Assembly (NCBI GenBank): GCA_003615045.1
Contig: ML014185.1
Location: 22,346 to 86,345, forward strand
Direction of reading: 5' to 3'
From: Caulochytrium protostelioides
Lineage: Eukaryota; Chytridiomycota; Caulochytriomycetes; Caulochytriales; Caulochytriaceae
DNA length: 64,000 nt
In this document: piece after piece, positions 1-64,000 of the stretch
How the letters are laid out: every line of letters begins with the position of its first letter
Position numbering within the stretch: the first letter of the stretch is position 1
Position numbers and translations under genes: made by a program
Notes under the pieces: generated by a model
The model's database searches: none
Told to the model about the DNA's origin: nothing
Seen by the model: the letters and a program-made list of their open reading frames with translations, nothing else

Positions 1-1797
1 GACCTCGAGAACGCCCAGACCGACGCGGGCACCGCGGACAAGGTCCGGCTCGACTCGGACGCGTATGCGGAGACGCTGTCGGGCGACGCGCTGCTCGCGT
101 GGCACGAGGCGCGCGTGCGCCAGCTCCAGCTCGGCGAGAAGATCCCGATGGTCAAGATGTCGTTCCTGCTCGACCGCATCATGCACTATACCGACGCCGT
201 CTCGCCGGTCGACGCGTTCCTGCCGTGGAACACGCAGATCGCGAACCCCTGGCACCTCGACGAGTCCCACAAGCCGCCCGTGCGCTCCGAGCTCACCGTC
301 ACGCTGGCGGAGCTCGGGCTGTGGAAGTCCGGATTCGCACACCTGATGACGGACCCCGTCGGCGTCGCGCACTTCGAGACTTGGTGTTGCCAAGTCTATG
401 CCGAGGAGAACATCCGGTTTATCCGGCGCTGCCAGGCCCTTGACACGCTCGACCGCGCCGCATACGTGGCCGAGGCGCACGCGATCTATACGGACTTCCT
501 GCAGACTGGCTGCGCCCACGAGCTCAACCTCGAGGGTCCCATCCTGCAGGCGATTGAAGCCCACTACCCCGTCGGCGCCGACGGCGTCGTGGCCGTCCAG
601 CCCAAGATCCCCGACACGCTCTACAACGACGCCGTCGAGAGTATCATGACGCTGTGCAGCAAGGATGCGTACCACCGCTACCTGACAAGTGACCACTTCA
701 CGTCTTTCGAGCACGCCGTCGAAGAGCGCCACCAACGCCAGATGGCCGCGCAGCGCCACCACAGCCACCACAGCCTGCTGAGCACGAGCGAGAAGCTCGA
801 CCGCCTCAAGTACAGCCCCTCGCACTACAACTCCACGGGCAACATGCTGCGCCGCATGTCTCACGACGCCAGCTTCCGCTCCACCGGGCACATCGATCAC
901 AGCAGCGCCGGCAGCGGCCTCCACCGCCGCGCCTCTGAGGACGCCTACGGCACCGCCCACCGGCTCGCCCAGCGACTGCACGGCGCGCCAAGCCACGACT
1001 CCGTGCCGCCGCACCTTGCCGGCTCGCAGCCGCCGCACCCGGCCTCCAGCAGCGTGATCGGCAGCTCGCCGATGGGCAGCCACGCGGCGTCGGTGGCGTC
1101 GGTCCCGCACGCAGCGGGCGCCGATGGCGCGGCGTCGACGCTGTCGCGCCGCGCGTCGCGCACCTCCCACGCGTCGTTCGGCTCGCACGGCGTGCTCTTT
1201 GGCCGCGGCGGCGGCGGCGCCGTGGTGCATCTCGCCGGGAGCGTCGAGGCGGCCGCCGAGGGCGCCAGCGAGACGTCGAGCGACGCGGCGAGTCTGCGCG
1301 CGAGCATCACGAGCCACGACAAGCACGGCGGCGAGCGCAGCGAGCGCGACCACGGCTGGCTCCACCTGTTCGGACGGCACCGCGGCGGCCACGGCCACGA
1401 GCCGGGCAGCGGTCGGCCGGATCCCGCCGAGATGGCCGAGGCGACAGACGAAGCGACGACGGCGGCGGCGGACGAAGCGCCGACAGCCGCGACGGACGAC
1501 GACGACGAAGCACGGCTTGCGACGTCGACGATGGCGCTCGCGGGCGCCGCGACGCCGTCCACCGCCGAGACGGACGCGGCGGCGACCACGCCGTCCGGCG
1601 CGGAGGCCAAGACGGCGCGTCCGGGTTCGGCCAGTAAGGGCGGGCTGTTCAACAAGCTTCGCGGCAAGCCGTCGGCCGAGAAACTGCTGCCCCGCGACCC
1701 GACCGGGGGCGGTCCCACGGTCGCTAATGTGGCCGAGAAGCCGGAGCAGGAGGCCCAGCAGCAGCCCAGTATGACTGAGGTCCAAGGCGCCAAGTAG
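1..1797 (+). CDS. RGS-domain protein, 5' end cut off by the window edge
   Basis: The frame is open from base 1, so the true start lies outside the window and 598 residues are visible. About residues 99-235 look like an RGS domain: a helical block with a typical aromatic/acidic segment (FETWCCQVYAEENIRFIRRC) and a closing part with YHRYLTSDHFTSFEH. RGS proteins speed up GTP hydrolysis by G-alpha subunits at the plasma membrane and so switch off receptor signalling. The remaining 360 residues are low complexity, rich in His, Ser, Ala and Gly, and hold three RRxS sites of the kind phosphorylated by PKA-like kinases (Ser codons at 859, 934 and 1156). The tail ends in a Lys/Gly-rich segment. Stop is TAG at 1795. 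It converges on the DnaJ gene, with 224 bases between the stops. RGS assignment is by eye; the missing N-terminus could hold another domain. Confidence 0.75.
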   Translation, partial: DLENAQTDAGTADKVRLDSDAYAETLSGDALLAWHEARVRQLQLGEKIPMVKMSFLLDRIMHYTDAVSPVDAFLPWNTQIANPWHLDESHKPPVRSELTVTLAELGLWKSGFAHLMTDPVGVAHFETWCCQVYAEENIRFIRRCQALDTLDRAAYVAEAHAIYTDFLQTGCAHELNLEGPILQAIEAHYPVGADGVVAVQPKIPDTLYNDAVESIMTLCSKDAYHRYLTSDHFTSFEHAVEERHQRQMAAQRHHSHHSLLSTSEKLDRLKYSPSHYNSTGNMLRRMSHDASFRSTGHIDHSSAGSGLHRRASEDAYGTAHRLAQRLHGAPSHDSVPPHLAGSQPPHPASSSVIGSSPMGSHAASVASVPHAAGADGAASTLSRRASRTSHASFGSHGVLFGRGGGGAVVHLAGSVEAAAEGASETSSDAASLRASITSHDKHGGERSERDHGWLHLFGRHRGGHGHEPGSGRPDPAEMAEATDEATTAAADEAPTAATDDDDEARLATSTMALAGAATPSTAETDAAATTPSGAEAKTARPGSASKGGLFNKLRGKPSAEKLLPRDPTGGGPTVANVAEKPEQEAQQQPSMTEVQGAK

Positions 1798-2021
1798 GCG
1801 TGAGAGCCGCGGCCCGAAACGACCATGGCATACTGTGGACCTTTCCCTCGTGACGCTTTTCTTTTTTATTTTAGTTGGTCTTCGTTTCCCCCCTTATTTC
1901 TCTCGCTTTAATTCCTTTTGGGTATGATCAGAACCACGATTCGTTATACCGAGACAGACCACCGTATCAGGTGGACCCGTCCGAGTCGAGGGAGTATGAT
2001 GTGGCCAGCACCGTGCGGTTC
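1798..2021. other. Convergent 3' spacer between RGS and DnaJ genes
   Basis: This 224-base gap separates two stop codons. It contains a T-rich stretch (about 1857-1920) that is AT-rich compared with the flanking genes, as expected for shared 3' ends. I see no gene in it. Confidence 0.6.
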
Positions 2022-3737
2022 TTAGGGCGCTTTCTTGATGGAGAAGTAGACTTCGCCAAGAACTTGGAGGGCCTGCGCGCGGCGGCGCAACCGTTCGCGT
2101 GGGGGAGACGGATCGCTGAGCACGCGGTCGCAGACCTCACGCAGGACCGACTCAACCTCCAGTTTCGACCCGCGCCACAGCGCCTCCATGCCCTTGTCGG
2201 CGGCCTCGCGCTCGAGCCGCTCGCGCGCGCCGCCCGTGTCGGCCGCAATCTCGCCGCTGGCGGCCTCTTCCTTCTCTCGCTCCGCCTCCATGGCCTGCAA
2301 TTTCGTGAACGAGTTGCGCAGGTCGAGCGCCGTCCTGAAGGTCCCGACGGTCTCGCCAAAGATATGCGCCTTTTCGCGCATCATGCCGGCGACCTGGTTG
2401 CCGAAGCCCCACGCGCGCTTGAGGACCGGGCCGTCCTCGGCATCGTGCTTCGCAAGGTACTGGTGCGCCTTCAGCGCGTAAGTATAGCCGATGGCGTGCA
2501 GCAGCTCGACGCCGTAGGACGCGTCCTTGAGCTGCTCGGCCTCGACGCCCATCATCTGGCGGAAAGCCTCCAGCGCCTCGGCGGCGAGCTCCTCGGGCGT
2601 CGTGCCGACGAGCCCGTCCGCAGGGTCGGCGTTCACGTCGAATACGGGGAATGCGTCCACATACAGCGACAACTTGTTGATCAGCGTCGTGGTCAGCCGC
2701 TCGACGCGGGCGCTGCGGATCGCGCGGCGCTCCTCCAGATTCACTGCCGCGAGACCCGCTGTGGCGCCGGCCCCTCCCGCAGGGCCGGCGCCGGCCGCCG
2801 TCGGCGCGGGGCTGCCCTCCGCGCCGGCGGCGCCGCGGCTATCGTCGGCGGCCGCCATGGCGGCCTTGAAGTCGCGCGCGATGCTGATCTCGCCAATAAG
2901 ATCGCGGAAGAGCTCGCCGCCAAATTGGTTCTGGAAGAAGGCCTCCGGGTCGGTGAACATGGCGGCGCCGGCGCCGCCCGGCCCGCCGCCGGCGGCCTTG
3001 CCGAGCACGCCGTCGCGGCCATACTGGTTGTAGACGGTGCGGCGGTGGACGTCGCTCAGCACCTGGTATGCCTCGCTGATCTGCTTGAACGTTTCCTCGG
3101 CGGACGGGTCGTTCGGGTTCTTGTCCGGATGGCTCTTCATGGCCATCACGTAGTAGGCTTTCTTGATCTGCGCGGGCGTCGCTTGCGGGTCGACGCCGAG
3201 CAGGTCATAATACTCGGTTTCGAGGGGCTTGGCATCGGAGCCGCGCGCGCCGTCGTGGCGTGGCCGCGGCGCATGGGCATTCGCATGGCCACTGGGCCCT
3301 GGACTCGATCGCTGGGTACTCGTAGTACCATTCGGCGTTCCGGGCCTGGGTGTCGATGGCTTTGCTGAAGCTGCCGCTGCTGCAGTTGCTGCTGCTGCCG
3401 AAGCTGAGGATGCTGACGATCCGGTGGAAGGCGCCGGCGTGCCGACATGGGCGACGCCATGCACGCGGTTAAGCTCATCCCAGCCGGCCAGGGGCACCGC
3501 GGATCCGGCGACCCGGAAGGTCTCGAGGCATGCGAAGCACTGCACGTGGTATGCTTCGGGCGGCGTCGGCGACGCGCGGTGGCGGTCCGACGGCGGCGGG
3601 ATGCTGAACTCGACGGTCGTCTGGCAGGCGGCGCACGGCCAGCGCACGCACAGTCGCGGCCGGCGCGAGGTGATCAGAGGCGGCGCCGGCGGCGCGGGCT
3701 CAGGTCGCATCGGGGACGAAGACGGCGGCGGCGCCAT
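2022..3737 (-). CDS. DnaJ (Hsp40) co-chaperone with DnaJ-X C-terminal region and N-terminal CxxC pairs
   Basis: The 571-residue protein has a J domain at about residues 173-240 (YYDLLGVDPQ..., HPD triad at 203-205), which stimulates Hsp70 ATPase. The C-terminal half, from the GGELFRDLIGEISIARDF segment on, matches the fungal DnaJ-X type (Djp1/Caj1-like, DUF/PF14308 class), used in protein import and folding in the cytosol. Upstream of the J domain, two CxxC pairs (Cys35/38 and Cys67/70) look like a zinc ribbon; a Ser/Ala-rich linker of about 70 residues follows. I chose the ATG at 3737 because the frame upstream to 3893 reads as Arg/Cys-rich non-protein-like sequence. The C-terminus ends EVYFSIKKAP. 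It is not a DnaJ type I protein: there is no Gly/Phe region followed by four CxxCxGxG repeats. Confidence 0.85.
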   Translation of the reverse strand: MAPPPSSSPMRPEPAPPAPPLITSRRPRLCVRWPCAACQTTVEFSIPPPSDRHRASPTPPEAYHVQCFACLETFRVAGSAVPLAGWDELNRVHGVAHVGTPAPSTGSSASSASAAAATAAAAASAKPSTPRPGTPNGTTSTQRSSPGPSGHANAHAPRPRHDGARGSDAKPLETEYYDLLGVDPQATPAQIKKAYYVMAMKSHPDKNPNDPSAEETFKQISEAYQVLSDVHRRTVYNQYGRDGVLGKAAGGGPGGAGAAMFTDPEAFFQNQFGGELFRDLIGEISIARDFKAAMAAADDSRGAAGAEGSPAPTAAGAGPAGGAGATAGLAAVNLEERRAIRSARVERLTTTLINKLSLYVDAFPVFDVNADPADGLVGTTPEELAAEALEAFRQMMGVEAEQLKDASYGVELLHAIGYTYALKAHQYLAKHDAEDGPVLKRAWGFGNQVAGMMREKAHIFGETVGTFRTALDLRNSFTKLQAMEAEREKEEAASGEIAADTGGARERLEREAADKGMEALWRGSKLEVESVLREVCDRVLSDPSPPRERLRRRAQALQVLGEVYFSIKKAP

Positions 3738-6338
3738 GGCCGACGTGGCGTCGGAAGGCGGGCAGGTGCGGGCTTGACGCGAGAAACGTCGGCGGCGGCG
3801 GCAGCAGCGACAGACGTGCCGCGACAGAGGCCGGTGCGCCTCGCGGGGACCGGTCGTCGTCTGGACGGGACGTGCCCAACGCCGGGTGGGCACCAGAACG
3901 ATAGATCAGGTATACGGGTCTACGGCGATGGTCACGAGCGCATGGCGATGTCGCCGTCTGCAGTATGGTGAAGCGGCATCGGCCCGCATTCGAGCGACGG
4001 GCGGCCGTGGGGCGGCCAGACGCGGAGGCGGGGCGTCGCGCCACGGCAGGGGGTGCGGCTCTCCCACCATCCTACGCTCCAGGAGGGTCCCCTTCCAGGA
4101 AGGAAATGCCGATTCTCGGTGCAACAAAGTTCCTGGCATCGAATTCGTCGTGTTCGTCAAAGGATCGATGATGGTATAGCACATACGCGGCTTTGACGAG
4201 CAACTCATCACACGGCATTCCACGTGTTGACGAGATTTTAACGCCCCAAGTCTCAATACTGTATCATCGATGTTGCTGACCGCTTGCTGCGTCGACACTA
4301 ATCTCCTGATCGTGCCCATCAGGCAAGCTCTCTTCAGAAGCATGAAGCATCGCCAACGGGCGGTATGCCAATCCTTATGTCAAGGCGCTATCATCCGGCT
4401 GAACATCAGTGAAAGGCCTATCGTGGTAGACCAGGCGCTTCGACTGCAAACAACCCAAGCGTGCGCATCGACCATGGCAGCGGCATTTGAGGGTGGTTTT
4501 GCGGCACTTGTGACTGTTCCCTGGTTCTCTGATGACATTGCTGCAAGAGACTGCGATGCGCCGCCGTTGGCTGACACGCGACCCGGCTCCCGTTGAAGAA
4601 CGCGCGTCTCCAACTCCGACACCACTCGGTTTGCGGGTCTCACGGCCGACGTCAAAGACAACGAAGCGTCATGCTGCCGCAAATTGTCTGGACGACTTGA
4701 TGTCGGGTTCAGTCGGGTTCAGTCAAAATGTCGTCAAACGTCAGGCTGGCTGGTTGGCTGGCGTTGGCGCGTCGTCCCTGGCCAGGTCAGCAAATCCAAG
4801 TGTGGCGCACCCTGCGGCGACCCCTCCAAAATGGCGCAGCCACGCGCAACGGTGCGCCACACTTTTCACCGCGCAATCCGGTGCTGGCCGCGGGCGCTTT
4901 CCTGGCGCTCCCCTGGCGCTCCCCGTCGATGCCCTGCGGCAACTCCGCCCGGCCAGTCGGCGATGATTGACGTGGACGCGACTCGCGACGGGCCGTCGTG
5001 TCCTGCCATACCTGCATGCCGGACCCCCCGATGCGCATCCGGTCCGGTCGTCAGCCCCGCCAATCGGGACGAACGGGGCCGACAGCACTCCGACCGGTGC
5101 TCGGCGGGGTCCGAGGGTCCTGGCGATGTTGCGCCATGCTGACGACGCGCGCGCCCGCCGCGACCCGAGTCCCGCGCTAGAGACGGCGCGTCAACGCTGC
5201 TCCACAGGCCTCTGGCGCACGCGTAATGGTGCTCGACCGGCGACGCGAGCGCTGTGTCATCAAGCGTCTGGCCGGCCCCTCCCACCGACGGCGGAGGCCA
5301 CCAGGGATCCTGCGAGGACCGGCGGAGTCCGAGCGGCGAGAGCGCGGCTCGAGCCATGCGCTGCCGGGGCCAGGTCAGCGTCCCGCGGCGCGTCTTCGTC
5401 GGCGTCATCGTCGGCGGCGATCTTCGCAGGCCGCCGCCGGCTGCGCTCTTGCGAGAACGCATCATCGCATATGTATACAAGACCCTCATCGTAGTGCTCC
5501 TGAGCGCGGGACCCGCGGTCGGCTTCGCGTCTTCCAGCGTTCGCGCCGTCGCCGTCTTGCGCACGTTCGCCTCATCATGAGTTCATCGATGCATGAGACT
5601 CGCTATGGATGTGTCGTTTACATCCTCGATTCTAGACCACTCCCATAGGCTCTTCGTACCACATCGACCGGTATTCGTTACCTTAATCCTCCGTGTGCTC
5701 ATAGACCCGACATTTACCGCTTCCCATATACTAATAGTTCCTGCATTGGACCAAGATCCGCCCCGATAGGCCCGCTCGACTTGACGTAGGCAACCGTATT
5801 CGGTCAACGATCCTCACTTGGCTGCATGACACGATCCGACGCCGTTGACTCGCCACGACGCCTCTGCCGTCCCATCTGCTGAATGGCCAGCTCTCACGCA
5901 TAGCCCAATTCAAAAATTCGGTCACGGCGCACCGGCACGGCCGCTTCGCTGTTAGCCGTGTGTATTTCATTGTATCCTGGCATCCAGACGCTGTTTTTAA
6001 TACTTCTGGTCTTCTTTTTTATATCTTTCTGCACACTCAGCTGGCTCAGTCCGTTCTGTTACCAAGACCGGCAGTCGACCGCTGCACCGTCATTCCTTTT
6101 CGTCACGGCGCTCCCCGTTGCGTCTCCACCCCTTGTATTGTATCATCCCGATTAACAGCGCCGCTGTCTCAGGTCACGTTCCTCGACGCCACTGTTCCGA
6201 TTGCTTCGCGTGTGAACCTGCCTTGTTCTGTCTCCTTTTCCGACGGTCCCGCATACTTGTAGCGACGTGCCAACCCACGATCCTTCCGCTCGGCTGCGTG
6301 GACCGGCGACGGCACCCCCCTTCTTTGCCTCCCGCAGC
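3738..6338. other. Long divergent intergenic region upstream of DnaJ and TM-SH3 genes
   Basis: About 2.6 kb without a supportable gene. Open frames here overlap on both strands, have mixed third-position bases unlike the GC3-saturated genes, and show no recognisable domain. The parts 4100-4500 and 5580-6260 are clearly less GC-rich than the genes. A pyrimidine-rich leader lies just before the TM-SH3 start (about 5970-6250). No tRNA-like TTCRA box with a matching stem was seen. Confidence 0.6.
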
Positions 6339-9300
6339 ATGCGGCCGACGCCCCGTCCGCGCCACAGCGGCCATGGCGGCCCCGGCGACCGCGGCGCCGC
6401 ACGAGGCTGGCTGGCCGTGCTGGCCGCGCTGTTGCTCGCGATGCCGTTGGTCGCGGCTGTGCCTATGAATGAGAGCGCGTCTCCCGACAGCAGCTATACC
6501 GAACAGCGCTGGGACATGCCCGTCCAACCACAGCCCACTCAGGGTGGCGGCTGGAACGGCGGCGGTGGCTCCTCCGGCGGCGGTAACCGCGGCGGATGGG
6601 GCGGCGGCTCTTCTGGCGGCGGCTCTTCTGGCGGCTGGTCAGGCAACCAGAACGGCAATCAGAACGGCAACCAGAACGGCGGCCAGAACGGCGGCCAGAA
6701 CGGCGGCCAGAACGGCGGCCAGAACGGCAACCAATCGGGCGGCACTTCCGGTAATCAGCCCGGCAACGGCTTGAATATCGGCGAGAGTAACGGCCCCAAT
6801 GCCGGACCCAACGTCGGCCAGACTGGCTCCGGCACGATCCCGGCGCCGAATGGCGTCAGCACGACGACCCCCTCGGCGACGGGCAACAACATCAACAACC
6901 CGGACGCCCGCATCGCGCCGGGGATGACCCAGGATATCGGGCCGGTATCCATCCCGAACCCGCTATCGTGGTGCGCGCCCGGCTCGATCGGCTGCCTCGG
7001 CGGCAGCCCCGCAGGGTGCACGCCGGGCACCTTCGGCTGCTCCCCGGGAACCATCGTGCCCTTCCGCGGCGCCTGTGTGCCCGGCAGCGCCGGCTGCATA
7101 GGTGGCAGCCCGAATGGCTGCACGCCGGGCCCCGCCGGTTGCCGCGCCGGCATCTCGGACATCGGGCGTCCCTGCGCGCCGGGCAGCTCGAACTGCTGGG
7201 CGGGCGGCCCGACCGGCTGCACGCCTGGCGCCGCCGGCTGCACGCCAGGAATGGTCGTGGGCACCGGCGGCACGTGCGCGGCCGGCTCGCCGTTCTGCCA
7301 GCCCGCCGGCAGCCAGGGCTCGCAGACCGTCGGCGGGCCCTGTGTCCCGGGCACCCACGCGTGCCTCGGCGGCAGCCCGATCGGATGCACGCTCGGCGAG
7401 GCGCGCTGCACGCCCGGCGTCATTGCCGGCGGACCTTGCGTGCCGGGATCGACTGGCTGCAGCGGCGGCGCGCCGCGCGGCTGCCAGCTGACGTCCGCGA
7501 GCTGCACGCCCGGCGTCTATGACGGCCGCGGCATGGACTGCATCCCGGGCTCGACCGGCTGCGTCGGCGGCGCGCCCGAGGGCTGCACGCCGGGCTCGCG
7601 CGGGTGTACGGCCGGCGTCGTGGGCGGCGGCCAGTCCTGTTCGCCGGGATCCACGCGTTGTGTAGGCGGCGCGCCCGACGGCTGCACGCCCGGCACGGCC
7701 GGCTGCACGCCGGGCACCATCTGGACCCCCGGCAACGGCGACGACCCGGCGAGCCGCAGCGGCCGCTCGTCGGGCCTGCCCCGCTGGGCGATCGCGCTCA
7801 TCGTCATCCTGGGCATTCTGCTGCTGCTGCTCTGTCTGCTGTGCGCGTGCCTCGCCTACCGCCGCCGCCGCAAGCGTCAAGAGCTCGCGTCGCTCAACAA
7901 GAACAGCGTGTTTGTCGCCGAGGCCGCCGGAGGCCGCCACAGCGTCGACTCGCAGACGCCCATGATGGCCTTCGGCGAGCCCATCGCCCATGCGGAGGGC
8001 GTCCATGACAGTGACGCTTATGCCGCCCACGCGAGCCACAGCCAGGCGGGCCACCACGGACATCTGTCGACGGGCCAGGCCGCGGCCGCCGGCGCGCTCG
8101 GCGGCGCTGCCCTCGGCCTCGGCGCCGCGGCGCTCGCCTCCCACCACTACCACAGCAACGACCAGGCGGCGTACGCGACGACGGCCGCGGTCGCCGACGC
8201 CCAGGCCGTCCGCCCGCCGACCGTGACCGAGTCGGAGTGGCACGAGATCCTCGCCGCGGGCAAGCACCAGCCATACGGCACCGATGGCGTCTACGGCCCC
8301 GTGGTCTACGGCACCCACCGCCCCGAGGGCATGAGCCCGACCGACTGGGCGACGGCCGTCGCAAACGGCAAGACGCTCGCGACCGAAAAGCCGGACGGCG
8401 TCTCGACCGATACGTGGAAGTGGCTCGTGGCCGCCGGCGCCACGGGCCTCGCCGGGTACGCCCTCGGCCATATGGCCGGGCGCCAGAACACATTGACCTC
8501 GCCGACCGCCGACCGCCCCAGCCCGGACGCGTCGTACCCGAACGCTGCGGGCGCCAGCGGCTACGACGCGCCGTACGACGTGCATGCCGCTAGCACGGTG
8601 CCCCCCGACCTCCTCCACAACGGCATGGTGCCCGCGGAGCTGAGCCATGCCGAGATGCACGACGTAGTCGCCGTCGGGCTCCATCAGCCCTTCGGCCCCC
8701 ACGGCGCCCTTGGCCCCGTGAGCTTCGGCCCCGACCGCCCGATCGGCATGTCGGACGACGCGTGGTTCGCCGCCATCGCGGAAGGCCGCACCCTCGTCTC
8801 GGAGCGCCCGTCGGCGATGCCCCACGACGTGTGGTGGAAGGCGCTCGTCGGCGGCGCCATTGTCGGCGGCCTCGTGATGCAGCACCACCGTCAGCGGCCG
8901 GCCACGAGCACCATGATGGCGGGCGCCGGTGACCACGAGGGCGCGGCCGCGGCCGCGTCCGCCGTCGACGGGAAGCCCACCCAGAAGCCGTCTAATGTGT
9001 CCCACGCCGCGTGGCTCGCAATGGTCCGCGACGGCCGCACACATGCGACGGTCTGCCCGGAGGGTATGGCGCACGACGAGTGGGACGCGCTTGTGACCGC
9101 GGGTCTCACGGGCATCGTGGTCGCCGGCGGCGCCGCGGCTCTGGCCCACGCCCACGACAGCGGTGCGGTCGCGGGCATGGGCGGCGGGCTCGTGTCCCGC
9201 CCGACACTGCACCCGGCGCACGCGACGACGCTGGAACGCCCGCAGGACGGCGAGCTGCAGCCGCCCCAGCTGCAGCCCCCGGAAATGGACGACGCCGTGT

Positions 9301-11957
9301 GGGCCAACCTGGTACGCCACGGCCTCGCGTTTCCCGCGACGAAGCCGCGCATGATGGGCGACGTCGAGTGGCTCTCCCTCGTGCGCACCGGCACGGTCCC
9401 TGCTAGCAAGCGCCCGGTGGGGATGAGCCTGATGGAGTGGCTCAGCATCTCCACGACGCACGCCGTGGCGCGCATGCGGCTGCCCAAGAGCGAGAGCCGG
9501 CGCCACCAGGAGCCGCAGATCTGGCGCGGCGTCGTGCCGTCCTTTGCCCTGCCGGGGCCCGTGCTCATGACGCCGGACGGCTACGGCGGTTACGGCGGCT
9601 ACGGCGACGGCAACGACAACCACGGCGATAACAACGGCTACTACGGCGGTGACGGTGCCAATGACCGCGGCGACCTGCCGCCGTTTGCCTACAGCGAGCA
9701 CTGCTTCCAGCCCGACGGAATGGACAACGACGAGTGGCTCATGATGGTCCGCGAGGGTCGCACCCGATGCCGCCTGCGTCCCGCCGGCATGTCCGAAGCC
9801 GAATGGGCCGATGTCGTTCGCTGCGGCAAGACGACGTGCGAGGAGCGCCCCACAGGCATCGACGCCGACGAGTGGCAGGCGCTCCTGCAGTCTGGCTACG
9901 TCGGCGCCGCCGCGATCCCCTACTGGCAGCACATCCACACTCCCATCGAGAGCCACAGCAGCAGCTCCGGCTCGCGGTCCCGCTCGGGCTCCGGCTCAAG
10001 CCGCGGCTCGCGTGCCCGCGTGGCCGTGCCCGCCGTGCCCGCCACCGCCATGGCCGTCGCGATGGTGTCGCCGACCACCGGCAACCCCTTCGCCGAGCCC
10101 ACCTACGGCGCGGCGCAGCCGCCGGACCTGAGTGACGACGCGTGGCTGCTCGCCGTGCGCCAGGGCCGGACGACCGCCGTGACGCCGCCGCGCGGCATGG
10201 CCGCGCACGAGTGGCTGCTCCTCATTGCCCAGGGCCGCGTGCGCCCCGCCGTGCAGCCGGACGGCATGTCCGACGCGGAGTGGGCGGCGCGGGTCGCCGC
10301 GGGCCAGACAGCGTGCAACCGCAAGCCGGCGCCGATGGACAACGCCACATGGCTCCGTCTCGTTCAGACGGGCCGCGTGTTCCCGTGTGAGTGCCCCGTC
10401 GGCATGGACGCCGAGACCTGGGTCGCGCTGGTGCGTGCGGGCCAGACCACGGTGATCCGGCGCCCAACCATGATGTCGGTCGACGAGTGGCGCAGCCTCG
10501 TGCAGTCGGGCAAGACGCTGGCCCAGGAGAAGCCCGAGGGCATGTCCGAGACCACGTGGCACGCGCTGCGCGGCTCGCCGACGCCTCCCGCGCCGACCGT
10601 GAACACGGCGGCACTCCATGCCGCGTGGCAGGCGCAGGACGGCTATGGCACCCCGACCGTTGCGCAGGACCTGCAGCTCACCACTGCGGAGCCCATGGCG
10701 ATGACCGCGGATGCCCGCGCCGAGGGCGTCGACGGCGTCCTGACCACGGCGATGCACGACGAGGCGGCCGATCTCGCGTACGACGGGGCCGCTGCCGCTG
10801 CCGCCGGCGGGGGCTCCTCCACGGAGTCGATCCATGTGACCAAAACGGTCGTGACCAAGACGGTCGTCACAGCCACCACGACGAACATCACCGACACCAC
10901 CAACGGCGGCGACGGCTCGACAGCGACGGATATTCCGGACCTGTCGGCGTACCACCCGCCGGCGCCGACGTCCCACGTGGTCGTGTACGCGTACCACGCG
11001 CGCATGCCCGACGAACTCAGTATGGCGCCGGGCGACCTCGTGGGTATCGAGGTCGAGTTCTCGGACGGCTGGGCCCGCGGCCAGAACATCACGAACGGGC
11101 GGCAGCGCGGGTTCTTCCCGCTCAACATCCTGCGCCCGGTCCGCAGCGGCCCGTCGCAGATGATTGCGCCGACGGGCGACAAGTCGAACCAGTGGCGCGG
11201 GAGCACCGTGAGCAGCAGCGTCGGCGGGCCGCCGTCGGCCGAACCTCTGGGCGTCCGTCCCGCCATGCCGCGCCGCGCCGACAGTCTCGGCCAGCGCCGA
11301 TCTACGAGTCCCCGCGGCAGCAACCGCAGCAGCCGCAGCAGCCGCGAGGGCCGCCGCGCCGCGTCTGAGAACGACGCGGCGACGGCGGAAACGACGGCCA
11401 ACGACGCCGCGCGTGAGACGACCCAGGGCGGCGGCAGTGGCGCTGTCGGGCCGACCGTGAGCAGCAGCGCGGCAACGACGCTGACGCGGCGCACGACCAA
11501 CACGCTTCGCGTGACCGAGGCTTACACGGCGGCCGGCACGACGGCGACCTCGGAGGCCGCCGACGTGCTGAAGGAAGTCGCCAGCGCCAGCAGCCCGGCG
11601 GACATCAATGTGATCACGATCGGCGGCGACGCCATTGAGCCCGGGTATGGGCGCATGGTGTTTACGTCGGAGGACGAGGCGACCGGGCAGCTCATCGAAA
11701 ACGAGGTCGAGGTGCGCGTCGTGCACGCAGTCGCGTATGACGCGGCCAAGAACCAGCTGCTGCGCATGGAGGACTGGGCCGCCGAGCCCGAGGAGACGCG
11801 CTACGACGTGCGCCAGCTCACCACGGTGCTGTTCTACTCGGACGGCCGTGTCGTGGACATCCGGGAGAACGAGACCGTCCTCGATACCATGCAGCAGATC
11901 GGCCGCGACGAGGCCCTCCAGCTCGTCAAGGCCGCGTATGTCCGCGCTGAGGTTTAA
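6339..11957 (+). CDS. Single-span surface protein: Cys-module ectodomain, Trp-repeat array and SH3 domain
   Basis: This 1872-residue protein has no family I can name. In order: a signal peptide (hydrophobic core LAVLAALLLAMPLVAA); a Gly/Asn/Gln-rich stretch with eight GxQN units; eight modules of the form CxPGSxxC...GCTPGxxGCTPG (6972-7722); one transmembrane helix at about 7785-7854 followed by a basic stop-transfer RRRRKR; then a cytoplasmic part with about 21 copies of a 23-residue repeat, consensus rPxGMSDxEWxxLVRxGrT (8214-10578); an SH3 domain at about 10970-11150 (VVYAYHARMPDELSMAPGDL ... DGWARGQN ... GFFPLNIL); and a Ser/Arg-rich tail ending in a conserved-looking 110-residue block. 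ATG 6339 is preferred to the ORF's first ATG at 6267 because it places the signal peptide near the N-terminus. Topology suggests a wall or surface sensor that recruits proline-rich partners, by analogy with fungal membrane SH3 proteins such as Sho1; that role is inference. Confidence 0.8.
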   Translation: MRPTPRPRHSGHGGPGDRGAARGWLAVLAALLLAMPLVAAVPMNESASPDSSYTEQRWDMPVQPQPTQGGGWNGGGGSSGGGNRGGWGGGSSGGGSSGGWSGNQNGNQNGNQNGGQNGGQNGGQNGGQNGNQSGGTSGNQPGNGLNIGESNGPNAGPNVGQTGSGTIPAPNGVSTTTPSATGNNINNPDARIAPGMTQDIGPVSIPNPLSWCAPGSIGCLGGSPAGCTPGTFGCSPGTIVPFRGACVPGSAGCIGGSPNGCTPGPAGCRAGISDIGRPCAPGSSNCWAGGPTGCTPGAAGCTPGMVVGTGGTCAAGSPFCQPAGSQGSQTVGGPCVPGTHACLGGSPIGCTLGEARCTPGVIAGGPCVPGSTGCSGGAPRGCQLTSASCTPGVYDGRGMDCIPGSTGCVGGAPEGCTPGSRGCTAGVVGGGQSCSPGSTRCVGGAPDGCTPGTAGCTPGTIWTPGNGDDPASRSGRSSGLPRWAIALIVILGILLLLLCLLCACLAYRRRRKRQELASLNKNSVFVAEAAGGRHSVDSQTPMMAFGEPIAHAEGVHDSDAYAAHASHSQAGHHGHLSTGQAAAAGALGGAALGLGAAALASHHYHSNDQAAYATTAAVADAQAVRPPTVTESEWHEILAAGKHQPYGTDGVYGPVVYGTHRPEGMSPTDWATAVANGKTLATEKPDGVSTDTWKWLVAAGATGLAGYALGHMAGRQNTLTSPTADRPSPDASYPNAAGASGYDAPYDVHAASTVPPDLLHNGMVPAELSHAEMHDVVAVGLHQPFGPHGALGPVSFGPDRPIGMSDDAWFAAIAEGRTLVSERPSAMPHDVWWKALVGGAIVGGLVMQHHRQRPATSTMMAGAGDHEGAAAAASAVDGKPTQKPSNVSHAAWLAMVRDGRTHATVCPEGMAHDEWDALVTAGLTGIVVAGGAAALAHAHDSGAVAGMGGGLVSRPTLHPAHATTLERPQDGELQPPQLQPPEMDDAVWANLVRHGLAFPATKPRMMGDVEWLSLVRTGTVPASKRPVGMSLMEWLSISTTHAVARMRLPKSESRRHQEPQIWRGVVPSFALPGPVLMTPDGYGGYGGYGDGNDNHGDNNGYYGGDGANDRGDLPPFAYSEHCFQPDGMDNDEWLMMVREGRTRCRLRPAGMSEAEWADVVRCGKTTCEERPTGIDADEWQALLQSGYVGAAAIPYWQHIHTPIESHSSSSGSRSRSGSGSSRGSRARVAVPAVPATAMAVAMVSPTTGNPFAEPTYGAAQPPDLSDDAWLLAVRQGRTTAVTPPRGMAAHEWLLLIAQGRVRPAVQPDGMSDAEWAARVAAGQTACNRKPAPMDNATWLRLVQTGRVFPCECPVGMDAETWVALVRAGQTTVIRRPTMMSVDEWRSLVQSGKTLAQEKPEGMSETTWHALRGSPTPPAPTVNTAALHAAWQAQDGYGTPTVAQDLQLTTAEPMAMTADARAEGVDGVLTTAMHDEAADLAYDGAAAAAAGGGSSTESIHVTKTVVTKTVVTATTTNITDTTNGGDGSTATDIPDLSAYHPPAPTSHVVVYAYHARMPDELSMAPGDLVGIEVEFSDGWARGQNITNGRQRGFFPLNILRPVRSGPSQMIAPTGDKSNQWRGSTVSSSVGGPPSAEPLGVRPAMPRRADSLGQRRSTSPRGSNRSSRSSREGRRAASENDAATAETTANDAARETTQGGGSGAVGPTVSSSAATTLTRRTTNTLRVTEAYTAAGTTATSEAADVLKEVASASSPADINVITIGGDAIEPGYGRMVFTSEDEATGQLIENEVEVRVVHAVAYDAAKNQLLRMEDWAAEPEETRYDVRQLTTVLFYSDGRVVDIRENETVLDTMQQIGRDEALQLVKAAYVRAEV
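6642..6737 (+). repeat. 12-bp coding minisatellite encoding (G-N/G-Q-N)8
   Basis: Eight consecutive 12-base units (ggc, aac/aat/ggc, cag, aac) encode GNQN or GGQN in the TM-SH3 protein; the last unit is degenerate (GNQS). The units are nearly identical at DNA level, so copy number is probably variable. Confidence 0.85.
6972..7722 (+). repeat. Eight tandem four-cysteine modules in the ectodomain
   Basis: Each module has the pattern C-x-P-G-S/T-x-x-C, then GGxPxGC, then TPGxxGC and TPG. Module 4 is degenerate (CAAGSPFC). The DNA copies have diverged, so this is an old protein repeat rather than recent slippage. The ectodomain is predicted to be outside the cell because it lies between the signal peptide and the transmembrane helix. 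Confidence 0.8.
8214..10578 (+). repeat. About 21 copies of a 23-residue Trp-centred repeat
   Basis: Repeats start with R/K/Q-P-x-G-M, then S/D-x-x-x-W, then two to three hydrophobics, then x-x-G-R/K-T. The best preserved run is 10110-10578 (seven consecutive copies). Copies 1-8 are interrupted by Gly/Ala-rich hydrophobic segments. Nucleotide identity between copies is low, so the array is maintained at protein level. Confidence 0.8.
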
Positions 11958-12723
11958 GCCCGAGCCCCACACGGGCTGCGCCCACGACGCCAGCGAACGC
12001 CTAGAAGCGGTCTGCTCGGAGCTGACCGCGGGCCATTCTCTCCAAAACCATTGTAGTCGCATTACAACAATCATACGCCCTAAAAGGTCGCTGCCGTCGA
12101 CCCCACGTCGTCAGGACAGGAAGTCGACGACATGATGACTAAGCCTCATCGACGTGGTTCTAGTATCTGACAATGGAGGGTGGCGCAGCTGCGTTTCTTT
12201 CGTGCCGATGGCGCGGCGCTCGGCGGCCTGGGGGGTCGGGGGCAGCCGAGCGCCACCGCCCCGGTGTGTGCGCTGCGGCGCGTGTCGCGACGCGCAGGCA
12301 AACCGGCCGCACGCTCGAGCCGCCATCGTCTCCGGCCGCGGCGAGACTGAGTCCATGATCAGATCGATCGATCGTCCTGGTCTTGGTCTTCATACGTTGG
12401 ATCCGCCGCGTGTCACGGATCCGGAACCACGGCACCGCCACGGTCCGCGCATGCGACGCGTCTGCGGCGCCGCCTCCTCAGACGCCGATCGCCACCGCGT
12501 CGACGCCTGAGCTCTCCCTGCGTCTCTGCGCTCTTCCGTGACACGCGCGGCGCGACGGGCGTACCGTGTTCTCCTCCGCGCAGTGAGGGCCGCGCCGGTG
12601 TCTGTGACGCCCGCCTCGGCTCTGACCGGACGATCGCGCGTCTGCCGCCGTCCCGTCCCGTCCTGTCCCGTCCCGTCCCAGGCCGCGATCCCCTTCCGCC
12701 GCCGCCGCCGCCTGACGCGAGGT
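11958..12723. other. Intergenic region upstream of SEC7
   Basis: The spacer between two co-directional genes holds no supportable gene. It contains a GATCGATCGATC palindrome at 12362-12373, about 350 bases before the SEC7 start, and a C/T-rich stretch (about 12640-12690) with repeated cgtcccgtcc-like units just ahead of the start. Confidence 0.5.
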
Positions 12724-15700
12724 ATGGCGCTGGCGTCGGCCGCCGCCGCCGCTGTCGGCGGCATGGCCATGATCGAGGCCACCGTCATCAAACTCCGCGA
12801 CACGGCGCAGTCGCTCCGCGTCGCCGCCGTCGTCGAAGCGTGCGAGACCAGTCTCGGCCAGATCAAGCTGCACGCGCCGCCGCCGCCCACGCCGCCGCCG
12901 CCGCCCACGCCGCAGCCGCCGGCCGGCGGGCCCCCGAAGCCGGCGGCCGCCGCCCCGACCCCGCGTGGCGATGGCGGCCCCGCCGCGACCGACGCGTCGC
13001 GAGCAGACCACGGGCCCATGACGCCGTCATCGCCGGCCTCGCCGTCTGCGGATGCGGACGCCGCCGCCGCTGCTGCTGCCCTCCCAACAGCCGCCGTGCC
13101 GTCCGCGCCGTCGGTGGCGCCGCGCATGTCAGCCGACCCATACTGGCGGCCGTTTCAGCTCGCCATGGCGCCCGAGGGCCCGATGCGGCTGCGCGAGACG
13201 GCGCTGGACGGCATCCAGCGGCTGATCGCGCACGACCTGCTGCACGGCGCGCTGCCGTGGAAGGACCCCGCGGGGTCGCTGCCGTCGCCGTCCTCGTCGG
13301 CGGCTGGCGCGCCGGCGCGGTCGCCGGGGGGCGCGTCGTCCCTGCTGGACGACCGCATCGCGTCGGTGCCCGGCACCGCGGGCGACGACGCCGTCGCGGT
13401 TTTGGCCACGCTGCCGCCGCGGCCGCCGCTGCTGATCGACGCTATTGTCGAGGCGATCTGCGGCTGCGCCTCGCTCGGCGCGGTCGACGAAACGCTGCAG
13501 CTGCAGGTGCTCAAGACGCTGCTGACGTGCGTGACTGCGACGCATACCGAGCTGCACGGCCTCACCTTGCTCAAAGTCATCCAGACCTGCATCAATCTGC
13601 ATCTCTACTCCAAGAACGACATCCACCAGATGACCGCCAAGGCGAGCCTAACCCAGATCGTCAATCTCACCTTTTCGCGGCTCGAACGCTATGCGCACAT
13701 GCTTCAGCTGGCGAGACCTCACGGGCCCAACGGGGCCCAGGATCCCGTCGTTGCGGAAGCGCTGCAGACGGCCATGGGCGCCCTGCATCCGGCCTTTGCC
13801 GCCGCGGCCGCTGCTACGGCGGCGCCAAGCCCACCGGCCCGTGCGACGGATGCCGTGCCGGCGCCCTCCTTGACGTCGCGCGCTTCAGCAGCGTCGCCGT
13901 TGCTGACGTCCGCCACGTCACCGACGGGCGCCGGCGCCGCAGCAGCACCCACGACGGCGACGGCGACGGCGACGGCGACGATCGCCGAAGCCGTGCCCGC
14001 GGACGCCGCCTCACCGGCTTCGGCCTCGGCCTCAGCGTCTTCCTCCACGATTCCCGCTTTTAAAGCGCACGATGCGGGTGCGGACGCCGCGTCCGACAGC
14101 GAGATCCGCGCGGTCTCTGAGACGGCGTCCGTGGCCTCGGCGGCGTCGCCGTCCGGGCCGCCCCTGGTGGGCGAAAGCACGCTCGCGGTGTCGACGTCGG
14201 GCTCCACGGGCGCCTCGACGGCGCCGGTGGCCAAGACGACGCTGCCACCCTTGCCGCCCGCCGCGACCGACTCGCCCGTCGACCCTGAGCCAGGCCGTGT
14301 GGCCGCGGCGCAGGACACGTCGGGCCGCAACCCGTACCACCCGTCGCTGGCCTACTACAACCACCTGCTGCGCCGCGACGCGTTCCTGGTGCTGCGGCAT
14401 CTGTGCCGCCTGTCGCTGTCGCTGAACACGGGCGGCACGGCAGGCGACGCAGACGCGACGGGCGGCGGCGCGCCCAGCAAGACGCAGGCGGCCGCGTCGG
14501 CCTCGGCCTCGGCCTCGGCCGCCGCGGCCGCCGCGGCTGAGACCGATGACGAGACGTCGGCGCCTGCGCAGAAGGCGAAGCGGCTGGCGCTCGAGCTGAT
14601 TCTATCGGTTCTCAACAACGCCGGCCCCGTGCTGCAGACCGACCCGCTCTTCTCGACGATCGTCAAGCAGATCCTATGTCCGAGTATTGCGCGCAACGGC
14701 TTCGCCTCCAAGCCGACGACGTTCGAGTATGCGTTCTCGATTTTCCTGCTGCTCGTGCGCTTCTACCGCGACCGCATCAAGCATGAGATCGAAGTCATTC
14801 TCAACAGCGTCTTTCTCCACCTGCTCGAGATGGAAAGCGCCAGTTTCCAGCAGAAGTCGATGGTGCTCACCGGTCTGCTCAAGATCTGTGAGAACCCGCA
14901 GACCCTGGTGGATCTCTATCTGAACTATGACTGCGACCTCGTGATGGTGTCGCTCTTTGAGCGGATCGTGCACGCTTGCGCGCGCCTGGCCCAGCGCCGC
15001 GATACTGGCCCGGTCGCGCCGCTCGGGTGGATGGGGTACGCCGCGAGTGCCACGGGCCTCGACGGCAACCGCCAGCGCCACCAGCGCCACCAGGAGCGCC
15101 AGCTCCAGCTGAAGGTGCTGTGCTGCCTGGTTGCGATCGTGAACTCGCTCGTCGAGTGGAGCCACGACCTCGTGCCGACGCTGCCCATCCTGCCGTCCGA
15201 CCTGCAGCTGATGCGTCAGGAGAACGAGCGCCGCGCGAGCCGCCGGTCCTTCGACCTGACCGGGAGCCCGCCCGTCCGCGACGGGATGGGCGCGATGCAC
15301 GACGCCGCCGGCGACGCCGCCGGCGCCACGGGCGGCGCGACGCGCCAGGCCGCCGCCTCCCGCGCGCTCATGACGGCCAAGAGCTTCCTCGATGCGCTCA
15401 GCAGCACGGCGCAGATCCAGCCGGTCGTGCTCGCCAAGAATCCGCTCGGCCGGATCCATATGATGGACGCGCACGGCCTCGGCTACGGCGGCGGCAGCCG
15501 CCGGTACGGCGGCGGCACCGGCGGCTTTGCCGGGGCGGCGGACGGCGCGGCGGACGGCGCGGCGAGCGGCGGGGCCGCGGGCTCCGGCGGGGTGGGCGGG
15601 TCCCACGCGCAGATCCCGACCGACGAGGCCATTACGACAGACCAGTTGCACGATATGGCGTCGCGCAAGCAGCAGCTGCATGCCGCGATCCGTCTGTTCA

Positions 15701-18700
15701 ACATGAAGCCCAACAAGGGCATGGCCATGTTCATCGCGCACCGCTTTATCGACCGCCCCGACGACCCGCGGCAGATCGCGGCGTTCCTCAAGACCCAGCC
15801 CGGCCTCAGCAAGCGCGCAATTGGCGAGTACCTGGGCGAGGGCAACAAGGAAAACATCGCGGTGATGCACGCGTTTGTGGACGGGTTCGACTTTGCCCAC
15901 ACGGGCTTTGTGCATGCACTGCGCATCTTTCTGCAGGCCTTCCGCTTGCCGGGCGAAGCGCAAAAGATCGACCGGATTATGGAAAAGTTCGCGGACAAGT
16001 ACTGCGAGAACAACACCGAGACGTTCGCGAAGGCCGATGCCGCGTATACGCTCGCGTTCTCGATTATCATGCTAAACACAGACCAGCACTCGCCGTCGAT
16101 CCGTAACCGCATGGACAAGGAAGCCTTTCTGCGGAACAACCGCGGGATCAACGACAACAACGATTTCTCGCCCGAGTTCCTGGGCGGCATCTTTGACGAG
16201 ATCCATGACCACGAGATCGTGATGGAGGAAGAGCACGAAGCCGCGGCGGCGGCCACGTCGGTGTCCACGTCCAACCCGATGGACACCATCTCCAGTCTCA
16301 CACAGCTCGCCATGGGATGGGGCGCCGGCGACCTAAACGACCAGCTGCGCCTGCAGGTCTACCAGCGCGAGATGCAGCAGGTCCAGCGCAAGACCCAGCT
16401 ACTCATGACGGCCTCTAACGGCGGCGTCGGCGGCGCCCACGGGAGCCTGCCTGCCGGCGCGAGCGCTCGTGGCGGGATCGACACAGCTGGCACCGGCGCC
16501 ACGAGTGGTGGGCGCGACGGGTCTCCCGGCGGTCTTGGCGGACCCCGCGCCATGACGGAGTACCGCTCAGCGCGGAACCCGGAGCTCGCGCGGCCCATGT
16601 TCGGCGTCGCGTCGTGGCCGCTGATGGCGACGCTGTCGCTGCTATTCGAGAGCCAGACGAGCGAGGACGTCTCGGAACTTAGCGGCGCGGTGAACACGCC
16701 GTCGGCCGCGACGGCGGCGGCCGAGGCGGACGGGAGCCCGACGTCGCCGTCCGGGATGGATTCGCGGACGGCGTCGGCGAACAGCTTGCCGGATGACGGG
16801 CGCCCCGCGGCGGCGCGGGAGCTCAAGATCACAGATCTGTGCCTGCAAGGTCTCGCGGACTCGATCCGCATCGCGAGCGTGTTCCGCATGGAGACGCAGC
16901 GCGACGCCTTCGTGTCAGCGCTGGCCAAGCTCACGGGCCTCTCGTCGCATATGCAGGAGCTCAAGCCGAAGCACGTGAAGGCCATCAAGACGCTCGTGGC
17001 GCTTGCGAACCTGCTTGGCGAGTACCTCGAGAGCAGTTGGGTCCAGATCCTCCAGGTCGTCAGCCAGATGGAGCGCCTCCAACTCATCGCAACTTCCGGC
17101 CAGCGCATGAGCCTCGACGTCCGCGGCGGGTCCCCCATGAAGGGCACGCGCAGCCATCACGAAGCCGCCGTCCGCCTCAACCAGCTGCCGCTGGTCCAGA
17201 AGCTCGTCGAGGATCTCGCGAGCCAGACCACGCTGATCGCGGTCGACCGCATCTTCAGCAACACGATGAACCTCTCGGCGCCCGCCATCATCCACTTCTT
17301 CCGCGCGCTGTGCCAGGTCTCGCTTGAAGAAGTCAACATGCCGGGCATCCATCTCACCCCCGTCGGGCATACGGGCACCCATGCCGGCGGCCTGCTCAGT
17401 CTCAACGGCTCCCCGGTCTTGCCGGGTGTCGCGGCGCCCGCCCTCCGCATGAGCACCACGAGTCTTGGCTCGCCGGCGCTCCCGGGCGTCGGCGGCAACA
17501 GTGGTGTTGGAGCGAGCACTTCGATGTCGGCCGCGCAAAACGCTGTGGCGGGCGGCAACGCCGGATCGTCGTCGGTCGTTCCTTCGGCCCCGGCGGCTGC
17601 GGCCGCCGCGGCCGCGGTCGCGGCAGCAGCAAATGCGACCGCGCCGTCGATCGCGAGCGCGAACGGCATCGGCAGCGCGAGTCCTCCGCGGATGTACCTG
17701 ATGCAGAAAATCGTCGAGATCGCGACGTACAACCTGAACCGCATCCGGTTCGAGTGGACCCAGATCTGGCGCGTGCTGCAGCCCTACTTCTACGTTGTGG
17801 CGTGCCACCCGAGCCCGATGGTCGCGACGTTCACGGTGGACGCGCTGCGGCAGCTCAGTATGAAGCTGCTCGACCGCGACGAGCTCTCGCACTTCTCGGG
17901 CCAGGCCGAGTTCCTCAAGGTGTTTGAAGGTATTATCGCTATCTGCCACGATAGCAGCGTTGGCGGCGGCACGGCCGGCTTCCCGAACCCGCAGTCGTCG
18001 CCCAAGATGGTCGCCCGCGGGATGCATGCGAAGCCGTATCTGTCGCCGCAAGACATCGAGCTGAAGGAACTCGTGCTGCGGTCGGTGGCGCAACTCGTGA
18101 AGGCGCGGAGCAGGAGCATCCGCTCGGGCTGGAAAAGCATCTTTGCCGTGCTGCACCGCGCGGCCTTCCTCGCCTCGACCGAGGCCTCTGTGCTCATAAC
18201 GCAGTCCTTCGAGATCCTGCACATGATCTTCCACCAGTACTTCGACACGCTGCTCGCGGCGGGCGCCTTTGTCGACTACGTGAGCACCCTGGCGGAGTTC
18301 GCGCTGCTCGAGACGCCCGTCCGGGTGGCGCCGCATGCGAACGCCGGCGGCGCGGGCGGCATGGCCGAGATGGCCGGCGGCGAGCTGCAGGCACCGAGTG
18401 CGCTGGCCCTCGATCTGATCCAGCAGTGTGCAACGCGCATTGCGCAGCAGACCCGCGCGCTGCCCATGCGTTCCCACGGACAGAACGGCAATCCTGACCA
18501 TCACCACGCAGCTTCCGCGGCCACGGCAACGGCGACGACGGACCACGCCGCCGCGGCGCTCGCGGACTCGGGGAACAGCGCCGCGGCGCTTGCGGCGCAG
18601 CCGTTTTACATGCTGCCCAACGGCCTCATCAGCGAAGACTACTTTTACTTCCGGTGGTTCCCGCTGCTGTCGGCGATGTCGCGCATCGTGATTGACGGCC

Positions 18701-20946
18701 GCTCGGTGAGTGGCCGCGTCAAGACCCTCGATGCCCTCTTTGACGTGTTGCGCACCAACGGCCACTTCTTCGAGAACCGGTACTGGCGCAAGCTCACGCA
18801 GAGCACGCTTGTGCCGATCTTTGAGGATATGAGCACGGCGACGCTGGTCCAGACTCTGCAGCCGCTGCCGCCGCCGGCGTTGGCAGGCGCGGCGCCATCC
18901 GTGCCGCCAGCGGCGGCGCCGTCGGCCGCCGCGGCCGCGAGTCTGCGCGAGGTCGGCCGCGCCATCTGGAGCCAGGGCCTCCGCTTGCTCGTGGAGCTCG
19001 TGCTGATGTACTTTGACCACCTGCTCATCCGGCAGAACGGCGCCCCGCTCTCGCCGGCCGCGCACCAAGCGGGGCTCGACGTCTTCCAGCGCGTGCTCGA
19101 CCTGGTGATCCGCATGCTCGAGAAGAACGACGAGACGCTCGCGCCGCAGGGCCAGATCTGCCTCCACCAGCTGCTGGTCAACACGATCCGGCGCTTCAGC
19201 GATGCGCAGTGCTGGCCGCTCGCGACCGACACCATTGCACGGGCCTTCCGCGCCACACTGCCGGCGGACCTGCTGAACTGCGACTACGGTGGCGCCGCCA
19301 CGGCCGAGCCGGGTGGCGCCGCCACGGGAGGCGCCGCCACGGGAGGCACCGCCGCGGCCGCTGCGGGTGACGCCGGTATGGGTGCCGATGGCGCGGGCGC
19401 TCCGCCCGGGGTGCCGATGCTGACGGCGAGCGCGTCGACGTCGTCGGTTGCGGCCGTCGGCTTGGACGGGTCGGGCGACCCGACGGACCCGATGCTGCTG
19501 CGCGGGACGCGGCCGTTCGACGGCGCGGACAACGACCTGCCGTCCGGGATCCGGTCGCGCGAGCAGAAGCCCGGACGGAGCCTGACAGGCGCCGCGGCGG
19601 CCCAGCACCTCGATCCGCTGGCGCCCGGGTTCACGCACGTGCTCAATCGCAGCATCGATGCCGCGGGCCGCGTCGCGGCGCGGCTGGCCGGCTACCCGAT
19701 CCTTATCGATCACCTCAACTTCGATCAGACGGTGAGCAAGTGTGGCACGCATCTGGAGATCCTGCAGGGCACGTGCGACCTACTGATGAGCGAGGTCTCG
19801 GAGCTCGCGCACCACCCGAACGCGAGTCCGACGCCGCCGCTTGCATCATCCATTGTGTCGCCGACGAGCGCCCAGGTCGATGCCGAGCCCAATCACGACG
19901 CGGCGGGCGACAAGGACGACTCGGATGAGGCCGAGGATGGCGACGCCCTCGGCGCGGACGAGGACGCGGACGAGGACGAGGACGCCGCGCTGGCGGACTC
20001 GCTGGCCCCACGCCGCCGCCGTCGTCCGGACACGCGCCGCGTGCTGCTGCTCATCCCGACGGCGTACCGTGCGCGCTGGATGCAGTGCATTTACGATTCC
20101 TACGTGATCGCGCGCGCGTTCAACAACAACTACCCGCTGCGCCACGCGATCTGGCGCAAGGGCCTTGTCCAGGAGATGCCGAACCTGCTGCGCAACGAGA
20201 CGATGGCGCTCAGCACCTACCTGCGCTTCCTCGTGGCGTTCTACCACGAGTCCTGCGGCGCGCCGTCGGGCCGGCCGAGGGGCAAGCGCCGCGGCGCGCG
20301 CATGGACGCCGACGCCGTGATGGCCGCGCTCGCCCAGACGCCGCGCGACCGCTGGGCCCAGATCGCCGAGACCGCGAGCCCGCTGGTCCTCTCCCAGCCG
20401 GCCACGCGCCTCGCGGCGCCCGTGTCGCCGCCGTCGCCCCAGTTGATGGCGGCGGACGACGGCGCCCACGGTGACGCGCCCGCCGAGGGCGACGTCGCCG
20501 AACAGCGGGCGGCGGCGTCGAAACGCGACGGCGGCGGCCGGCCGCGCCCCGTGTCGATGGCCGAAGCGGAGTTCCAGCTGTGGCTGCGCGCGTCCGTGGT
20601 CCGCGAAACGACGGACCTCTTTGAACGCTACCGCCAGCTGCTGAGCGACCCTGCGAAGCACGCGCGCAACATCACGCTGTGGAACCCGGCGGTGGCGCAG
20701 CTGCTGGCCGAGTTGACGGAGCTGGTGGCGCCCGTGGACCGGGCGGCGGCCGCGGCGATCGTGGGCGCCGACGGCGTCCATGGCGCCGCCGTGCGGCTCG
20801 GGCTCGCGTACTACATGCCGCGGTTTGCCCGCCTCGCGATTCGCATGGCGACGGCGCCGCGGCCCGAGGGCCGCGTGGAGACCCGCGCGGCCCTACAGCA
20901 TTTCTTGCTCCGCGTCTGCGACGCGACCATGGGCACCGAGTATTAG
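12724..20946 (+). CDS. SEC7: SEC7/BIG-type large ARF guanine-nucleotide exchange factor
   Basis: The 2740-residue protein activates ARF GTPases at the trans-Golgi for vesicle budding. The Sec7 catalytic domain lies at about residues 972-1175 (15640-16250): it has FRLPGEAQKIDRIMEKFA with the catalytic Glu at residue 1078 (codon 15955), and the second signature AYTLAFSIIMLNTDQHSPSI. N-terminal to it are DCB- and HUS-like helical regions; the HUS-like part is around 14320-14940. Long helical HDS-type regions follow, for example LRFEWTQIWRVLQPYF-like and QSFEILHMIFHQYFDTLL segments. Yeast Sec7 is about 2000 residues; the excess here is Ala/Gly/Pro/Ser-rich inserts (13780-14300, 17380-17690, 18300-18600, 19290-19560). 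ATG 12724 is preferred to the ORF's first codon because the upstream part is Arg-rich and lacks hydrophobic pattern; ATG 12763 is an alternative. Confidence 0.93.
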   Translation: MALASAAAAAVGGMAMIEATVIKLRDTAQSLRVAAVVEACETSLGQIKLHAPPPPTPPPPPTPQPPAGGPPKPAAAAPTPRGDGGPAATDASRADHGPMTPSSPASPSADADAAAAAAALPTAAVPSAPSVAPRMSADPYWRPFQLAMAPEGPMRLRETALDGIQRLIAHDLLHGALPWKDPAGSLPSPSSSAAGAPARSPGGASSLLDDRIASVPGTAGDDAVAVLATLPPRPPLLIDAIVEAICGCASLGAVDETLQLQVLKTLLTCVTATHTELHGLTLLKVIQTCINLHLYSKNDIHQMTAKASLTQIVNLTFSRLERYAHMLQLARPHGPNGAQDPVVAEALQTAMGALHPAFAAAAAATAAPSPPARATDAVPAPSLTSRASAASPLLTSATSPTGAGAAAAPTTATATATATIAEAVPADAASPASASASASSSTIPAFKAHDAGADAASDSEIRAVSETASVASAASPSGPPLVGESTLAVSTSGSTGASTAPVAKTTLPPLPPAATDSPVDPEPGRVAAAQDTSGRNPYHPSLAYYNHLLRRDAFLVLRHLCRLSLSLNTGGTAGDADATGGGAPSKTQAAASASASASAAAAAAAETDDETSAPAQKAKRLALELILSVLNNAGPVLQTDPLFSTIVKQILCPSIARNGFASKPTTFEYAFSIFLLLVRFYRDRIKHEIEVILNSVFLHLLEMESASFQQKSMVLTGLLKICENPQTLVDLYLNYDCDLVMVSLFERIVHACARLAQRRDTGPVAPLGWMGYAASATGLDGNRQRHQRHQERQLQLKVLCCLVAIVNSLVEWSHDLVPTLPILPSDLQLMRQENERRASRRSFDLTGSPPVRDGMGAMHDAAGDAAGATGGATRQAAASRALMTAKSFLDALSSTAQIQPVVLAKNPLGRIHMMDAHGLGYGGGSRRYGGGTGGFAGAADGAADGAASGGAAGSGGVGGSHAQIPTDEAITTDQLHDMASRKQQLHAAIRLFNMKPNKGMAMFIAHRFIDRPDDPRQIAAFLKTQPGLSKRAIGEYLGEGNKENIAVMHAFVDGFDFAHTGFVHALRIFLQAFRLPGEAQKIDRIMEKFADKYCENNTETFAKADAAYTLAFSIIMLNTDQHSPSIRNRMDKEAFLRNNRGINDNNDFSPEFLGGIFDEIHDHEIVMEEEHEAAAAATSVSTSNPMDTISSLTQLAMGWGAGDLNDQLRLQVYQREMQQVQRKTQLLMTASNGGVGGAHGSLPAGASARGGIDTAGTGATSGGRDGSPGGLGGPRAMTEYRSARNPELARPMFGVASWPLMATLSLLFESQTSEDVSELSGAVNTPSAATAAAEADGSPTSPSGMDSRTASANSLPDDGRPAAARELKITDLCLQGLADSIRIASVFRMETQRDAFVSALAKLTGLSSHMQELKPKHVKAIKTLVALANLLGEYLESSWVQILQVVSQMERLQLIATSGQRMSLDVRGGSPMKGTRSHHEAAVRLNQLPLVQKLVEDLASQTTLIAVDRIFSNTMNLSAPAIIHFFRALCQVSLEEVNMPGIHLTPVGHTGTHAGGLLSLNGSPVLPGVAAPALRMSTTSLGSPALPGVGGNSGVGASTSMSAAQNAVAGGNAGSSSVVPSAPAAAAAAAAVAAAANATAPSIASANGIGSASPPRMYLMQKIVEIATYNLNRIRFEWTQIWRVLQPYFYVVACHPSPMVATFTVDALRQLSMKLLDRDELSHFSGQAEFLKVFEGIIAICHDSSVGGGTAGFPNPQSSPKMVARGMHAKPYLSPQDIELKELVLRSVAQLVKARSRSIRSGWKSIFAVLHRAAFLASTEASVLITQSFEILHMIFHQYFDTLLAAGAFVDYVSTLAEFALLETPVRVAPHANAGGAGGMAEMAGGELQAPSALALDLIQQCATRIAQQTRALPMRSHGQNGNPDHHHAASAATATATTDHAAAALADSGNSAAALAAQPFYMLPNGLISEDYFYFRWFPLLSAMSRIVIDGRSVSGRVKTLDALFDVLRTNGHFFENRYWRKLTQSTLVPIFEDMSTATLVQTLQPLPPPALAGAAPSVPPAAAPSAAAAASLREVGRAIWSQGLRLLVELVLMYFDHLLIRQNGAPLSPAAHQAGLDVFQRVLDLVIRMLEKNDETLAPQGQICLHQLLVNTIRRFSDAQCWPLATDTIARAFRATLPADLLNCDYGGAATAEPGGAATGGAATGGTAAAAAGDAGMGADGAGAPPGVPMLTASASTSSVAAVGLDGSGDPTDPMLLRGTRPFDGADNDLPSGIRSREQKPGRSLTGAAAAQHLDPLAPGFTHVLNRSIDAAGRVAARLAGYPILIDHLNFDQTVSKCGTHLEILQGTCDLLMSEVSELAHHPNASPTPPLASSIVSPTSAQVDAEPNHDAAGDKDDSDEAEDGDALGADEDADEDEDAALADSLAPRRRRRPDTRRVLLLIPTAYRARWMQCIYDSYVIARAFNNNYPLRHAIWRKGLVQEMPNLLRNETMALSTYLRFLVAFYHESCGAPSGRPRGKRRGARMDADAVMAALAQTPRDRWAQIAETASPLVLSQPATRLAAPVSPPSPQLMAADDGAHGDAPAEGDVAEQRAAASKRDGGGRPRPVSMAEAEFQLWLRASVVRETTDLFERYRQLLSDPAKHARNITLWNPAVAQLLAELTELVAPVDRAAAAAIVGADGVHGAAVRLGLAYYMPRFARLAIRMATAPRPEGRVETRAALQHFLLRVCDATMGTEY

Positions 20947-21787
20947 CGCCTGCCGTTTCTTTTCTGGCACCGTGACGATGATTTGAGTTTATATGGATAG
21001 AAGGTGACTTCTGCCTTGTGACTTCTGCGCTTGGCGGCAATGGAGGCGATGGCACATGCTAGGCGCGCTAACCTCGCCCTGGCCCTCCTCCACGGCGGGG
21101 GCATGCGGCTTCCCATCCTTTCCAGCCTTGCGCCACGAGCGCCGGCAGGCGGCGGGCTGAGGCCCGATTGGCCTCAGAGACAACCGACTCAGGGGGCTCC
21201 ATCGTTTCTCCTTAATCGTTTATCGGATGATCGGTGGCCTGCACGGCTCTGGCTCGCGCCGGTCGGGCCGGACCGGCAGCAGGGTGCTGAGCGGTCGGCG
21301 TCGCCATCGTTCTACCGGCCCGTAAGCGACGTCAATGCGGCAGACGTGCATCAGCGGCTGGAGCGACGCAGCGCGATGGGGCTGCGGGATGCTACGGCCG
21401 GCGCTGCGGGGCTGGCGTCAGGGTCCATCAGACGACAGAAGGGTCGTGCACGCGCCCACCGTGGGCCGACCCACGGCCAGGGCGCGATCGGCTGGAGAAA
21501 GCGGGGACAACATCGATGTTCACGATGCTGAGATGTGTGATGCTAAGATGAGGGTCGAGAGTATCGTTTGACGCGTCGCCATTCTCCGCCATTGCGGGAG
21601 ATGTCCTATGACGGGAAGAACTGCTCGCGCAATCTCCGAAAACTCTTCATCACCCACCCACGATAGATTATCTGGTCTCAAGGTGTCACCATCTTGTCCT
21701 CATTTATACTGATAGATCGCCGTCGCAACCTCCGCGTATCGGTACATCATCCCCGCACCCCCGCCCCTCCTTCCAGCGCCTCCCGTG
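20947..21787. other. Intergenic region upstream of HIS1
   Basis: No supportable gene in about 840 bases. The last 250 bases before HIS1 (21540-21787) are less GC-rich and read like a promoter. A pair of 12-mers of the form GATGCTRAGATG occurs at about 21528-21551. No clear TGACTCA (Gcn4) box was seen ahead of this amino-acid gene. Confidence 0.5.
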
Positions 21788-22840
21788 ATGGAGATCTCAG
21801 AGCTCGACGGCGAGCGCTTGCTCTTTGCGGTCCCCAAGAAGGGCCGCCTGCACCAGCGCTGCCTGCAGCTGCTCGAGGGCGCGGACATCCAGTTCCACCG
21901 CAAGAACCGCCTGGACATCGCGACCAGCACGAATCTGCCGCTGACGCTCGTGTTCCTGCCCGCAGCGGACATCGCCAAGTTCGTCGGCAACGGCAACGTG
22001 GATCTCGGCATCACGGGCGAGGACATGATCGCCGAGGTCGCCGGGGGCTCGGCGCACGGCAAGATCACGACCGTCCAGGAGCTCGGGTTCGGCACCTGCC
22101 GGCTGTCCCTGCAGGCGCCCGCCGCGGACGTCGAGCGCCGCCGCGCCCGCAAGGCCGCCGCGGGCGCCGCGGGCGCCGACGCCGCCGTCACGCCCCGCGA
22201 CTTCGTGGGCTGCCGCGTCGCCACCAGCTTCGTCCACCTGGCCACCAAGTACTTTGGCGCCATGGAGGCCGGCGCGTCGGCGGCCGATGCCGCGGAGGCC
22301 CTCCAGACGGCGTCCACGGCGACGAGCACGGCGCCCGCGGCCGCGCCGCCCGCGGCGACGGGCGCCGGGTCGACCCGGATCGAGTATGTCGGCGGGTCGG
22401 TGGAGGCGGCGTGTGGCCTGGGCCTCGCGGACGCCGTGGTCGACCTGGTCGAGTCGGGCGAGACGATGCGGGCGGCGGGCCTCGTGGAGGTCGGCACGCT
22501 GATGGCGACGCAGGCGGTGCTGGTGGCGAACCGGGCGAAGCTGGCGTCGGACGGCCCGCGGCGCGCGCTCGTGGACATGATCGTGCGGCGGATCCGCGGC
22601 GTCCTGGCTGCCGCGCGGTACGTGCTCATCAACTACAACATGCGGCGGGACCAGCTCGCGGAGGCGCGGCGCATCACGCCGGGCCGCAAGGCGCCGACCG
22701 TCAGCACGCTCGAGGACCCCGAGTGGATCGCGGTCAGCGCCATGATCCTCAAGAAGGACGCCGCCACCATCATGGACCAGCTCGAAGCTGTGGGCGCCCG
22801 CGATATCCTTGTGTTCGAAATCCACAACTGCCGCGAATAA
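21788..22840 (+). CDS. HIS1: ATP phosphoribosyltransferase (first step of histidine synthesis)
   Basis: HIS1/HisG joins ATP and PRPP to make phosphoribosyl-ATP, the committed and feedback-inhibited step of histidine biosynthesis in the cytosol. The 350-residue protein shows the N-terminal LLFAVPKKGRLHQ segment, VDLGITGEDMI, a DLVESGETMRAAGL phosphate-binding signature, and a C-terminal regulatory domain (TVSTLEDPEWIAVSAMI ... ARDILVFEIHNCRE) of the long-form family. Yeast HIS1 is 297 residues; most of the excess is one Ala/Thr/Pro-rich insert at 22261-22378. The start is ATG 21788; a GTG three bases earlier also opens the frame but is not needed. It stands alone, with no other histidine gene nearby. 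Confidence 0.95.
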   Translation: MEISELDGERLLFAVPKKGRLHQRCLQLLEGADIQFHRKNRLDIATSTNLPLTLVFLPAADIAKFVGNGNVDLGITGEDMIAEVAGGSAHGKITTVQELGFGTCRLSLQAPAADVERRRARKAAAGAAGADAAVTPRDFVGCRVATSFVHLATKYFGAMEAGASAADAAEALQTASTATSTAPAAAPPAATGAGSTRIEYVGGSVEAACGLGLADAVVDLVESGETMRAAGLVEVGTLMATQAVLVANRAKLASDGPRRALVDMIVRRIRGVLAAARYVLINYNMRRDQLAEARRITPGRKAPTVSTLEDPEWIAVSAMILKKDAATIMDQLEAVGARDILVFEIHNCRE

Positions 22841-25494
22841 ACGCGCATCAATGGAATCATGAAGTCGAGCCTCTTGGCGCCCCCGAAGTACGATGATGCG
22901 AACCAAGTCCTGGCCACGGCGGCGCGGCCGATGCCGGGCCGAAAGGCCTGCAAGGAGGGAAGCGACCTGGCCTTCCGACCCACCCGCCATTGGCTGAGTC
23001 GCGAGCGTGGCCGCGCCACCACTGAGGTGCTCCCATGTGTCAGAGGCGACCCCCAGGATGACGCGTGGATCCACGCGGTCGGACGCCGCGTGTGGGATCC
23101 GGCGTCGATCCAGCGATCTGCGGACGGCGCACCAGGACTGCTCAGCAAACGACGCTTGTCAATTGCCGCCGTCCGTCATCCGTTCGGAAACGGTCGTCAC
23201 GACGCCGCCGCGCCACGGCCCACCGTGCACGACGCGGCGCCCGTCCGGTGCCGACGCCATTGTCGGAGGCGGGCGGCGCCACTGATGAGGCGCCTCGGAA
23301 GGACGGGCAACGGGAACCCCGATCGTGGCAGCGGTGTTTTGGGTATGAACGCCGACGGCGGGGGCTGAGCGGTTTGGGGCGACCGGCCCTGGATCTCGTG
23401 CAACCGAACCTGATATCCGCCTCCGAGGGACGGCCGCGGGTCCCGATGGGCAAGCGATCCGCGGGCTCGTCCCGGTGACCGTGGTCGTCTGTAGCCTGTC
23501 GTGTTTATTTTGGTCGCCGGCACCGATTCACCCCTCGCTGGCTTCACCCGCGACGGTGGGGTGACGGACGCCCCTCTCGTCGACGGTCATGGCGCCTCGC
23601 TCGCGTGATGCGGTATGGAGAACTTCCGAATCGATGCCGAAAAAGAAGCGAGAAATCCTGCGGAAGGGAGACGCGAGGACGTCTCGCGTCCAGGCGGATG
23701 GAAGGCCTCCGACGTCCGATGGGGGACGGCGGCAGGACATGGAATCGGACCACCGCCAACGCCTCCAGTCCTGCGCTCCATTGCGTGATTGGCTCGCCGA
23801 GCGCGACGATGAGACGCCGTGCCCATGGCCCGATGGCGCGCGGGGATTCACCTCGCGGCTCGTGACCGTCCGAAGCGTCGCGTCGGATCGGCTCGCTGCT
23901 GCAGCTGCTGCTGCTGCTGCTTCGCCCCACGCGCGTCCCGTCGGGGGGTCGGTGTCCGGCGCGGCCGGTGCCGGTGCGGCCGGTGCCGGCGAGGCAGGGC
24001 GCTGCTCGTGGCGTTTTCGTATGGGGCGACGCGGGGGATGTGGCGCATCGGACGCACGCCGGCGGCGTGGAGCCGATGCGGTGGAGCCGAGCGCCGCGTT
24101 CCCAGGGTCGCCGGCGGGGGCGTCGGGGCCTGGACCGGCGGCGCCGTGGTCGGCCGCGCAGGCGGCGTCCGGCGTCCAACGACCGGGACCGACGCGGCCG
24201 CCGCCGCCGCCGCCGCCGCCGCCGCCTCTCGAGGCCTGTCCTGCCATCCCACGGCGCCTGGCGATCATGGCCCAGGAGGTCGAGGCGCGTCGAAGGCTCG
24301 GCGAGCCCAGCTGGGTCCGTGGCGCGCCAGCGCGTCACCGCCGCCGTGCCTGCCGCCGTGCCTGCGAACCCCCCTTCCCCGACCATCCGCCGCCGCCCGG
24401 GCTCCACCCGGCGGTGTGGAGCATCCCCATGCCTTCCGCGGAAAGGGTCAGCCGTGGTACAACCCAGCGCCATGGCAACATCCCTGGCGCAGGGTGGATC
24501 TAGCATGGACGAGAACCCAATCACTCCATCACACGATGCCAGGCCATGCCAGGCCATGCCATGCGGTGGAGGGGGTCATGCGACGGGGTGGTCCCATCAC
24601 CATCAAGGACGCCGACCGAGGCCAAGGATAAAGAGCCGTTCGCATCGACCTCCGAGCGCTGCAGACCCGATCGCATCGACCGGCACTGTGCGTCTTGCTG
24701 CGAGTCCAATCGGGGTCGTCCTTGCCCCCGAGCGGTCCCGAGATCGCCCCCTTCCTCGTGCCTGCCCGCTAAGCCTCTTGCCGCATCGAGCGCCTGCTCT
24801 GCCAAGACCCTCGTCGAGGACCCCGTGCACGCCGCCTCTCGCGAAGGAGGACGGCCCTCGGCGCACTGCCATTTGCGGAAAAACATCAAAGAATCGAGGT
24901 AAGTCGGTCTCACCACTATGCGCCGTGGGCGACCGTTTGGCCGCGGCTCGATCCCCGACCCCGCGGGTACCCGAGGAGAGCCGGCGCGGCTGGCGGCGCG
25001 CGGCTGCCACGCGTCGCGCTGCGATCGTACGGCCGCCGTTGATGCGCGCCGGAACTCCGACCACTACGCCGCCGTCGCGACCGCGAACCGCGGGTGTCGG
25101 CCACGGCAGCGCGGAGCGCCACCGGTCGGGTCGGCGAGCCGCTGTGGGCCATGGCGGGCGCTTGGTCCAGCACGACGCCGGGGCATCCCCCAGACGTGCT
25201 CATGGAATCTCATGCCCATCCACTCACCGTCATGCATCCAATCGTTTTGTATGCATCGCATGAAATCCCCTTTTCTCGTGGATTCGCCTTATCAACCCCG
25301 GCCTGATCGGGTTCGCGATCCCGACGTCGTGCTGGGGGGTCGCATGGAATGCATGCATGGTTTTCTGGATCGGCGACGCGGCGTTCTCGTGAATTGTCCC
25401 TCGGATTTGTGTGATTCTGGTTCTGGTTCTGATTCTGATTCGTTGTTGCATCTGCGCTCTTGGTCCCGATTAGCCTTCGAGCATTCGTGCTACG
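22841..25494. other. 2.65-kb gene-poor region between HIS1 and chitin synthase
   Basis: Many overlapping open frames exist on both strands but none shows the GC-saturated third positions of the confirmed genes or a recognisable domain. It holds a (GCC)10 tract at 24197-24226, a tandem 10-mer (ccaggccatg) near 24540-24560, and a perfect 5' splice donor GAG|GTAAGT at 24896-24904. The last 150 bases are less GC-rich and probably form the chitin synthase promoter or leader. Confidence 0.5.
24197..24226. repeat. (GCC)10 microsatellite
   Basis: Ten perfect GCC units lie in the gene-poor region about 1.27 kb before the chitin synthase start. Confidence 0.95.
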
Positions 25495-28455
25495 ATGTCG
25501 GGCCCACCGTCGTCGCGCCGCGGCTTGCCCCAGCCGGGGTCCGCCTCGGCGTCCACGCGCCAGCCGACCTCGCAGTCCCAGGCGACCCTCGCCGGCTCGG
25601 ACGACCCGATCGTGGAGCATCCCGCCGACGCCGCCGCCCCGGCGTCCACGTACTACCCGCCGCCGCCGATGCCCACGACCGCGTACCAGCAGGGCGCCTA
25701 CGGCGCGCCGCAGTCCTTCTCCTCGTACGACGCGCCGAGCGGCAGCGGCAGCGGCGTCTCGTCCTCCGGCATGTCCATGCCCGCCGGCGCGCCCCCGGGC
25801 ACCGCGCACTTCCCGGCCATGGGCGCCCACCACCGCGAGCCCTACTCGCACGCCGGCCACGCCTCCGCCTACGGCTCGTCCTCCAATCTCAGCGGCGTCA
25901 GCGACATGACGCCCTCGAGCACCGTTAACGCCGGCGTCCGGCCGGCCTACCCGGCAGGGCCTGCCGGCAGCGTCGGGGGCCCCGTGCACCACGGCATCGA
26001 GATGCCCGTGCCGCCGGCGCGCACCGGCTCGCAGGCCGTCCACAACGGCCCCGGCCCCGGCGGCGCCTACCCGCCCCCGCCGCCGGGCGGCCCCGCCTCG
26101 GCGTTCCAGGACCAGCGCCCGCAGACGCCGCCGATGCAGTTCGGCCAGCCCGGCCCGATGGGCGGCTTCATGGCCGCGCAGATGGGCGGCCCGCCCATCA
26201 TCTACAACAGCAATACGTCGTACCCGCCGGCGCCCATGTTCCACCCGGAGACGCTGTTCCGGCACCGCACCAAGAAGACGGTCGAGCTCACGAAGCAGGG
26301 CAACTTTGTCGTCGAGATCCCGGTGCCCGAGAAGCTGCTGAGCTTCGGGCTGATCAAGACGGGCCGCGAGTTCACGCACCTGCGGTATACCGCGGTGACG
26401 GGCGACCCGAACGAGTTCCGCGATAAGGGGTTCACGCTGCGCCAGAACGAGATGGGCCGGCACACCGAGATCTTTATCGTCGCGACCATGTACAACGAGG
26501 ACGAGGTCCTTTTCGCCAAGACGTGGAAGGCCATCGCCAAGAACATTGCGTACCTGTGCCAAAAGAAGAAGAGCTCGGTCTGGGGCCCCGACGGCTGGAA
26601 GAAAGTGACGGTCTGCATCGTCTCGGACGGCCGCAACAAGATTAACCAGCGCACGCTGCAGACCATCGGCATCATGGGCGCGTACCAGGAAGGTCTGGTC
26701 AAGACCTCGGTCGAGGGCCAGGAAGTCAGCGCGCATCTCTTCGAGTACACGACGCAAATCTGCGTGGACCCGGACATGCGCATCCGCGGCACCGACTCGG
26801 GCCTCGTCCCCGTCCAGATCCTCTTCTGTCTGAAGGAGAAGAACGCTAAGAAAATCAACTCGCACCGCTGGTTCTTCAACGCGTTCGGCCAGGTGCTCAA
26901 CCCGCACGTGTGCATCCTGCTCGACGTCGGCACGAAACCAACCGAGAAGTCGTTCTACCGCCTGTGGAAGGCCTTCGACAGCGACCCCATGGTCGCCGGC
27001 GCGTGCGGTGAGATCTACGCCGACACGGGTCGGTTCAACCACAAGGTCCTGCTGAACCCGCTCGTGGCGGCGCAGAACTTTGAGTACAAGATGAGCAACA
27101 TCCTCGACAAGCCGCTCGAGTCGGTGTTCGGGTTCATCAGCGTGCTGCCCGGCGCGTTCTCGGCATACCGCTACCGCGCGCTGCAGAACGGACCCGACGG
27201 CACGGGCCCGCTCGAGAAGTACTTTATGGGCGAGAAGATGCACGGCGGCGCGAACATCCGCATGGCCAACATGTACCTCGCCGAAGACCGCATTCTGTGC
27301 TTCGAGCTTGTGACGAAGCGCGACGAGGCGTGGCTGCTCAAGTACGTGCGGTCGGCGAAGGCCGAGACGGACGTGCCCGACACGCTGCCCGAGTTCATCT
27401 CGCAGCGCCGGCGCTGGCTCAACGGCTCCTTCTTTGCGGGCCTGCACGCCCTGCTCAACTTCTTCCAGGTCTTCCGCTCGGGCCACAACGTGATCCGCAA
27501 GTTCGTGCTCATGTTCGAGATGCTCTACAACCTCGTCCAGCTGCTCTTCTCGTGGTTCCAGCTCGGCAACCTGTACCTCATCTTCCACTACCTCGTCGGC
27601 GACTCGGCCACCAGCCCCGACGGGCCCTTCCCGGGCAACGCGGGTGACATTGTCTTCCGCGTGCTCAACGCGCTGTACCTGGCGGCGATCGTGCTCATCT
27701 TCATCTCGTCGCTCGGCAACCGGCCGCAGGGCTCCAAGTGGCTGTTCATGCTGTGCGTCGTCTTCTTTGCGATCATCATGGTGTTCATGCTGTTCCTTGC
27801 GGTCTGGACGATGGTCATCCTCTCGCGCGCCGCGGCGCAGGACTTCACGGGTTCGCTTTTCGGCACCAACAGCTCCTTCCGCGACCTGGTGATCTCGCTG
27901 CTCTCCACGTACGGCCTCTACCTCATCGGCTCGATCCTCTTCCTCGACCCGCTGCACATGCTGACCTGCCTCATCCAGTACCTCGTCGTCAGCGTGATGA
28001 GCGGCACCAACATCCTGATGGTCTACGCGTTCTGCAACCTCCACGACGTCTCGTGGGGCACGAAAGGCGATAATGTGATCACGGCCGACGCCGCGCCCGT
28101 CAAGACGAAGAAGACAGAGTCGGGCAACCGCGTCGCGACCGTCGATCTGCCCGTCGAGCAGCGCGACATCGACGCCGTCTACGAGCTCTTCCTCCACGAG
28201 CTGCCCAACCGGCCCAAGCAGGAGAAGCAGCACCGCGATGCCAAGCTCAAGCAGGAAGACTTCTTCCGCGCCTTCCGCACGCGCGTCGTCCTCTTCTGGG
28301 TCTTCTGCAACGCCGTCCTCATCGTCTGCCTGCTGCCCCCGGTCACCAACTTCTCGCGGTACAACAACCCCTACCTCGCCGTCATTCTCTGGAGCGTGGC
28401 GGGCCTCTCGGCCATCCGCCTCATCGGGTCGGTCCTCTACCTCATCCGCCGTTAG
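25495..28455 (+). CDS. Chitin synthase, division 1 (class I-III type)
   Basis: This enzyme polymerises UDP-N-acetylglucosamine into chitin at the plasma membrane. The 986-residue protein has a Pro/Gly/Ser-rich N-terminus (1-240), then the chitin synthase N-terminal region (about 250-370), then the glycosyltransferase core: VCIVSDGRNKINQRT, CILLDVGTKP, the EDR catalytic triad at 597-599 and the QRRRW product-binding motif at 637-641. About seven hydrophobic helices follow, including VLNALYLAAIVLIFISS and a final one just before the stop (AVILWSVAGLSAIRLIGSVL). There is no myosin motor, so it is not class V/VII. It converges on NFS1 with 222 bases between stops. The pattern supports a fungal genome. 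Confidence 0.97.
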   Translation: MSGPPSSRRGLPQPGSASASTRQPTSQSQATLAGSDDPIVEHPADAAAPASTYYPPPPMPTTAYQQGAYGAPQSFSSYDAPSGSGSGVSSSGMSMPAGAPPGTAHFPAMGAHHREPYSHAGHASAYGSSSNLSGVSDMTPSSTVNAGVRPAYPAGPAGSVGGPVHHGIEMPVPPARTGSQAVHNGPGPGGAYPPPPPGGPASAFQDQRPQTPPMQFGQPGPMGGFMAAQMGGPPIIYNSNTSYPPAPMFHPETLFRHRTKKTVELTKQGNFVVEIPVPEKLLSFGLIKTGREFTHLRYTAVTGDPNEFRDKGFTLRQNEMGRHTEIFIVATMYNEDEVLFAKTWKAIAKNIAYLCQKKKSSVWGPDGWKKVTVCIVSDGRNKINQRTLQTIGIMGAYQEGLVKTSVEGQEVSAHLFEYTTQICVDPDMRIRGTDSGLVPVQILFCLKEKNAKKINSHRWFFNAFGQVLNPHVCILLDVGTKPTEKSFYRLWKAFDSDPMVAGACGEIYADTGRFNHKVLLNPLVAAQNFEYKMSNILDKPLESVFGFISVLPGAFSAYRYRALQNGPDGTGPLEKYFMGEKMHGGANIRMANMYLAEDRILCFELVTKRDEAWLLKYVRSAKAETDVPDTLPEFISQRRRWLNGSFFAGLHALLNFFQVFRSGHNVIRKFVLMFEMLYNLVQLLFSWFQLGNLYLIFHYLVGDSATSPDGPFPGNAGDIVFRVLNALYLAAIVLIFISSLGNRPQGSKWLFMLCVVFFAIIMVFMLFLAVWTMVILSRAAAQDFTGSLFGTNSSFRDLVISLLSTYGLYLIGSILFLDPLHMLTCLIQYLVVSVMSGTNILMVYAFCNLHDVSWGTKGDNVITADAAPVKTKKTESGNRVATVDLPVEQRDIDAVYELFLHELPNRPKQEKQHRDAKLKQEDFFRAFRTRVVLFWVFCNAVLIVCLLPPVTNFSRYNNPYLAVILWSVAGLSAIRLIGSVLYLIRR

Positions 28456-28677
28456 AGCGCATGACGAGCGCGCGTCCGCGGGTTGCTCTTTCTATTTTTC
28501 CTCCTCTTTTTATTCCTTTTATTCGACGTTGATGACTTGATGTGTGCATGGCGAAGGCGTCCATGACAGGGACATGCTTGCAGCGTGAATGACGTGCGTT
28601 TCTGATGACTCTTGAACTCAGCATCCACCCTACTACTATTTCGATACAGGAGAAGAAGGATCAGCGTTGTGGTGGGT

Positions 28678-30192
28678 TTAGTGGTCAGACCACTTGATGG
28701 TGCTGAGATCGATGCCCTCCTGGACCATCTCCCAGAGCGGGCTGAGGTCGCGGAGACGGGCGACGTGCTGGATGACGCGGTCGACGACAAAGTCGACTTC
28801 GCGCTCCGTCGTGAAGCGGCCGAGGCCGAAGCGGACCGAGGAGTGGGCCATCTCGTCGGCGCGGCCCAGCGCGCGCAGGACGTACGACGGCTCGAGCGAC
28901 GCGGAGGTGCACGCGGAGCCCGAGGACAGCGCGACCTCCTTGAGGGCCATCATGAGCGACTCGCCCTCGACGTAGGCAAACGAGAGGTTGAGGCAGCCCG
29001 GGTAGTGCTGCGCCGGGTCGGCGGGGCCGTTGCGCAGCACGTCGGGGAGGGCCGCGGTGACGTGGCGGTACAGGCGGTCGCTCAGGCGAGCGACGTGGGC
29101 GTAGTCGTAGGCCATATCCTCGCGAGCCAGACGGCACGCGGCGCCGAGGCCCACGGCAAGCGGGGTGGGGACGGTGCCCGAGCGGAGGCCGCGTTCCTGG
29201 CCGCCGCCATGCATCAGCGGCTCGAGACGCACACGCGGCCGCCGCCGGACGTACATGGCGCCGACGCCCTTGGGGCCGTAGATCTTGTGGCCCGAAATGG
29301 AGAGCGCGTCGATGTGCATCGCCTCCACATCGATGGGAATCTTGCCGACGGCCTGCGCGGCGTCCGTGTGGAAAAAGATTTTGTTCTTCCGGCAGAGCTG
29401 GCCGATCTGCTCGAGCGGCTGGATCACGCCGATCTCGTTGTTGATGGCCATCACTGAGACCAGCACCGTCTGGCCCGGCCGGATGGCAGCGGCAAGGCTG
29501 TTGACGTCAATCAGACCCGTGTCCGAGACCGGCAGGTAGGTGACTTCGAAGCCCTGGGTCTCGAGCACACGGCACGCGTCCAGCACGCACTTGTGCTCGG
29601 TCTGGGTCGTGATGATGTGACGACGCTTGCTCGTGGGGTCCTGCGCGTAGAAGCGCGGGATGCCCTTGATGATCGTGTTGTTCGCCTCGGTGGCACCCGA
29701 GGTGAAGAGCACCTCGCGCTTGTCCTTGGCGCCGATCAGCTGGCGGACCTCCTCGCGGGCGTTCTCGATGTGCTGCTCCGTCTCCCAGCCGTACGAGTGT
29801 GTCCGCGAGTGCGGGTTGCCGTACAGGTGCGTAAAGTAGGGCAGCATCGCATCAAGCACCCGCGGGTCCGTCGCCGTCGTGGCTTGGACGTCCAGGTACA
29901 CCGGGCGGCCCGTCACGGGCGACGTCTCCTTGACCGTCGTCGTCATGCCTTCGAACGACATGGACGCCGACACGCTGGATGCCGACGCGGACGCCGATGC
30001 TGGAGTCGGTGCCGAGGCGGAAGACGTCGACGTCGCAGCCGGCTTGGCCTGGCCGTCGCTCGAGACGGTGGCGAGCGATCGTGCCGCCAGATGGGACGGC
30101 AGGCGCGGGACGGCGCGCGCGGTCGCCGCCATGCGGCGCGGCGCGGCGGCGCTCTGGCGCAGCAGCGCCGCGGTCGTGCGACGGGAGGCCAT
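28678..30192 (-). CDS. NFS1: Mitochondrial cysteine desulfurase
   Basis: NFS1 takes sulfur from cysteine, using PLP, and passes it to the ISU scaffold for Fe-S clusters and to tRNA thiolation. The 504-residue protein begins with an Arg/Ala/Ser-rich mitochondrial presequence ([20 protein letters not shown]), then a Ser/Ala-rich linker with a run of SASASA. The core has VYLDVQATT, the PLP lysine at residue 303 in [12 protein letters not shown], the mobile catalytic Cys at 428 in [12 protein letters not shown], and the family C-terminus [12 protein letters not shown] 30192 is chosen because it starts the presequence; the frame extends to 30261 without adding conserved sequence. Confidence 0.97.
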
Positions 30193-30935
30193 CGTCAGTC
30201 TCTGAGAACAGTGAACCTCGAAATGCAAAGTATGAATGATGCACCAGCGAGCCGTCGACACGGGATGGGATGGAGGGGCGCACGCGTCGCTGTCGGTGCG
30301 ATAAAGTACAAGAACAACCGGCGTTCGCGATCGACGTCAAGGGCTGACGGTCGATCGAATGCAGAAATGAATGGAAAGGCCCGGGAGATGATGAATAAGG
30401 GATGAATATGGGATGAATATGGGATGCGTCAGATGTAAAGCGAGAAACCTGACAGTGCGGAGGCCGAGGATGCAGATACCGAGGAGGCGGACTAGTTACG
30501 AAAAGGCCAGACGCATGGACGCATGGACGCTGCGTGGATATGGCTTCGACAGAGCACGACGAAGCCGCGACGACGGCGGTCTTGCCGCCGTTTTGACAGC
30601 ACACCTTCTCGCATGCCACGATCGGACCACGTGTCCTGTCGACCAGCATCGAGGCCGCGGCGGATCGTCTCACCGAGCGGCTCCGACACTTGCGACCGAG
30701 CTCTCTCGCCATCGCCTGGCGCATGCTTCCGGCCGCCGTCCTCGCCGCCACCGACGGTCGGCCTTCGGTCGGCCGGACTCGGCGGATGCCCGCGGGGTCT
30801 CGTGGCGTACGGCGGAAGGCCGACCCAGTTGGCGGCTGCCACCGCGAACGTGTCCATCAGGCACCGACACGGCCACCACGGCCGCCACCGTCCCGTGGCC
30901 ACCCGCAGTCGCCGCAGTCGCTGCAGTCGCTGCAG

Positions 30936-30989
<54 letters not shown>

Positions 30990-31537
30990 GGTGCATTCAT
31001 CGCCTCGGGGGGCCCTCGGAATACCCATAAAGTCCGCTCGCGCCCTCAACGGCGACCTTCAACAGAACAACAAAGGCGCCATGTGCGATGATGGAAAACG
31101 CGAGGGGCTCAGACGCGTGGCGCAGCTGTGGCGCAGCTGTGGCGCAGCAAGTTTACGCCGGTGGCGCAGCCTCGACGCACGCGCGCGCACAACGGGGTCC
31201 ACGCCGTCATGGCGCACTGACGCGCTTTCTGACGGAGCGGGTACGACTCATGAGATCGGCGAGCCACGCCATAAGATCGCCTGCTTATGATCAAGGATGC
31301 GCTTCCTCGGCCACAGCTCGTGGACTTTTCTTTGATGCTCGCATACTGCGGCCGTCGCCGTCGTTGCTGCTGCTGCTGCTGCTGCTTCAGCTCCCCAACC
31401 ACCATCTCCTGAGTCGACCGACCGCTTGCAGTCGACGACGGCCACGCGGAGTGCCGCCAGCCATCGGAGCGCTCGAGCGCCGTCTACACCCCTCCGGCCA
31501 TCATCGCCGGCGGCGTCGGGCCCGCATCGCCGTCACC
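30193..31537. other. Divergent promoter region of NFS1 and RIB1
   Basis: About 1.35 kb with no supportable gene. It holds a (GCC)16 tract at 30938-30985 preceded by four gcagtcgcY 9-mers, an 8-base palindrome TCGATCGA at 30351-30358 close to NFS1, and a tandem repeat of GTGGCGCAGCT at about 31118-31145. Confidence 0.5.
30938..30985. repeat. (GCC)16 microsatellite
   Basis: Sixteen perfect GCC units lie in the NFS1-RIB1 divergent spacer, the longest such tract in the window. Confidence 0.95.
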
Positions 31538-33607
31538 ATGAGTCCCGCGCCGCCGCCGCCGCCCGTCTCGGCGGCCATCCTCTCCCAGGGCCCACACGAC
31601 CCGCCGCGGCCCTCGCACCACCACCGCCGCCGACACTCGTTTCCGGGCCAGCCCGTCGGCCTGCCGCTCAGCTTCGGCCACCCGTCCGCGAACGGCGCGA
31701 CGCAGTACCCGGCGCCGCCATACCCGGACCCCCTGCCGTTATCCCGGATCGGCGCGATGCCCGTCACGAGCGCCGCCGCCGCCGCGCCGCCCGCGGCATC
31801 GGCAGCTGCAGCAGCAGCGCCGGCGGTCGCGCCCGTGGCGCCGCTCTCGGTCGCGCAGCGCGCCGTCGCCGGCGTCGGGCCGGGGAAGGGCGTGCCATCC
31901 CGGCCGAGCTCGGCACACCCGATGGTCGACGCGGACATCGCCGCTCAGGCGGTGCCGCTGCCGGCGCCCAAGGCCTCAGCCGGGCGGGCGACCGCGTTAT
32001 CCGCTTCGCAGCGCCCGCCGTGGGCTGCGACGCCGCCGCTCCACGACGGCACGACGGCACGGCCGCCGCCCCGCGTGCAGGTCACCTGCCAGGTGCGCAC
32101 CCGCATCACTACCGAAACGAACGGAACCGCCTACATCTATCTCTACACGAACAACCAGAACGCCGGCGAAGATCTGGCCGTCGTCTATGAGCCGTCGCCC
32201 GAATCAGACGACGACGGCGGCGACGACGACGACGACGAGTCGGTGCCGATCTTTACCTCGCAGAGCCTTGTGGCCCACCGGGTGCCTGGCGAGACCGATC
32301 GCGAGCGCGCGATTCGCGGCGCGCCGCCGCTGCGCCGCTTTACGCGGACCGTGCCGTCGGGCGCAGGGATCTGGGGCTCCAACCTCTCGTTCCGCCGTGC
32401 CGCCCCCGCGGCGCCGTCCGTCCGATCGCCCAACACGTCGGACGCCGCTGCCTCACCTTCCCACGGGGCCACGGCGCCTGAACACCGCCAGGCCGCCGCG
32501 GCAACGACGGACACGGCGAATGAAAAGAGCGCCGCCGCCGCCGCCGACCACGACGACGACGATGATGCGAGCGACTGTGACGCGCCCCTCGTCCGGATCC
32601 ACTCGTCGTGCTTCACGGGCGAGACGCTGCGGTCCTGCCGGTGCGACTGCAACGCGCAGCTGCAGACCTCGATGGCGCTGCTGGCGCGGCAGCAGCAGCA
32701 GCACCAGCAGGCTCGGCGCGAGCGGCGTGAGCAGCGCGGCCGTCGTCCCAGCGAAGCGGCGGCCACGACGCCCGAAGCGCCGCTCGCTTCTGGCAAGCGG
32801 AATCGGACGTCGCGGCGCGCCACGGACGCCACGGGGGCCCCGGCGCGGCGGACCCGGCGCGGCCAGGGCGGCGGCGTCGTGCTCTACCTCCAGCAGGAAG
32901 GCCGCGGGATCGGTCTGCGGGAGAAGCTGCGCGCGTACAACCTGATCGACATGGGCTACGACACGCTCACGGCGAACCTGGTGCTGGGGCATCCTGCGGA
33001 CGCGCGCGTGTACGACGTCGCCGTCGCCATCCTCCGCGATCTCGGCGTCGACCGCATCCGGCTGCTCACCAACAACGCCGACAAGGTGCGGCAGCTCGAG
33101 AGCGGCGGCGTTCGCGTCGTCCAGCGGATCGGCATGGTGCCCAAATACTGGTTCCCGGACGCGCCGGCGACGACGGCGAACCTCGCGGGCGGTGATGCCG
33201 GCGGCGACGCCGATGGCCCGGCCGACGGCGACACCATACCCGCGGCAGCGGCGGCCACGGCGCACCACCGCCGCGCGCTGTCGAGCGACCTCGTGAGCGA
33301 CCCGAAGGACCCGATCACGCTGAGTGTTCACGCGAACCCGCCGACGGTCGCGGCGCCGGTGGCCGCGGCGCCGTCCATGGCGGGCGTCTCGCGGCGCGGC
33401 GGCGAGCTGCTCGTGACGATGGCGACGCCGGGCAACGTCCGCACGCCCGACCGCGACTACTACCTGTGGACGAAGGCGCAGCGCATGCAGCACCTGCTCC
33501 CGATCCCGTCCTATCTGGCCCAGAGCGGCATGGCGCGCGACCGCCTGACCTCGGCGCAGCATGCGGGCGACGACGACGGCCCCCACGCGTCCTCGACGCC
33601 GCCTTGA
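31538..33607 (+). CDS. RIB1: GTP cyclohydrolase II with inserts in the catalytic core
   Basis: RIB1 opens the GTP ring in the first step of riboflavin synthesis. The 689-residue protein has a Pro/Ala-rich N-terminus, then a segment like the yeast Rib1 N-domain ([33 protein letters not shown]), then the zinc site with Cys358, Cys369 and Cys371 (C-x10-C-x-C), the QEGRGIGL catalytic motif from Glu454's neighbourhood, [16 protein letters not shown] and the [10 protein letters not shown] signature. Yeast Rib1 is 345 residues. Two large inserts explain much of the excess: a Gln/Arg-rich one between the zinc site and QEGR (32690-32865), and an Ala/Asp-rich one before the final [17 protein letters not shown] (33150-33440). 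ATG 31538 is the first Met before the protein-like part; the frame continues upstream to 31088 in Arg-rich sequence. All catalytic residues I can check are present. Confidence 0.93.
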
Positions 33608-33703
33608 TCGGCCCCGTCCGGGGCGGCCAAGGACGGCCCTGTGGAAAAGATGACTATCAATAAATAGAGAAATATGCATCGCGTGACGGCGATAGCCGGC
33701 CGA
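33608..33703. other. Short convergent 3' spacer with AATAAA
   Basis: Only 96 bases separate the RIB1 and COA3-like stops. A canonical AATAAA at 33659-33664 lies about 50 bases after the RIB1 stop and is a likely polyadenylation signal for the plus strand. Confidence 0.6.
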
Positions 33704-34273
33704 CTACAGCGGCCTCGCGGCGTCGGCGTCGGCGGCGGCGGCCTTCTCTCGCTGCTGCTGCTCCTGCGCAACGGCGTTGAGAACGTCGCCGGTGAGCTCG
33801 AAGCTCTCAGAGCGCGCCTTGTACGCGCTGATGCCGAACGTGGCAAGCACGAGCGTGCCGAGGGCCGCGCCGACCATCAGGTTGCCGCGGCGCCGCGGCT
33901 TCAGCAGGTTGAGCTTCACGGTCTGGAAGTCGGCGGGCGACAAACGCCGCTCGAGCTGCGCCAGGCGCGCCTGCATCTCTGCCGGCGAGAGCTGCAGTAG
34001 GAAAATGTGGATTCACGCCAGCACGGAAGAGCGATCACAAGAAGGTGAGCGGTGCATGTTCGAACGATCACAGGAACGGCCTTGCGGGTTCAGCATCGAT
34101 GCTATACGGGAGGGGGGAAGGCGACTCGCGTGCTGTCGCGCGCTTACCTTGTCGAACTGGTTCCAGTTGAAGTCGGCGGAAGCCGCCGGGCGCGGGCCCT
34201 CGGCGGCGGCTTGGCGGGCGGCGCGCAGCTGCGCGTCCTGCTCGCTGCGCGGCTGCGTGTTGAGGAAGCTCAT
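33704..34273 (-). CDS. COA3: COA3-like cytochrome c oxidase assembly factor, two exons
   Basis: Exon 1 is 34273-34148 (42 residues, ending NWNQFDK) and exon 2 is 33991-33704 (95 residues), joined in phase 0 after removal of a 156-base intron. The 137-residue product has a short leader, a double motif LSPAEMQARLAQLERRLSP, a basic PRRRGN segment, one hydrophobic helix (LMVGAALGTLVLATFGISAY) and a polar C-terminus. This matches the layout of COA3/CCDC56, a small inner-membrane protein that guides Cox1 translation and assembly; human COA3 also has PRRRxRN directly before its helix. Recognition rests on this short region, so a different small mitochondrial membrane protein is possible. Neither exon would be called alone. 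Confidence 0.6.
33992..34147 (-). other. Spliceosomal intron of the COA3-like gene
   Basis: On the minus strand the intron begins GTAAGCG directly after an AAG codon and ends in a pyrimidine-rich TTTTCCTACTGCAG. Splicing joins two frames in phase 0 and places FDK next to LSPAEM. The borders match the fungal consensus, so the organism has spliceosomal introns even though most genes here lack them. Confidence 0.75.
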
Positions 34274-35038
34274 ACTGCGAGGTCAGGGGTGGCGGTCGAC
34301 CGGTCGGTGCTTCGGCGGGTGAGCGAAGGGATCGGCGATCCTACACGAGAGAGGATGTGGCGGGCGTCGGCTGCGGCGGGACGTGGCGTAACGCTATGAA
34401 CCAGGGTCGGCCATGAAGGAACGTCCCGACGGCGATGGGACGTGGCGATGGGACGATGGAGAATGTCGCCTGCTGCTTCTGGCCGTCGCCATACGCGCAT
34501 GTTTAGTGTGTCATGGATGCCGCGTGGCCTTCTCGGGCGGTGGCGGCCGACGGCTGCGGCCGTGGCCTGGACCCGCCGCGACCGCATAGGTGGCGGTGGC
34601 GCGGGTGGAAAGAGTCCCCGACGACGCGGGGCCTCCCGGGCAAGCGACGGTGGCGTGCGTGGCCATGACCATGGAAGCCATCCTTGCGCATCGAGATTGC
34701 GGGCGCCCTCGGCCCCAATGCCATGATCGACATGAGATGGCACCCGTCCCGCGCGTCTCCTTGCGAGAGTGTGCATAGCAGGATCCGCGCTGGCGGCGCC
34801 TACCGTGCCAGGATCACGGAAACTCCGACCGCTTGTCGGAGTTTGGCGCGGTGAAGGCGGCGATCGCCGCTGTGGGGGTCTTTATCATGATGTGATGAGG
34901 ACATTTCATCGTCGTGCGACGTCTCGTGAACGCTAGCGTCTTAATTTATTCGCAGTGATTTCCAGGCGTTCAGGGCAATCCACATACACCAGATCACCAT
35001 TCATCCACTATTAATGTTGTTATAATAATATATTGACA
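34274..35038. other. Spacer between COA3-like and CCDC162-like genes
   Basis: No supportable gene. Bases 34890-35038 are the most AT-rich in the window and probably form the 3' UTR of the minus-strand giant gene. A perfect 10-base-pair inverted repeat with a 5-base loop lies at 34820-34844. Confidence 0.5.
34820..34844. other. Perfect 10-bp stem, 5-base loop inverted repeat
   Basis: AAACTCCGAC, loop CGCTT, then GTCGGAGTTT. The arms are fully complementary. It lies about 195 bases past the stop of the CCDC162-like gene and about 550 bases before the COA3-like start, so it could act in 3' end formation or regulation. Confidence 0.7.
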
Positions 35039-38000
35039 TCAGTCCCACTGGCGCATCAAGCGGCTTTGTGGATGCGTCCGCTGATAGAGCGGCGATGAGC
35101 GCTTCGGGCCAGGGACGCCGCGCCGGCGCGGGCCCTCCCATCCAGCCGTCCACGGCCGTTCGCGCGCCGTAGGCAGACCCGCATCGTCCTGCAGCGACCA
35201 GCCGACGTTGGCGCCCGACCGATGCGACTCCGCTTCGGCCTCGGCTTCTGCGGCGGCGGCAGCGGCGGCATCGTGGTCGGCGTCGGCGTCGGCGTCGGCC
35301 CCCGCCGCGCCCCCGACATCGGCATAGAGGCGCGGGAGCACCGTCCGCGCCGCCGCAGGCCGCAGCGACGACCGCGACGCCGAGGCACGCAACACGGCGT
35401 TTGCGGCGTTAGCGGCGGCGTAGCGCGGCGGGCTCGGCGGGCGGCGGGCCCGCGGCGCGGCCGACATGGCGCGGCGCAAGGGCGCCGACTCGGGGCCGGC
35501 GGCCGTATACGCCGCGTGCGCGCTCGGGCGGAACGCGCTGCCGGTGGAGAGGGGGCCGCCGCGTTGTGCGGCCGCGGACTCGGCGCCGTCGTGGCCTCCC
35601 GTGGTCGCGAAGGACGGGGTCGTCGTGAGGGGCATCGAACCCGCGCTGGGCTTGCGTAGCGACTGCAGCTCGTGCCGCAGCGCTGCAGCGTCCTGCAGCG
35701 CCGCATCGCGCTCGCGCATGAGCTGGTCAGTGTCCTGGGCTTCGTAGAGCTGGACCTTTTCCTGGAGATCGCGCAGCAAGCGGCCCATGTGGGCCATGGC
35801 GGCGTCGGGGCTCGTGGCGGCGGCAGCGACGGCGGCGGCGACGGTGGCCATACTCGATGTGGCGGCGGCGTTCGCGACGGCGCCGGCGGCTCCGAGTCCG
35901 CCGCGGCCGAGGTGCGGCCCGTCGGGTCCGAGCCAGAGCGACGCGGCGGCCATCTCGTAGGGATCCGTGCTGCCGCTGCCGCTGCCGCCAGCGGACTCGG
36001 TATACTGGCGGAGCTTGCGCTGCTCCGTCTTTAGGAGCCCGCGGAGCCGTTCGACGTCGGCTTCTTTGACCAGCAGGTCGCGCTGGAGCTTGGTGGTCGA
36101 GGCCTGGAGGTGGCGGATGCGGGCTTCGGACTCGCGCATGTGGTTCCACAGCTGGGCCTTGGCATCCACATTGGCCGCCGCGAGCTGCGCAATCTGGCGG
36201 TCGAGGGGCCGCCGCGTCGTGCCTTCCTGGACGAGGTGGTGGGATTGCATCGCGGCCAGCGTGGTCTTGAGAGTGCCGTTCTCGGCGAGCAGCTGCGCGA
36301 CGCGCGCATCGCTCTCGGCGCTCCGCGCGAGCATGGCCGCGACACGGGTCTCGTGCGGCGTCGCCATGCGCTGCTGGAACTTCTCGGTGAACGCCGTCTT
36401 TTTGGCCTCCGCAAAGAGGTGCATCACTTGGTGGTACAGCTCGACCCGAAACGTCGTAAAGCGCGTCTGGAGCTGGTGGATCTGTACAACCAGCTCGCGC
36501 ACGAGGTCTTCATACTCGAGCGCAACGCGGTTCCGGATCACGCGCTCGTCGGCCCGCTTGGTCTCGCGCTCCACCGCCAGCTCGCGCTGCAGCACGGCAT
36601 TCTCCATGAGGATAGACTGCGCCTTGGCGAACGCCATCAGCAGCGCCTCGCGGTGGACGGCCTCGCCGGCGTCATGGCGGCGCACGGCGTCGTGCAGCGC
36701 CGCCGTGGTGCGGTCATACCCAAGCTGCACGAGCCGGTCCTGCACGTCGGCATGCTGCCGTTGCAGACTCTGCACGCGCCGGCCAAACGCTTCGCTCAGC
36801 CGCTGCAGCGCTTCGAGCAGCAGGCGATCGACCGCGGTCGCGGTGGCGGTCGCGCCGGCGTCGGCGTCAGCGTCGGATGTGAGATAGGGCGCCAGGTCGC
36901 GGCGAAGCTGGGCGAGCGGGGCCAGCAGTGCGTCAAGGTCGGCGCCGTCGACGTGCGCGCGCAGCGCATTCAGCACGCTGGCGTGCGCGGGCTGCGGGTG
37001 GTGCCGGTGATGCGCGCCGTGGGGGTCGAGTCGCGCGGGCTCGTTCAGATGCAGGGAGGACGCGAGCGACCGGGACGTCGACGCGGCCGACAGCAGCGCT
37101 TCCGGATCGTTGGGCCGGTATGCCACCCCATCGCCGTTTGGCAGAGCGAGTCGGTGCACCGCCAACAGCTGACTCACGTCATGCAGCACGGCTTCCTGCA
37201 CCAGCACGCGGCGCCAGGTAAACGCATGGCTGAGCCACCCGTGGAGCGCATGGTACTGCATGGCCGCGAACGTGGCAAACCGCACGATCGTCAGGCCCGG
37301 TAAGCGGACAAACAGCTGCAGCGGGCACCGTTGGTTCAAGAGCATGCGCAGCGCGTTCGACTCGGCCGAGTCGGCGGCGAGCTCGCTGTCGATCGCGCCG
37401 GACGCGATCGTCGCCGTCGTCTGCGACTGCTGCGCAATCATCGCTTCCACCAGCGGCGCGAGGACCAGCTGCTGGTAATGCTGCGCCACGACAGCGCGAT
37501 CGAACTCCGCCGGCGCGTCGGCCGCGTCGAGCGTCAGCCGCGCCGCAAACGCAAGCCGCAAGTTGATCAACCGGTGCAGCAGATCCATGTAGTGCCGACA
37601 CCGCTCGGCCATCACGATATCGGGCGCGACGTCCACGGGCCAGTGATCGCTCAGAGGCCACCCCAGATCCTCGCCGACGCCGTCGGCGCTCGTGTCGGAA
37701 CGTCGACGGCCGCTCATGCCCCGCGCGGCGCCGCGGGACGGGCGGCGGCTAGCGTTGGCCGGCAGCAGCCCAGGCCGACGGCCGCGGCCGATGCCGCTCA
37801 TCAGAATGCTGGTGGCGCCGCCGGCGCCAGGCGCCGCGACGGTCTCTGACGATGCCGCCGCCGCCATCGCATCGGCGACGTCGTCGGTTCCGAGCAGCAA
37901 GTGGCGCTCCATCGCGGCGTCCCGACTGGCGCGGAGCTCCTGCAGATCCATCTGCCACGTCTTGTCGACGTCGCTGAAGTGCGCGTCCGCCAGGGTATAC

Positions 38001-41000
38001 GCTTCGTCAAACAGCCGTCGGGCCCGCGCGATCGCTAGCCACGGTCGCAGCGGCACAGAGGCTGCCGGCCCCGCCGCTGCGCGTCGCACCTCGTCCGTGT
38101 CCATCAGCAGGTGGTACACGCTGAAGTCGTGGTAAAACTGGATCCGCGTGCGCCACACGTCGCGCTGGCGCCGCCAGAACCGTATCAGGTGCGAAATGTG
38201 CAGCGCGGCCGAGCCGCGGCCGTGCTGCGAGGCGTCGTAGAACAGCGTCCACTGTGCGAACCGCCCGAGCTGGGCTTTCACGAGGCTCAGAGCGCTCAGG
38301 ACCATCTCGTCGTGGCGGGCGTCGCGCGCCGCGGCGCTCGTGCCGGCGCCCGCGGCGCCTGCGCGGTAGCACGCGGCCCGGCGGCAGTGGGCCACGACGT
38401 CGCCGACCGTCTCCCACACGAGCGCCGACAGCGCGGCTAGCTCGCGGTAGGACCCGGCGTCCACGAGGCGCTGGCGTGCCGCGAATGCGTTGTCCATGAT
38501 GGGGGGCACGACGACATCGCTGGCCACGAGCGTCAACATCGCAAGGTCGGGGATACTCCAGAACGTCGTGACGTGCGGCTTCGAGACGATCGTGCGCGCG
38601 CCGGTGGCGGGATCGCGCTGCGTCACGCTGAAGTCCAGCGTCTCGGGCGCTATCTCGGTATCATACGGCGTCAGCGGGTCGGTGGCCGCCGTGGCATGGC
38701 CTGCGGGCGGCTTGGCTCTAGCTCGGGGGCTGCCGGCGGCGGTTTGGCTCGTAGCGGACGGCCACTTGAATAGCGCTTTGCCCCAGAGCGTCCCGTGCGC
38801 GTCGCGCTGGAAGGCCGCGGGCACCCGGATGAGCGCCGCTCGCACCTCGAAAGCCTCGGCGAGCGCATGCATGTTCTCAAGATACCACGCGACGTGGTCG
38901 CGCTTGCAGCGGTCGCGGTCGAAGTGGGGGTCGGCGCCGGCGCCGCGGACGAGGCTCTGCCAGCTCATCACGAGCGCGCGGCGGAAGACTCGCTTGAGGA
39001 CGCCGTGCTGCTGGACCAACGCACTGTAGTAGATCCCGGACGGCGCTTGCGCGGGCAGCGTGTGGCGGCCGAGCGTCGCGACCAGCTTCCCCTTCATCGC
39101 CGTGGTCACCATGACCGGCGTGGCGAGATCGAACGTGGCAAACAGGAGCATGTGGTGGATCGCGACGGCCGCCGCGAGGAGGCGACCTTCCAGGTGTTCC
39201 AGGACGACAGCCTGCGCGTGGGCCTGCGGGCCGCCGCTCTCGAGCCACGCCGCCACGTCCGCCGCCGGCTGCATTAGACCTGTCAGCTCGGGTACCGCCA
39301 GCTCGTCCGAATACAACGGCACGGCCAGGGTCTCGGCTGCCGCGCCGCCGCGCCGGCCATGCCGAGCTGCAGTCGCGCCGCCGGCGCCCGCCAGAACCGT
39401 GCCGCGGCTCGATGGGTCGCCGCTGCCGGCCATCATCCCATCCACGTTGTCGTCGTCCTCTTCTTCCTCTGGGTCATGGTGCATCGACCACCCGCCGCCG
39501 CCGCCACTGTCATGGTGCAGCGCGGCTTCCGAGTCGCGGGGCGCGCCGCCCGACGCGGCCGACGCGCCCTCCCGGCCGGCGGACGGGCTCGCTTTGAGAA
39601 TTGAGGTCCAGTTCAGCGGACTCAAGCGCAGCGGCGGCGTCGTCGTGGCGCCGAGGCCTTTGCACGTGTCGATGTAGGCTTTCTGCCACTGGCTGTTCTG
39701 GTGGGCGCGATCAAAGAGTAGCATGACCTGGATCTGGCGGACGACGCTGCCGACGAGCCGCGTGCGGAGCGGTGGCGATCCATGGTCCATGGACGGCGAC
39801 GGGCGTGATGCCGACGAGGCGGCCGCGGGCGGCGGAGCGCTGGACGCCGTGAGAATCCAGGCGCTGTTTTGCATGTGCTCCTCGTGCGAAAAGGCCGCGG
39901 CCGCCGGCGCCAGCTCGGGATCCACCGGACACGTCACGGCGAGACGGGTGGCCCCGTCATCGTCATCCAGCAGGATGCCGCGGAACGCTTGCCACAGATG
40001 CGTTTCCATCAGCGCAGGGTCGAATGAAGCTTGGGATGCCATGGCGGCGGCCGCGGCCGCGGTCGCGGTGGCGGCGGCGGCGGCGCCCGCCGACGGGTTC
40101 GCGGTCGCCGACAGCGTCGTCGTGGATGCGATCGTCGCGCCGGCCGGGGCGGCCGCCGTCGGGGCGAGGGCCGAGCGCGGCCGCGGCGTGGCGCCGCGCG
40201 TGGCGAGCTGAATCCACTGCTGCTGCACGGTCTGAGCGCATGTCAGCACGTGCATGACGTCGCGCAGCTCGGGAACCCGGCGCAGGATCGGTTCCTCGGG
40301 GCTGAACGTGTGGAGGCGGCACAGATGACCGCCGGGCAGCGTCGACATGGATGACGGCGGCAGCGGCGCCGCTGCGACGCCACTCTGGCGGGTCACGGCG
40401 GCCACGAGGTCGTGGACGAGCCGCTGCTGCGCCTGGACGGCCTGCGTGGCGGTGCGCCAGCGCGCGAACACAGCCCCCGGATCGCAGGCAAGGTCAAACA
40501 CGGGCCGCGACACCATGACGTCCTCCAGATACGCCGCGAGGGCTTCGCGCGCGTCGGGCGCCACGACATGTTCCCACAAATGCATGAGCGTCTCGACCAG
40601 CAGCGCCTTCTCGCGCTGGTAGCGGCATTCAGCCTCCATGCCCGCGAGCAGCAGGGCCGCGGCGTCCAGCGCCGGGTTGTGCAGCGTCATGGCGTCCCAG
40701 GCCTGCGTGACGCGCTGCACCGCCGGATGCGCGGCGCTCGCGGCCGTCAGCTCCTGGATCCGGTTCTTGGTCTGCTGCACGAGCGTCATACTCGGCACGC
40801 TGTGGTGCTTCGCCATCGCGCACGTGAGCACCCGCATCACGTCGAACTCCAGCGTCTCCAGCGCCGGCGCCGCCGTCTCGTAGACCAGCGGCGCCGGGTG
40901 CTCGTGGTGCGCGTCCGCGGCCGCGTGCACAGCCGCGTGCCAGTCGGTCACGACCCGGCGGTCCTCGGCCAGCAGCGGCTCTGGGAACCGCGCCGCGCCG

Positions 41001-43474
41001 CCGTGGGACGCGCGCGGGTCCGCCGCGGTGCGGTACGCGGCCATCTTGAGCTGCTGCAGCAACTCGTCCGGCGGCGTGACCGCCGTCGCGAAGGGCGTCG
41101 CGGCCGGGGTCGCTGCAGCGGCGGCCGCAGCGGCTGAAGACGACACCGCCGCGCCACTGCCGCCGCCGCCCGAGCCGGACCGCGTGGCAAGACCGGCGTC
41201 GGCGGGATCGGCGTCGGGGGGACCGGCGCCTGACGTGGACGCGGCGTTCGCGCCCGACGGCATCGAGAGCGCCGCGCCGCCGCCGCCGCCGGACCCGCCC
41301 GCGGCATGGGCGCCGCTGCTCGGGCCCCCGGTGGGCGGGAATGCGAGGTCGGCGGCGTCGCGCAGGGTGACTGTCATCTCGTGGCGGCGGCCCTGCCGGC
41401 CGGCCGGGGGCCGCGCGCTGCACACGTCCGACCGCAGTCGCCGCTTCACGGAGATCATGTAGTTGAGGAAGCTGTGAAGACTCTGCCGCGTCTCGAGCAG
41501 CTTGAGAAACCGCAGCTCGACGAACGCGCGAATCGTGTGGGGACTCAGCAGCGGCGTCGGCGCCGCGGACGCGGACGCGGACGCCGCCGTGGCCGCGCCG
41601 CTGGACGCCGTGGCCGCCGCGGCCGCCGCCGACGGCGTGCTGCCGCCGTTCACGGTCGCGCCCGCGGCGCTCGCCAGCGCCGTGGCCGCGCCGCCCGCCG
41701 TGGCGGACGCCGCGGCATCGTGGGCGGCCGACGCGGCGGCGGCCGTCTCGATCTGGCCCGAGACTGTCATGCGCCGGATGGCGGCCGTGATGCGGCGCTG
41801 GACATCGGTCTCGGGCAGGACGACCGTGAAGTACTCGGCGAGCAGCTCCATGTCGAGATCGGCGTGGTTGGCGAGGAAGGCGGCTTCGGCGTGCGCGGCG
41901 TCGGGCCGCCGCCCGCACTGCAGCCACGGCGGCAGCAGCCCGCTGTCCAGCGGGGGCCCCGTGGCGTTGCTCGCCGGCAGCGTCTGCAGCGCGGAGTACC
42001 GCTGTCCGAGGAGGGCCTCGACCTCGTACGCAAGCGGGTGGCCCTCGTCCACATGCGGCGCGGCCTCGACTGCAAAGTGGCGCAGCAGCTGTAGCAGCTG
42101 CGTCGGGAACGCTTGGGCGAAGCCGTCCTTCCGCGGCAGCGGCGGCGATGGCGGCTGCTGTGCCGCCGCGTGCTGGATCTGGTAGAACGTCTCCCGCAGC
42201 CCCAATTGGCCGAGCGCCGCGCACCGGTGCAGCCCGAGACGGATCCGCCGCGATGTGGCCGCGGTTTCCTCCGCGGCCCAAGCCGCGAGAAACAGCAGGT
42301 GGTCTGGCGACAGCCGCGGTTGTGCCGCGTGGGTCGTCATCGTCGTGACGGCGTCCCCGCCGCCGCCGCGGCGGCGTCGTGCTGAGAGTGACGGCTGTCG
42401 CGCCATCTCGGGGCCGCTCGGGGAGCGATAGGCGCGGCCCGATACGGAGGTCCCACTTGGTTGGTGGTTGTCATTGTCGCTGTTGTTGTTGTTGTTCTGA
42501 CCGCCGTCACTGTCGCCGCCGTCGCCGTCCGGGTCGAGACGTGGTGGCGGCGGGGACGGCAGCAGCTGCTGGAGCTGCGCCATCCGGGTATGCAGCACCG
42601 CCAAGTGCCGGACAAACAGCTCCTTGCGGGCCGCGGCTTTGCGCGGATCCTGCGCGGCATAGGTCTCCCACCGGGTTTTGACGAGCTGAGCGTCGATCAT
42701 AGCGGCCGCCAGCGATTCTTCGGCGGCGGCGTAGGCCAGCGCCACGCAGTCCGTTTCATCGATCTCCCGCGCCACGGCGTCGTCGCCGTCGCCGCCATCG
42801 TCAGGGTCACTCATCTCCGGATCATCATCGCTCTCCGATGGCGCGTCGCGCTCCGTCTCAGCGACAGATTGGGCACACATCGCGCCGATCGACCGTGGAC
42901 CCGCCGGCCGGACGGCGGCGGCGAGCATCCGCGCGCGGAGCCGGTCGTGCCGCGGCCCATACAGGGGCGGCGGCCGGTCCGTCGTCGGCGGCGCCATGCG
43001 GTGCGTCGCAATGCCGTCCACCCAGTGCCGCCGCTGCTGCGGTAGCCCGGCGAGCGTCGGCAGCACGTCGTCGCGGAGTTTGAAGGCCGAGGTCGAGAAA
43101 GACTCGGCGGCGGCGGCGCCGGGGAGATCGGTCTGGGAGGGGTCGACGCCGACGCCGTCGCCCGCGAGCCGCGGCGTGCTCGGGACGGGCGCCGCGTCGT
43201 CACGGAAACCCTGGACGTGGGCGACGAGCGTCGCGAGATGGCGTCGCAGCTGCGCGTGCTGCGCCACGTAGCGCGCCTCGAGCTGCCGCTGCGCAGCCTG
43301 CGTGTCCAGCAGGGTCTTAACCACGGGGATCGCGGACAGCGGCGTGATGCCGCCGGCGGCACCGACCGCATCGGCCGTGGCGGCGAGCGGGTGCCCGGGG
43401 GATGCGAGGGCGGCGGCGGCGGCGGCGGCCTCGTGGCCGGCGGCGGCGCCCGCGGCGCCCGCTGAGGCCGACAT
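35039..43474 (-). CDS. Giant coiled-coil protein, CCDC162-like (cilium-associated family, tentative)
   Basis: This 2811-residue protein is mostly helical with low-complexity insertions. The N-terminus (residues 45-100: AIPVVKTLLDTQAAQRQLEA, then HAQLRRHLATLVAHVQGF) resembles the opening of the DUF4549/CCDC162 family. Middle segments such as FVELRFLKLLETRQSLHSFL and YRQL/REKALLVETLMHLWEHVV fit a long helical scaffold. The region at about 2250-2510 is a clear coiled coil (AKAQSILMENAVLQRELAVE, ALEYEDLVRELVVQIHQLQT), and a second coiled coil lies near 2560-2610. The C-terminus is Ala/Arg/Ser-rich. The family match is from memory of overall pattern and needs a profile search; if right, it supports a flagellated life stage. 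ATG 43474 is preferred to the frame's first ATG at 43720 because the upstream part is Arg/Pro-rich and not protein-like. Confidence 0.55.
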   Translation of the reverse strand: MSASAGAAGAAAGHEAAAAAAALASPGHPLAATADAVGAAGGITPLSAIPVVKTLLDTQAAQRQLEARYVAQHAQLRRHLATLVAHVQGFRDDAAPVPSTPRLAGDGVGVDPSQTDLPGAAAAESFSTSAFKLRDDVLPTLAGLPQQRRHWVDGIATHRMAPPTTDRPPPLYGPRHDRLRARMLAAAVRPAGPRSIGAMCAQSVAETERDAPSESDDDPEMSDPDDGGDGDDAVAREIDETDCVALAYAAAEESLAAAMIDAQLVKTRWETYAAQDPRKAAARKELFVRHLAVLHTRMAQLQQLLPSPPPPRLDPDGDGGDSDGGQNNNNNSDNDNHQPSGTSVSGRAYRSPSGPEMARQPSLSARRRRGGGGDAVTTMTTHAAQPRLSPDHLLFLAAWAAEETAATSRRIRLGLHRCAALGQLGLRETFYQIQHAAAQQPPSPPLPRKDGFAQAFPTQLLQLLRHFAVEAAPHVDEGHPLAYEVEALLGQRYSALQTLPASNATGPPLDSGLLPPWLQCGRRPDAAHAEAAFLANHADLDMELLAEYFTVVLPETDVQRRITAAIRRMTVSGQIETAAAASAAHDAAASATAGGAATALASAAGATVNGGSTPSAAAAAATASSGAATAASASASAAPTPLLSPHTIRAFVELRFLKLLETRQSLHSFLNYMISVKRRLRSDVCSARPPAGRQGRRHEMTVTLRDAADLAFPPTGGPSSGAHAAGGSGGGGGAALSMPSGANAASTSGAGPPDADPADAGLATRSGSGGGGSGAAVSSSAAAAAAAATPAATPFATAVTPPDELLQQLKMAAYRTAADPRASHGGAARFPEPLLAEDRRVVTDWHAAVHAAADAHHEHPAPLVYETAAPALETLEFDVMRVLTCAMAKHHSVPSMTLVQQTKNRIQELTAASAAHPAVQRVTQAWDAMTLHNPALDAAALLLAGMEAECRYQREKALLVETLMHLWEHVVAPDAREALAAYLEDVMVSRPVFDLACDPGAVFARWRTATQAVQAQQRLVHDLVAAVTRQSGVAAAPLPPSSMSTLPGGHLCRLHTFSPEEPILRRVPELRDVMHVLTCAQTVQQQWIQLATRGATPRPRSALAPTAAAPAGATIASTTTLSATANPSAGAAAAATATAAAAAAMASQASFDPALMETHLWQAFRGILLDDDDGATRLAVTCPVDPELAPAAAAFSHEEHMQNSAWILTASSAPPPAAASSASRPSPSMDHGSPPLRTRLVGSVVRQIQVMLLFDRAHQNSQWQKAYIDTCKGLGATTTPPLRLSPLNWTSILKASPSAGREGASAASGGAPRDSEAALHHDSGGGGGWSMHHDPEEEEDDDNVDGMMAGSGDPSSRGTVLAGAGGATAARHGRRGGAAAETLAVPLYSDELAVPELTGLMQPAADVAAWLESGGPQAHAQAVVLEHLEGRLLAAAVAIHHMLLFATFDLATPVMVTTAMKGKLVATLGRHTLPAQAPSGIYYSALVQQHGVLKRVFRRALVMSWQSLVRGAGADPHFDRDRCKRDHVAWYLENMHALAEAFEVRAALIRVPAAFQRDAHGTLWGKALFKWPSATSQTAAGSPRARAKPPAGHATAATDPLTPYDTEIAPETLDFSVTQRDPATGARTIVSKPHVTTFWSIPDLAMLTLVASDVVVPPIMDNAFAARQRLVDAGSYRELAALSALVWETVGDVVAHCRRAACYRAGAAGAGTSAAARDARHDEMVLSALSLVKAQLGRFAQWTLFYDASQHGRGSAALHISHLIRFWRRQRDVWRTRIQFYHDFSVYHLLMDTDEVRRAAAGPAASVPLRPWLAIARARRLFDEAYTLADAHFSDVDKTWQMDLQELRASRDAAMERHLLLGTDDVADAMAAAASSETVAAPGAGGATSILMSGIGRGRRPGLLPANASRRPSRGAARGMSGRRRSDTSADGVGEDLGWPLSDHWPVDVAPDIVMAERCRHYMDLLHRLINLRLAFAARLTLDAADAPAEFDRAVVAQHYQQLVLAPLVEAMIAQQSQTTATIASGAIDSELAADSAESNALRMLLNQRCPLQLFVRLPGLTIVRFATFAAMQYHALHGWLSHAFTWRRVLVQEAVLHDVSQLLAVHRLALPNGDGVAYRPNDPEALLSAASTSRSLASSLHLNEPARLDPHGAHHRHHPQPAHASVLNALRAHVDGADLDALLAPLAQLRRDLAPYLTSDADADAGATATATAVDRLLLEALQRLSEAFGRRVQSLQRQHADVQDRLVQLGYDRTTAALHDAVRRHDAGEAVHREALLMAFAKAQSILMENAVLQRELAVERETKRADERVIRNRVALEYEDLVRELVVQIHQLQTRFTTFRVELYHQVMHLFAEAKKTAFTEKFQQRMATPHETRVAAMLARSAESDARVAQLLAENGTLKTTLAAMQSHHLVQEGTTRRPLDRQIAQLAAANVDAKAQLWNHMRESEARIRHLQASTTKLQRDLLVKEADVERLRGLLKTEQRKLRQYTESAGGSGSGSTDPYEMAAASLWLGPDGPHLGRGGLGAAGAVANAAATSSMATVAAAVAAAATSPDAAMAHMGRLLRDLQEKVQLYEAQDTDQLMRERDAALQDAAALRHELQSLRKPSAGSMPLTTTPSFATTGGHDGAESAAAQRGGPLSTGSAFRPSAHAAYTAAGPESAPLRRAMSAAPRARRPPSPPRYAAANAANAVLRASASRSSLRPAAARTVLPRLYADVGGAAGADADADADHDAAAAAAAEAEAEAESHRSGANVGWSLQDDAGLPTARERPWTAGWEGPRRRGVPGPKRSSPLYQRTHPQSRLMRQWD

Positions 43475-43671
43475 GGCGCCGCTTAGAGGAGAGGGATCGG
43501 GAATGGCGTCAGGGCGACGGACGCCATGCCGTGGCGATCGATCGCGCGAGGACGGAGGTCGGCAGCGACGGTCGCGGCGGCATGCGGAGGGGCCAGCAGG
43601 GTGGCGTGCACGAGGAGCGCCGGTCGACGTTGTCGGGCAGCCAGAAGGCGCAAGAGAAGCGCCCGTGACGA

Positions 43672-43691
43672 CAGAACGATCGATCGTTCTG
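43672..43691. promoter_or_regulatory. Perfect 20-bp palindrome upstream of the CCDC162-like gene
   Basis: CAGAACGATCGATCGTTCTG is its own reverse complement and lies 198-217 bases before the ATG at 43474. A second palindrome with the same ATCGATC core, GCGATCGATCGC, sits at 43534-43545. A dimeric regulator could bind here; no factor is known to me. Confidence 0.4.
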
Positions 43692-43857
43692 GTTGATCCG
43701 CGCCATAGTGGTTGATCCATGTCTCTATTATCTGATATCTGACTGCCACGATTCGCCGCGAGTCCGCGTCACGCGACGTCCCACTTCACAGCGTCCCGAT
43801 CCCGACGATCGGCCGCTGGCCGGGCATGTACGACGGTTTCGACCTCCGATCAGCGGC

Positions 43858-43892
43858 GGCTAAGCCACCGGCTAAGCCACCGGCTCAGCCAC
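43858..43892. repeat. Three tandem 12-base units
   Basis: The unit ggctaagccacc occurs twice exactly and a third time with two changes, directly after the arrestin-like stop on the minus strand. Confidence 0.8.
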
Positions 43893-43930
43893 GCAGACGA
43901 GGCCCCGCGTGGTGCTGAAGCCGGGCGCCA

Positions 43931-46900
43931 TCAGCGGGCGGCGGGCGGCGGTTCCGCCGAGATGGCGACCGGCGACAGGGTGAGTCCCGCCGCCGTCAGA
44001 CGGGTGCCCGACGCGGGCGACGGCGATACCAGCGCCGAGACGGATGAGAAGGCGGCGCGCGGCGGGAGCGGCAGCGCCTTGCATCCGCGGTGCGGCGCGG
44101 TGGCGGTCGCTTCGCCGACGGAGCGCGTCGCGACACGGCTCGGCGTGGCCATCAACGACGACGACGACGACGACGACGACGACTGCGACTGCGACGCAAA
44201 GGAAGCCAGGTGGTCCGGCAGCTGCGACCGCAGGCGCTGCCGTTTAATAATGGCTGAGCGCTGCGTCGATGCCGTGGCGACGGCCGACAGCGGCGACGAC
44301 GACGGCGACAGCACCGATCCACCAGACGAGACGGCCGACGCTGTGGGCGTCGACGACGTCGGCGCTGCTGGCGTGGGCGCTGCTGGCGTGGGCGCCGGCC
44401 GTTGCGGTAGCGCCTTGCGGCGCCGCGGGGCCGGTCCGGACGCCGCGGGCGCCGCGGTGGCGCTTGATGCCGCAAACGGCACGTCGCGCGACGTCGGCCG
44501 CTTCACGGTGGACGTGCGCAGCGGCGGCTCGCTGAGATCCCACACGATCGGTTCGTCGGGGTCCATCGCGCGCAGCACCGCGCTGCGCGGCAGCCGCGCC
44601 ACCGGCGTGCGGATCGCCGTCCCCGGCTTGGCCGGGGCCGCACGCCCCGACTCGGCGGCCCCGACCGCGGCCGGGGGCGACGCCGGCGCCGGGACCGGCA
44701 TCATGGACGAGGAGCGCGGCTGCACGTGCAGCGGCGAGGGGCGGCGCGGCGGCCCCGCGCCGTCGACGGGCAGGGACAAGTGGCGCGTGGGAGCCGCGGC
44801 CGATGTGGGCGACGGACCGGCCGTCGACGGTGCCGCGCGCGCCGGAGAGGCGGCTGCGGCTGCAGCGACGGCCGTGGCGGGCGCTGGCGCCGAGGCCGAG
44901 GCGCGGGGCAGCGGCCGCGGGTCACGGCCACGGGTGACGGGCAGTGGCGTCGGCGCCGCGGCGGCAGCGGTCGGCGCTTCGGACGCCGACGTCGGCGGCG
45001 TCGGCATAGACGCCACGGAGGCCTGCGTCGTGACGCGGCTCAGGAGCGACGCCGCATCGGTCGACTCGTCGGACGTGCACTCGGCGACGAGCGGCGAGCT
45101 GCGCAGCGGGATGTGGAGCGCCGCGACGCGGTTGTGGGCCGCCTTGACCAGCAAGGCGGCGCGGTCGGGCGACCGCTTACGCGGCGCATGCCGCGACGCC
45201 GCGGCGCGTTCCGGAGAACCCGACGGAGGCACCACCGCTGACGGCAGCGGCGGCGGCGACGGCGATGAAACGGGCAGGGTCCCGGGATAAGTGACGGCGA
45301 CAGCGCCGTCGCACGGCCCCTCGCTGCCGGTATACGGATCCCATGGCTCGGCCTCTGGGGCGGCATAGCCCATCCACGACGGTGCCGTTGAAGTCGGCGG
45401 CATGGGCGGCGACGATAACAATGGCAGCGGCGGCGTCCGCGACGACGGCACCAGCGCCGGCATAGGCGCCGGCACGGGCGCCGGCGACCACGCCAGACCC
45501 GCGGTGGTCGGGACGGCATACCATCCCGGCTCGAGGTACGCCATCGGGGCGCCCACAAGCGCGGGCCATCCGGCAGCGTCGGGGTACCGCGCGGCCTCAT
45601 AGGGGTAGGGCACGGGTACCGTACACCGCGCATCGAGGTCTGGTTCAGAGAGGGGGCGGCGTGCCCGAGCCGCGCCGGCGTCCTCGTCGTCCGACCACGG
45701 GCCCTGGTGGCCACGCACTGGTGGCATGCCCATCCCGTCGGTGGCGCTGATTGGGACGCCGCGGCCCCGGCCAGCGGACCCCTGCGCCGCCGCGGTTTCC
45801 GCCGCGGCGTGGTAGGCATCAGCATCGGCGGTGATGGCAGCGGTCGCTGCTGCGGAGGACGCGAGCCGGCCGTCGGCAGAACGCGATCGCGCAGAACGCG
45901 GGCCGCCGACACTCGGCGCCGAGCGGGGGGATCCGGCGCGGATGGCGGCGGCGGCCGCCGCGTCGTCATAGCCGTAGCTCAGGCAGCCCGAGCCGCTCGC
46001 GGCGTGGCTCTCGGTCTCGCCGTAGCCGTAGCCGTAGCTGTAGCCGTAACCACAGCCGTAGTTGCTCCCGCTGACGACGCTGCCGTAGCCGCTGGGATAG
46101 CCGTTCATGTAGCCGCTCGGGTAGCCGAGGGTGCTGCCGCTGTACCCGCAGCGCGGATCCATGGAGGCATCGGTCCATGGCAGCAGCCGCTCGGGGCCCG
46201 GGGGGACCGCGGAGCCGACCGCCACGGCACCAGCGTCCTCGGCCGCTGCCGCCGCCGTCGGCAGCGGCAGCATCGAGCGGGGCCGTGCCGCCGACGTGGC
46301 CGCCGATGCTGTGGACGCGGGCGCCGAGGCTGCCGCCGGCGTGGAGGTCGTCGCCAGGGCGGTTCCCGCGGCGTCCTCGGTCTGGCAGAGGGCTGACGGA
46401 TGCGCCACGTCGATCGGCACCTGGCAGCCGATCTTTTTGCCGAAGGCGACCGGCACGCTGGCCTCGACGGCGAGGGCGATGCGGCAGAGCGCGAGCGAGT
46501 CGATCGAGACGATGTGCCGCGGGATCGCGAGAAAGAGCGTCATGGTGCGCGTGTCGCCGGCGTCGACGCTGAAGGCCTTGTCCTTGTAGACGGCCTCGGC
46601 GACGACTTCGGACTCCACGAGCGACGGCGGCGCCGCGGCCGAGCACTGCGCCACCGGCCGCGCCGACGCCTGCGCCGCGGGCTGCCCGTTGAGGTCGATG
46701 CGCGACATCGACCCGTCGAGCGGCAGCAGCTGGAAGGTCTCGCAGCGGCGGTGCAGCGCCAGCTTGATCCCGCCGATCTTGCGCCGCGACCCGTTCTGGA
46801 CCGTCACGCGGACCGGTGCCTCACTACCGGCGAGCACCAGCGGCCGCGGCAGCGTCGCACTGACCTGGACGCGGCCGGGACCGCCGCCAAACACGACGCC

Positions 46901-48392
46901 GGACGCCACCTCGCCACTCGCGGCGCTCGCCGATAGCGCGATATCGACGCCGACAGCCGAGGTCGAGGCAGGCGCCGCCGCTGCCGCCGCCGGTGACGAC
47001 GACGATGGTGAGAGCGCTAAAGCGCCGCTAGCCGGCCAGGGCGCACCGAGAGACGTCATGGGCGGGACGGCGAGCGACGGCGCGGTCGCGGCGGACGATG
47101 GCGAGACGCCCGCTCGCGACGGCGACGTCGGTCCCGCCGCCGTCGCCAACGACGACCCCGTTGTCCCCGCCGAGACGGGGGGATGCGGCACCGTCGAAAG
47201 CGCGCGCAGCTGCGCGGTATGGCGCTCGGACAGCGCGGCAATGACGCTGATGTCGGTGGATTTCAGGACGCGGTCGTGGATGCCGGCGGAGCGGAAGGCC
47301 ACGGAGGCCGTGAGCGTATACGTGAACTTGGCGCGGCCGCCGAACGTGAACGACGCCGGCGCGTCGATGGGCAGGTCGAAGCGGAAGGTGAACACGTGGC
47401 GGCCCGGCAGCGCCGTCCAGTAGCCATTGGTCTGGTCGCCGCGGACGGCGGCGGACGGCGGCGTCCGGAGGCCCTGGATCGTGAACGTCTGCGCCACGCA
47501 CGGCGACACGCGCTCGGTGCCGTTGGGGGCGCGCACCGTCTCGACGCCCGTGAGCCGCACATCGATCTCCGACAGCGCGAGGTCGCGCGCCGCGTGGCAC
47601 GTCAGCTCGAGCCGCCCGCCACACGGGCCGCCCGCCAGGAACGCCAGCGCGTCCGGCTGGATCCGCAGCTTCAGGTGCGGACACTTTCCGGACCGCGCCG
47701 ACACGGGCTTGAACGCCGGCGACAGGCCGTTCGTGGCGCCGCTCGCCGGCTGCGACGCCGGTGCTGGCGGCGTGATGGACAGCGACGAGGGCGGCGGTGG
47801 CGGCGCCAGCGGGCTGAAGGCCGACATCAGCGTGCCGGCGGACCGCGTCGGACTCGAGCCGTAGACGGCGACCGGCGACGTCGGGATCTCGAAGCCGGCG
47901 CCAGGCACGAACGGAATGAGCGGCGGCGGCGGCGGATGGGCCGCATACGTCGTCCATGGGATCGGCTGGCCCGCGGCCAGCAGCAGGTCGGGGGCCGGCA
48001 TGGGGCCGCCCGGGGGCGGGCGAGCGACCCCGGGAACCGATCGCGGCCGGCCCGCGTCGTTGTGCGTGACCACGGGCGCAGCGGCGACCCGTCGCGAGGA
48101 CGGCGCGACGGCGGCGTGGCGCGGGCGGTAGGAGGCGCAGACGATCGGCGTCGCGAGCGTCGTGGGCGTCGTATACACGACGCGACGGCACGGCGGCGGC
48201 GGCGGCGGCGGCGGGAGCGCCGAGGCGGGTGCGGCGGCGGGTGCAGCGGCGGGCGGCAGCGCCAGGCCCCAGGCGGCGGCGCCGAGTGCGGGCGACGGCA
48301 GCGACAGCGGCGACGGGAGCGCTGACGGCGCCGGCGACGTCGCGGCAGGCGAGATCGAAGCAGGCGTCGCGGCAGCGGCAGCGGCAGCGGCA

Positions 48393-48425
<33 letters not shown>

Positions 48426-48463
48426 TGCGCAGGGAGACGCAGGGATCGCGCCGGCGCAGGCAT
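43931..48463 (-). CDS. Alpha-arrestin-like protein with a Tyr/Gly-rich low-complexity segment
   Basis: The 1510-residue protein has an arrestin N-like fold at about residues 258-410 (LKLRIQPDALAFLAGGPCGG ... FTIQGLRTP ... LPGRHVFTFRFDLPIDAPAS) and an arrestin C-like fold at about 530-690 (VQVSATLPRPLVLAGSEAPV, GGIKLALHRRCE, EAVYKDKAFSVDAGDTRTMT, CRIALAVEASVPVAFGKKIG). Alpha-arrestins are adaptors that bring membrane proteins to ubiquitin ligases or endocytosis. The N-terminus is poly-Ala and Pro-rich; the C-terminal half is disordered. I found no PPxY motif, the usual Rsp5-binding signal. A Tyr/Gly-rich stretch is encoded at 45963-46152. It is followed on the same strand by the CCDC162-like gene. 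The arrestin call is firm by pattern, the ligand unknown. Confidence 0.85.
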
Positions 48464-48663
48464 CGCCGCCGGCGGGCCGGCAGGCCTCGACTGGCGCGAC
48501 GCCGCCCTGTCTGCGGCGACGCGCGGCGTGGCTCAGGTTGCCGGGCCCGCCGCTGATACCGGAGCGACGCTTATAGCGTGACGACCGGGATGCGACCGCC
48601 GACGGTGACCGCCGCGCCGCGTGGGCCTGCGAGCGGCGGCGGCGGCGGCGTTCAGCAACAGGA

Positions 48664-48664
<1 letters not shown>

Positions 48665-48700
<36 letters not shown>
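48665..48700. repeat. (CGG)12 microsatellite
   Basis: Twelve perfect CGG units, about 200 bases upstream of the arrestin-like start; on the minus strand it reads CCG. Confidence 0.95.
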
Positions 48701-48701
<1 letters not shown>

Positions 48702-49541
48702 ACCGGCACCGGCGGCGGCGGCGGCGGCCGTGGAAGGCACTCGACGGCGGGCGCCGATCCCAGGGGTTCCGGAGGCGAGCGAGGTCGCGGCGCAAGGGCG
48801 GCCAGGGGGTGGCGCGCCCGTGCGGAATGGGTCAGCTGAGGGCGAAAGGGATCTCGCGGTGGCGCAGCAGCGAGACGTCGCGCCTCGGAGGAGCGGAGCA
48901 AATGCGCGAGTCGGCACACACTATGGCATGCAAGGCCACGCATTGAGGACGATCGCTGATAGCGTGCATGACTTGGTCTGATAGCGATGATAGCGCATCG
49001 ACGACTAGAGCTGCTATCGCGCATGTCGTCGTCATCGTCCATCGCAGACGGCCCCGCGCGACGAATGCCGCTCGACGCGGTCCTGCGGCGGCCGCCGCGA
49101 CCATCGCCACCACGGCGGGTGGGACCGTCTCGGCTGACGCTCTCGCGACTGCCGTCGCCTTCATGGTCTTCCAAGCGCGGTTGCTAGGCTAGTGTCGTCG
49201 TCGTCGTTGTCGCCGTCGCCATCAGGAGCGCCGCCGCGTGCCATCCTTATATGTCGGCAGCCATAACAAACACGGCGCCACCGCGAGCGGAATCCTAATC
49301 CGTGCCGGTGCACGGACGTTCTGGCGCAGGAGCCGCGGGAGCAACGGGAATGTGGACGCCGCCGCAGCGGCCGTCGGCGCCGCTGATCCTGAGGCCGACG
49401 CCTGCGCGCCACGGCAGAGCATTGGATGGCGCTGATGGCGCTGATGGCGTTGCCGCGTGCTCGTACCCCTCGGCGCGACCGATCCGAAGCGATGGCCGTC
49501 GCGGATACGCAATGTCTCGGTGCGTCCGTCCCAAGTGGCCG

Positions 49542-49577
<36 letters not shown>
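49542..49577. repeat. (GCC)12 microsatellite
   Basis: Twelve perfect GCC units, about 570 bases upstream of the DSN1 start. Confidence 0.95.
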
Positions 49578-49579
<2 letters not shown>

Positions 49580-50147
49580 AAGAAGGAAAGAGGGCCAAAG
49601 CAAGCGCCTGCCGGCGCCATCGCCGCCGCCATGGGCGCCGTCCTACAAGCATGGGCAGCGCCAGCATACGCGCGCCGCCACAGCACACGCGGACGACCTC
49701 CCATCGTGCTCAGCAAGACATATCACCCACACCGGCGTATAAGGACGTTGTCAGGGATTCTGAAGAGGGCTTCGGTTCATACGCGATGCGTTCTGAACGG
49801 GTAGGGTTCCGCAGCACCACCTCTTCGCGACCGCCTCGTCGACCTTCGTGAGAGCCGTCGATACGCTTCGAGCCGTGATTGCCGCCGCCGAACAAACGCG
49901 ACCTGCCCGTATCCGCTTCATAGAGATAGAGACCGTTGGCGCACGGCGCATCCGAAGCCCCTGCTGGGCGTTCACCGCCCCGTTGCGAGCTGGCCGCCAC
50001 CCTGCACGCGGAACCAGCGCCGCCGGCCCGGGGTCATCCTGCCGCGCCGCTTCGGAGGGCGCCGTCGGCTCGTCTGACCGCCGGCGCCCGCCGCTGCCGC
50101 CTGTAACTCGACGGCTCGCCCTGCGGCCGCCACGCGCCATCGCCGCA

Positions 50148-52364
50148 ATGCTCGTGCGCTCGCCCGTCGCCCCCGCGGCCCACGCCGCCGCCGCCCACCG
50201 CGACGCCCAGCCTCCGTCGTCGGCACGCCCATCGCCGCCATCGCCGTCGCCGCTGCCATCGGCACCACGAGCGTCGGTCCCACCACCGCCGTCGGATGAG
50301 CCGTCCTCGCAGCAGCCGTCCTCGCAGCAGCCGCCCTCGCAGCAGCCGCCGCTCATGCAGACCCCGTCGCAAACAGCGCCAGCCTCCCGGCTGCCGCGGC
50401 CTACGCGCGCGACGCCGCTAGCGGCCGCCGTACGACCCGGCGACGTGGCCGTCGCGCCGACGACGCCGCTGCGCAGCGATCTGCGCGCCGACGCCAAGCG
50501 GCAGACGCGCGAGCGCACCGACGGCCGCGCCGACGCCGCCGCCACGCGCACGCCCGACGGCTTCTACGAGGAACTCGGTTTCCGCTTCCGCAAGACAAAG
50601 CGCCACCGGTCGCTGCCGCCGTCCGACGGCGAGGCCGACGCGGCGCCCGCCGACGACCCCGCCCGTCGCAGCGCCCCGTTCCCGAGCGACCGCGACGTCC
50701 GCGAGGGGCCGACGCTGCCGGCCGCCGTCTGGGCGCGCGAGGCGTCGCCGGCGTCGCCCTCGGCGGGGCGAACGCGCGGCGACCGCCGTGCCGCGGACGC
50801 CGGCGCGACCGTCCCCGACAGCGCCGGCGCGACCGCTGCGCCTGAGCCGGCGGCCGCCCGGGCGACGACGGCCAAGACCCGGGCTGCTGCCGCTCCAACG
50901 ACGGCAACATCGACGACGATGACGACGACCACGACCGCGTTGGCCACGTCGACAACGACAGCGACGGCGGCGACGGCGGCGACGGCGGCGGTGGTCGCCA
51001 CCGGCGCGTCCGCCGCCGCGCCGCCCGCCGCCGCCCCCCGCGCGGGCAAGGCCAAGCGCCACCTCCCGCGGGCCAAGCGGCGCGCCACAGTCGCCTTCGG
51101 TCACGTGCGGGACTTGATCACCGTCCGCGACGACGTGCGCGTCGCGGTCGTGGCGCGGCGCACGACGCTGGGCCGGCCGGCCATGACGTCGACGGCGACG
51201 TCGCCGTCGCTGCCGCGGCTGGCGGTCGCGTCGTTGATGGCGCAGCTGCCGTCGGCACTGGCGCTCGGCGCCGCCGCGCCTCGCCGCCGCTCGAGCCTCG
51301 GCCTCCGCGGCAAGCGCACCTCCCTCACCACGAACGGCCTCTGCCCACCGGTCCACGCCAGCGTCGCGCCGCAACACTACTACAAGCACATCGACATGGA
51401 CCAGCCGGAGCCCGTGCGCATGCGGCAGCTGCTGCTCTGGAACATGCAGCGCCTGGCGCTGGACGCCGCGACGGCGGCCACGGGCACGCCGCCCTCGCCG
51501 TCGTCCTCCGTCGTGCAAGCGCACGTGGCGGTGCTGCAGCAGCGGCTCATTCAGATGATGATCGACAAGGCCATCAAGACGTCGTGGTACAGCCGTCCCA
51601 AAACCACGACCACGGCCGTGCCGGTGGCGGCGGCCGAGTCGACGCCGCCCGCGTCATCGTCCGCTCAGGCGGCGGCGGCCACGACGACGGCCCCGCCCCC
51701 GCCGCGCGTGGTGCCCCACCCGCAGAACGCCGCGAACGCCGCGCGCCGCGCCTTGCTCCAGCGCCAGCTCCAGCAGCTCCACGACGAGGCCGCGACCTGG
51801 GAGCAGTTGCTCGCAGACGAAGTCGAGCGCAGCGAGCAGCAGGCCGCCGGCCTGCCCGTGCTCGACACGGCCGCTGCCGCGGCTGCCGACGCCGTTGATG
51901 CCGACGCCGCCGCGGCGTCCCCCGGTGCCGCGGGTTCGGCCGCCGCAGGGGCCGCGGGCCGCCCGGCGGAGGGCGCGGGGCCCGCGCCGGCGCTGGCGCC
52001 CGAGGCCGCCGCCGCGCGCCGCGCCGCCGAGGACGTCGTGATCCATCTCGACCGGCTGCACGCCGCAACGCACCGCCTCGACGCCTTCGGCGCCCGCGTC
52101 GGCACCGTCTGCCGCGCCCTCGGCGCGCGTCTCGCCGACGCGTACACGGCGCGCCAGAAACACGTGCTGCCCGCGGCCGCAACGAAGGATCCGTTTGATC
52201 TGCTCCGGCTCTTCACCGAGGTGAAGGCCCGCCGTCCGGCCGCGCTGCCTCCGCCCGCGCCGGCCCCGGCGTCGGCCGCCGCCAGCGACGACGCCGCCGC
52301 CGCCCCCTCGGCCTCGGCCCCGGTCGCGAGCTTGTCGACGGCGGCGCCCGCCGCCATGGTCTAA
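50148..52364 (+). CDS. DSN1: Mis13/Dsn1 kinetochore protein (Mis12 complex)
   Basis: DSN1 is a subunit of the Mis12 complex, which links inner-kinetochore chromatin to the Ndc80 microtubule binder. The diagnostic block is at about residues 380-485: RRSSLGLRGKRTSL, TNGLCPPVHASV, HYYKHIDMDQPEPVRMRQLL and LIQMMIDKAIKTSW. These match the Mis13 family signature (basic Ser/Thr motif, then PHxSV, then YKHI..PEPxRMRQLL). The basic RRRSS patch is where Aurora B acts in other species. The N-terminal 370 residues are disordered, with a Thr/Ala run (about 50910-51000); after the conserved block comes a helical region with coiled-coil character and a Pro/Ala tail. The frame opens earlier at a GTG (49848) but ATG 50148 is the first Met. 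It converges on ERV1 with 50 bases between stops. Confidence 0.88.
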   Translation: MLVRSPVAPAAHAAAAHRDAQPPSSARPSPPSPSPLPSAPRASVPPPPSDEPSSQQPSSQQPPSQQPPLMQTPSQTAPASRLPRPTRATPLAAAVRPGDVAVAPTTPLRSDLRADAKRQTRERTDGRADAAATRTPDGFYEELGFRFRKTKRHRSLPPSDGEADAAPADDPARRSAPFPSDRDVREGPTLPAAVWAREASPASPSAGRTRGDRRAADAGATVPDSAGATAAPEPAAARATTAKTRAAAAPTTATSTTMTTTTTALATSTTTATAATAATAAVVATGASAAAPPAAAPRAGKAKRHLPRAKRRATVAFGHVRDLITVRDDVRVAVVARRTTLGRPAMTSTATSPSLPRLAVASLMAQLPSALALGAAAPRRRSSLGLRGKRTSLTTNGLCPPVHASVAPQHYYKHIDMDQPEPVRMRQLLLWNMQRLALDAATAATGTPPSPSSSVVQAHVAVLQQRLIQMMIDKAIKTSWYSRPKTTTTAVPVAAAESTPPASSSAQAAAATTTAPPPPRVVPHPQNAANAARRALLQRQLQQLHDEAATWEQLLADEVERSEQQAAGLPVLDTAAAAAADAVDADAAAASPGAAGSAAAGAAGRPAEGAGPAPALAPEAAAARRAAEDVVIHLDRLHAATHRLDAFGARVGTVCRALGARLADAYTARQKHVLPAAATKDPFDLLRLFTEVKARRPAALPPPAPAPASAAASDDAAAAPSASAPVASLSTAAPAAMV

Positions 52365-52414
52365 TGTGTTTTTTCTGATGGTGTATATGACGGTACAGAC
52401 AGGACAGGGCAGGC

Positions 52415-53065
52415 TCAAGCGTCCCCCAGGATGGTGGCGTCGGCCGCGGGGCCGGCGCGCGCCGGCGCGGCCATAGCGGCGCGCATGTCCGCGCGCCACC
52501 GCTGCAGCACGCGCGTGCAGTCAAAGACGGGCTTCTCGAGGCGCACATTGACTTCGTTGTGCAGCTGGCACATCCAGTGGCTCAGCGCGGCGCGGCTCTC
52601 GGTGGCGGGCGGCCCGACCGTGTCGGCGGCGTCGGCGTCGGCGGCCGCGGGCGGCTGGATGGCGGCTTGCATGTGCGCGGCGCACGAGCCGCACGGGTAC
52701 ACCTCCGCGAACGTGCCGAGGAAGCTGCGCATGCGCGTCTGCTCGGCCGGCGTCGGGCGCTCCGGGTAGTACGCGGCCAGCGTGTGCAGGAACGTCCACG
52801 TCCCGCGGCCGAGCGACGCCGCCGTCGGCGCTGGCGGCCACGGCGCATACGGGTCGGCGGCGGGGGCCGTGGCCGTGGCCGACGGCGCGAGCGGCGGCGG
52901 CGAGGCGGGCGGCGTGGCCGGTGCCGCGCGCGGCGCGCGGCGCCGCCGCGGGCCCATGAACTGCCGGAACTGGGCGACGTTGTCGGGATCCGGACAGATC
53001 GCGCAGTGCTCGTCGGCGTCGGCGGCCGCGGCGGCCTGCGCCGCAGGATCCGTGGCGGTGGTCAT
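52415..53065 (-). CDS. ERV1: FAD-linked sulfhydryl oxidase of the mitochondrial intermembrane space
   Basis: ERV1/ALR reoxidises Mia40 during oxidative protein import and passes electrons to cytochrome c. The 216-residue protein has an N-terminal shuttle CxxC (HCAICPD), a Pro/Ala-rich linker, then the helical FAD domain: LGRGTWTFLHTLAAYYP, the redox-active Cys125-x-x-Cys128 in YPCGSC, and WMCQLHNEVNVRL...KPVFDC whose two cysteines form the structural disulfide. An Ala/Asp-rich insert of about 20 residues splits the helices after HMQAAI. ATG 53065 starts a plausible short N-terminus; the open frame runs to 53494 in Arg/Pro-rich sequence. It shares a divergent promoter with RPS12. Confidence 0.95.
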   Translation of the reverse strand: MTTATDPAAQAAAAADADEHCAICPDPDNVAQFRQFMGPRRRRAPRAAPATPPASPPPLAPSATATAPAADPYAPWPPAPTAASLGRGTWTFLHTLAAYYPERPTPAEQTRMRSFLGTFAEVYPCGSCAAHMQAAIQPPAAADADAADTVGPPATESRAALSHWMCQLHNEVNVRLEKPVFDCTRVLQRWRADMRAAMAAPARAGPAADATILGDA

Positions 53066-53746
53066 TGTGCTCTCGTGGTGAGGGATGATGCGTCGGCAGC
53101 GACGCCAGCCCAGCCTAGCGGCGGCTGGCGGCGGACGGAAGCAGGAATGGTATGAGCGGCCCCGGACCGGGCACGACGAGACGGCATCGCGACGCGCGTG
53201 GCGACCGGACGGCGGCGGACGCGAGCGATGGCCGATCCTGGGTCCAGACCCCGTTTGTGTGACGCCCGTGGCCTTCGTGGTCCCAGCGGCGGCCGCGCCG
53301 GCGGCCGCCACGCCACGGCGCACATCCGTCGGCAGCGAACGCCACACTCGAGGAAGCGACCCGCGGCGGCGGCGGCAGAACGACGGGAGGGGGTCGGCGG
53401 CAGACGAGGCTGGCCGACCGGCGCGGTGGGGGGTACCCATCCATCCATCCATCCATCCATCCACCACCGACGCAGGCGGCCTCACCCGCAACACGCGGTA
53501 TGAACCCGGAGTATACTGCGGCTATGACACTCGGTCCACCGGGATGCTTGCTTCCTGCAGGGCTAAGGCGAGGCGTCTGGAATCGACTCGCGGACCTTGG
53601 GCGGAGGCGACGGGAGTCAGAGAAGCGCGTGAAGGTCACGCCGCCGTATGCACTGAGTTGTTGGTTTCGCCTGCTCGCTTTTCCGCCCGCACCCAACATC
53701 GAGGACGTCTTCTCCCCGCTCTATCCCTCCCCGCTGATCCATCGCC
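53066..53746. other. Divergent promoter of ERV1 and RPS12
   Basis: The 680-base spacer contains (CCAT)6 at 53437-53460 and a C/T-rich leader (about 53660-53740) directly before RPS12, as is common for ribosomal protein genes. No gene seen. Confidence 0.55.
53437..53460. repeat. (CCAT)6 microsatellite
   Basis: Six perfect CCAT units, about 290 bases before RPS12 and 370 bases before ERV1, in their shared spacer. Confidence 0.95.
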
Positions 53747-54151
53747 ATGTCTGACACCGCTGAGACCCCCGCCGTTGAGGTGGCCGCCGCTCCCGCCGTG
53801 GAGGTCGCCACCCGCGCGCTCATCAAGGAGGCCATCTGCCGCCACGCGCTCGCCCGTGGCCTCCACGAGACCACCAAGGCCCTTGACCGCAACGAGGCCG
53901 CCCTCTGCATCCTCTCCGAGTCGTGCGACCACGAGGAGTACGTCAAGCTCATCGAGGCCCTCTGCAACAAGTACTCGACCCCCCTGCTCAAGGTCGAGGA
54001 CTCCAAGAAGCTCGGCGAGTGGTCGCAGCTCTGCAAGGTCGACGCTGAGGGCAACGCCCGCAAGATCGTCGGCTGCTCCTGCGTCGTCGTCCGCGACACC
54101 GGTGTCGAGTACCTGAACCTCTCCAAGGTGCTCTCCCACGTCCAGGCCTAA
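53747..54151 (+). CDS. RPS12: 40S ribosomal protein eS12
   Basis: eS12 sits in the beak of the small ribosomal subunit. The 134-residue protein is full length and matches the family throughout: ALIKEAICRHALARGLHET, AALCILSESCDHEEYVKLI, KYSTPLLKVEDSKKLGEW and KIVGCSCVVVRDTGVEYLNL. It is a single exon. Codon use is extreme for C-ending codons, as expected for a highly expressed gene. An acidic Ala/Val-rich N-terminal extension is normal for the family. Confidence 0.98.
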   Translation: MSDTAETPAVEVAAAPAVEVATRALIKEAICRHALARGLHETTKALDRNEAALCILSESCDHEEYVKLIEALCNKYSTPLLKVEDSKKLGEWSQLCKVDAEGNARKIVGCSCVVVRDTGVEYLNLSKVLSHVQA

Positions 54152-54379
54152 GCGCTGTCGTTTCCAAGCTCGCTTTTCCGAGATGGCATAGGCGTGCGAT
54201 GCGAAGCGCGTCGCCGCTCTCCTCGCTGGAGTCGTGCGCTCCTTCGAGGCACTGTATGCATATGTTTTTTTTTTGCATTTAAAGTAACATCGGTTTGGAT
54301 GTGGTCTTTGGATCGTGGTGACTCGATGTGGTCGTGTGGTCCGGCGTTCGATCAGGGTGGAAAGTAGACGCACGGAGGA

Positions 54380-56059
54380 TCAGACGAGATAGGCGACCGC
54401 CGCGGCCACATTGCCGCCGGTCGCCCGGAGCGCCCGCAGGTTGGCCGGTTCGTCTGCGAACCCCATCCCCGCCAGCGTCACGAGCTCGTCCGCATACTTG
54501 GCGCGCGCTTCGCTGGAATCCGATGTCGTCGCCGCGCCTGCCGGTGCCGCCGCCACCGTCGTCGGCGGCGGTCTCGAGGCCGCGGCCGGCGCGGGCGCCG
54601 CGGGCGGCAGGCCGCCCATGACTCCCCACGGCGTGCTGGTCATACCGCCGCCAAAAAGCGCGGCCAGCGGATGCGCGGCCATCATGGCGGCCGCGGGCGG
54701 CGGCGCTGTCGACGCGGCGACCGACGACGGCGCGCCCAACCACGCGGCCAAGGGGTCGGCCGCGTTGGCGCTGGCGTTGGCGGGAGGGCCGGTGCCCGGC
54801 GCCGATCCGCTGAGGCCGGCAAGCAACGCGAACGGGTTCCACGCGCCGGCGCCGAAGGGATCGGCCGCCGGGGCTCCGCCAGCCCCCGACGCCGACCCGG
54901 GCAGGCCGCCCATACCGCCGAGCAGCGCGGCCAGCGGATGCACGGGCGCTGACGCCGACGATCCGGCCGACGATCCGGGCGGCGTCGCGCTCGTCCCGAA
55001 GGGCGGCATCGCGCCCAACAAGGCCGCCAGCGGATGGCCCGCCATGCCGGGCATCCCTGCCGTGCCCGCGCCGAACGGCCATGCCGCGTCGGCGGCCGGC
55101 ACGGTCGGCGGCGGCGGCGGCGGCGGGGCCCACGGGTTGGGCAGCGGCCCGTCGGGTGTCGCGCCGAGCCGCGCAGCAAACGCGGCGTTCGACGCGGCCG
55201 ACTCGGCGGCGCCCCCGTCGTTGCCCGACAGGGGCCCGTCGAGGCCGCCGTCGCCCTCGAGGCTCTGGTAGATCGAGGAGAGGGCCGCAAAGCCGCCCGG
55301 CATACTTTCCAGGCGGGCGAGCTGGCGGTCGTGGTCGCGCAGCGCGTTGGCGCGCGCCTGCGGGTTGCGCATCATGGCCATCATCTGGCTCAGTACCGAG
55401 GGGTCCGCCAGCGCGTGCGCGATCTCCGGGTGGCTCTCGGCCATCCGCTGGATCCGCGGGTCGCTCAGCATCAGCGCGCGCATCGTCTCGGGGTCGTTGA
55501 ACAGCTGCTGCATCAGGGGCGAGTCCAGCAGCGCCGACAGCCCCGGCGGGAGCCCCAGCGGATCGCCGCCGCCGCCGCCGTTGCGGCCCGCCTCGGCGCC
55601 CGCGGTGCTCGCGGCGCGGCGCAGCGCCTCGCCCGAGATGCCGGACGGCATCGCCGCGCCGTGGGACCCGGACCCGTCGCGGCCGTTCGAGGGCAGCGGC
55701 GCCGCCGCCAGGTAGAGGGTGTTGCCGTGCCGGAGGTCGTAGGTCCCCAGCGTGGCTTCGTCGTCGAACAGCATGCGGCCATCGGCAATCAGCCGGCACG
55801 TGGGACGCAGCGCCGCGGTGCCCGGTGCGATGAGGGCCGCCAGCATGGCCGGTGGTGGGCGCGTGGCCGGCGGCGACGGCGGCGCGGACGTCGACGACGA
55901 CGACGACGGCGCGGCGGAGGTCGATGCCGTCGCGGGTGGCAGGGCCAGGATGGCGGCGCCCACCTTTTCGCGGAGTTGGGCGACGGTGGTTTGCTCGGTG
56001 TCCGGCAACGGCAGCGTGAAGCGCGTGCCGTTGGGTAAACGCACATGCAGGTCCGGCAT
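54380..56059 (-). CDS. DSK2: Ubiquilin / Dsk2-type ubiquitin shuttle
   Basis: Ubiquilins carry ubiquitylated clients to the proteasome. The 559-residue protein has an N-terminal ubiquitin-like fold (residues 1-40 and 85-118: LHVRLPNGTRFTLPLP, VAQLREKVGAAI, then RLIADGRMLFDDEATLGTYD), STI1 repeats at about 175-266 (LMQQLFNDPETMRALM, DPRIQRMAESHPEIAHAL, LSQMMAMMRNPQ) and a C-terminal UBA at about 522-559 (ELVTLAGMGFADEPANLRAL, ending VAYLV). A Gly/Pro/Ala-rich middle has several PLAALLGGM-type repeats. Oddly, the ubiquitin-like fold is split by a 45-residue Ser/Thr/Ala/Pro insert. Yeast Dsk2 is 373 residues. It converges on RPS12 with 228 bases between stops. Confidence 0.93.
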   Translation of the reverse strand: MPDLHVRLPNGTRFTLPLPDTEQTTVAQLREKVGAAILALPPATASTSAAPSSSSSTSAPPSPPATRPPPAMLAALIAPGTAALRPTCRLIADGRMLFDDEATLGTYDLRHGNTLYLAAAPLPSNGRDGSGSHGAAMPSGISGEALRRAASTAGAEAGRNGGGGGDPLGLPPGLSALLDSPLMQQLFNDPETMRALMLSDPRIQRMAESHPEIAHALADPSVLSQMMAMMRNPQARANALRDHDRQLARLESMPGGFAALSSIYQSLEGDGGLDGPLSGNDGGAAESAASNAAFAARLGATPDGPLPNPWAPPPPPPPTVPAADAAWPFGAGTAGMPGMAGHPLAALLGAMPPFGTSATPPGSSAGSSASAPVHPLAALLGGMGGLPGSASGAGGAPAADPFGAGAWNPFALLAGLSGSAPGTGPPANASANAADPLAAWLGAPSSVAASTAPPPAAAMMAAHPLAALFGGGMTSTPWGVMGGLPPAAPAPAAASRPPPTTVAAAPAGAATTSDSSEARAKYADELVTLAGMGFADEPANLRALRATGGNVAAAVAYLV

Positions 56060-56386
56060 GGTAGCGACGGCAGCGGCGGCGAGCGGTGGGGGGTGACGGT
56101 GATGGCGACGGCAGCGAGCGACAGCCGTGATGGCGGCGGCGGCGGCAGCAGCGGCAGCGGCAGCAAGGACCGAGGGAACGAGGGCGCAGAGGCGGCCGCA
56201 ATGACTTCAAGCACGGCGTCGATCACGAGATCAACCGGAGCGCACGTGGCGATGCGCGCCGGACGAGCGTCACATGCAACACCCCGTATAACAGGCAACG
56301 CGTTGCCGAGATGACGGTGCTGCGATGGCGATGCGCTGTGGATGCTCGCGGGCGTCCGCGGCGCCGCGGCCGCGACGGCGACGGCG

Positions 56387-56418
<32 letters not shown>

Positions 56419-56990
56419 CGATCCTTGTCGCCCATCCGTCGGCGGAGGCGGCGTGGCCGTCCAGGAAAAGAGCCGATCGCCGGCGGCAGCGCCCATGGGA
56501 AGGTGGCGTGGACACGGTTGTCGGGAACGACGGCTCGTGAAGGCCGACGCCCCGCGAAGGGACGTGGCGCGTGGGTGGCTGGCTGGACCGCCGCCGGTGG
56601 AGAGCGCTCGTGGACGGCGCTCGTGGAGAGCGCTCGTGGACACCCCTCGTGGACGGCGATCATCCGCGCTGCCACCAATGCCGTTCGAGGGCTGATCTTG
56701 GTGATGCCTGGCGCCGCTGTCGCCCGCCGCTGTCGCCCGCCGCCGTCGTCCGCCGCCGTCGTCCGCCGCCGCCGCCGCCGCCGCTCGCCGCGCACGATCG
56801 ACCGCGCCGCTTCGCTTCGACGGCGTCGTGCCGATCCTACGTATCGCTCCCCGCGGCGCCCTTACCCTCGCTGCTGCTCCATCGCCGCCGCATCCCTTTG
56901 CTCGAGCGCCTCTCGCCAGCATCGCGGCGGCTGCTCTGCTCGCGGCAGCAGAAGCCGTTGAACCAGCGATCGGCCGCCTGTGGCGTCGGT
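56060..56990. other. Divergent region of DSK2 and AVL9
   Basis: Contains (CGG)10 at 56388-56417, three copies of a GCGCTCGTGGA-type unit at about 56600-56650 and C-rich ccgcYgtcg repeats near 56715-56790. No independent gene seen. The AVL9 frame is open through part of it from a GTG at 56571, but that stretch is Arg-rich and unlikely to be translated. Confidence 0.5.
56388..56417. repeat. (CGG)10 microsatellite
   Basis: Ten perfect CGG units in the DSK2-AVL9 divergent spacer, 330 bases from the DSK2 start. Confidence 0.95.
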
Positions 56991-59900
56991 ATGGCGCCCT
57001 TGGAGGACGCCGATGCCGGCGCCGGCGCCGTCGACGACGCGGAGCGCGGTCCTGACGCCGACGCCACCGGGGCGATCGGCCACGTGGCGACTGGCGCGGC
57101 CATCGGCCACGAGACGGCCTCGGGCACCGCGACGGTCACGGCCGTACGCGAGGGCGCAGCAACGCCCGTGCCGGACGTCGCACCGGTCTCAGCGTCGACG
57201 CCCACCGAGCCGGGTGCGCCGCCGACCGCCGGATCGCCTACGCCGTCGCCTGATGCTGCCGCAGGCGCCGCGGTCTCCTTGGCGACAGCGCCGACCGATG
57301 CCGATCCTGATGCCGGTCCTGACGCTGATACTGATGCCAATCCTACCGCCAATCCTGACGCCGATCCTGATGCTGAGACTGACGCCGATACTGACGCCGA
57401 AGCTGGCGCCGAGGCCAATGTCAATACCGAGGCCAATGCCGCAGGGACGGTGTCCCCACCGATCGCTCCACCACTTCCGACCTCGGCGCCCCGTGCTTCG
57501 GCGCCTGCCATTGCGGAGATGGCTGCGGCGCACGCCACCACGGCGCCCTCGGCGTCGCCGTCCCCATCGGCGTCGTCGTCGCCGTCGCCATCAGCATTGC
57601 CATCGCCGGCCCCGCCGCCGGTCGTCGCGACGCCTGCCGGCGCCGGCGCTACGTACCCGCTGCACATTCTGTGCGCGGCGTTCCACCACCGGAACGGCCC
57701 GCAGATCGAGTACGTGTACCCGCCGCTGCCGGGCATGCCGCCGACGCCCGTGGCGCTCGACGACCCGACGGCCGAGCGTGCGGCGGTCGTGCTCCCGGAC
57801 GCGTGGCAGTTCCTGCCGTTCATCTGCTTGCCCGACGGCGGCCATGCGAGCGAAGAAGCGTTCATCTACTTTCACTTGCCACCGGTGCCGGCGTGGACGA
57901 TCGCGGGTGCCGGCGGCGACGACAACGACGACAACGGCGGCGGCGGCGGCGGCGACGCCGTGCACGACGGTGCTCCTGACCACGACGGCGACGGCGCGCC
58001 GCTGCATCGCGCCCGCCGGGGCCCCGTGTACGGCCAGACCCTGTTCGGGCTCGCCTGCTACCGCCAGATGCCTGCGGCAGACCTGCTCCAGCGGCCATCG
58101 GACGTCACGCGGTCGATGGTGCAGAAGGCCGTCGTCGTGCTCGCGTCGGACCCGGTGCTCTCGGGGATGCGCGACAAGCTCGGGATGGTGACGGCGGCGC
58201 TGTTTGCGCAGCGCGACTTCTCGGACCTGCGTCTCTTGCCGACGCTGTACACGACCCTCGCGTTCGGCTGGCGCACCGCGTCGCTGACGGAGCGCCACGC
58301 CGCTGTCGTGCTTGGCCTCGGCCTCCGCGACCTTGTCGCGCGCTTCCGCCACAAAGTCCTCGTGCTGCTCAAGCTGCTGATGCTCGAGCGCCGCGTCCTG
58401 TTTCTCGGCAACCACAATATGGAGCGCCTGACGGCGACGCCGTATGCGGTGGCCAGCGGCCTCCCGGGCCTCATGTTCCACCTCCAGGACGTCGGGCTAC
58501 CGGCGCTCGCCTACCCGGAGCCTGCCGTGCCGTCCTCCCTCGCCTCGCTCAACGATGATCTTGGTGACGGCGACGGTGGCGGCGGCGTCGGCGGTGGTGG
58601 CGGTCACACCGCAGACGACCACGACCACGGCCACGACAGCAACGTGGCACCGACGCCGCCTGACTATGTGAAGCTGCTGGACTGGGTCCCACCGCCGCAT
58701 TTCGAGCGCTTTCACCTGCCGCTGCGCGTGTTCGGTGCCGGGGCGTTCTTCCAGCCATACCTGCCGCTGCAGCAGCTGGACGTCCTCAGGTCGCCCGAGA
58801 CGAAGCGGTTCTGGTGCGGCACGAGCAACGCGATCGTGGTCGCCAACAAAGCACTTTTTGATGTGATCGTGCACGTCGACACGACGGTCATCGAGTTCAC
58901 GCGGCCCGGCGGCGCGCTCCAGCAAGCGCTGGCGCTGACCCCCGCCGACCGCCAGTTCATGGACGCCGTCTGCGCCGCCGTGCCCGCCGAGGCCCCCGCC
59001 GCCGCCTCCGCCGCCATCGCCCCGGCCTCAGGCGCCGCTGCTAACTGGACCTCCGACGACGTCCAGTTTCAGGGCAGCGACGACGACATCCGCGCTTCAC
59101 TCCAGAACTACGTCGTCCATACGATGGCCGCCTTCCGCCTCGACGAGCTCGACCGCGAGCGTGAAAGCGACGGCGTCACGATCGGCGCCTCCTGGGCCTC
59201 GGGGCCCGTCGCCGCTGCGAACGACCGGTCCGCGGCATCCACCACCACGGCGGCGGCGGGCACGGCGGCGACGTCCATGACGCAGGAGGCGAGCACCGAC
59301 ACCGGGTCGCCGAGCAACGGATCGTCGGGCTGGCCCACGACGCCGACGCCCACGGCGCCGCGGCCACCAGTGCTCCGCCGCGCCAGCCACGATCTCCTTG
59401 CCCCGTACAACGCCAAGTTCATCGATCTCTGGCAGCAGACCGCGAGTTTTCAGGATTGGGACATCCGCATGACCTTCGAGTTCACCCAGACGGCCGCCGA
59501 CCTCGCCCTCCTGCGTGATCTCGCCGCCCATCCGGGGACCCTGCCGGTGCGGCGTCTTGACGCTCGGCGCGGCAGCAGTACGTCGGCGCGCCATGCCGGC
59601 GGAACGGCTTCGCACGCGCCGGCAGCGGCCATCCCGCAGGACATGCCCGAAGGTACCGCCCACGCCGCGCCTCACGCATCCGAGCCGGCGCTGGGGGCGT
59701 CCAGTACGGCTCTGGGGGCCGCCGCGACCTCGGCCAGCGCCGCCGCCAGCGCCGCCGCCAACGCCGCTTCGACCGCCCTGGGCGCCTTCGGCGAGTCGCT
59801 CGCCAGCCGCTGGACCGGCATCAAGGTCGGCATCGCCGCGGCATCGACGTCGGTGGCCACCGCCGCGACCTCACCGTCGCGTCTCATGTCGGCAGCGTCC

Positions 59901-60470
59901 GGGGCGCCGGCGACGCCGGTGGCCGCGTCGGCAGGCGCGGTGTCGGCCGTGCCGTCCGACACGGCGTCGGGGCCCGCGCCGGCGCTCGCCGCCTCGGCCT
60001 TGCCGGCCAGCGCGGGCTCGCCGACGGCCTCACCGCCCTTCGCCACGGCCTCGCCGGCCACATCGCCGCCCGCGCCAGCTTTCGGAACCGGCACTGGCGC
60101 TGCCGTCGCCGCCAAAGCGTCCGGCTGGCTGACCAACGCCAAGAGCCTCTGGCGGAGCTCGTCGTTCAAGCTCGCGCCGCCGGCCGCGCCCTCGGCGTCC
60201 GCGTCCGCGTCCGCCTCCGCCTCCACAACGACGTCGCCGGCACAGTTGCCCATCCCCGCGCCAATGTCGGCGCCCGGCTCGCCGTCGGCGTGTACGGCGC
60301 TGCCGATCGCCGTACCGGCGGCGGCGCCAGATGGGGCAGACGCATCGCCCTCGCCGTCGTCGCCCGTGCCGCTGGGGCCGCCGCCGGCGCCGCTACCGCC
60401 GCTGTCCGACTACGAGGTCGTCGATACGCCTGCGCTGCAGGATCACGAGCCCGCCGAGCGCGGCGCCTGA
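56991..60470 (+). CDS. AVL9: AVL9-type DENN-domain protein of late secretion
   Basis: AVL9 acts in exocytic transport from the Golgi and carries a divergent DENN fold, usually linked to Rab activation. The 1159-residue protein has an acidic Asp/Ala/Pro-rich N-terminus (about 1-215) and then the AVL9 core at about 221-714: LHILCAAFHHRNGPQIEYVY, WQFLPFICLPDGGHASEEAF with YFHLP, GQTLFGLACYRQM, DVTRSMVQKAVVVL, HKVLVLLKLLMLERRVLFLG and a closing FWCGTSNAIVV...DVIVHVDT. The 440-residue C-terminus is Ala/Ser/Pro-rich with a conserved-looking helical piece (DWDIRMTFEFTQTAADLALL). Acidic inserts interrupt the core at 57915-58010 and 58560-58660. ATG 56991 is the first Met in protein-like sequence. Confidence 0.9.
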   Translation: MAPLEDADAGAGAVDDAERGPDADATGAIGHVATGAAIGHETASGTATVTAVREGAATPVPDVAPVSASTPTEPGAPPTAGSPTPSPDAAAGAAVSLATAPTDADPDAGPDADTDANPTANPDADPDAETDADTDAEAGAEANVNTEANAAGTVSPPIAPPLPTSAPRASAPAIAEMAAAHATTAPSASPSPSASSSPSPSALPSPAPPPVVATPAGAGATYPLHILCAAFHHRNGPQIEYVYPPLPGMPPTPVALDDPTAERAAVVLPDAWQFLPFICLPDGGHASEEAFIYFHLPPVPAWTIAGAGGDDNDDNGGGGGGDAVHDGAPDHDGDGAPLHRARRGPVYGQTLFGLACYRQMPAADLLQRPSDVTRSMVQKAVVVLASDPVLSGMRDKLGMVTAALFAQRDFSDLRLLPTLYTTLAFGWRTASLTERHAAVVLGLGLRDLVARFRHKVLVLLKLLMLERRVLFLGNHNMERLTATPYAVASGLPGLMFHLQDVGLPALAYPEPAVPSSLASLNDDLGDGDGGGGVGGGGGHTADDHDHGHDSNVAPTPPDYVKLLDWVPPPHFERFHLPLRVFGAGAFFQPYLPLQQLDVLRSPETKRFWCGTSNAIVVANKALFDVIVHVDTTVIEFTRPGGALQQALALTPADRQFMDAVCAAVPAEAPAAASAAIAPASGAAANWTSDDVQFQGSDDDIRASLQNYVVHTMAAFRLDELDRERESDGVTIGASWASGPVAAANDRSAASTTTAAAGTAATSMTQEASTDTGSPSNGSSGWPTTPTPTAPRPPVLRRASHDLLAPYNAKFIDLWQQTASFQDWDIRMTFEFTQTAADLALLRDLAAHPGTLPVRRLDARRGSSTSARHAGGTASHAPAAAIPQDMPEGTAHAAPHASEPALGASSTALGAAATSASAAASAAANAASTALGAFGESLASRWTGIKVGIAAASTSVATAATSPSRLMSAASGAPATPVAASAGAVSAVPSDTASGPAPALAASALPASAGSPTASPPFATASPATSPPAPAFGTGTGAAVAAKASGWLTNAKSLWRSSSFKLAPPAAPSASASASASASTTTSPAQLPIPAPMSAPGSPSACTALPIAVPAAAPDGADASPSPSSPVPLGPPPAPLPPLSDYEVVDTPALQDHEPAERGA
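57297..57437 (+). repeat. Asp-Ala/Asp-Pro coding minisatellite in AVL9
   Basis: Alternating hexamers of the form GAYGCC and RAYCCT/ACT encode a run of DADPDAETDA-like residues. Third positions here include many T, unlike the rest of the gene, which suggests recent expansion by slippage. Confidence 0.8.
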
Positions 60471-60805
60471 TGTCCTCCGGCCGGCTCGGTTGGGGAGGCG
60501 GTGATTTGTCTTGTAACACGACCGCGTCATATCATCATACCGCTGCAGTCTCTAGGAATGCTGGCGTGGAAGGGAAGCCCGCAGCCTGGCGGGGGGGCAT
60601 GCTGCGCCACATTGGTGCGCGAGGAGGGCGGGGCGGCCGCTGGGCGGCGGCGATGGCGCGAGCCGGCGGTGGCGATGGCGGCCGCGCCGGGGTCTCGATG
60701 AACGGCAGCAGCGACGGCATTGCGGCGCATGGCGACGCGTGGCGCTCGGGCTTGATCGGCACATAGCGCATGAATGCGCCATGGGAGCGCTGGAAGAGGG
60801 CGCTC

Positions 60806-60844
60806 GCCGCCGCCGCCGCCGCCGCCGCCGTCGCCGCCGCCGCC
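60806..60844. repeat. Interrupted GCC microsatellite
   Basis: (GCC)8, one GTC, then (GCC)4, about 660-695 bases before the catalase-like ATG at 61501. Confidence 0.95.
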
Positions 60845-61228
60845 GATCGTGGCCGCGAGGTTCCTCCTGATGCGGGACCGACGGATCGACCGATCGACCG
60901 ATGTGCGGAACGATCGCTCATGGATGAGAAATGCGGCATCACGTAGAATGAAACCAATGGCATGCATCATCGACGAGCGGTGTTGGTGGATGGCCAATGA
61001 CATGGGACCCGCAAGTCCGGCGCCGTCACACCCGAATCCACGCTCCCATACGCAGCACCGCGATCGTGTGGTTTATCGATCTTTGGCAGCGTCTGGCTCG
61101 ACCACGCTCGACCCCCCGATTTTCGATTCTCGTTCTGGTCCTCCGGTCGTCTGTGCGATCTTCGCCGCTCTCGCGATGGCCTGCCCGATGCGGAACGCGC
61201 CGCCCTCGGGCACCGTCACGCGCGCCAG

Positions 61229-61496
61229 GTAAGGTGTCGTGCTCTCTGCTCTATGACGTGATCCTCGCTGACCGTGCATCGGCTTGCACCATACTGCACC
61301 AGACGCTCACGCAGCGCATCGGTCTTTCCATGCTCACGCGCGCCCCTGTTGGGGTCGACGGCGATGATCCCTGGGGCCTCCATGCCAAACGGCCGGACGC
61401 GTGCCGTCTACCTTCTGCCTTTGGTCGTGGTTTCCCTTGCATCATATCGCATCATATCGCATCGTTCCACATCGCATCCGATCGCATCGACCATAG
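61229..61496 (+). other. Candidate 5' intron of the catalase-like gene
   Basis: A strong donor CAG|GTAAGG at 61226-61234 follows a short open frame beginning ATG 61176 (MACPMRNAPPSGTVTRA). Joining to an acceptor ending ATAG at 61496 puts this exon in frame with LMQDARLQEKL, where typical catalases have a similar L-L/M-Q-D segment. The acceptor has a weak pyrimidine tract, so the model is plausible but unproven. Confidence 0.35.
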
Positions 61497-61500
61497 CCTC

Positions 61501-63129
61501 ATGCAGGATGCGCGGCTACAGGAGAAGCTGTCACACTTCAACCGCGAGCGCATCGCCCCCCGCGTTTGCTATGCGAAGGGCACCGGCGCCGCGGGATACT
61601 TCGTGGTGACCCACGACATCGCGGCACATACGACAGCGCGGTTCCTGTCGCGCGTCGGGCGCCGAACGCCGCTGTTTCTTCGGTTCTCCCACTTCCGCGG
61701 CGACAAGGGCGCTGCGGACACGCGCCGCGACCACCGCGGCGCCGCCCTCAAGCTCTATACCGAGGAGGGCAACCTGGACCTGGTCTGCGCGAGTCTGCCC
61801 GTCTACCCGATCCGCGACGCCGCGCGATTCCCGGATCTGGTGCGGGCGCTGCGGCGGCACCCGCGCACGGGCCTCGAGGACCCGCGCGCCTTCTGGGACT
61901 TCCTCAGCCTGCAACCCTGCGCGCTGCACTACCTGCTGATGCTCTTCTCGGACCGCGGCCTGCCGGACGGGTTCGCGCATATGCCGTTCTACAGCGGCCA
62001 CGTGCTCAAGCTCGTCGACGCTTCCGGCCACGTGCGGTTTGCCAAGTGGCACTTCACGCCGGCCCAGGGCATCCGCTCCCTGGACCCGACGCGCGCCGCC
62101 CGCCTCGCCGCCAGCGACCCGGATTATGCCGTGCGCGACCTCCAGACCCGCATCGACGCCGAGGCGTTCCCGACCTGGACGGCGTGGATCCAGCTCCTCG
62201 ACATCGAGCAGGTCGCGGCGCTACCGTGGGATCCGCTCGATGTCACGAAGGTCTGGCCCCACGCGCTTGCGCCGCTGCTCGAGGTCGGCCGCATCGTCCT
62301 CAACCGCGTCCCCGAAAACGACTTCAATGCCACCGAGCAGGCCGCCTTCTCGCCCGCCAACCTCGTGCCAGGCATCGAGGCCACCTACGAGATGCAGGCC
62401 CGGCTCTTCGCCTACCGCGACACCCAATACCACCGCCTCGGCCCCAACTTCGCCCAGATCCCTGTCAACACCGCCTACATGGCCGGCGACACCCCCAACC
62501 ACTGGGACGGCCAGATGCATATCGCCACCGAGCGCCTCAGCTCCGAGCGGCCTCACTACTTCCCCAACACGACCCCGGCCGCCGCCGCCCGCGCCACCGC
62601 GGCCACCGCCGCGGCCAACCTCATCATCACGGCCAAGACGGCGGCGACCCCCGCCGTTGCCGAGCCGCCGTCGACGTCTGCCGCCCGCGCGCCGTCGAGC
62701 CGCCATGCGGCTCGCCATCCCCAGGACCGCGTCGCCGACGAAGACGGCGTCGACAACCGCGGCGCTGCGGCGCGGGCCCCACCCATCGCGGCTCGGCGTC
62801 GTGACCCGCGGCGCTCCGCAGACCGCCGGCGCCGCGCCGGCCACGACCACGACCCCGACGCTCCCTGCGGCGACGCCGGCGACGACGCCGATGCCGACGA
62901 CGACTTCACGCAGCCGGCCCGGTTCTGGGCGATGCTGGACCGCGGTGCGCAGACGCGCCTGGCCGCCGCGCTGGCCGCCAGTCTCCGGGAGGCCGATGCG
63001 GCGGTCCAGCGCCGCATGCTCGAGCTTCTCGCGCGGGTCGCGGCGGATCTCGCCGACGCCGTCCGCGCCCATCTGGGCACCGCCGCGACCGCCGCGCCCG
63101 CCGCTGCCGGCCCGACCGCCCACATCTAG
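61501..63129 (+). CDS. Catalase-fold heme protein lacking the catalytic distal histidine
   Basis: The 542-residue protein aligns along the whole catalase family: EKLSHFNRERIAPRV, GYFVVTHDI, RFSHFRGDKGAADT, KLYTEEGNLDLV, LFSDRGLPDGFAHM, DLTKVWPH-like DVTKVWPH, and the proximal heme segment RLFAYRDTQYHRLGPNF with the heme-ligand Tyr305 and Arg301 kept. A catalase-rel C-terminal helix bundle follows a 120-residue Ala/Arg-rich insert. Yet the distal His (bovine His75) is Tyr24 (codon 61570-61572), preceded by Cys23, and the distal Asn (bovine Asn148) is Ala97 (codon 61789-61791). The spacing of 73 between these two sites equals bovine catalase, so the alignment is ungapped there. Normal hydrogen-peroxide dismutation should be lost or very low. 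ATG 61501 is the conservative start; a 5' exon may add 18 residues. No stop or frameshift breaks the gene. Confidence 0.88.
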   Translation: MQDARLQEKLSHFNRERIAPRVCYAKGTGAAGYFVVTHDIAAHTTARFLSRVGRRTPLFLRFSHFRGDKGAADTRRDHRGAALKLYTEEGNLDLVCASLPVYPIRDAARFPDLVRALRRHPRTGLEDPRAFWDFLSLQPCALHYLLMLFSDRGLPDGFAHMPFYSGHVLKLVDASGHVRFAKWHFTPAQGIRSLDPTRAARLAASDPDYAVRDLQTRIDAEAFPTWTAWIQLLDIEQVAALPWDPLDVTKVWPHALAPLLEVGRIVLNRVPENDFNATEQAAFSPANLVPGIEATYEMQARLFAYRDTQYHRLGPNFAQIPVNTAYMAGDTPNHWDGQMHIATERLSSERPHYFPNTTPAAAARATAATAAANLIITAKTAATPAVAEPPSTSAARAPSSRHAARHPQDRVADEDGVDNRGAAARAPPIAARRRDPRRSADRRRRAGHDHDPDAPCGDAGDDADADDDFTQPARFWAMLDRGAQTRLAAALAASLREADAAVQRRMLELLARVAADLADAVRAHLGTAATAAPAAAGPTAHI

Positions 63130-64000
63130 GCGGTACGTGCCGCGCTACGGGCCGCGCGGCACGTGCCAGGCTCGCGAACGGTCTCATCGTTCCGACGATG
63201 GAAAAATGGGAAGAGTTGGCGACAATGGCGACAATGGCGACAACGCGCCGCCTGGCATCGTATCGAAGGGTGACCGGCCCGGGCGGGACGGGACGGGATG
63301 GGGCTGACGGCAGGCGCGAGGGTTGCCGTCGCGGCGAAGCGCGAGCCCTGCGCGGCGTCCATCCTATCCCGCGGTGGCGGGCGGGCGGTCCTGGCTTGCG
63401 GTCGGGGAGGTGGCGGGCCGACGCGAGGGCTGTGGCGGACACTCCGCTTCGGCCTTCCCGTTGCACCAGGCTCCGCCCGCGGCCGCACGCCACCGGACGC
63501 AAGCCACACTGCCGCCGTCGCCGTGCGCGCCGGTCGGAGTTCGCAACTATAAATAGTGGACCGTCCACGCTGTTCAAACCATCCATCGACATCCTCGCTT
63601 AGTGTACCGCTTCGCACATGTGGGCGTTTTAGAACGGGCGCGCGTTGCACGGGAGACTTCTGGATGGGGGCGGAGAGAGGAGAGAAACCAACGACCAACT
63701 CTTAGGATCATTCTAATAGTTTTTCGTCCATGTCTAGATTTCTCAATCCAGACACTCTTCTCTGCGTTAGAGGATGAGTCATACGCGTGGTTTCGTTGGC
63801 GACTCTCGGGTTGCTGCGTGTCCCTGCGCCGTGGCCGCCTCCTCGTCCCTGCCTGCGGCCTTGTGTCAAGGGCGGCGGACGAGCGAGGCGCCCGGTGTGG
63901 ATTCGGCCACCAGCATTTCCCCGAGTGTTAACCGGAAGTTCGCTTATCTGTCTGGCTCGACGTTTGCCGAGACGGGCGGTTCTTCGGGACCGCTTGTTGT
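63130..64000. other. Right-hand end without a supportable gene; promoter-like motifs
   Basis: Open frames are short or Arg/Pro-rich. A TATA-like TATAAATAG lies at 63548-63556, overlapped by a GTGGAC-C-GTCCAC dyad at 63556-63568. An ATGAGTCAT (AP-1/Gcn4-type consensus) occurs at 63774-63782. From about 63570 the DNA becomes less GC-rich, which suggests the promoter or leader of a gene beyond the edge. Confidence 0.4.
63548..63556 (+). promoter_or_regulatory. TATA-like box
   Basis: TATAAATAG in otherwise GC-rich DNA, followed at once by a 13-base dyad GTGGAC-C-GTCCAC. It could drive a transcript running off the right edge; no coding start is visible. Confidence 0.35.

Follow-up and report, generated by a model that had tools for sequence, protein, structure and literature searches.

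Few active sites in biochemistry vary as little as that of catalases. In the established catalase mechanism a distal acid-base is needed for quick splitting of the peroxide O-O bond, and the subunits are interlocked by an N-terminal arm. As outlined in a review (PMC9687031), the distal side has an essential His, a catalytic Asn, a Ser and a Phe, the channel has a gate-valve Phe pair with opposite Val and Leu, and the heme-anchoring side has three propionate Arg, the Tyr ligand, an Arg and a His or Asn. For clade 3, the same outline gives Arg203 and His or Gln305 for NADPH binding and a small residue at position 217 for the His-III heme orientation. Catalases of bacterial origin are already reported for Batrachochytrium dendrobatidis, as cited in PMC11291939. 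Caulochytrium protostelioides, by the account in PMC6784888, is a mycoparasite grown with Sordaria, for which an isolate assembly and a single-cell assembly (QUVS00000000, strain ATCC 52028) exist.

The window, which is the whole stretch of 64,000 nucleotides analysed here (positions 22,346 to 86,345 of contig ML014185.1, or C75, in an assembly of 20.9 Mb and 337 contigs), has a GC content of 0.705 and carries a gene for a catalase-fold protein, called here the pseudo-catalase. At roughly even odds (about 0.5), we read it as a native clade-3 catalase that was turned into a catalatically dead, selectively kept heme protein. Its features are as follows, in window coordinates, with residues of the pseudo-catalase numbered as the window residue plus 50:

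61348..61496, plus strand: candidate 5' intron, the best-scoring of 21 in splice modelling (alternative 61401-61496)
61492..62571, plus strand: catalase domain PF00199, 436.5 bits, covering positions 22-380 of the 383 in the profile (Pfam; residues 166-525 of the frame from 60997)
61501..63129, plus strand: pseudo-catalase ORF, opening with the ATG of MQDARLQEKL and closed by a TAG stop (frame reading)
61561..61581, plus strand: RVCYAKG, with propionate Arg72 kept, V74C and distal H75 replaced by Tyr, codon TAT at 61570-61572 (translation, PDB alignments, homologue columns)
61681..61698, plus strand: RFSHFR, with R112 and S114 kept and T115H, V116F and G117R (homologue alignment)
61777..61809, plus strand: DLVCASLPVYP (DLVCASLP at 61777-61800), with G147C, distal N148 replaced by Ala, codon GCG at 61789-61791, N149S, T150L and the gate-valve changes F153Y and F154P (homologue alignment)
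61954..61956, plus strand: retained Arg of the NADPH rule, position 203 in human numbering (homologue alignment; rule as outlined in PMC9687031)
61996..62001, plus strand: Gly217-His218, the clade-3 heme-orientation small residue and the conserved proximal-side His, kept (alignment; as outlined in PMC9687031)
62260..62262, plus strand: retained His of the NADPH rule, position 305 in human numbering (homologue alignment; as outlined in PMC9687031)
62401..62436, plus strand: RLFAYRDTQYHR, which retains R354 (proximal), Y358 (heme ligand) and R365 (propionate) (PDB alignment, homologue columns)
62569..62892, plus strand: low-complexity linker of 108 residues, with low model confidence and a second-codon-position GC of 0.72 (composition, structure model)
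62890..63075, plus strand: PF06628 catalase-related C-terminal helical domain, 49.8 bits (Pfam)
63118..63126, plus strand: C-terminal Ala-His-Ile, which fits a peroxisomal PTS1 pattern (sequence)

By descent and by fold, the pseudo-catalase is a member of the PF00199 catalase superfamily, as the sequence-only reading had it; its score in the Pfam profile search is above the curated cut-off, and the structure model predicts an intact catalase fold with moderate confidence (mean pLDDT 69.1; residues 12-24 and 68-73 below 50). The ORF runs for 543 codons without a stop, and upstream of the ATG at 61501 its frame stays open to 60997 (60997-63129, plus strand). First-order Markov models give 5.1 to 7.7 expected stops and a probability of none between 0.0005 and 0.006, depending on the base model, or about 0.004 to 0.006 where the model is taken from the gene itself. 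The openness alone is modest evidence, since the other frames of the ORF also have few stops (2 and 1 in two plus frames, 3 in one minus frame) in a window of 70.5% GC. GC at the three codon positions is 0.695/0.468/0.905 in the catalase core, 0.844/0.597/0.909 in the PF06628 part and 0.817/0.725/0.872 in the linker, so that a low second-position value is found in the core and the C-terminal domain and not in the linker, which is possibly an insert or an unspliced intron.

The N-terminal arm was not recovered upstream of the ATG at 61501, where 21 GT-AG splice candidates were modelled and none was convincing; the best one for restoring the arm scores 38.8 bits, against 31.9 unspliced, and the modelled 5' intron is possible. 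The segment MLTRAPVGVDGDDPWGLHAKRPDA was also considered as the arm and was dropped, with a gain of just 1.4 bits over the unspliced form. The product of the neighbouring ORF at 56571-60470 is a transport protein of the Avl9/DENN type (PF09794 at 309 bits) with long low-complexity stretches. No RNA family or tRNA reaches threshold within the 64-kb window, and a scan of it for bacterial promoters and terminators, whose models are not meaningful for a fungus, gave nothing.

The homologue set has 119 sequences, which are the best 120 of 2113 matches (7996 candidates scored) minus the window's own copy. In PDB alignments, RVCYAKG falls on RVVHAKG and DLVCASLP on DLVGNNTP of mammalian catalase. The distal His and the distal Asn are each present in 119 of these 119 homologues, and the gate-valve Phe is present in 119 of 119 at both positions, where the pseudo-catalase has Tyr and Pro. 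The two distal substitutions named by the sequence-only reading are thus real, and the extent of the change was understated there: at least 12 further residues differ from the usual one (V74C, T115H, V116F, P129H, G147C, N149S, T150L, F153Y, F154P, F164L, H166R and Q168L), and the protein departs also at I165 and K169. Because more than 12 in-frame substitutions clustered in the pocket, with no frameshift and a normal codon-position signal, are unlike base-calling error, it is very improbable that the gene is an ordinary catalase misread at two codons, although it is known from one assembly and its contig ends about 0.9 kb away.

Among 130 near-invariant columns, 32 are altered in the pseudo-catalase, while the listed homologues alter 7 at most (median 1); by protein half, the altered columns are 26 of 80 and 6 of 50 (p = 0.011). 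On a list derived from the review, 6 of 8 distal or channel residues are lost and none of the 6 anchors is (Fisher p = 0.0097), a value to be taken as a guide since the list was drawn up after the losses were seen and the numbers on it of Ser114, Phe161, Arg, Tyr and His218 are what we take them to be. The channel residues were placed by an offset of 17 between CAT-1 and human numbering; G117 is found in 109 of the 119 homologues, and the loss count without it is 5 of 7. A stronger clustering figure, 14 of 17 pocket positions against 18 of 113 others (p = 9e-8), was set aside, the pocket list being one we presumed and wrote after the losses were seen.

On the other face of the heme, the proximal Tyr ligand, the proximal Arg and the three propionate Arg are all kept (5 of 5), Asp128 is retained, and the protein has the residues of both the NADPH rule (R203, H305) and the heme-orientation rule (G217). 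The claim that the proximal Tyr/Arg segment, the Ser after RF and the C-terminal domain (PF06628) are kept holds in full. Heme retention is nevertheless doubtful, given that poor heme binding is reported, in PMC9687031, for a yeast variant of the residue that corresponds to F153.

The statement that known catalases always retain the distal His is not supported in that form. A search of 84,980 bacterial and archaeal genomes for the codon pattern R-V-x-Y-A-[KR]-G-x-G-A-x-G-x-F gave 14 stretches, of which 5 are in-frame catalases, a lower bound because the pattern is codon-limited; they are from Dactylosporangium, Rummeliibacillus, Micromonospora and Xylophilus (two). At F153/F154 these have FF in 2, FY in 1 and YY in 2, and both Xylophilus sequences combine the distal Tyr with YY at the gate-valve pair. 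The other 9 stretches are short frames and not catalases; seven of them are from Paenibacillus and are apparently one conserved locus in another frame. A protein search with the masked motif, in which none of 4166 word-sharing candidates reached E 10 or better, is uninformative and no evidence of absence, since the masked query carries little score. Titles and abstract beginnings of the open-access PMC literature gave no natural catalase without the distal His, which is no proof of absence.

In a 49-row tree, the pseudo-catalase sits in a group of 39 rows that is split from the HPII-type rows with support 100/100, and it is the only recognisable small-subunit (clade-3 type) catalase of the genome. 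Its placement inside this clade-3 group is unsure because of its very long branch, of which the program warns: the end branch is 2.37, against a median of 0.21. In a 28-row tree the branch is 1.17, which is 6.6 times the median tip of 0.177. The gene was described as uninterrupted and constrained; it is uninterrupted and its heme anchors are kept, but with such a branch and 32 of 130 columns changed it is not simply constrained. The excess relative to the rest of the tree is twice as great in the distal half (0.266 against 0.137), and the remainder is fast too, the proximal half having 1.07 against a median tip of 0.21.

These rates, together with the altered columns, the unrecognised N-terminal arm and the low-complexity linker, are what a recent decaying relic would also give, that is, a gene made redundant by a bacterial enzyme and drifting under relaxed selection, with no stop or frameshift yet and with its heme site as a residue of the past. 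No sister-species sequence is found among the best 120 of 2113 matches, where an orthologue could show that Tyr and Ala are maintained, and this absence, like the acceleration of the proximal half, speaks for decay and against a kept heme protein, as does the missing arm; the doubtful heme retention and the moderate model confidence count against the kept heme protein. Against decay stand the anchors, 6 of 6 kept while the distal residues go, and the PF06628 domain and PTS1-like tail kept at the far end; the 543 open codons and the second-position GC signal also stand against it, although a recent relic could show the same. We consider decay possible but doubtful.

The sequence-only reading raised the question of a second, canonical catalase, and the genome has one, an HPII/KatE-type enzyme at C8:169890-171044, with 805 residues encoded in one frame. 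It alters 23 of the 130 near-invariant columns, as is expected for a member of another clade, yet keeps the His, the Asn and both Phe. Its best 119 other listed matches (7999 candidates sharing most words scored) are 69-74% identical; those that carry a name, as many do not, are Burkholderiales, mostly Variovorax. In the 49-row tree it groups with four of these bacterial sequences with support 100/98. These matches point to an apparent Burkholderiales origin. The gene lies on a contig of 257,344 bases beside a 1780-residue AAA_11/AAA_12 helicase frame, a two-RRM protein and a weak GNAT match, neighbours that we read as fungal. The genome has also two PF00141 peroxidase genes; one of them (L020) carries a mitochondrial-looking extension at its N terminus, and by eye neither frame (L019, L020) has a PTS1 end.

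The -AHI tail of the pseudo-catalase fits a stricter PTS1 pattern, in the form we take it to have, as do the tails of 18 of the 119 listed homologues. It fits also the loose pattern as published in PMC12316961, and the composition of the tail would by itself yield a match with a probability of 0.059 for the loose pattern and 0.0089 for the stricter one. The genome has three Pex2/Pex12-type matches and three acyl-CoA oxidase matches, and among the oxidase frames one has the end -ARL and another -AKL (by eye, longest frames), which together with the tail makes peroxisomal import of the pseudo-catalase plausible. A puzzle arises here for peroxide clearance in peroxisomes with acyl-CoA oxidases: the -QNV end of the canonical catalase matches no PTS1, while the dead one ends in -AHI.

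In the reading of a catalatically dead, kept heme protein, the native catalase would have been released from H2O2 dismutation after or alongside the acquisition of the bacterial enzyme; that acquisition came first and loss second is an order we infer. The protein is predicted to bind ferric heme b still, with Tyr358 as the ligand, and would probably take up NADPH at the usual site. Fast O-O bond splitting is excluded in this proposal because there is no distal acid-base, and Tyr75 may sit over the ferric iron or ligate it on the distal face. Catalase activity has very probably been lost; selection would keep a heme- and NADPH-binding, possibly peroxisomal role, such as holding a ligand or heme or slow one-electron chemistry. 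The heme-sensor, lipid-peroxide and Tyr/Cys redox roles put forward in the sequence-only reading are candidate functions.

The distal pocket is rebuilt and not just emptied, with T115H and two Cys beside Tyr75, and at position 115 the homologues have Thr in 108 of 119 cases, with His not among the four commonest residues there. Together with the kept NADPH-rule residues, this would suit a new catalysis fed by NADPH, in which Tyr75 with His115, Cys74 and Cys147 would form a distal chemistry of another kind, such as that of a peroxidase (one-electron or for organic hydroperoxides) or of a redox Tyr/Cys centre. Such catalysis is quite unlikely: Phe in place of Val116 would narrow the channel and not widen it, and none of the 119 listed homologues, of any lineage, shares the Tyr/Ala change or the new pocket. 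That it is a natural, selected heme protein of the catalase fold, with this pocket of Tyr75, His115, Cys74 and Cys147 serving NADPH-linked peroxisomal chemistry or signalling after the bacterial catalase took over the duty, is unlikely too; if true, it would document in a mycoparasitic fungus how a horizontally transferred enzyme displaced a native one, which was then put to another use. A natural protein that has given up the whole distal side of its heme site and kept the proximal one would test which half of the pocket sets heme affinity, ligand binding and spectrum, and its pairing with an apparently acquired bacterial catalase makes a clean case of a native enzyme's fate after foreign takeover.

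Among known systems, the clade-3 small-subunit catalases (human, beef, mucoromycete peroxisomal) have the distal His and Asn, the gate-valve Phe pair and the channel Val, which are replaced in the pseudo-catalase, and an N-terminal arm, which is not recognised in it; the pseudo-catalase has an extra linker before PF06628. The coral catalase-related allene oxide synthase/hydroperoxide lyase is, as described in PMC5617202, a catalase-derived heme protein without H2O2 scavenging. This synthase keeps the distal His67, Thr66 and Asn137 (PMC5617202), which argues against new catalysis here, where Tyr replaces the His and Ala the Asn. In Escherichia coli HPII H128N (inactive, according to PMC9687031) and Proteus mirabilis H54F (PDB 3hb6), the distal His is replaced and the enzymes are inactive but foldable; these are single laboratory changes, whereas the pseudo-catalase is a natural, wide remodelling. 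The five bacterial clade-2-like sequences resemble it in having Tyr at the distal His in an otherwise recognisable catalase. Unlike it, they are on the large-subunit, HPII-type side of the tree and are not its ancestors, and they keep most of the distal pocket, with N148 in 3 of 5, so a distal Tyr arises in catalases without the wide remodelling of the pseudo-catalase.
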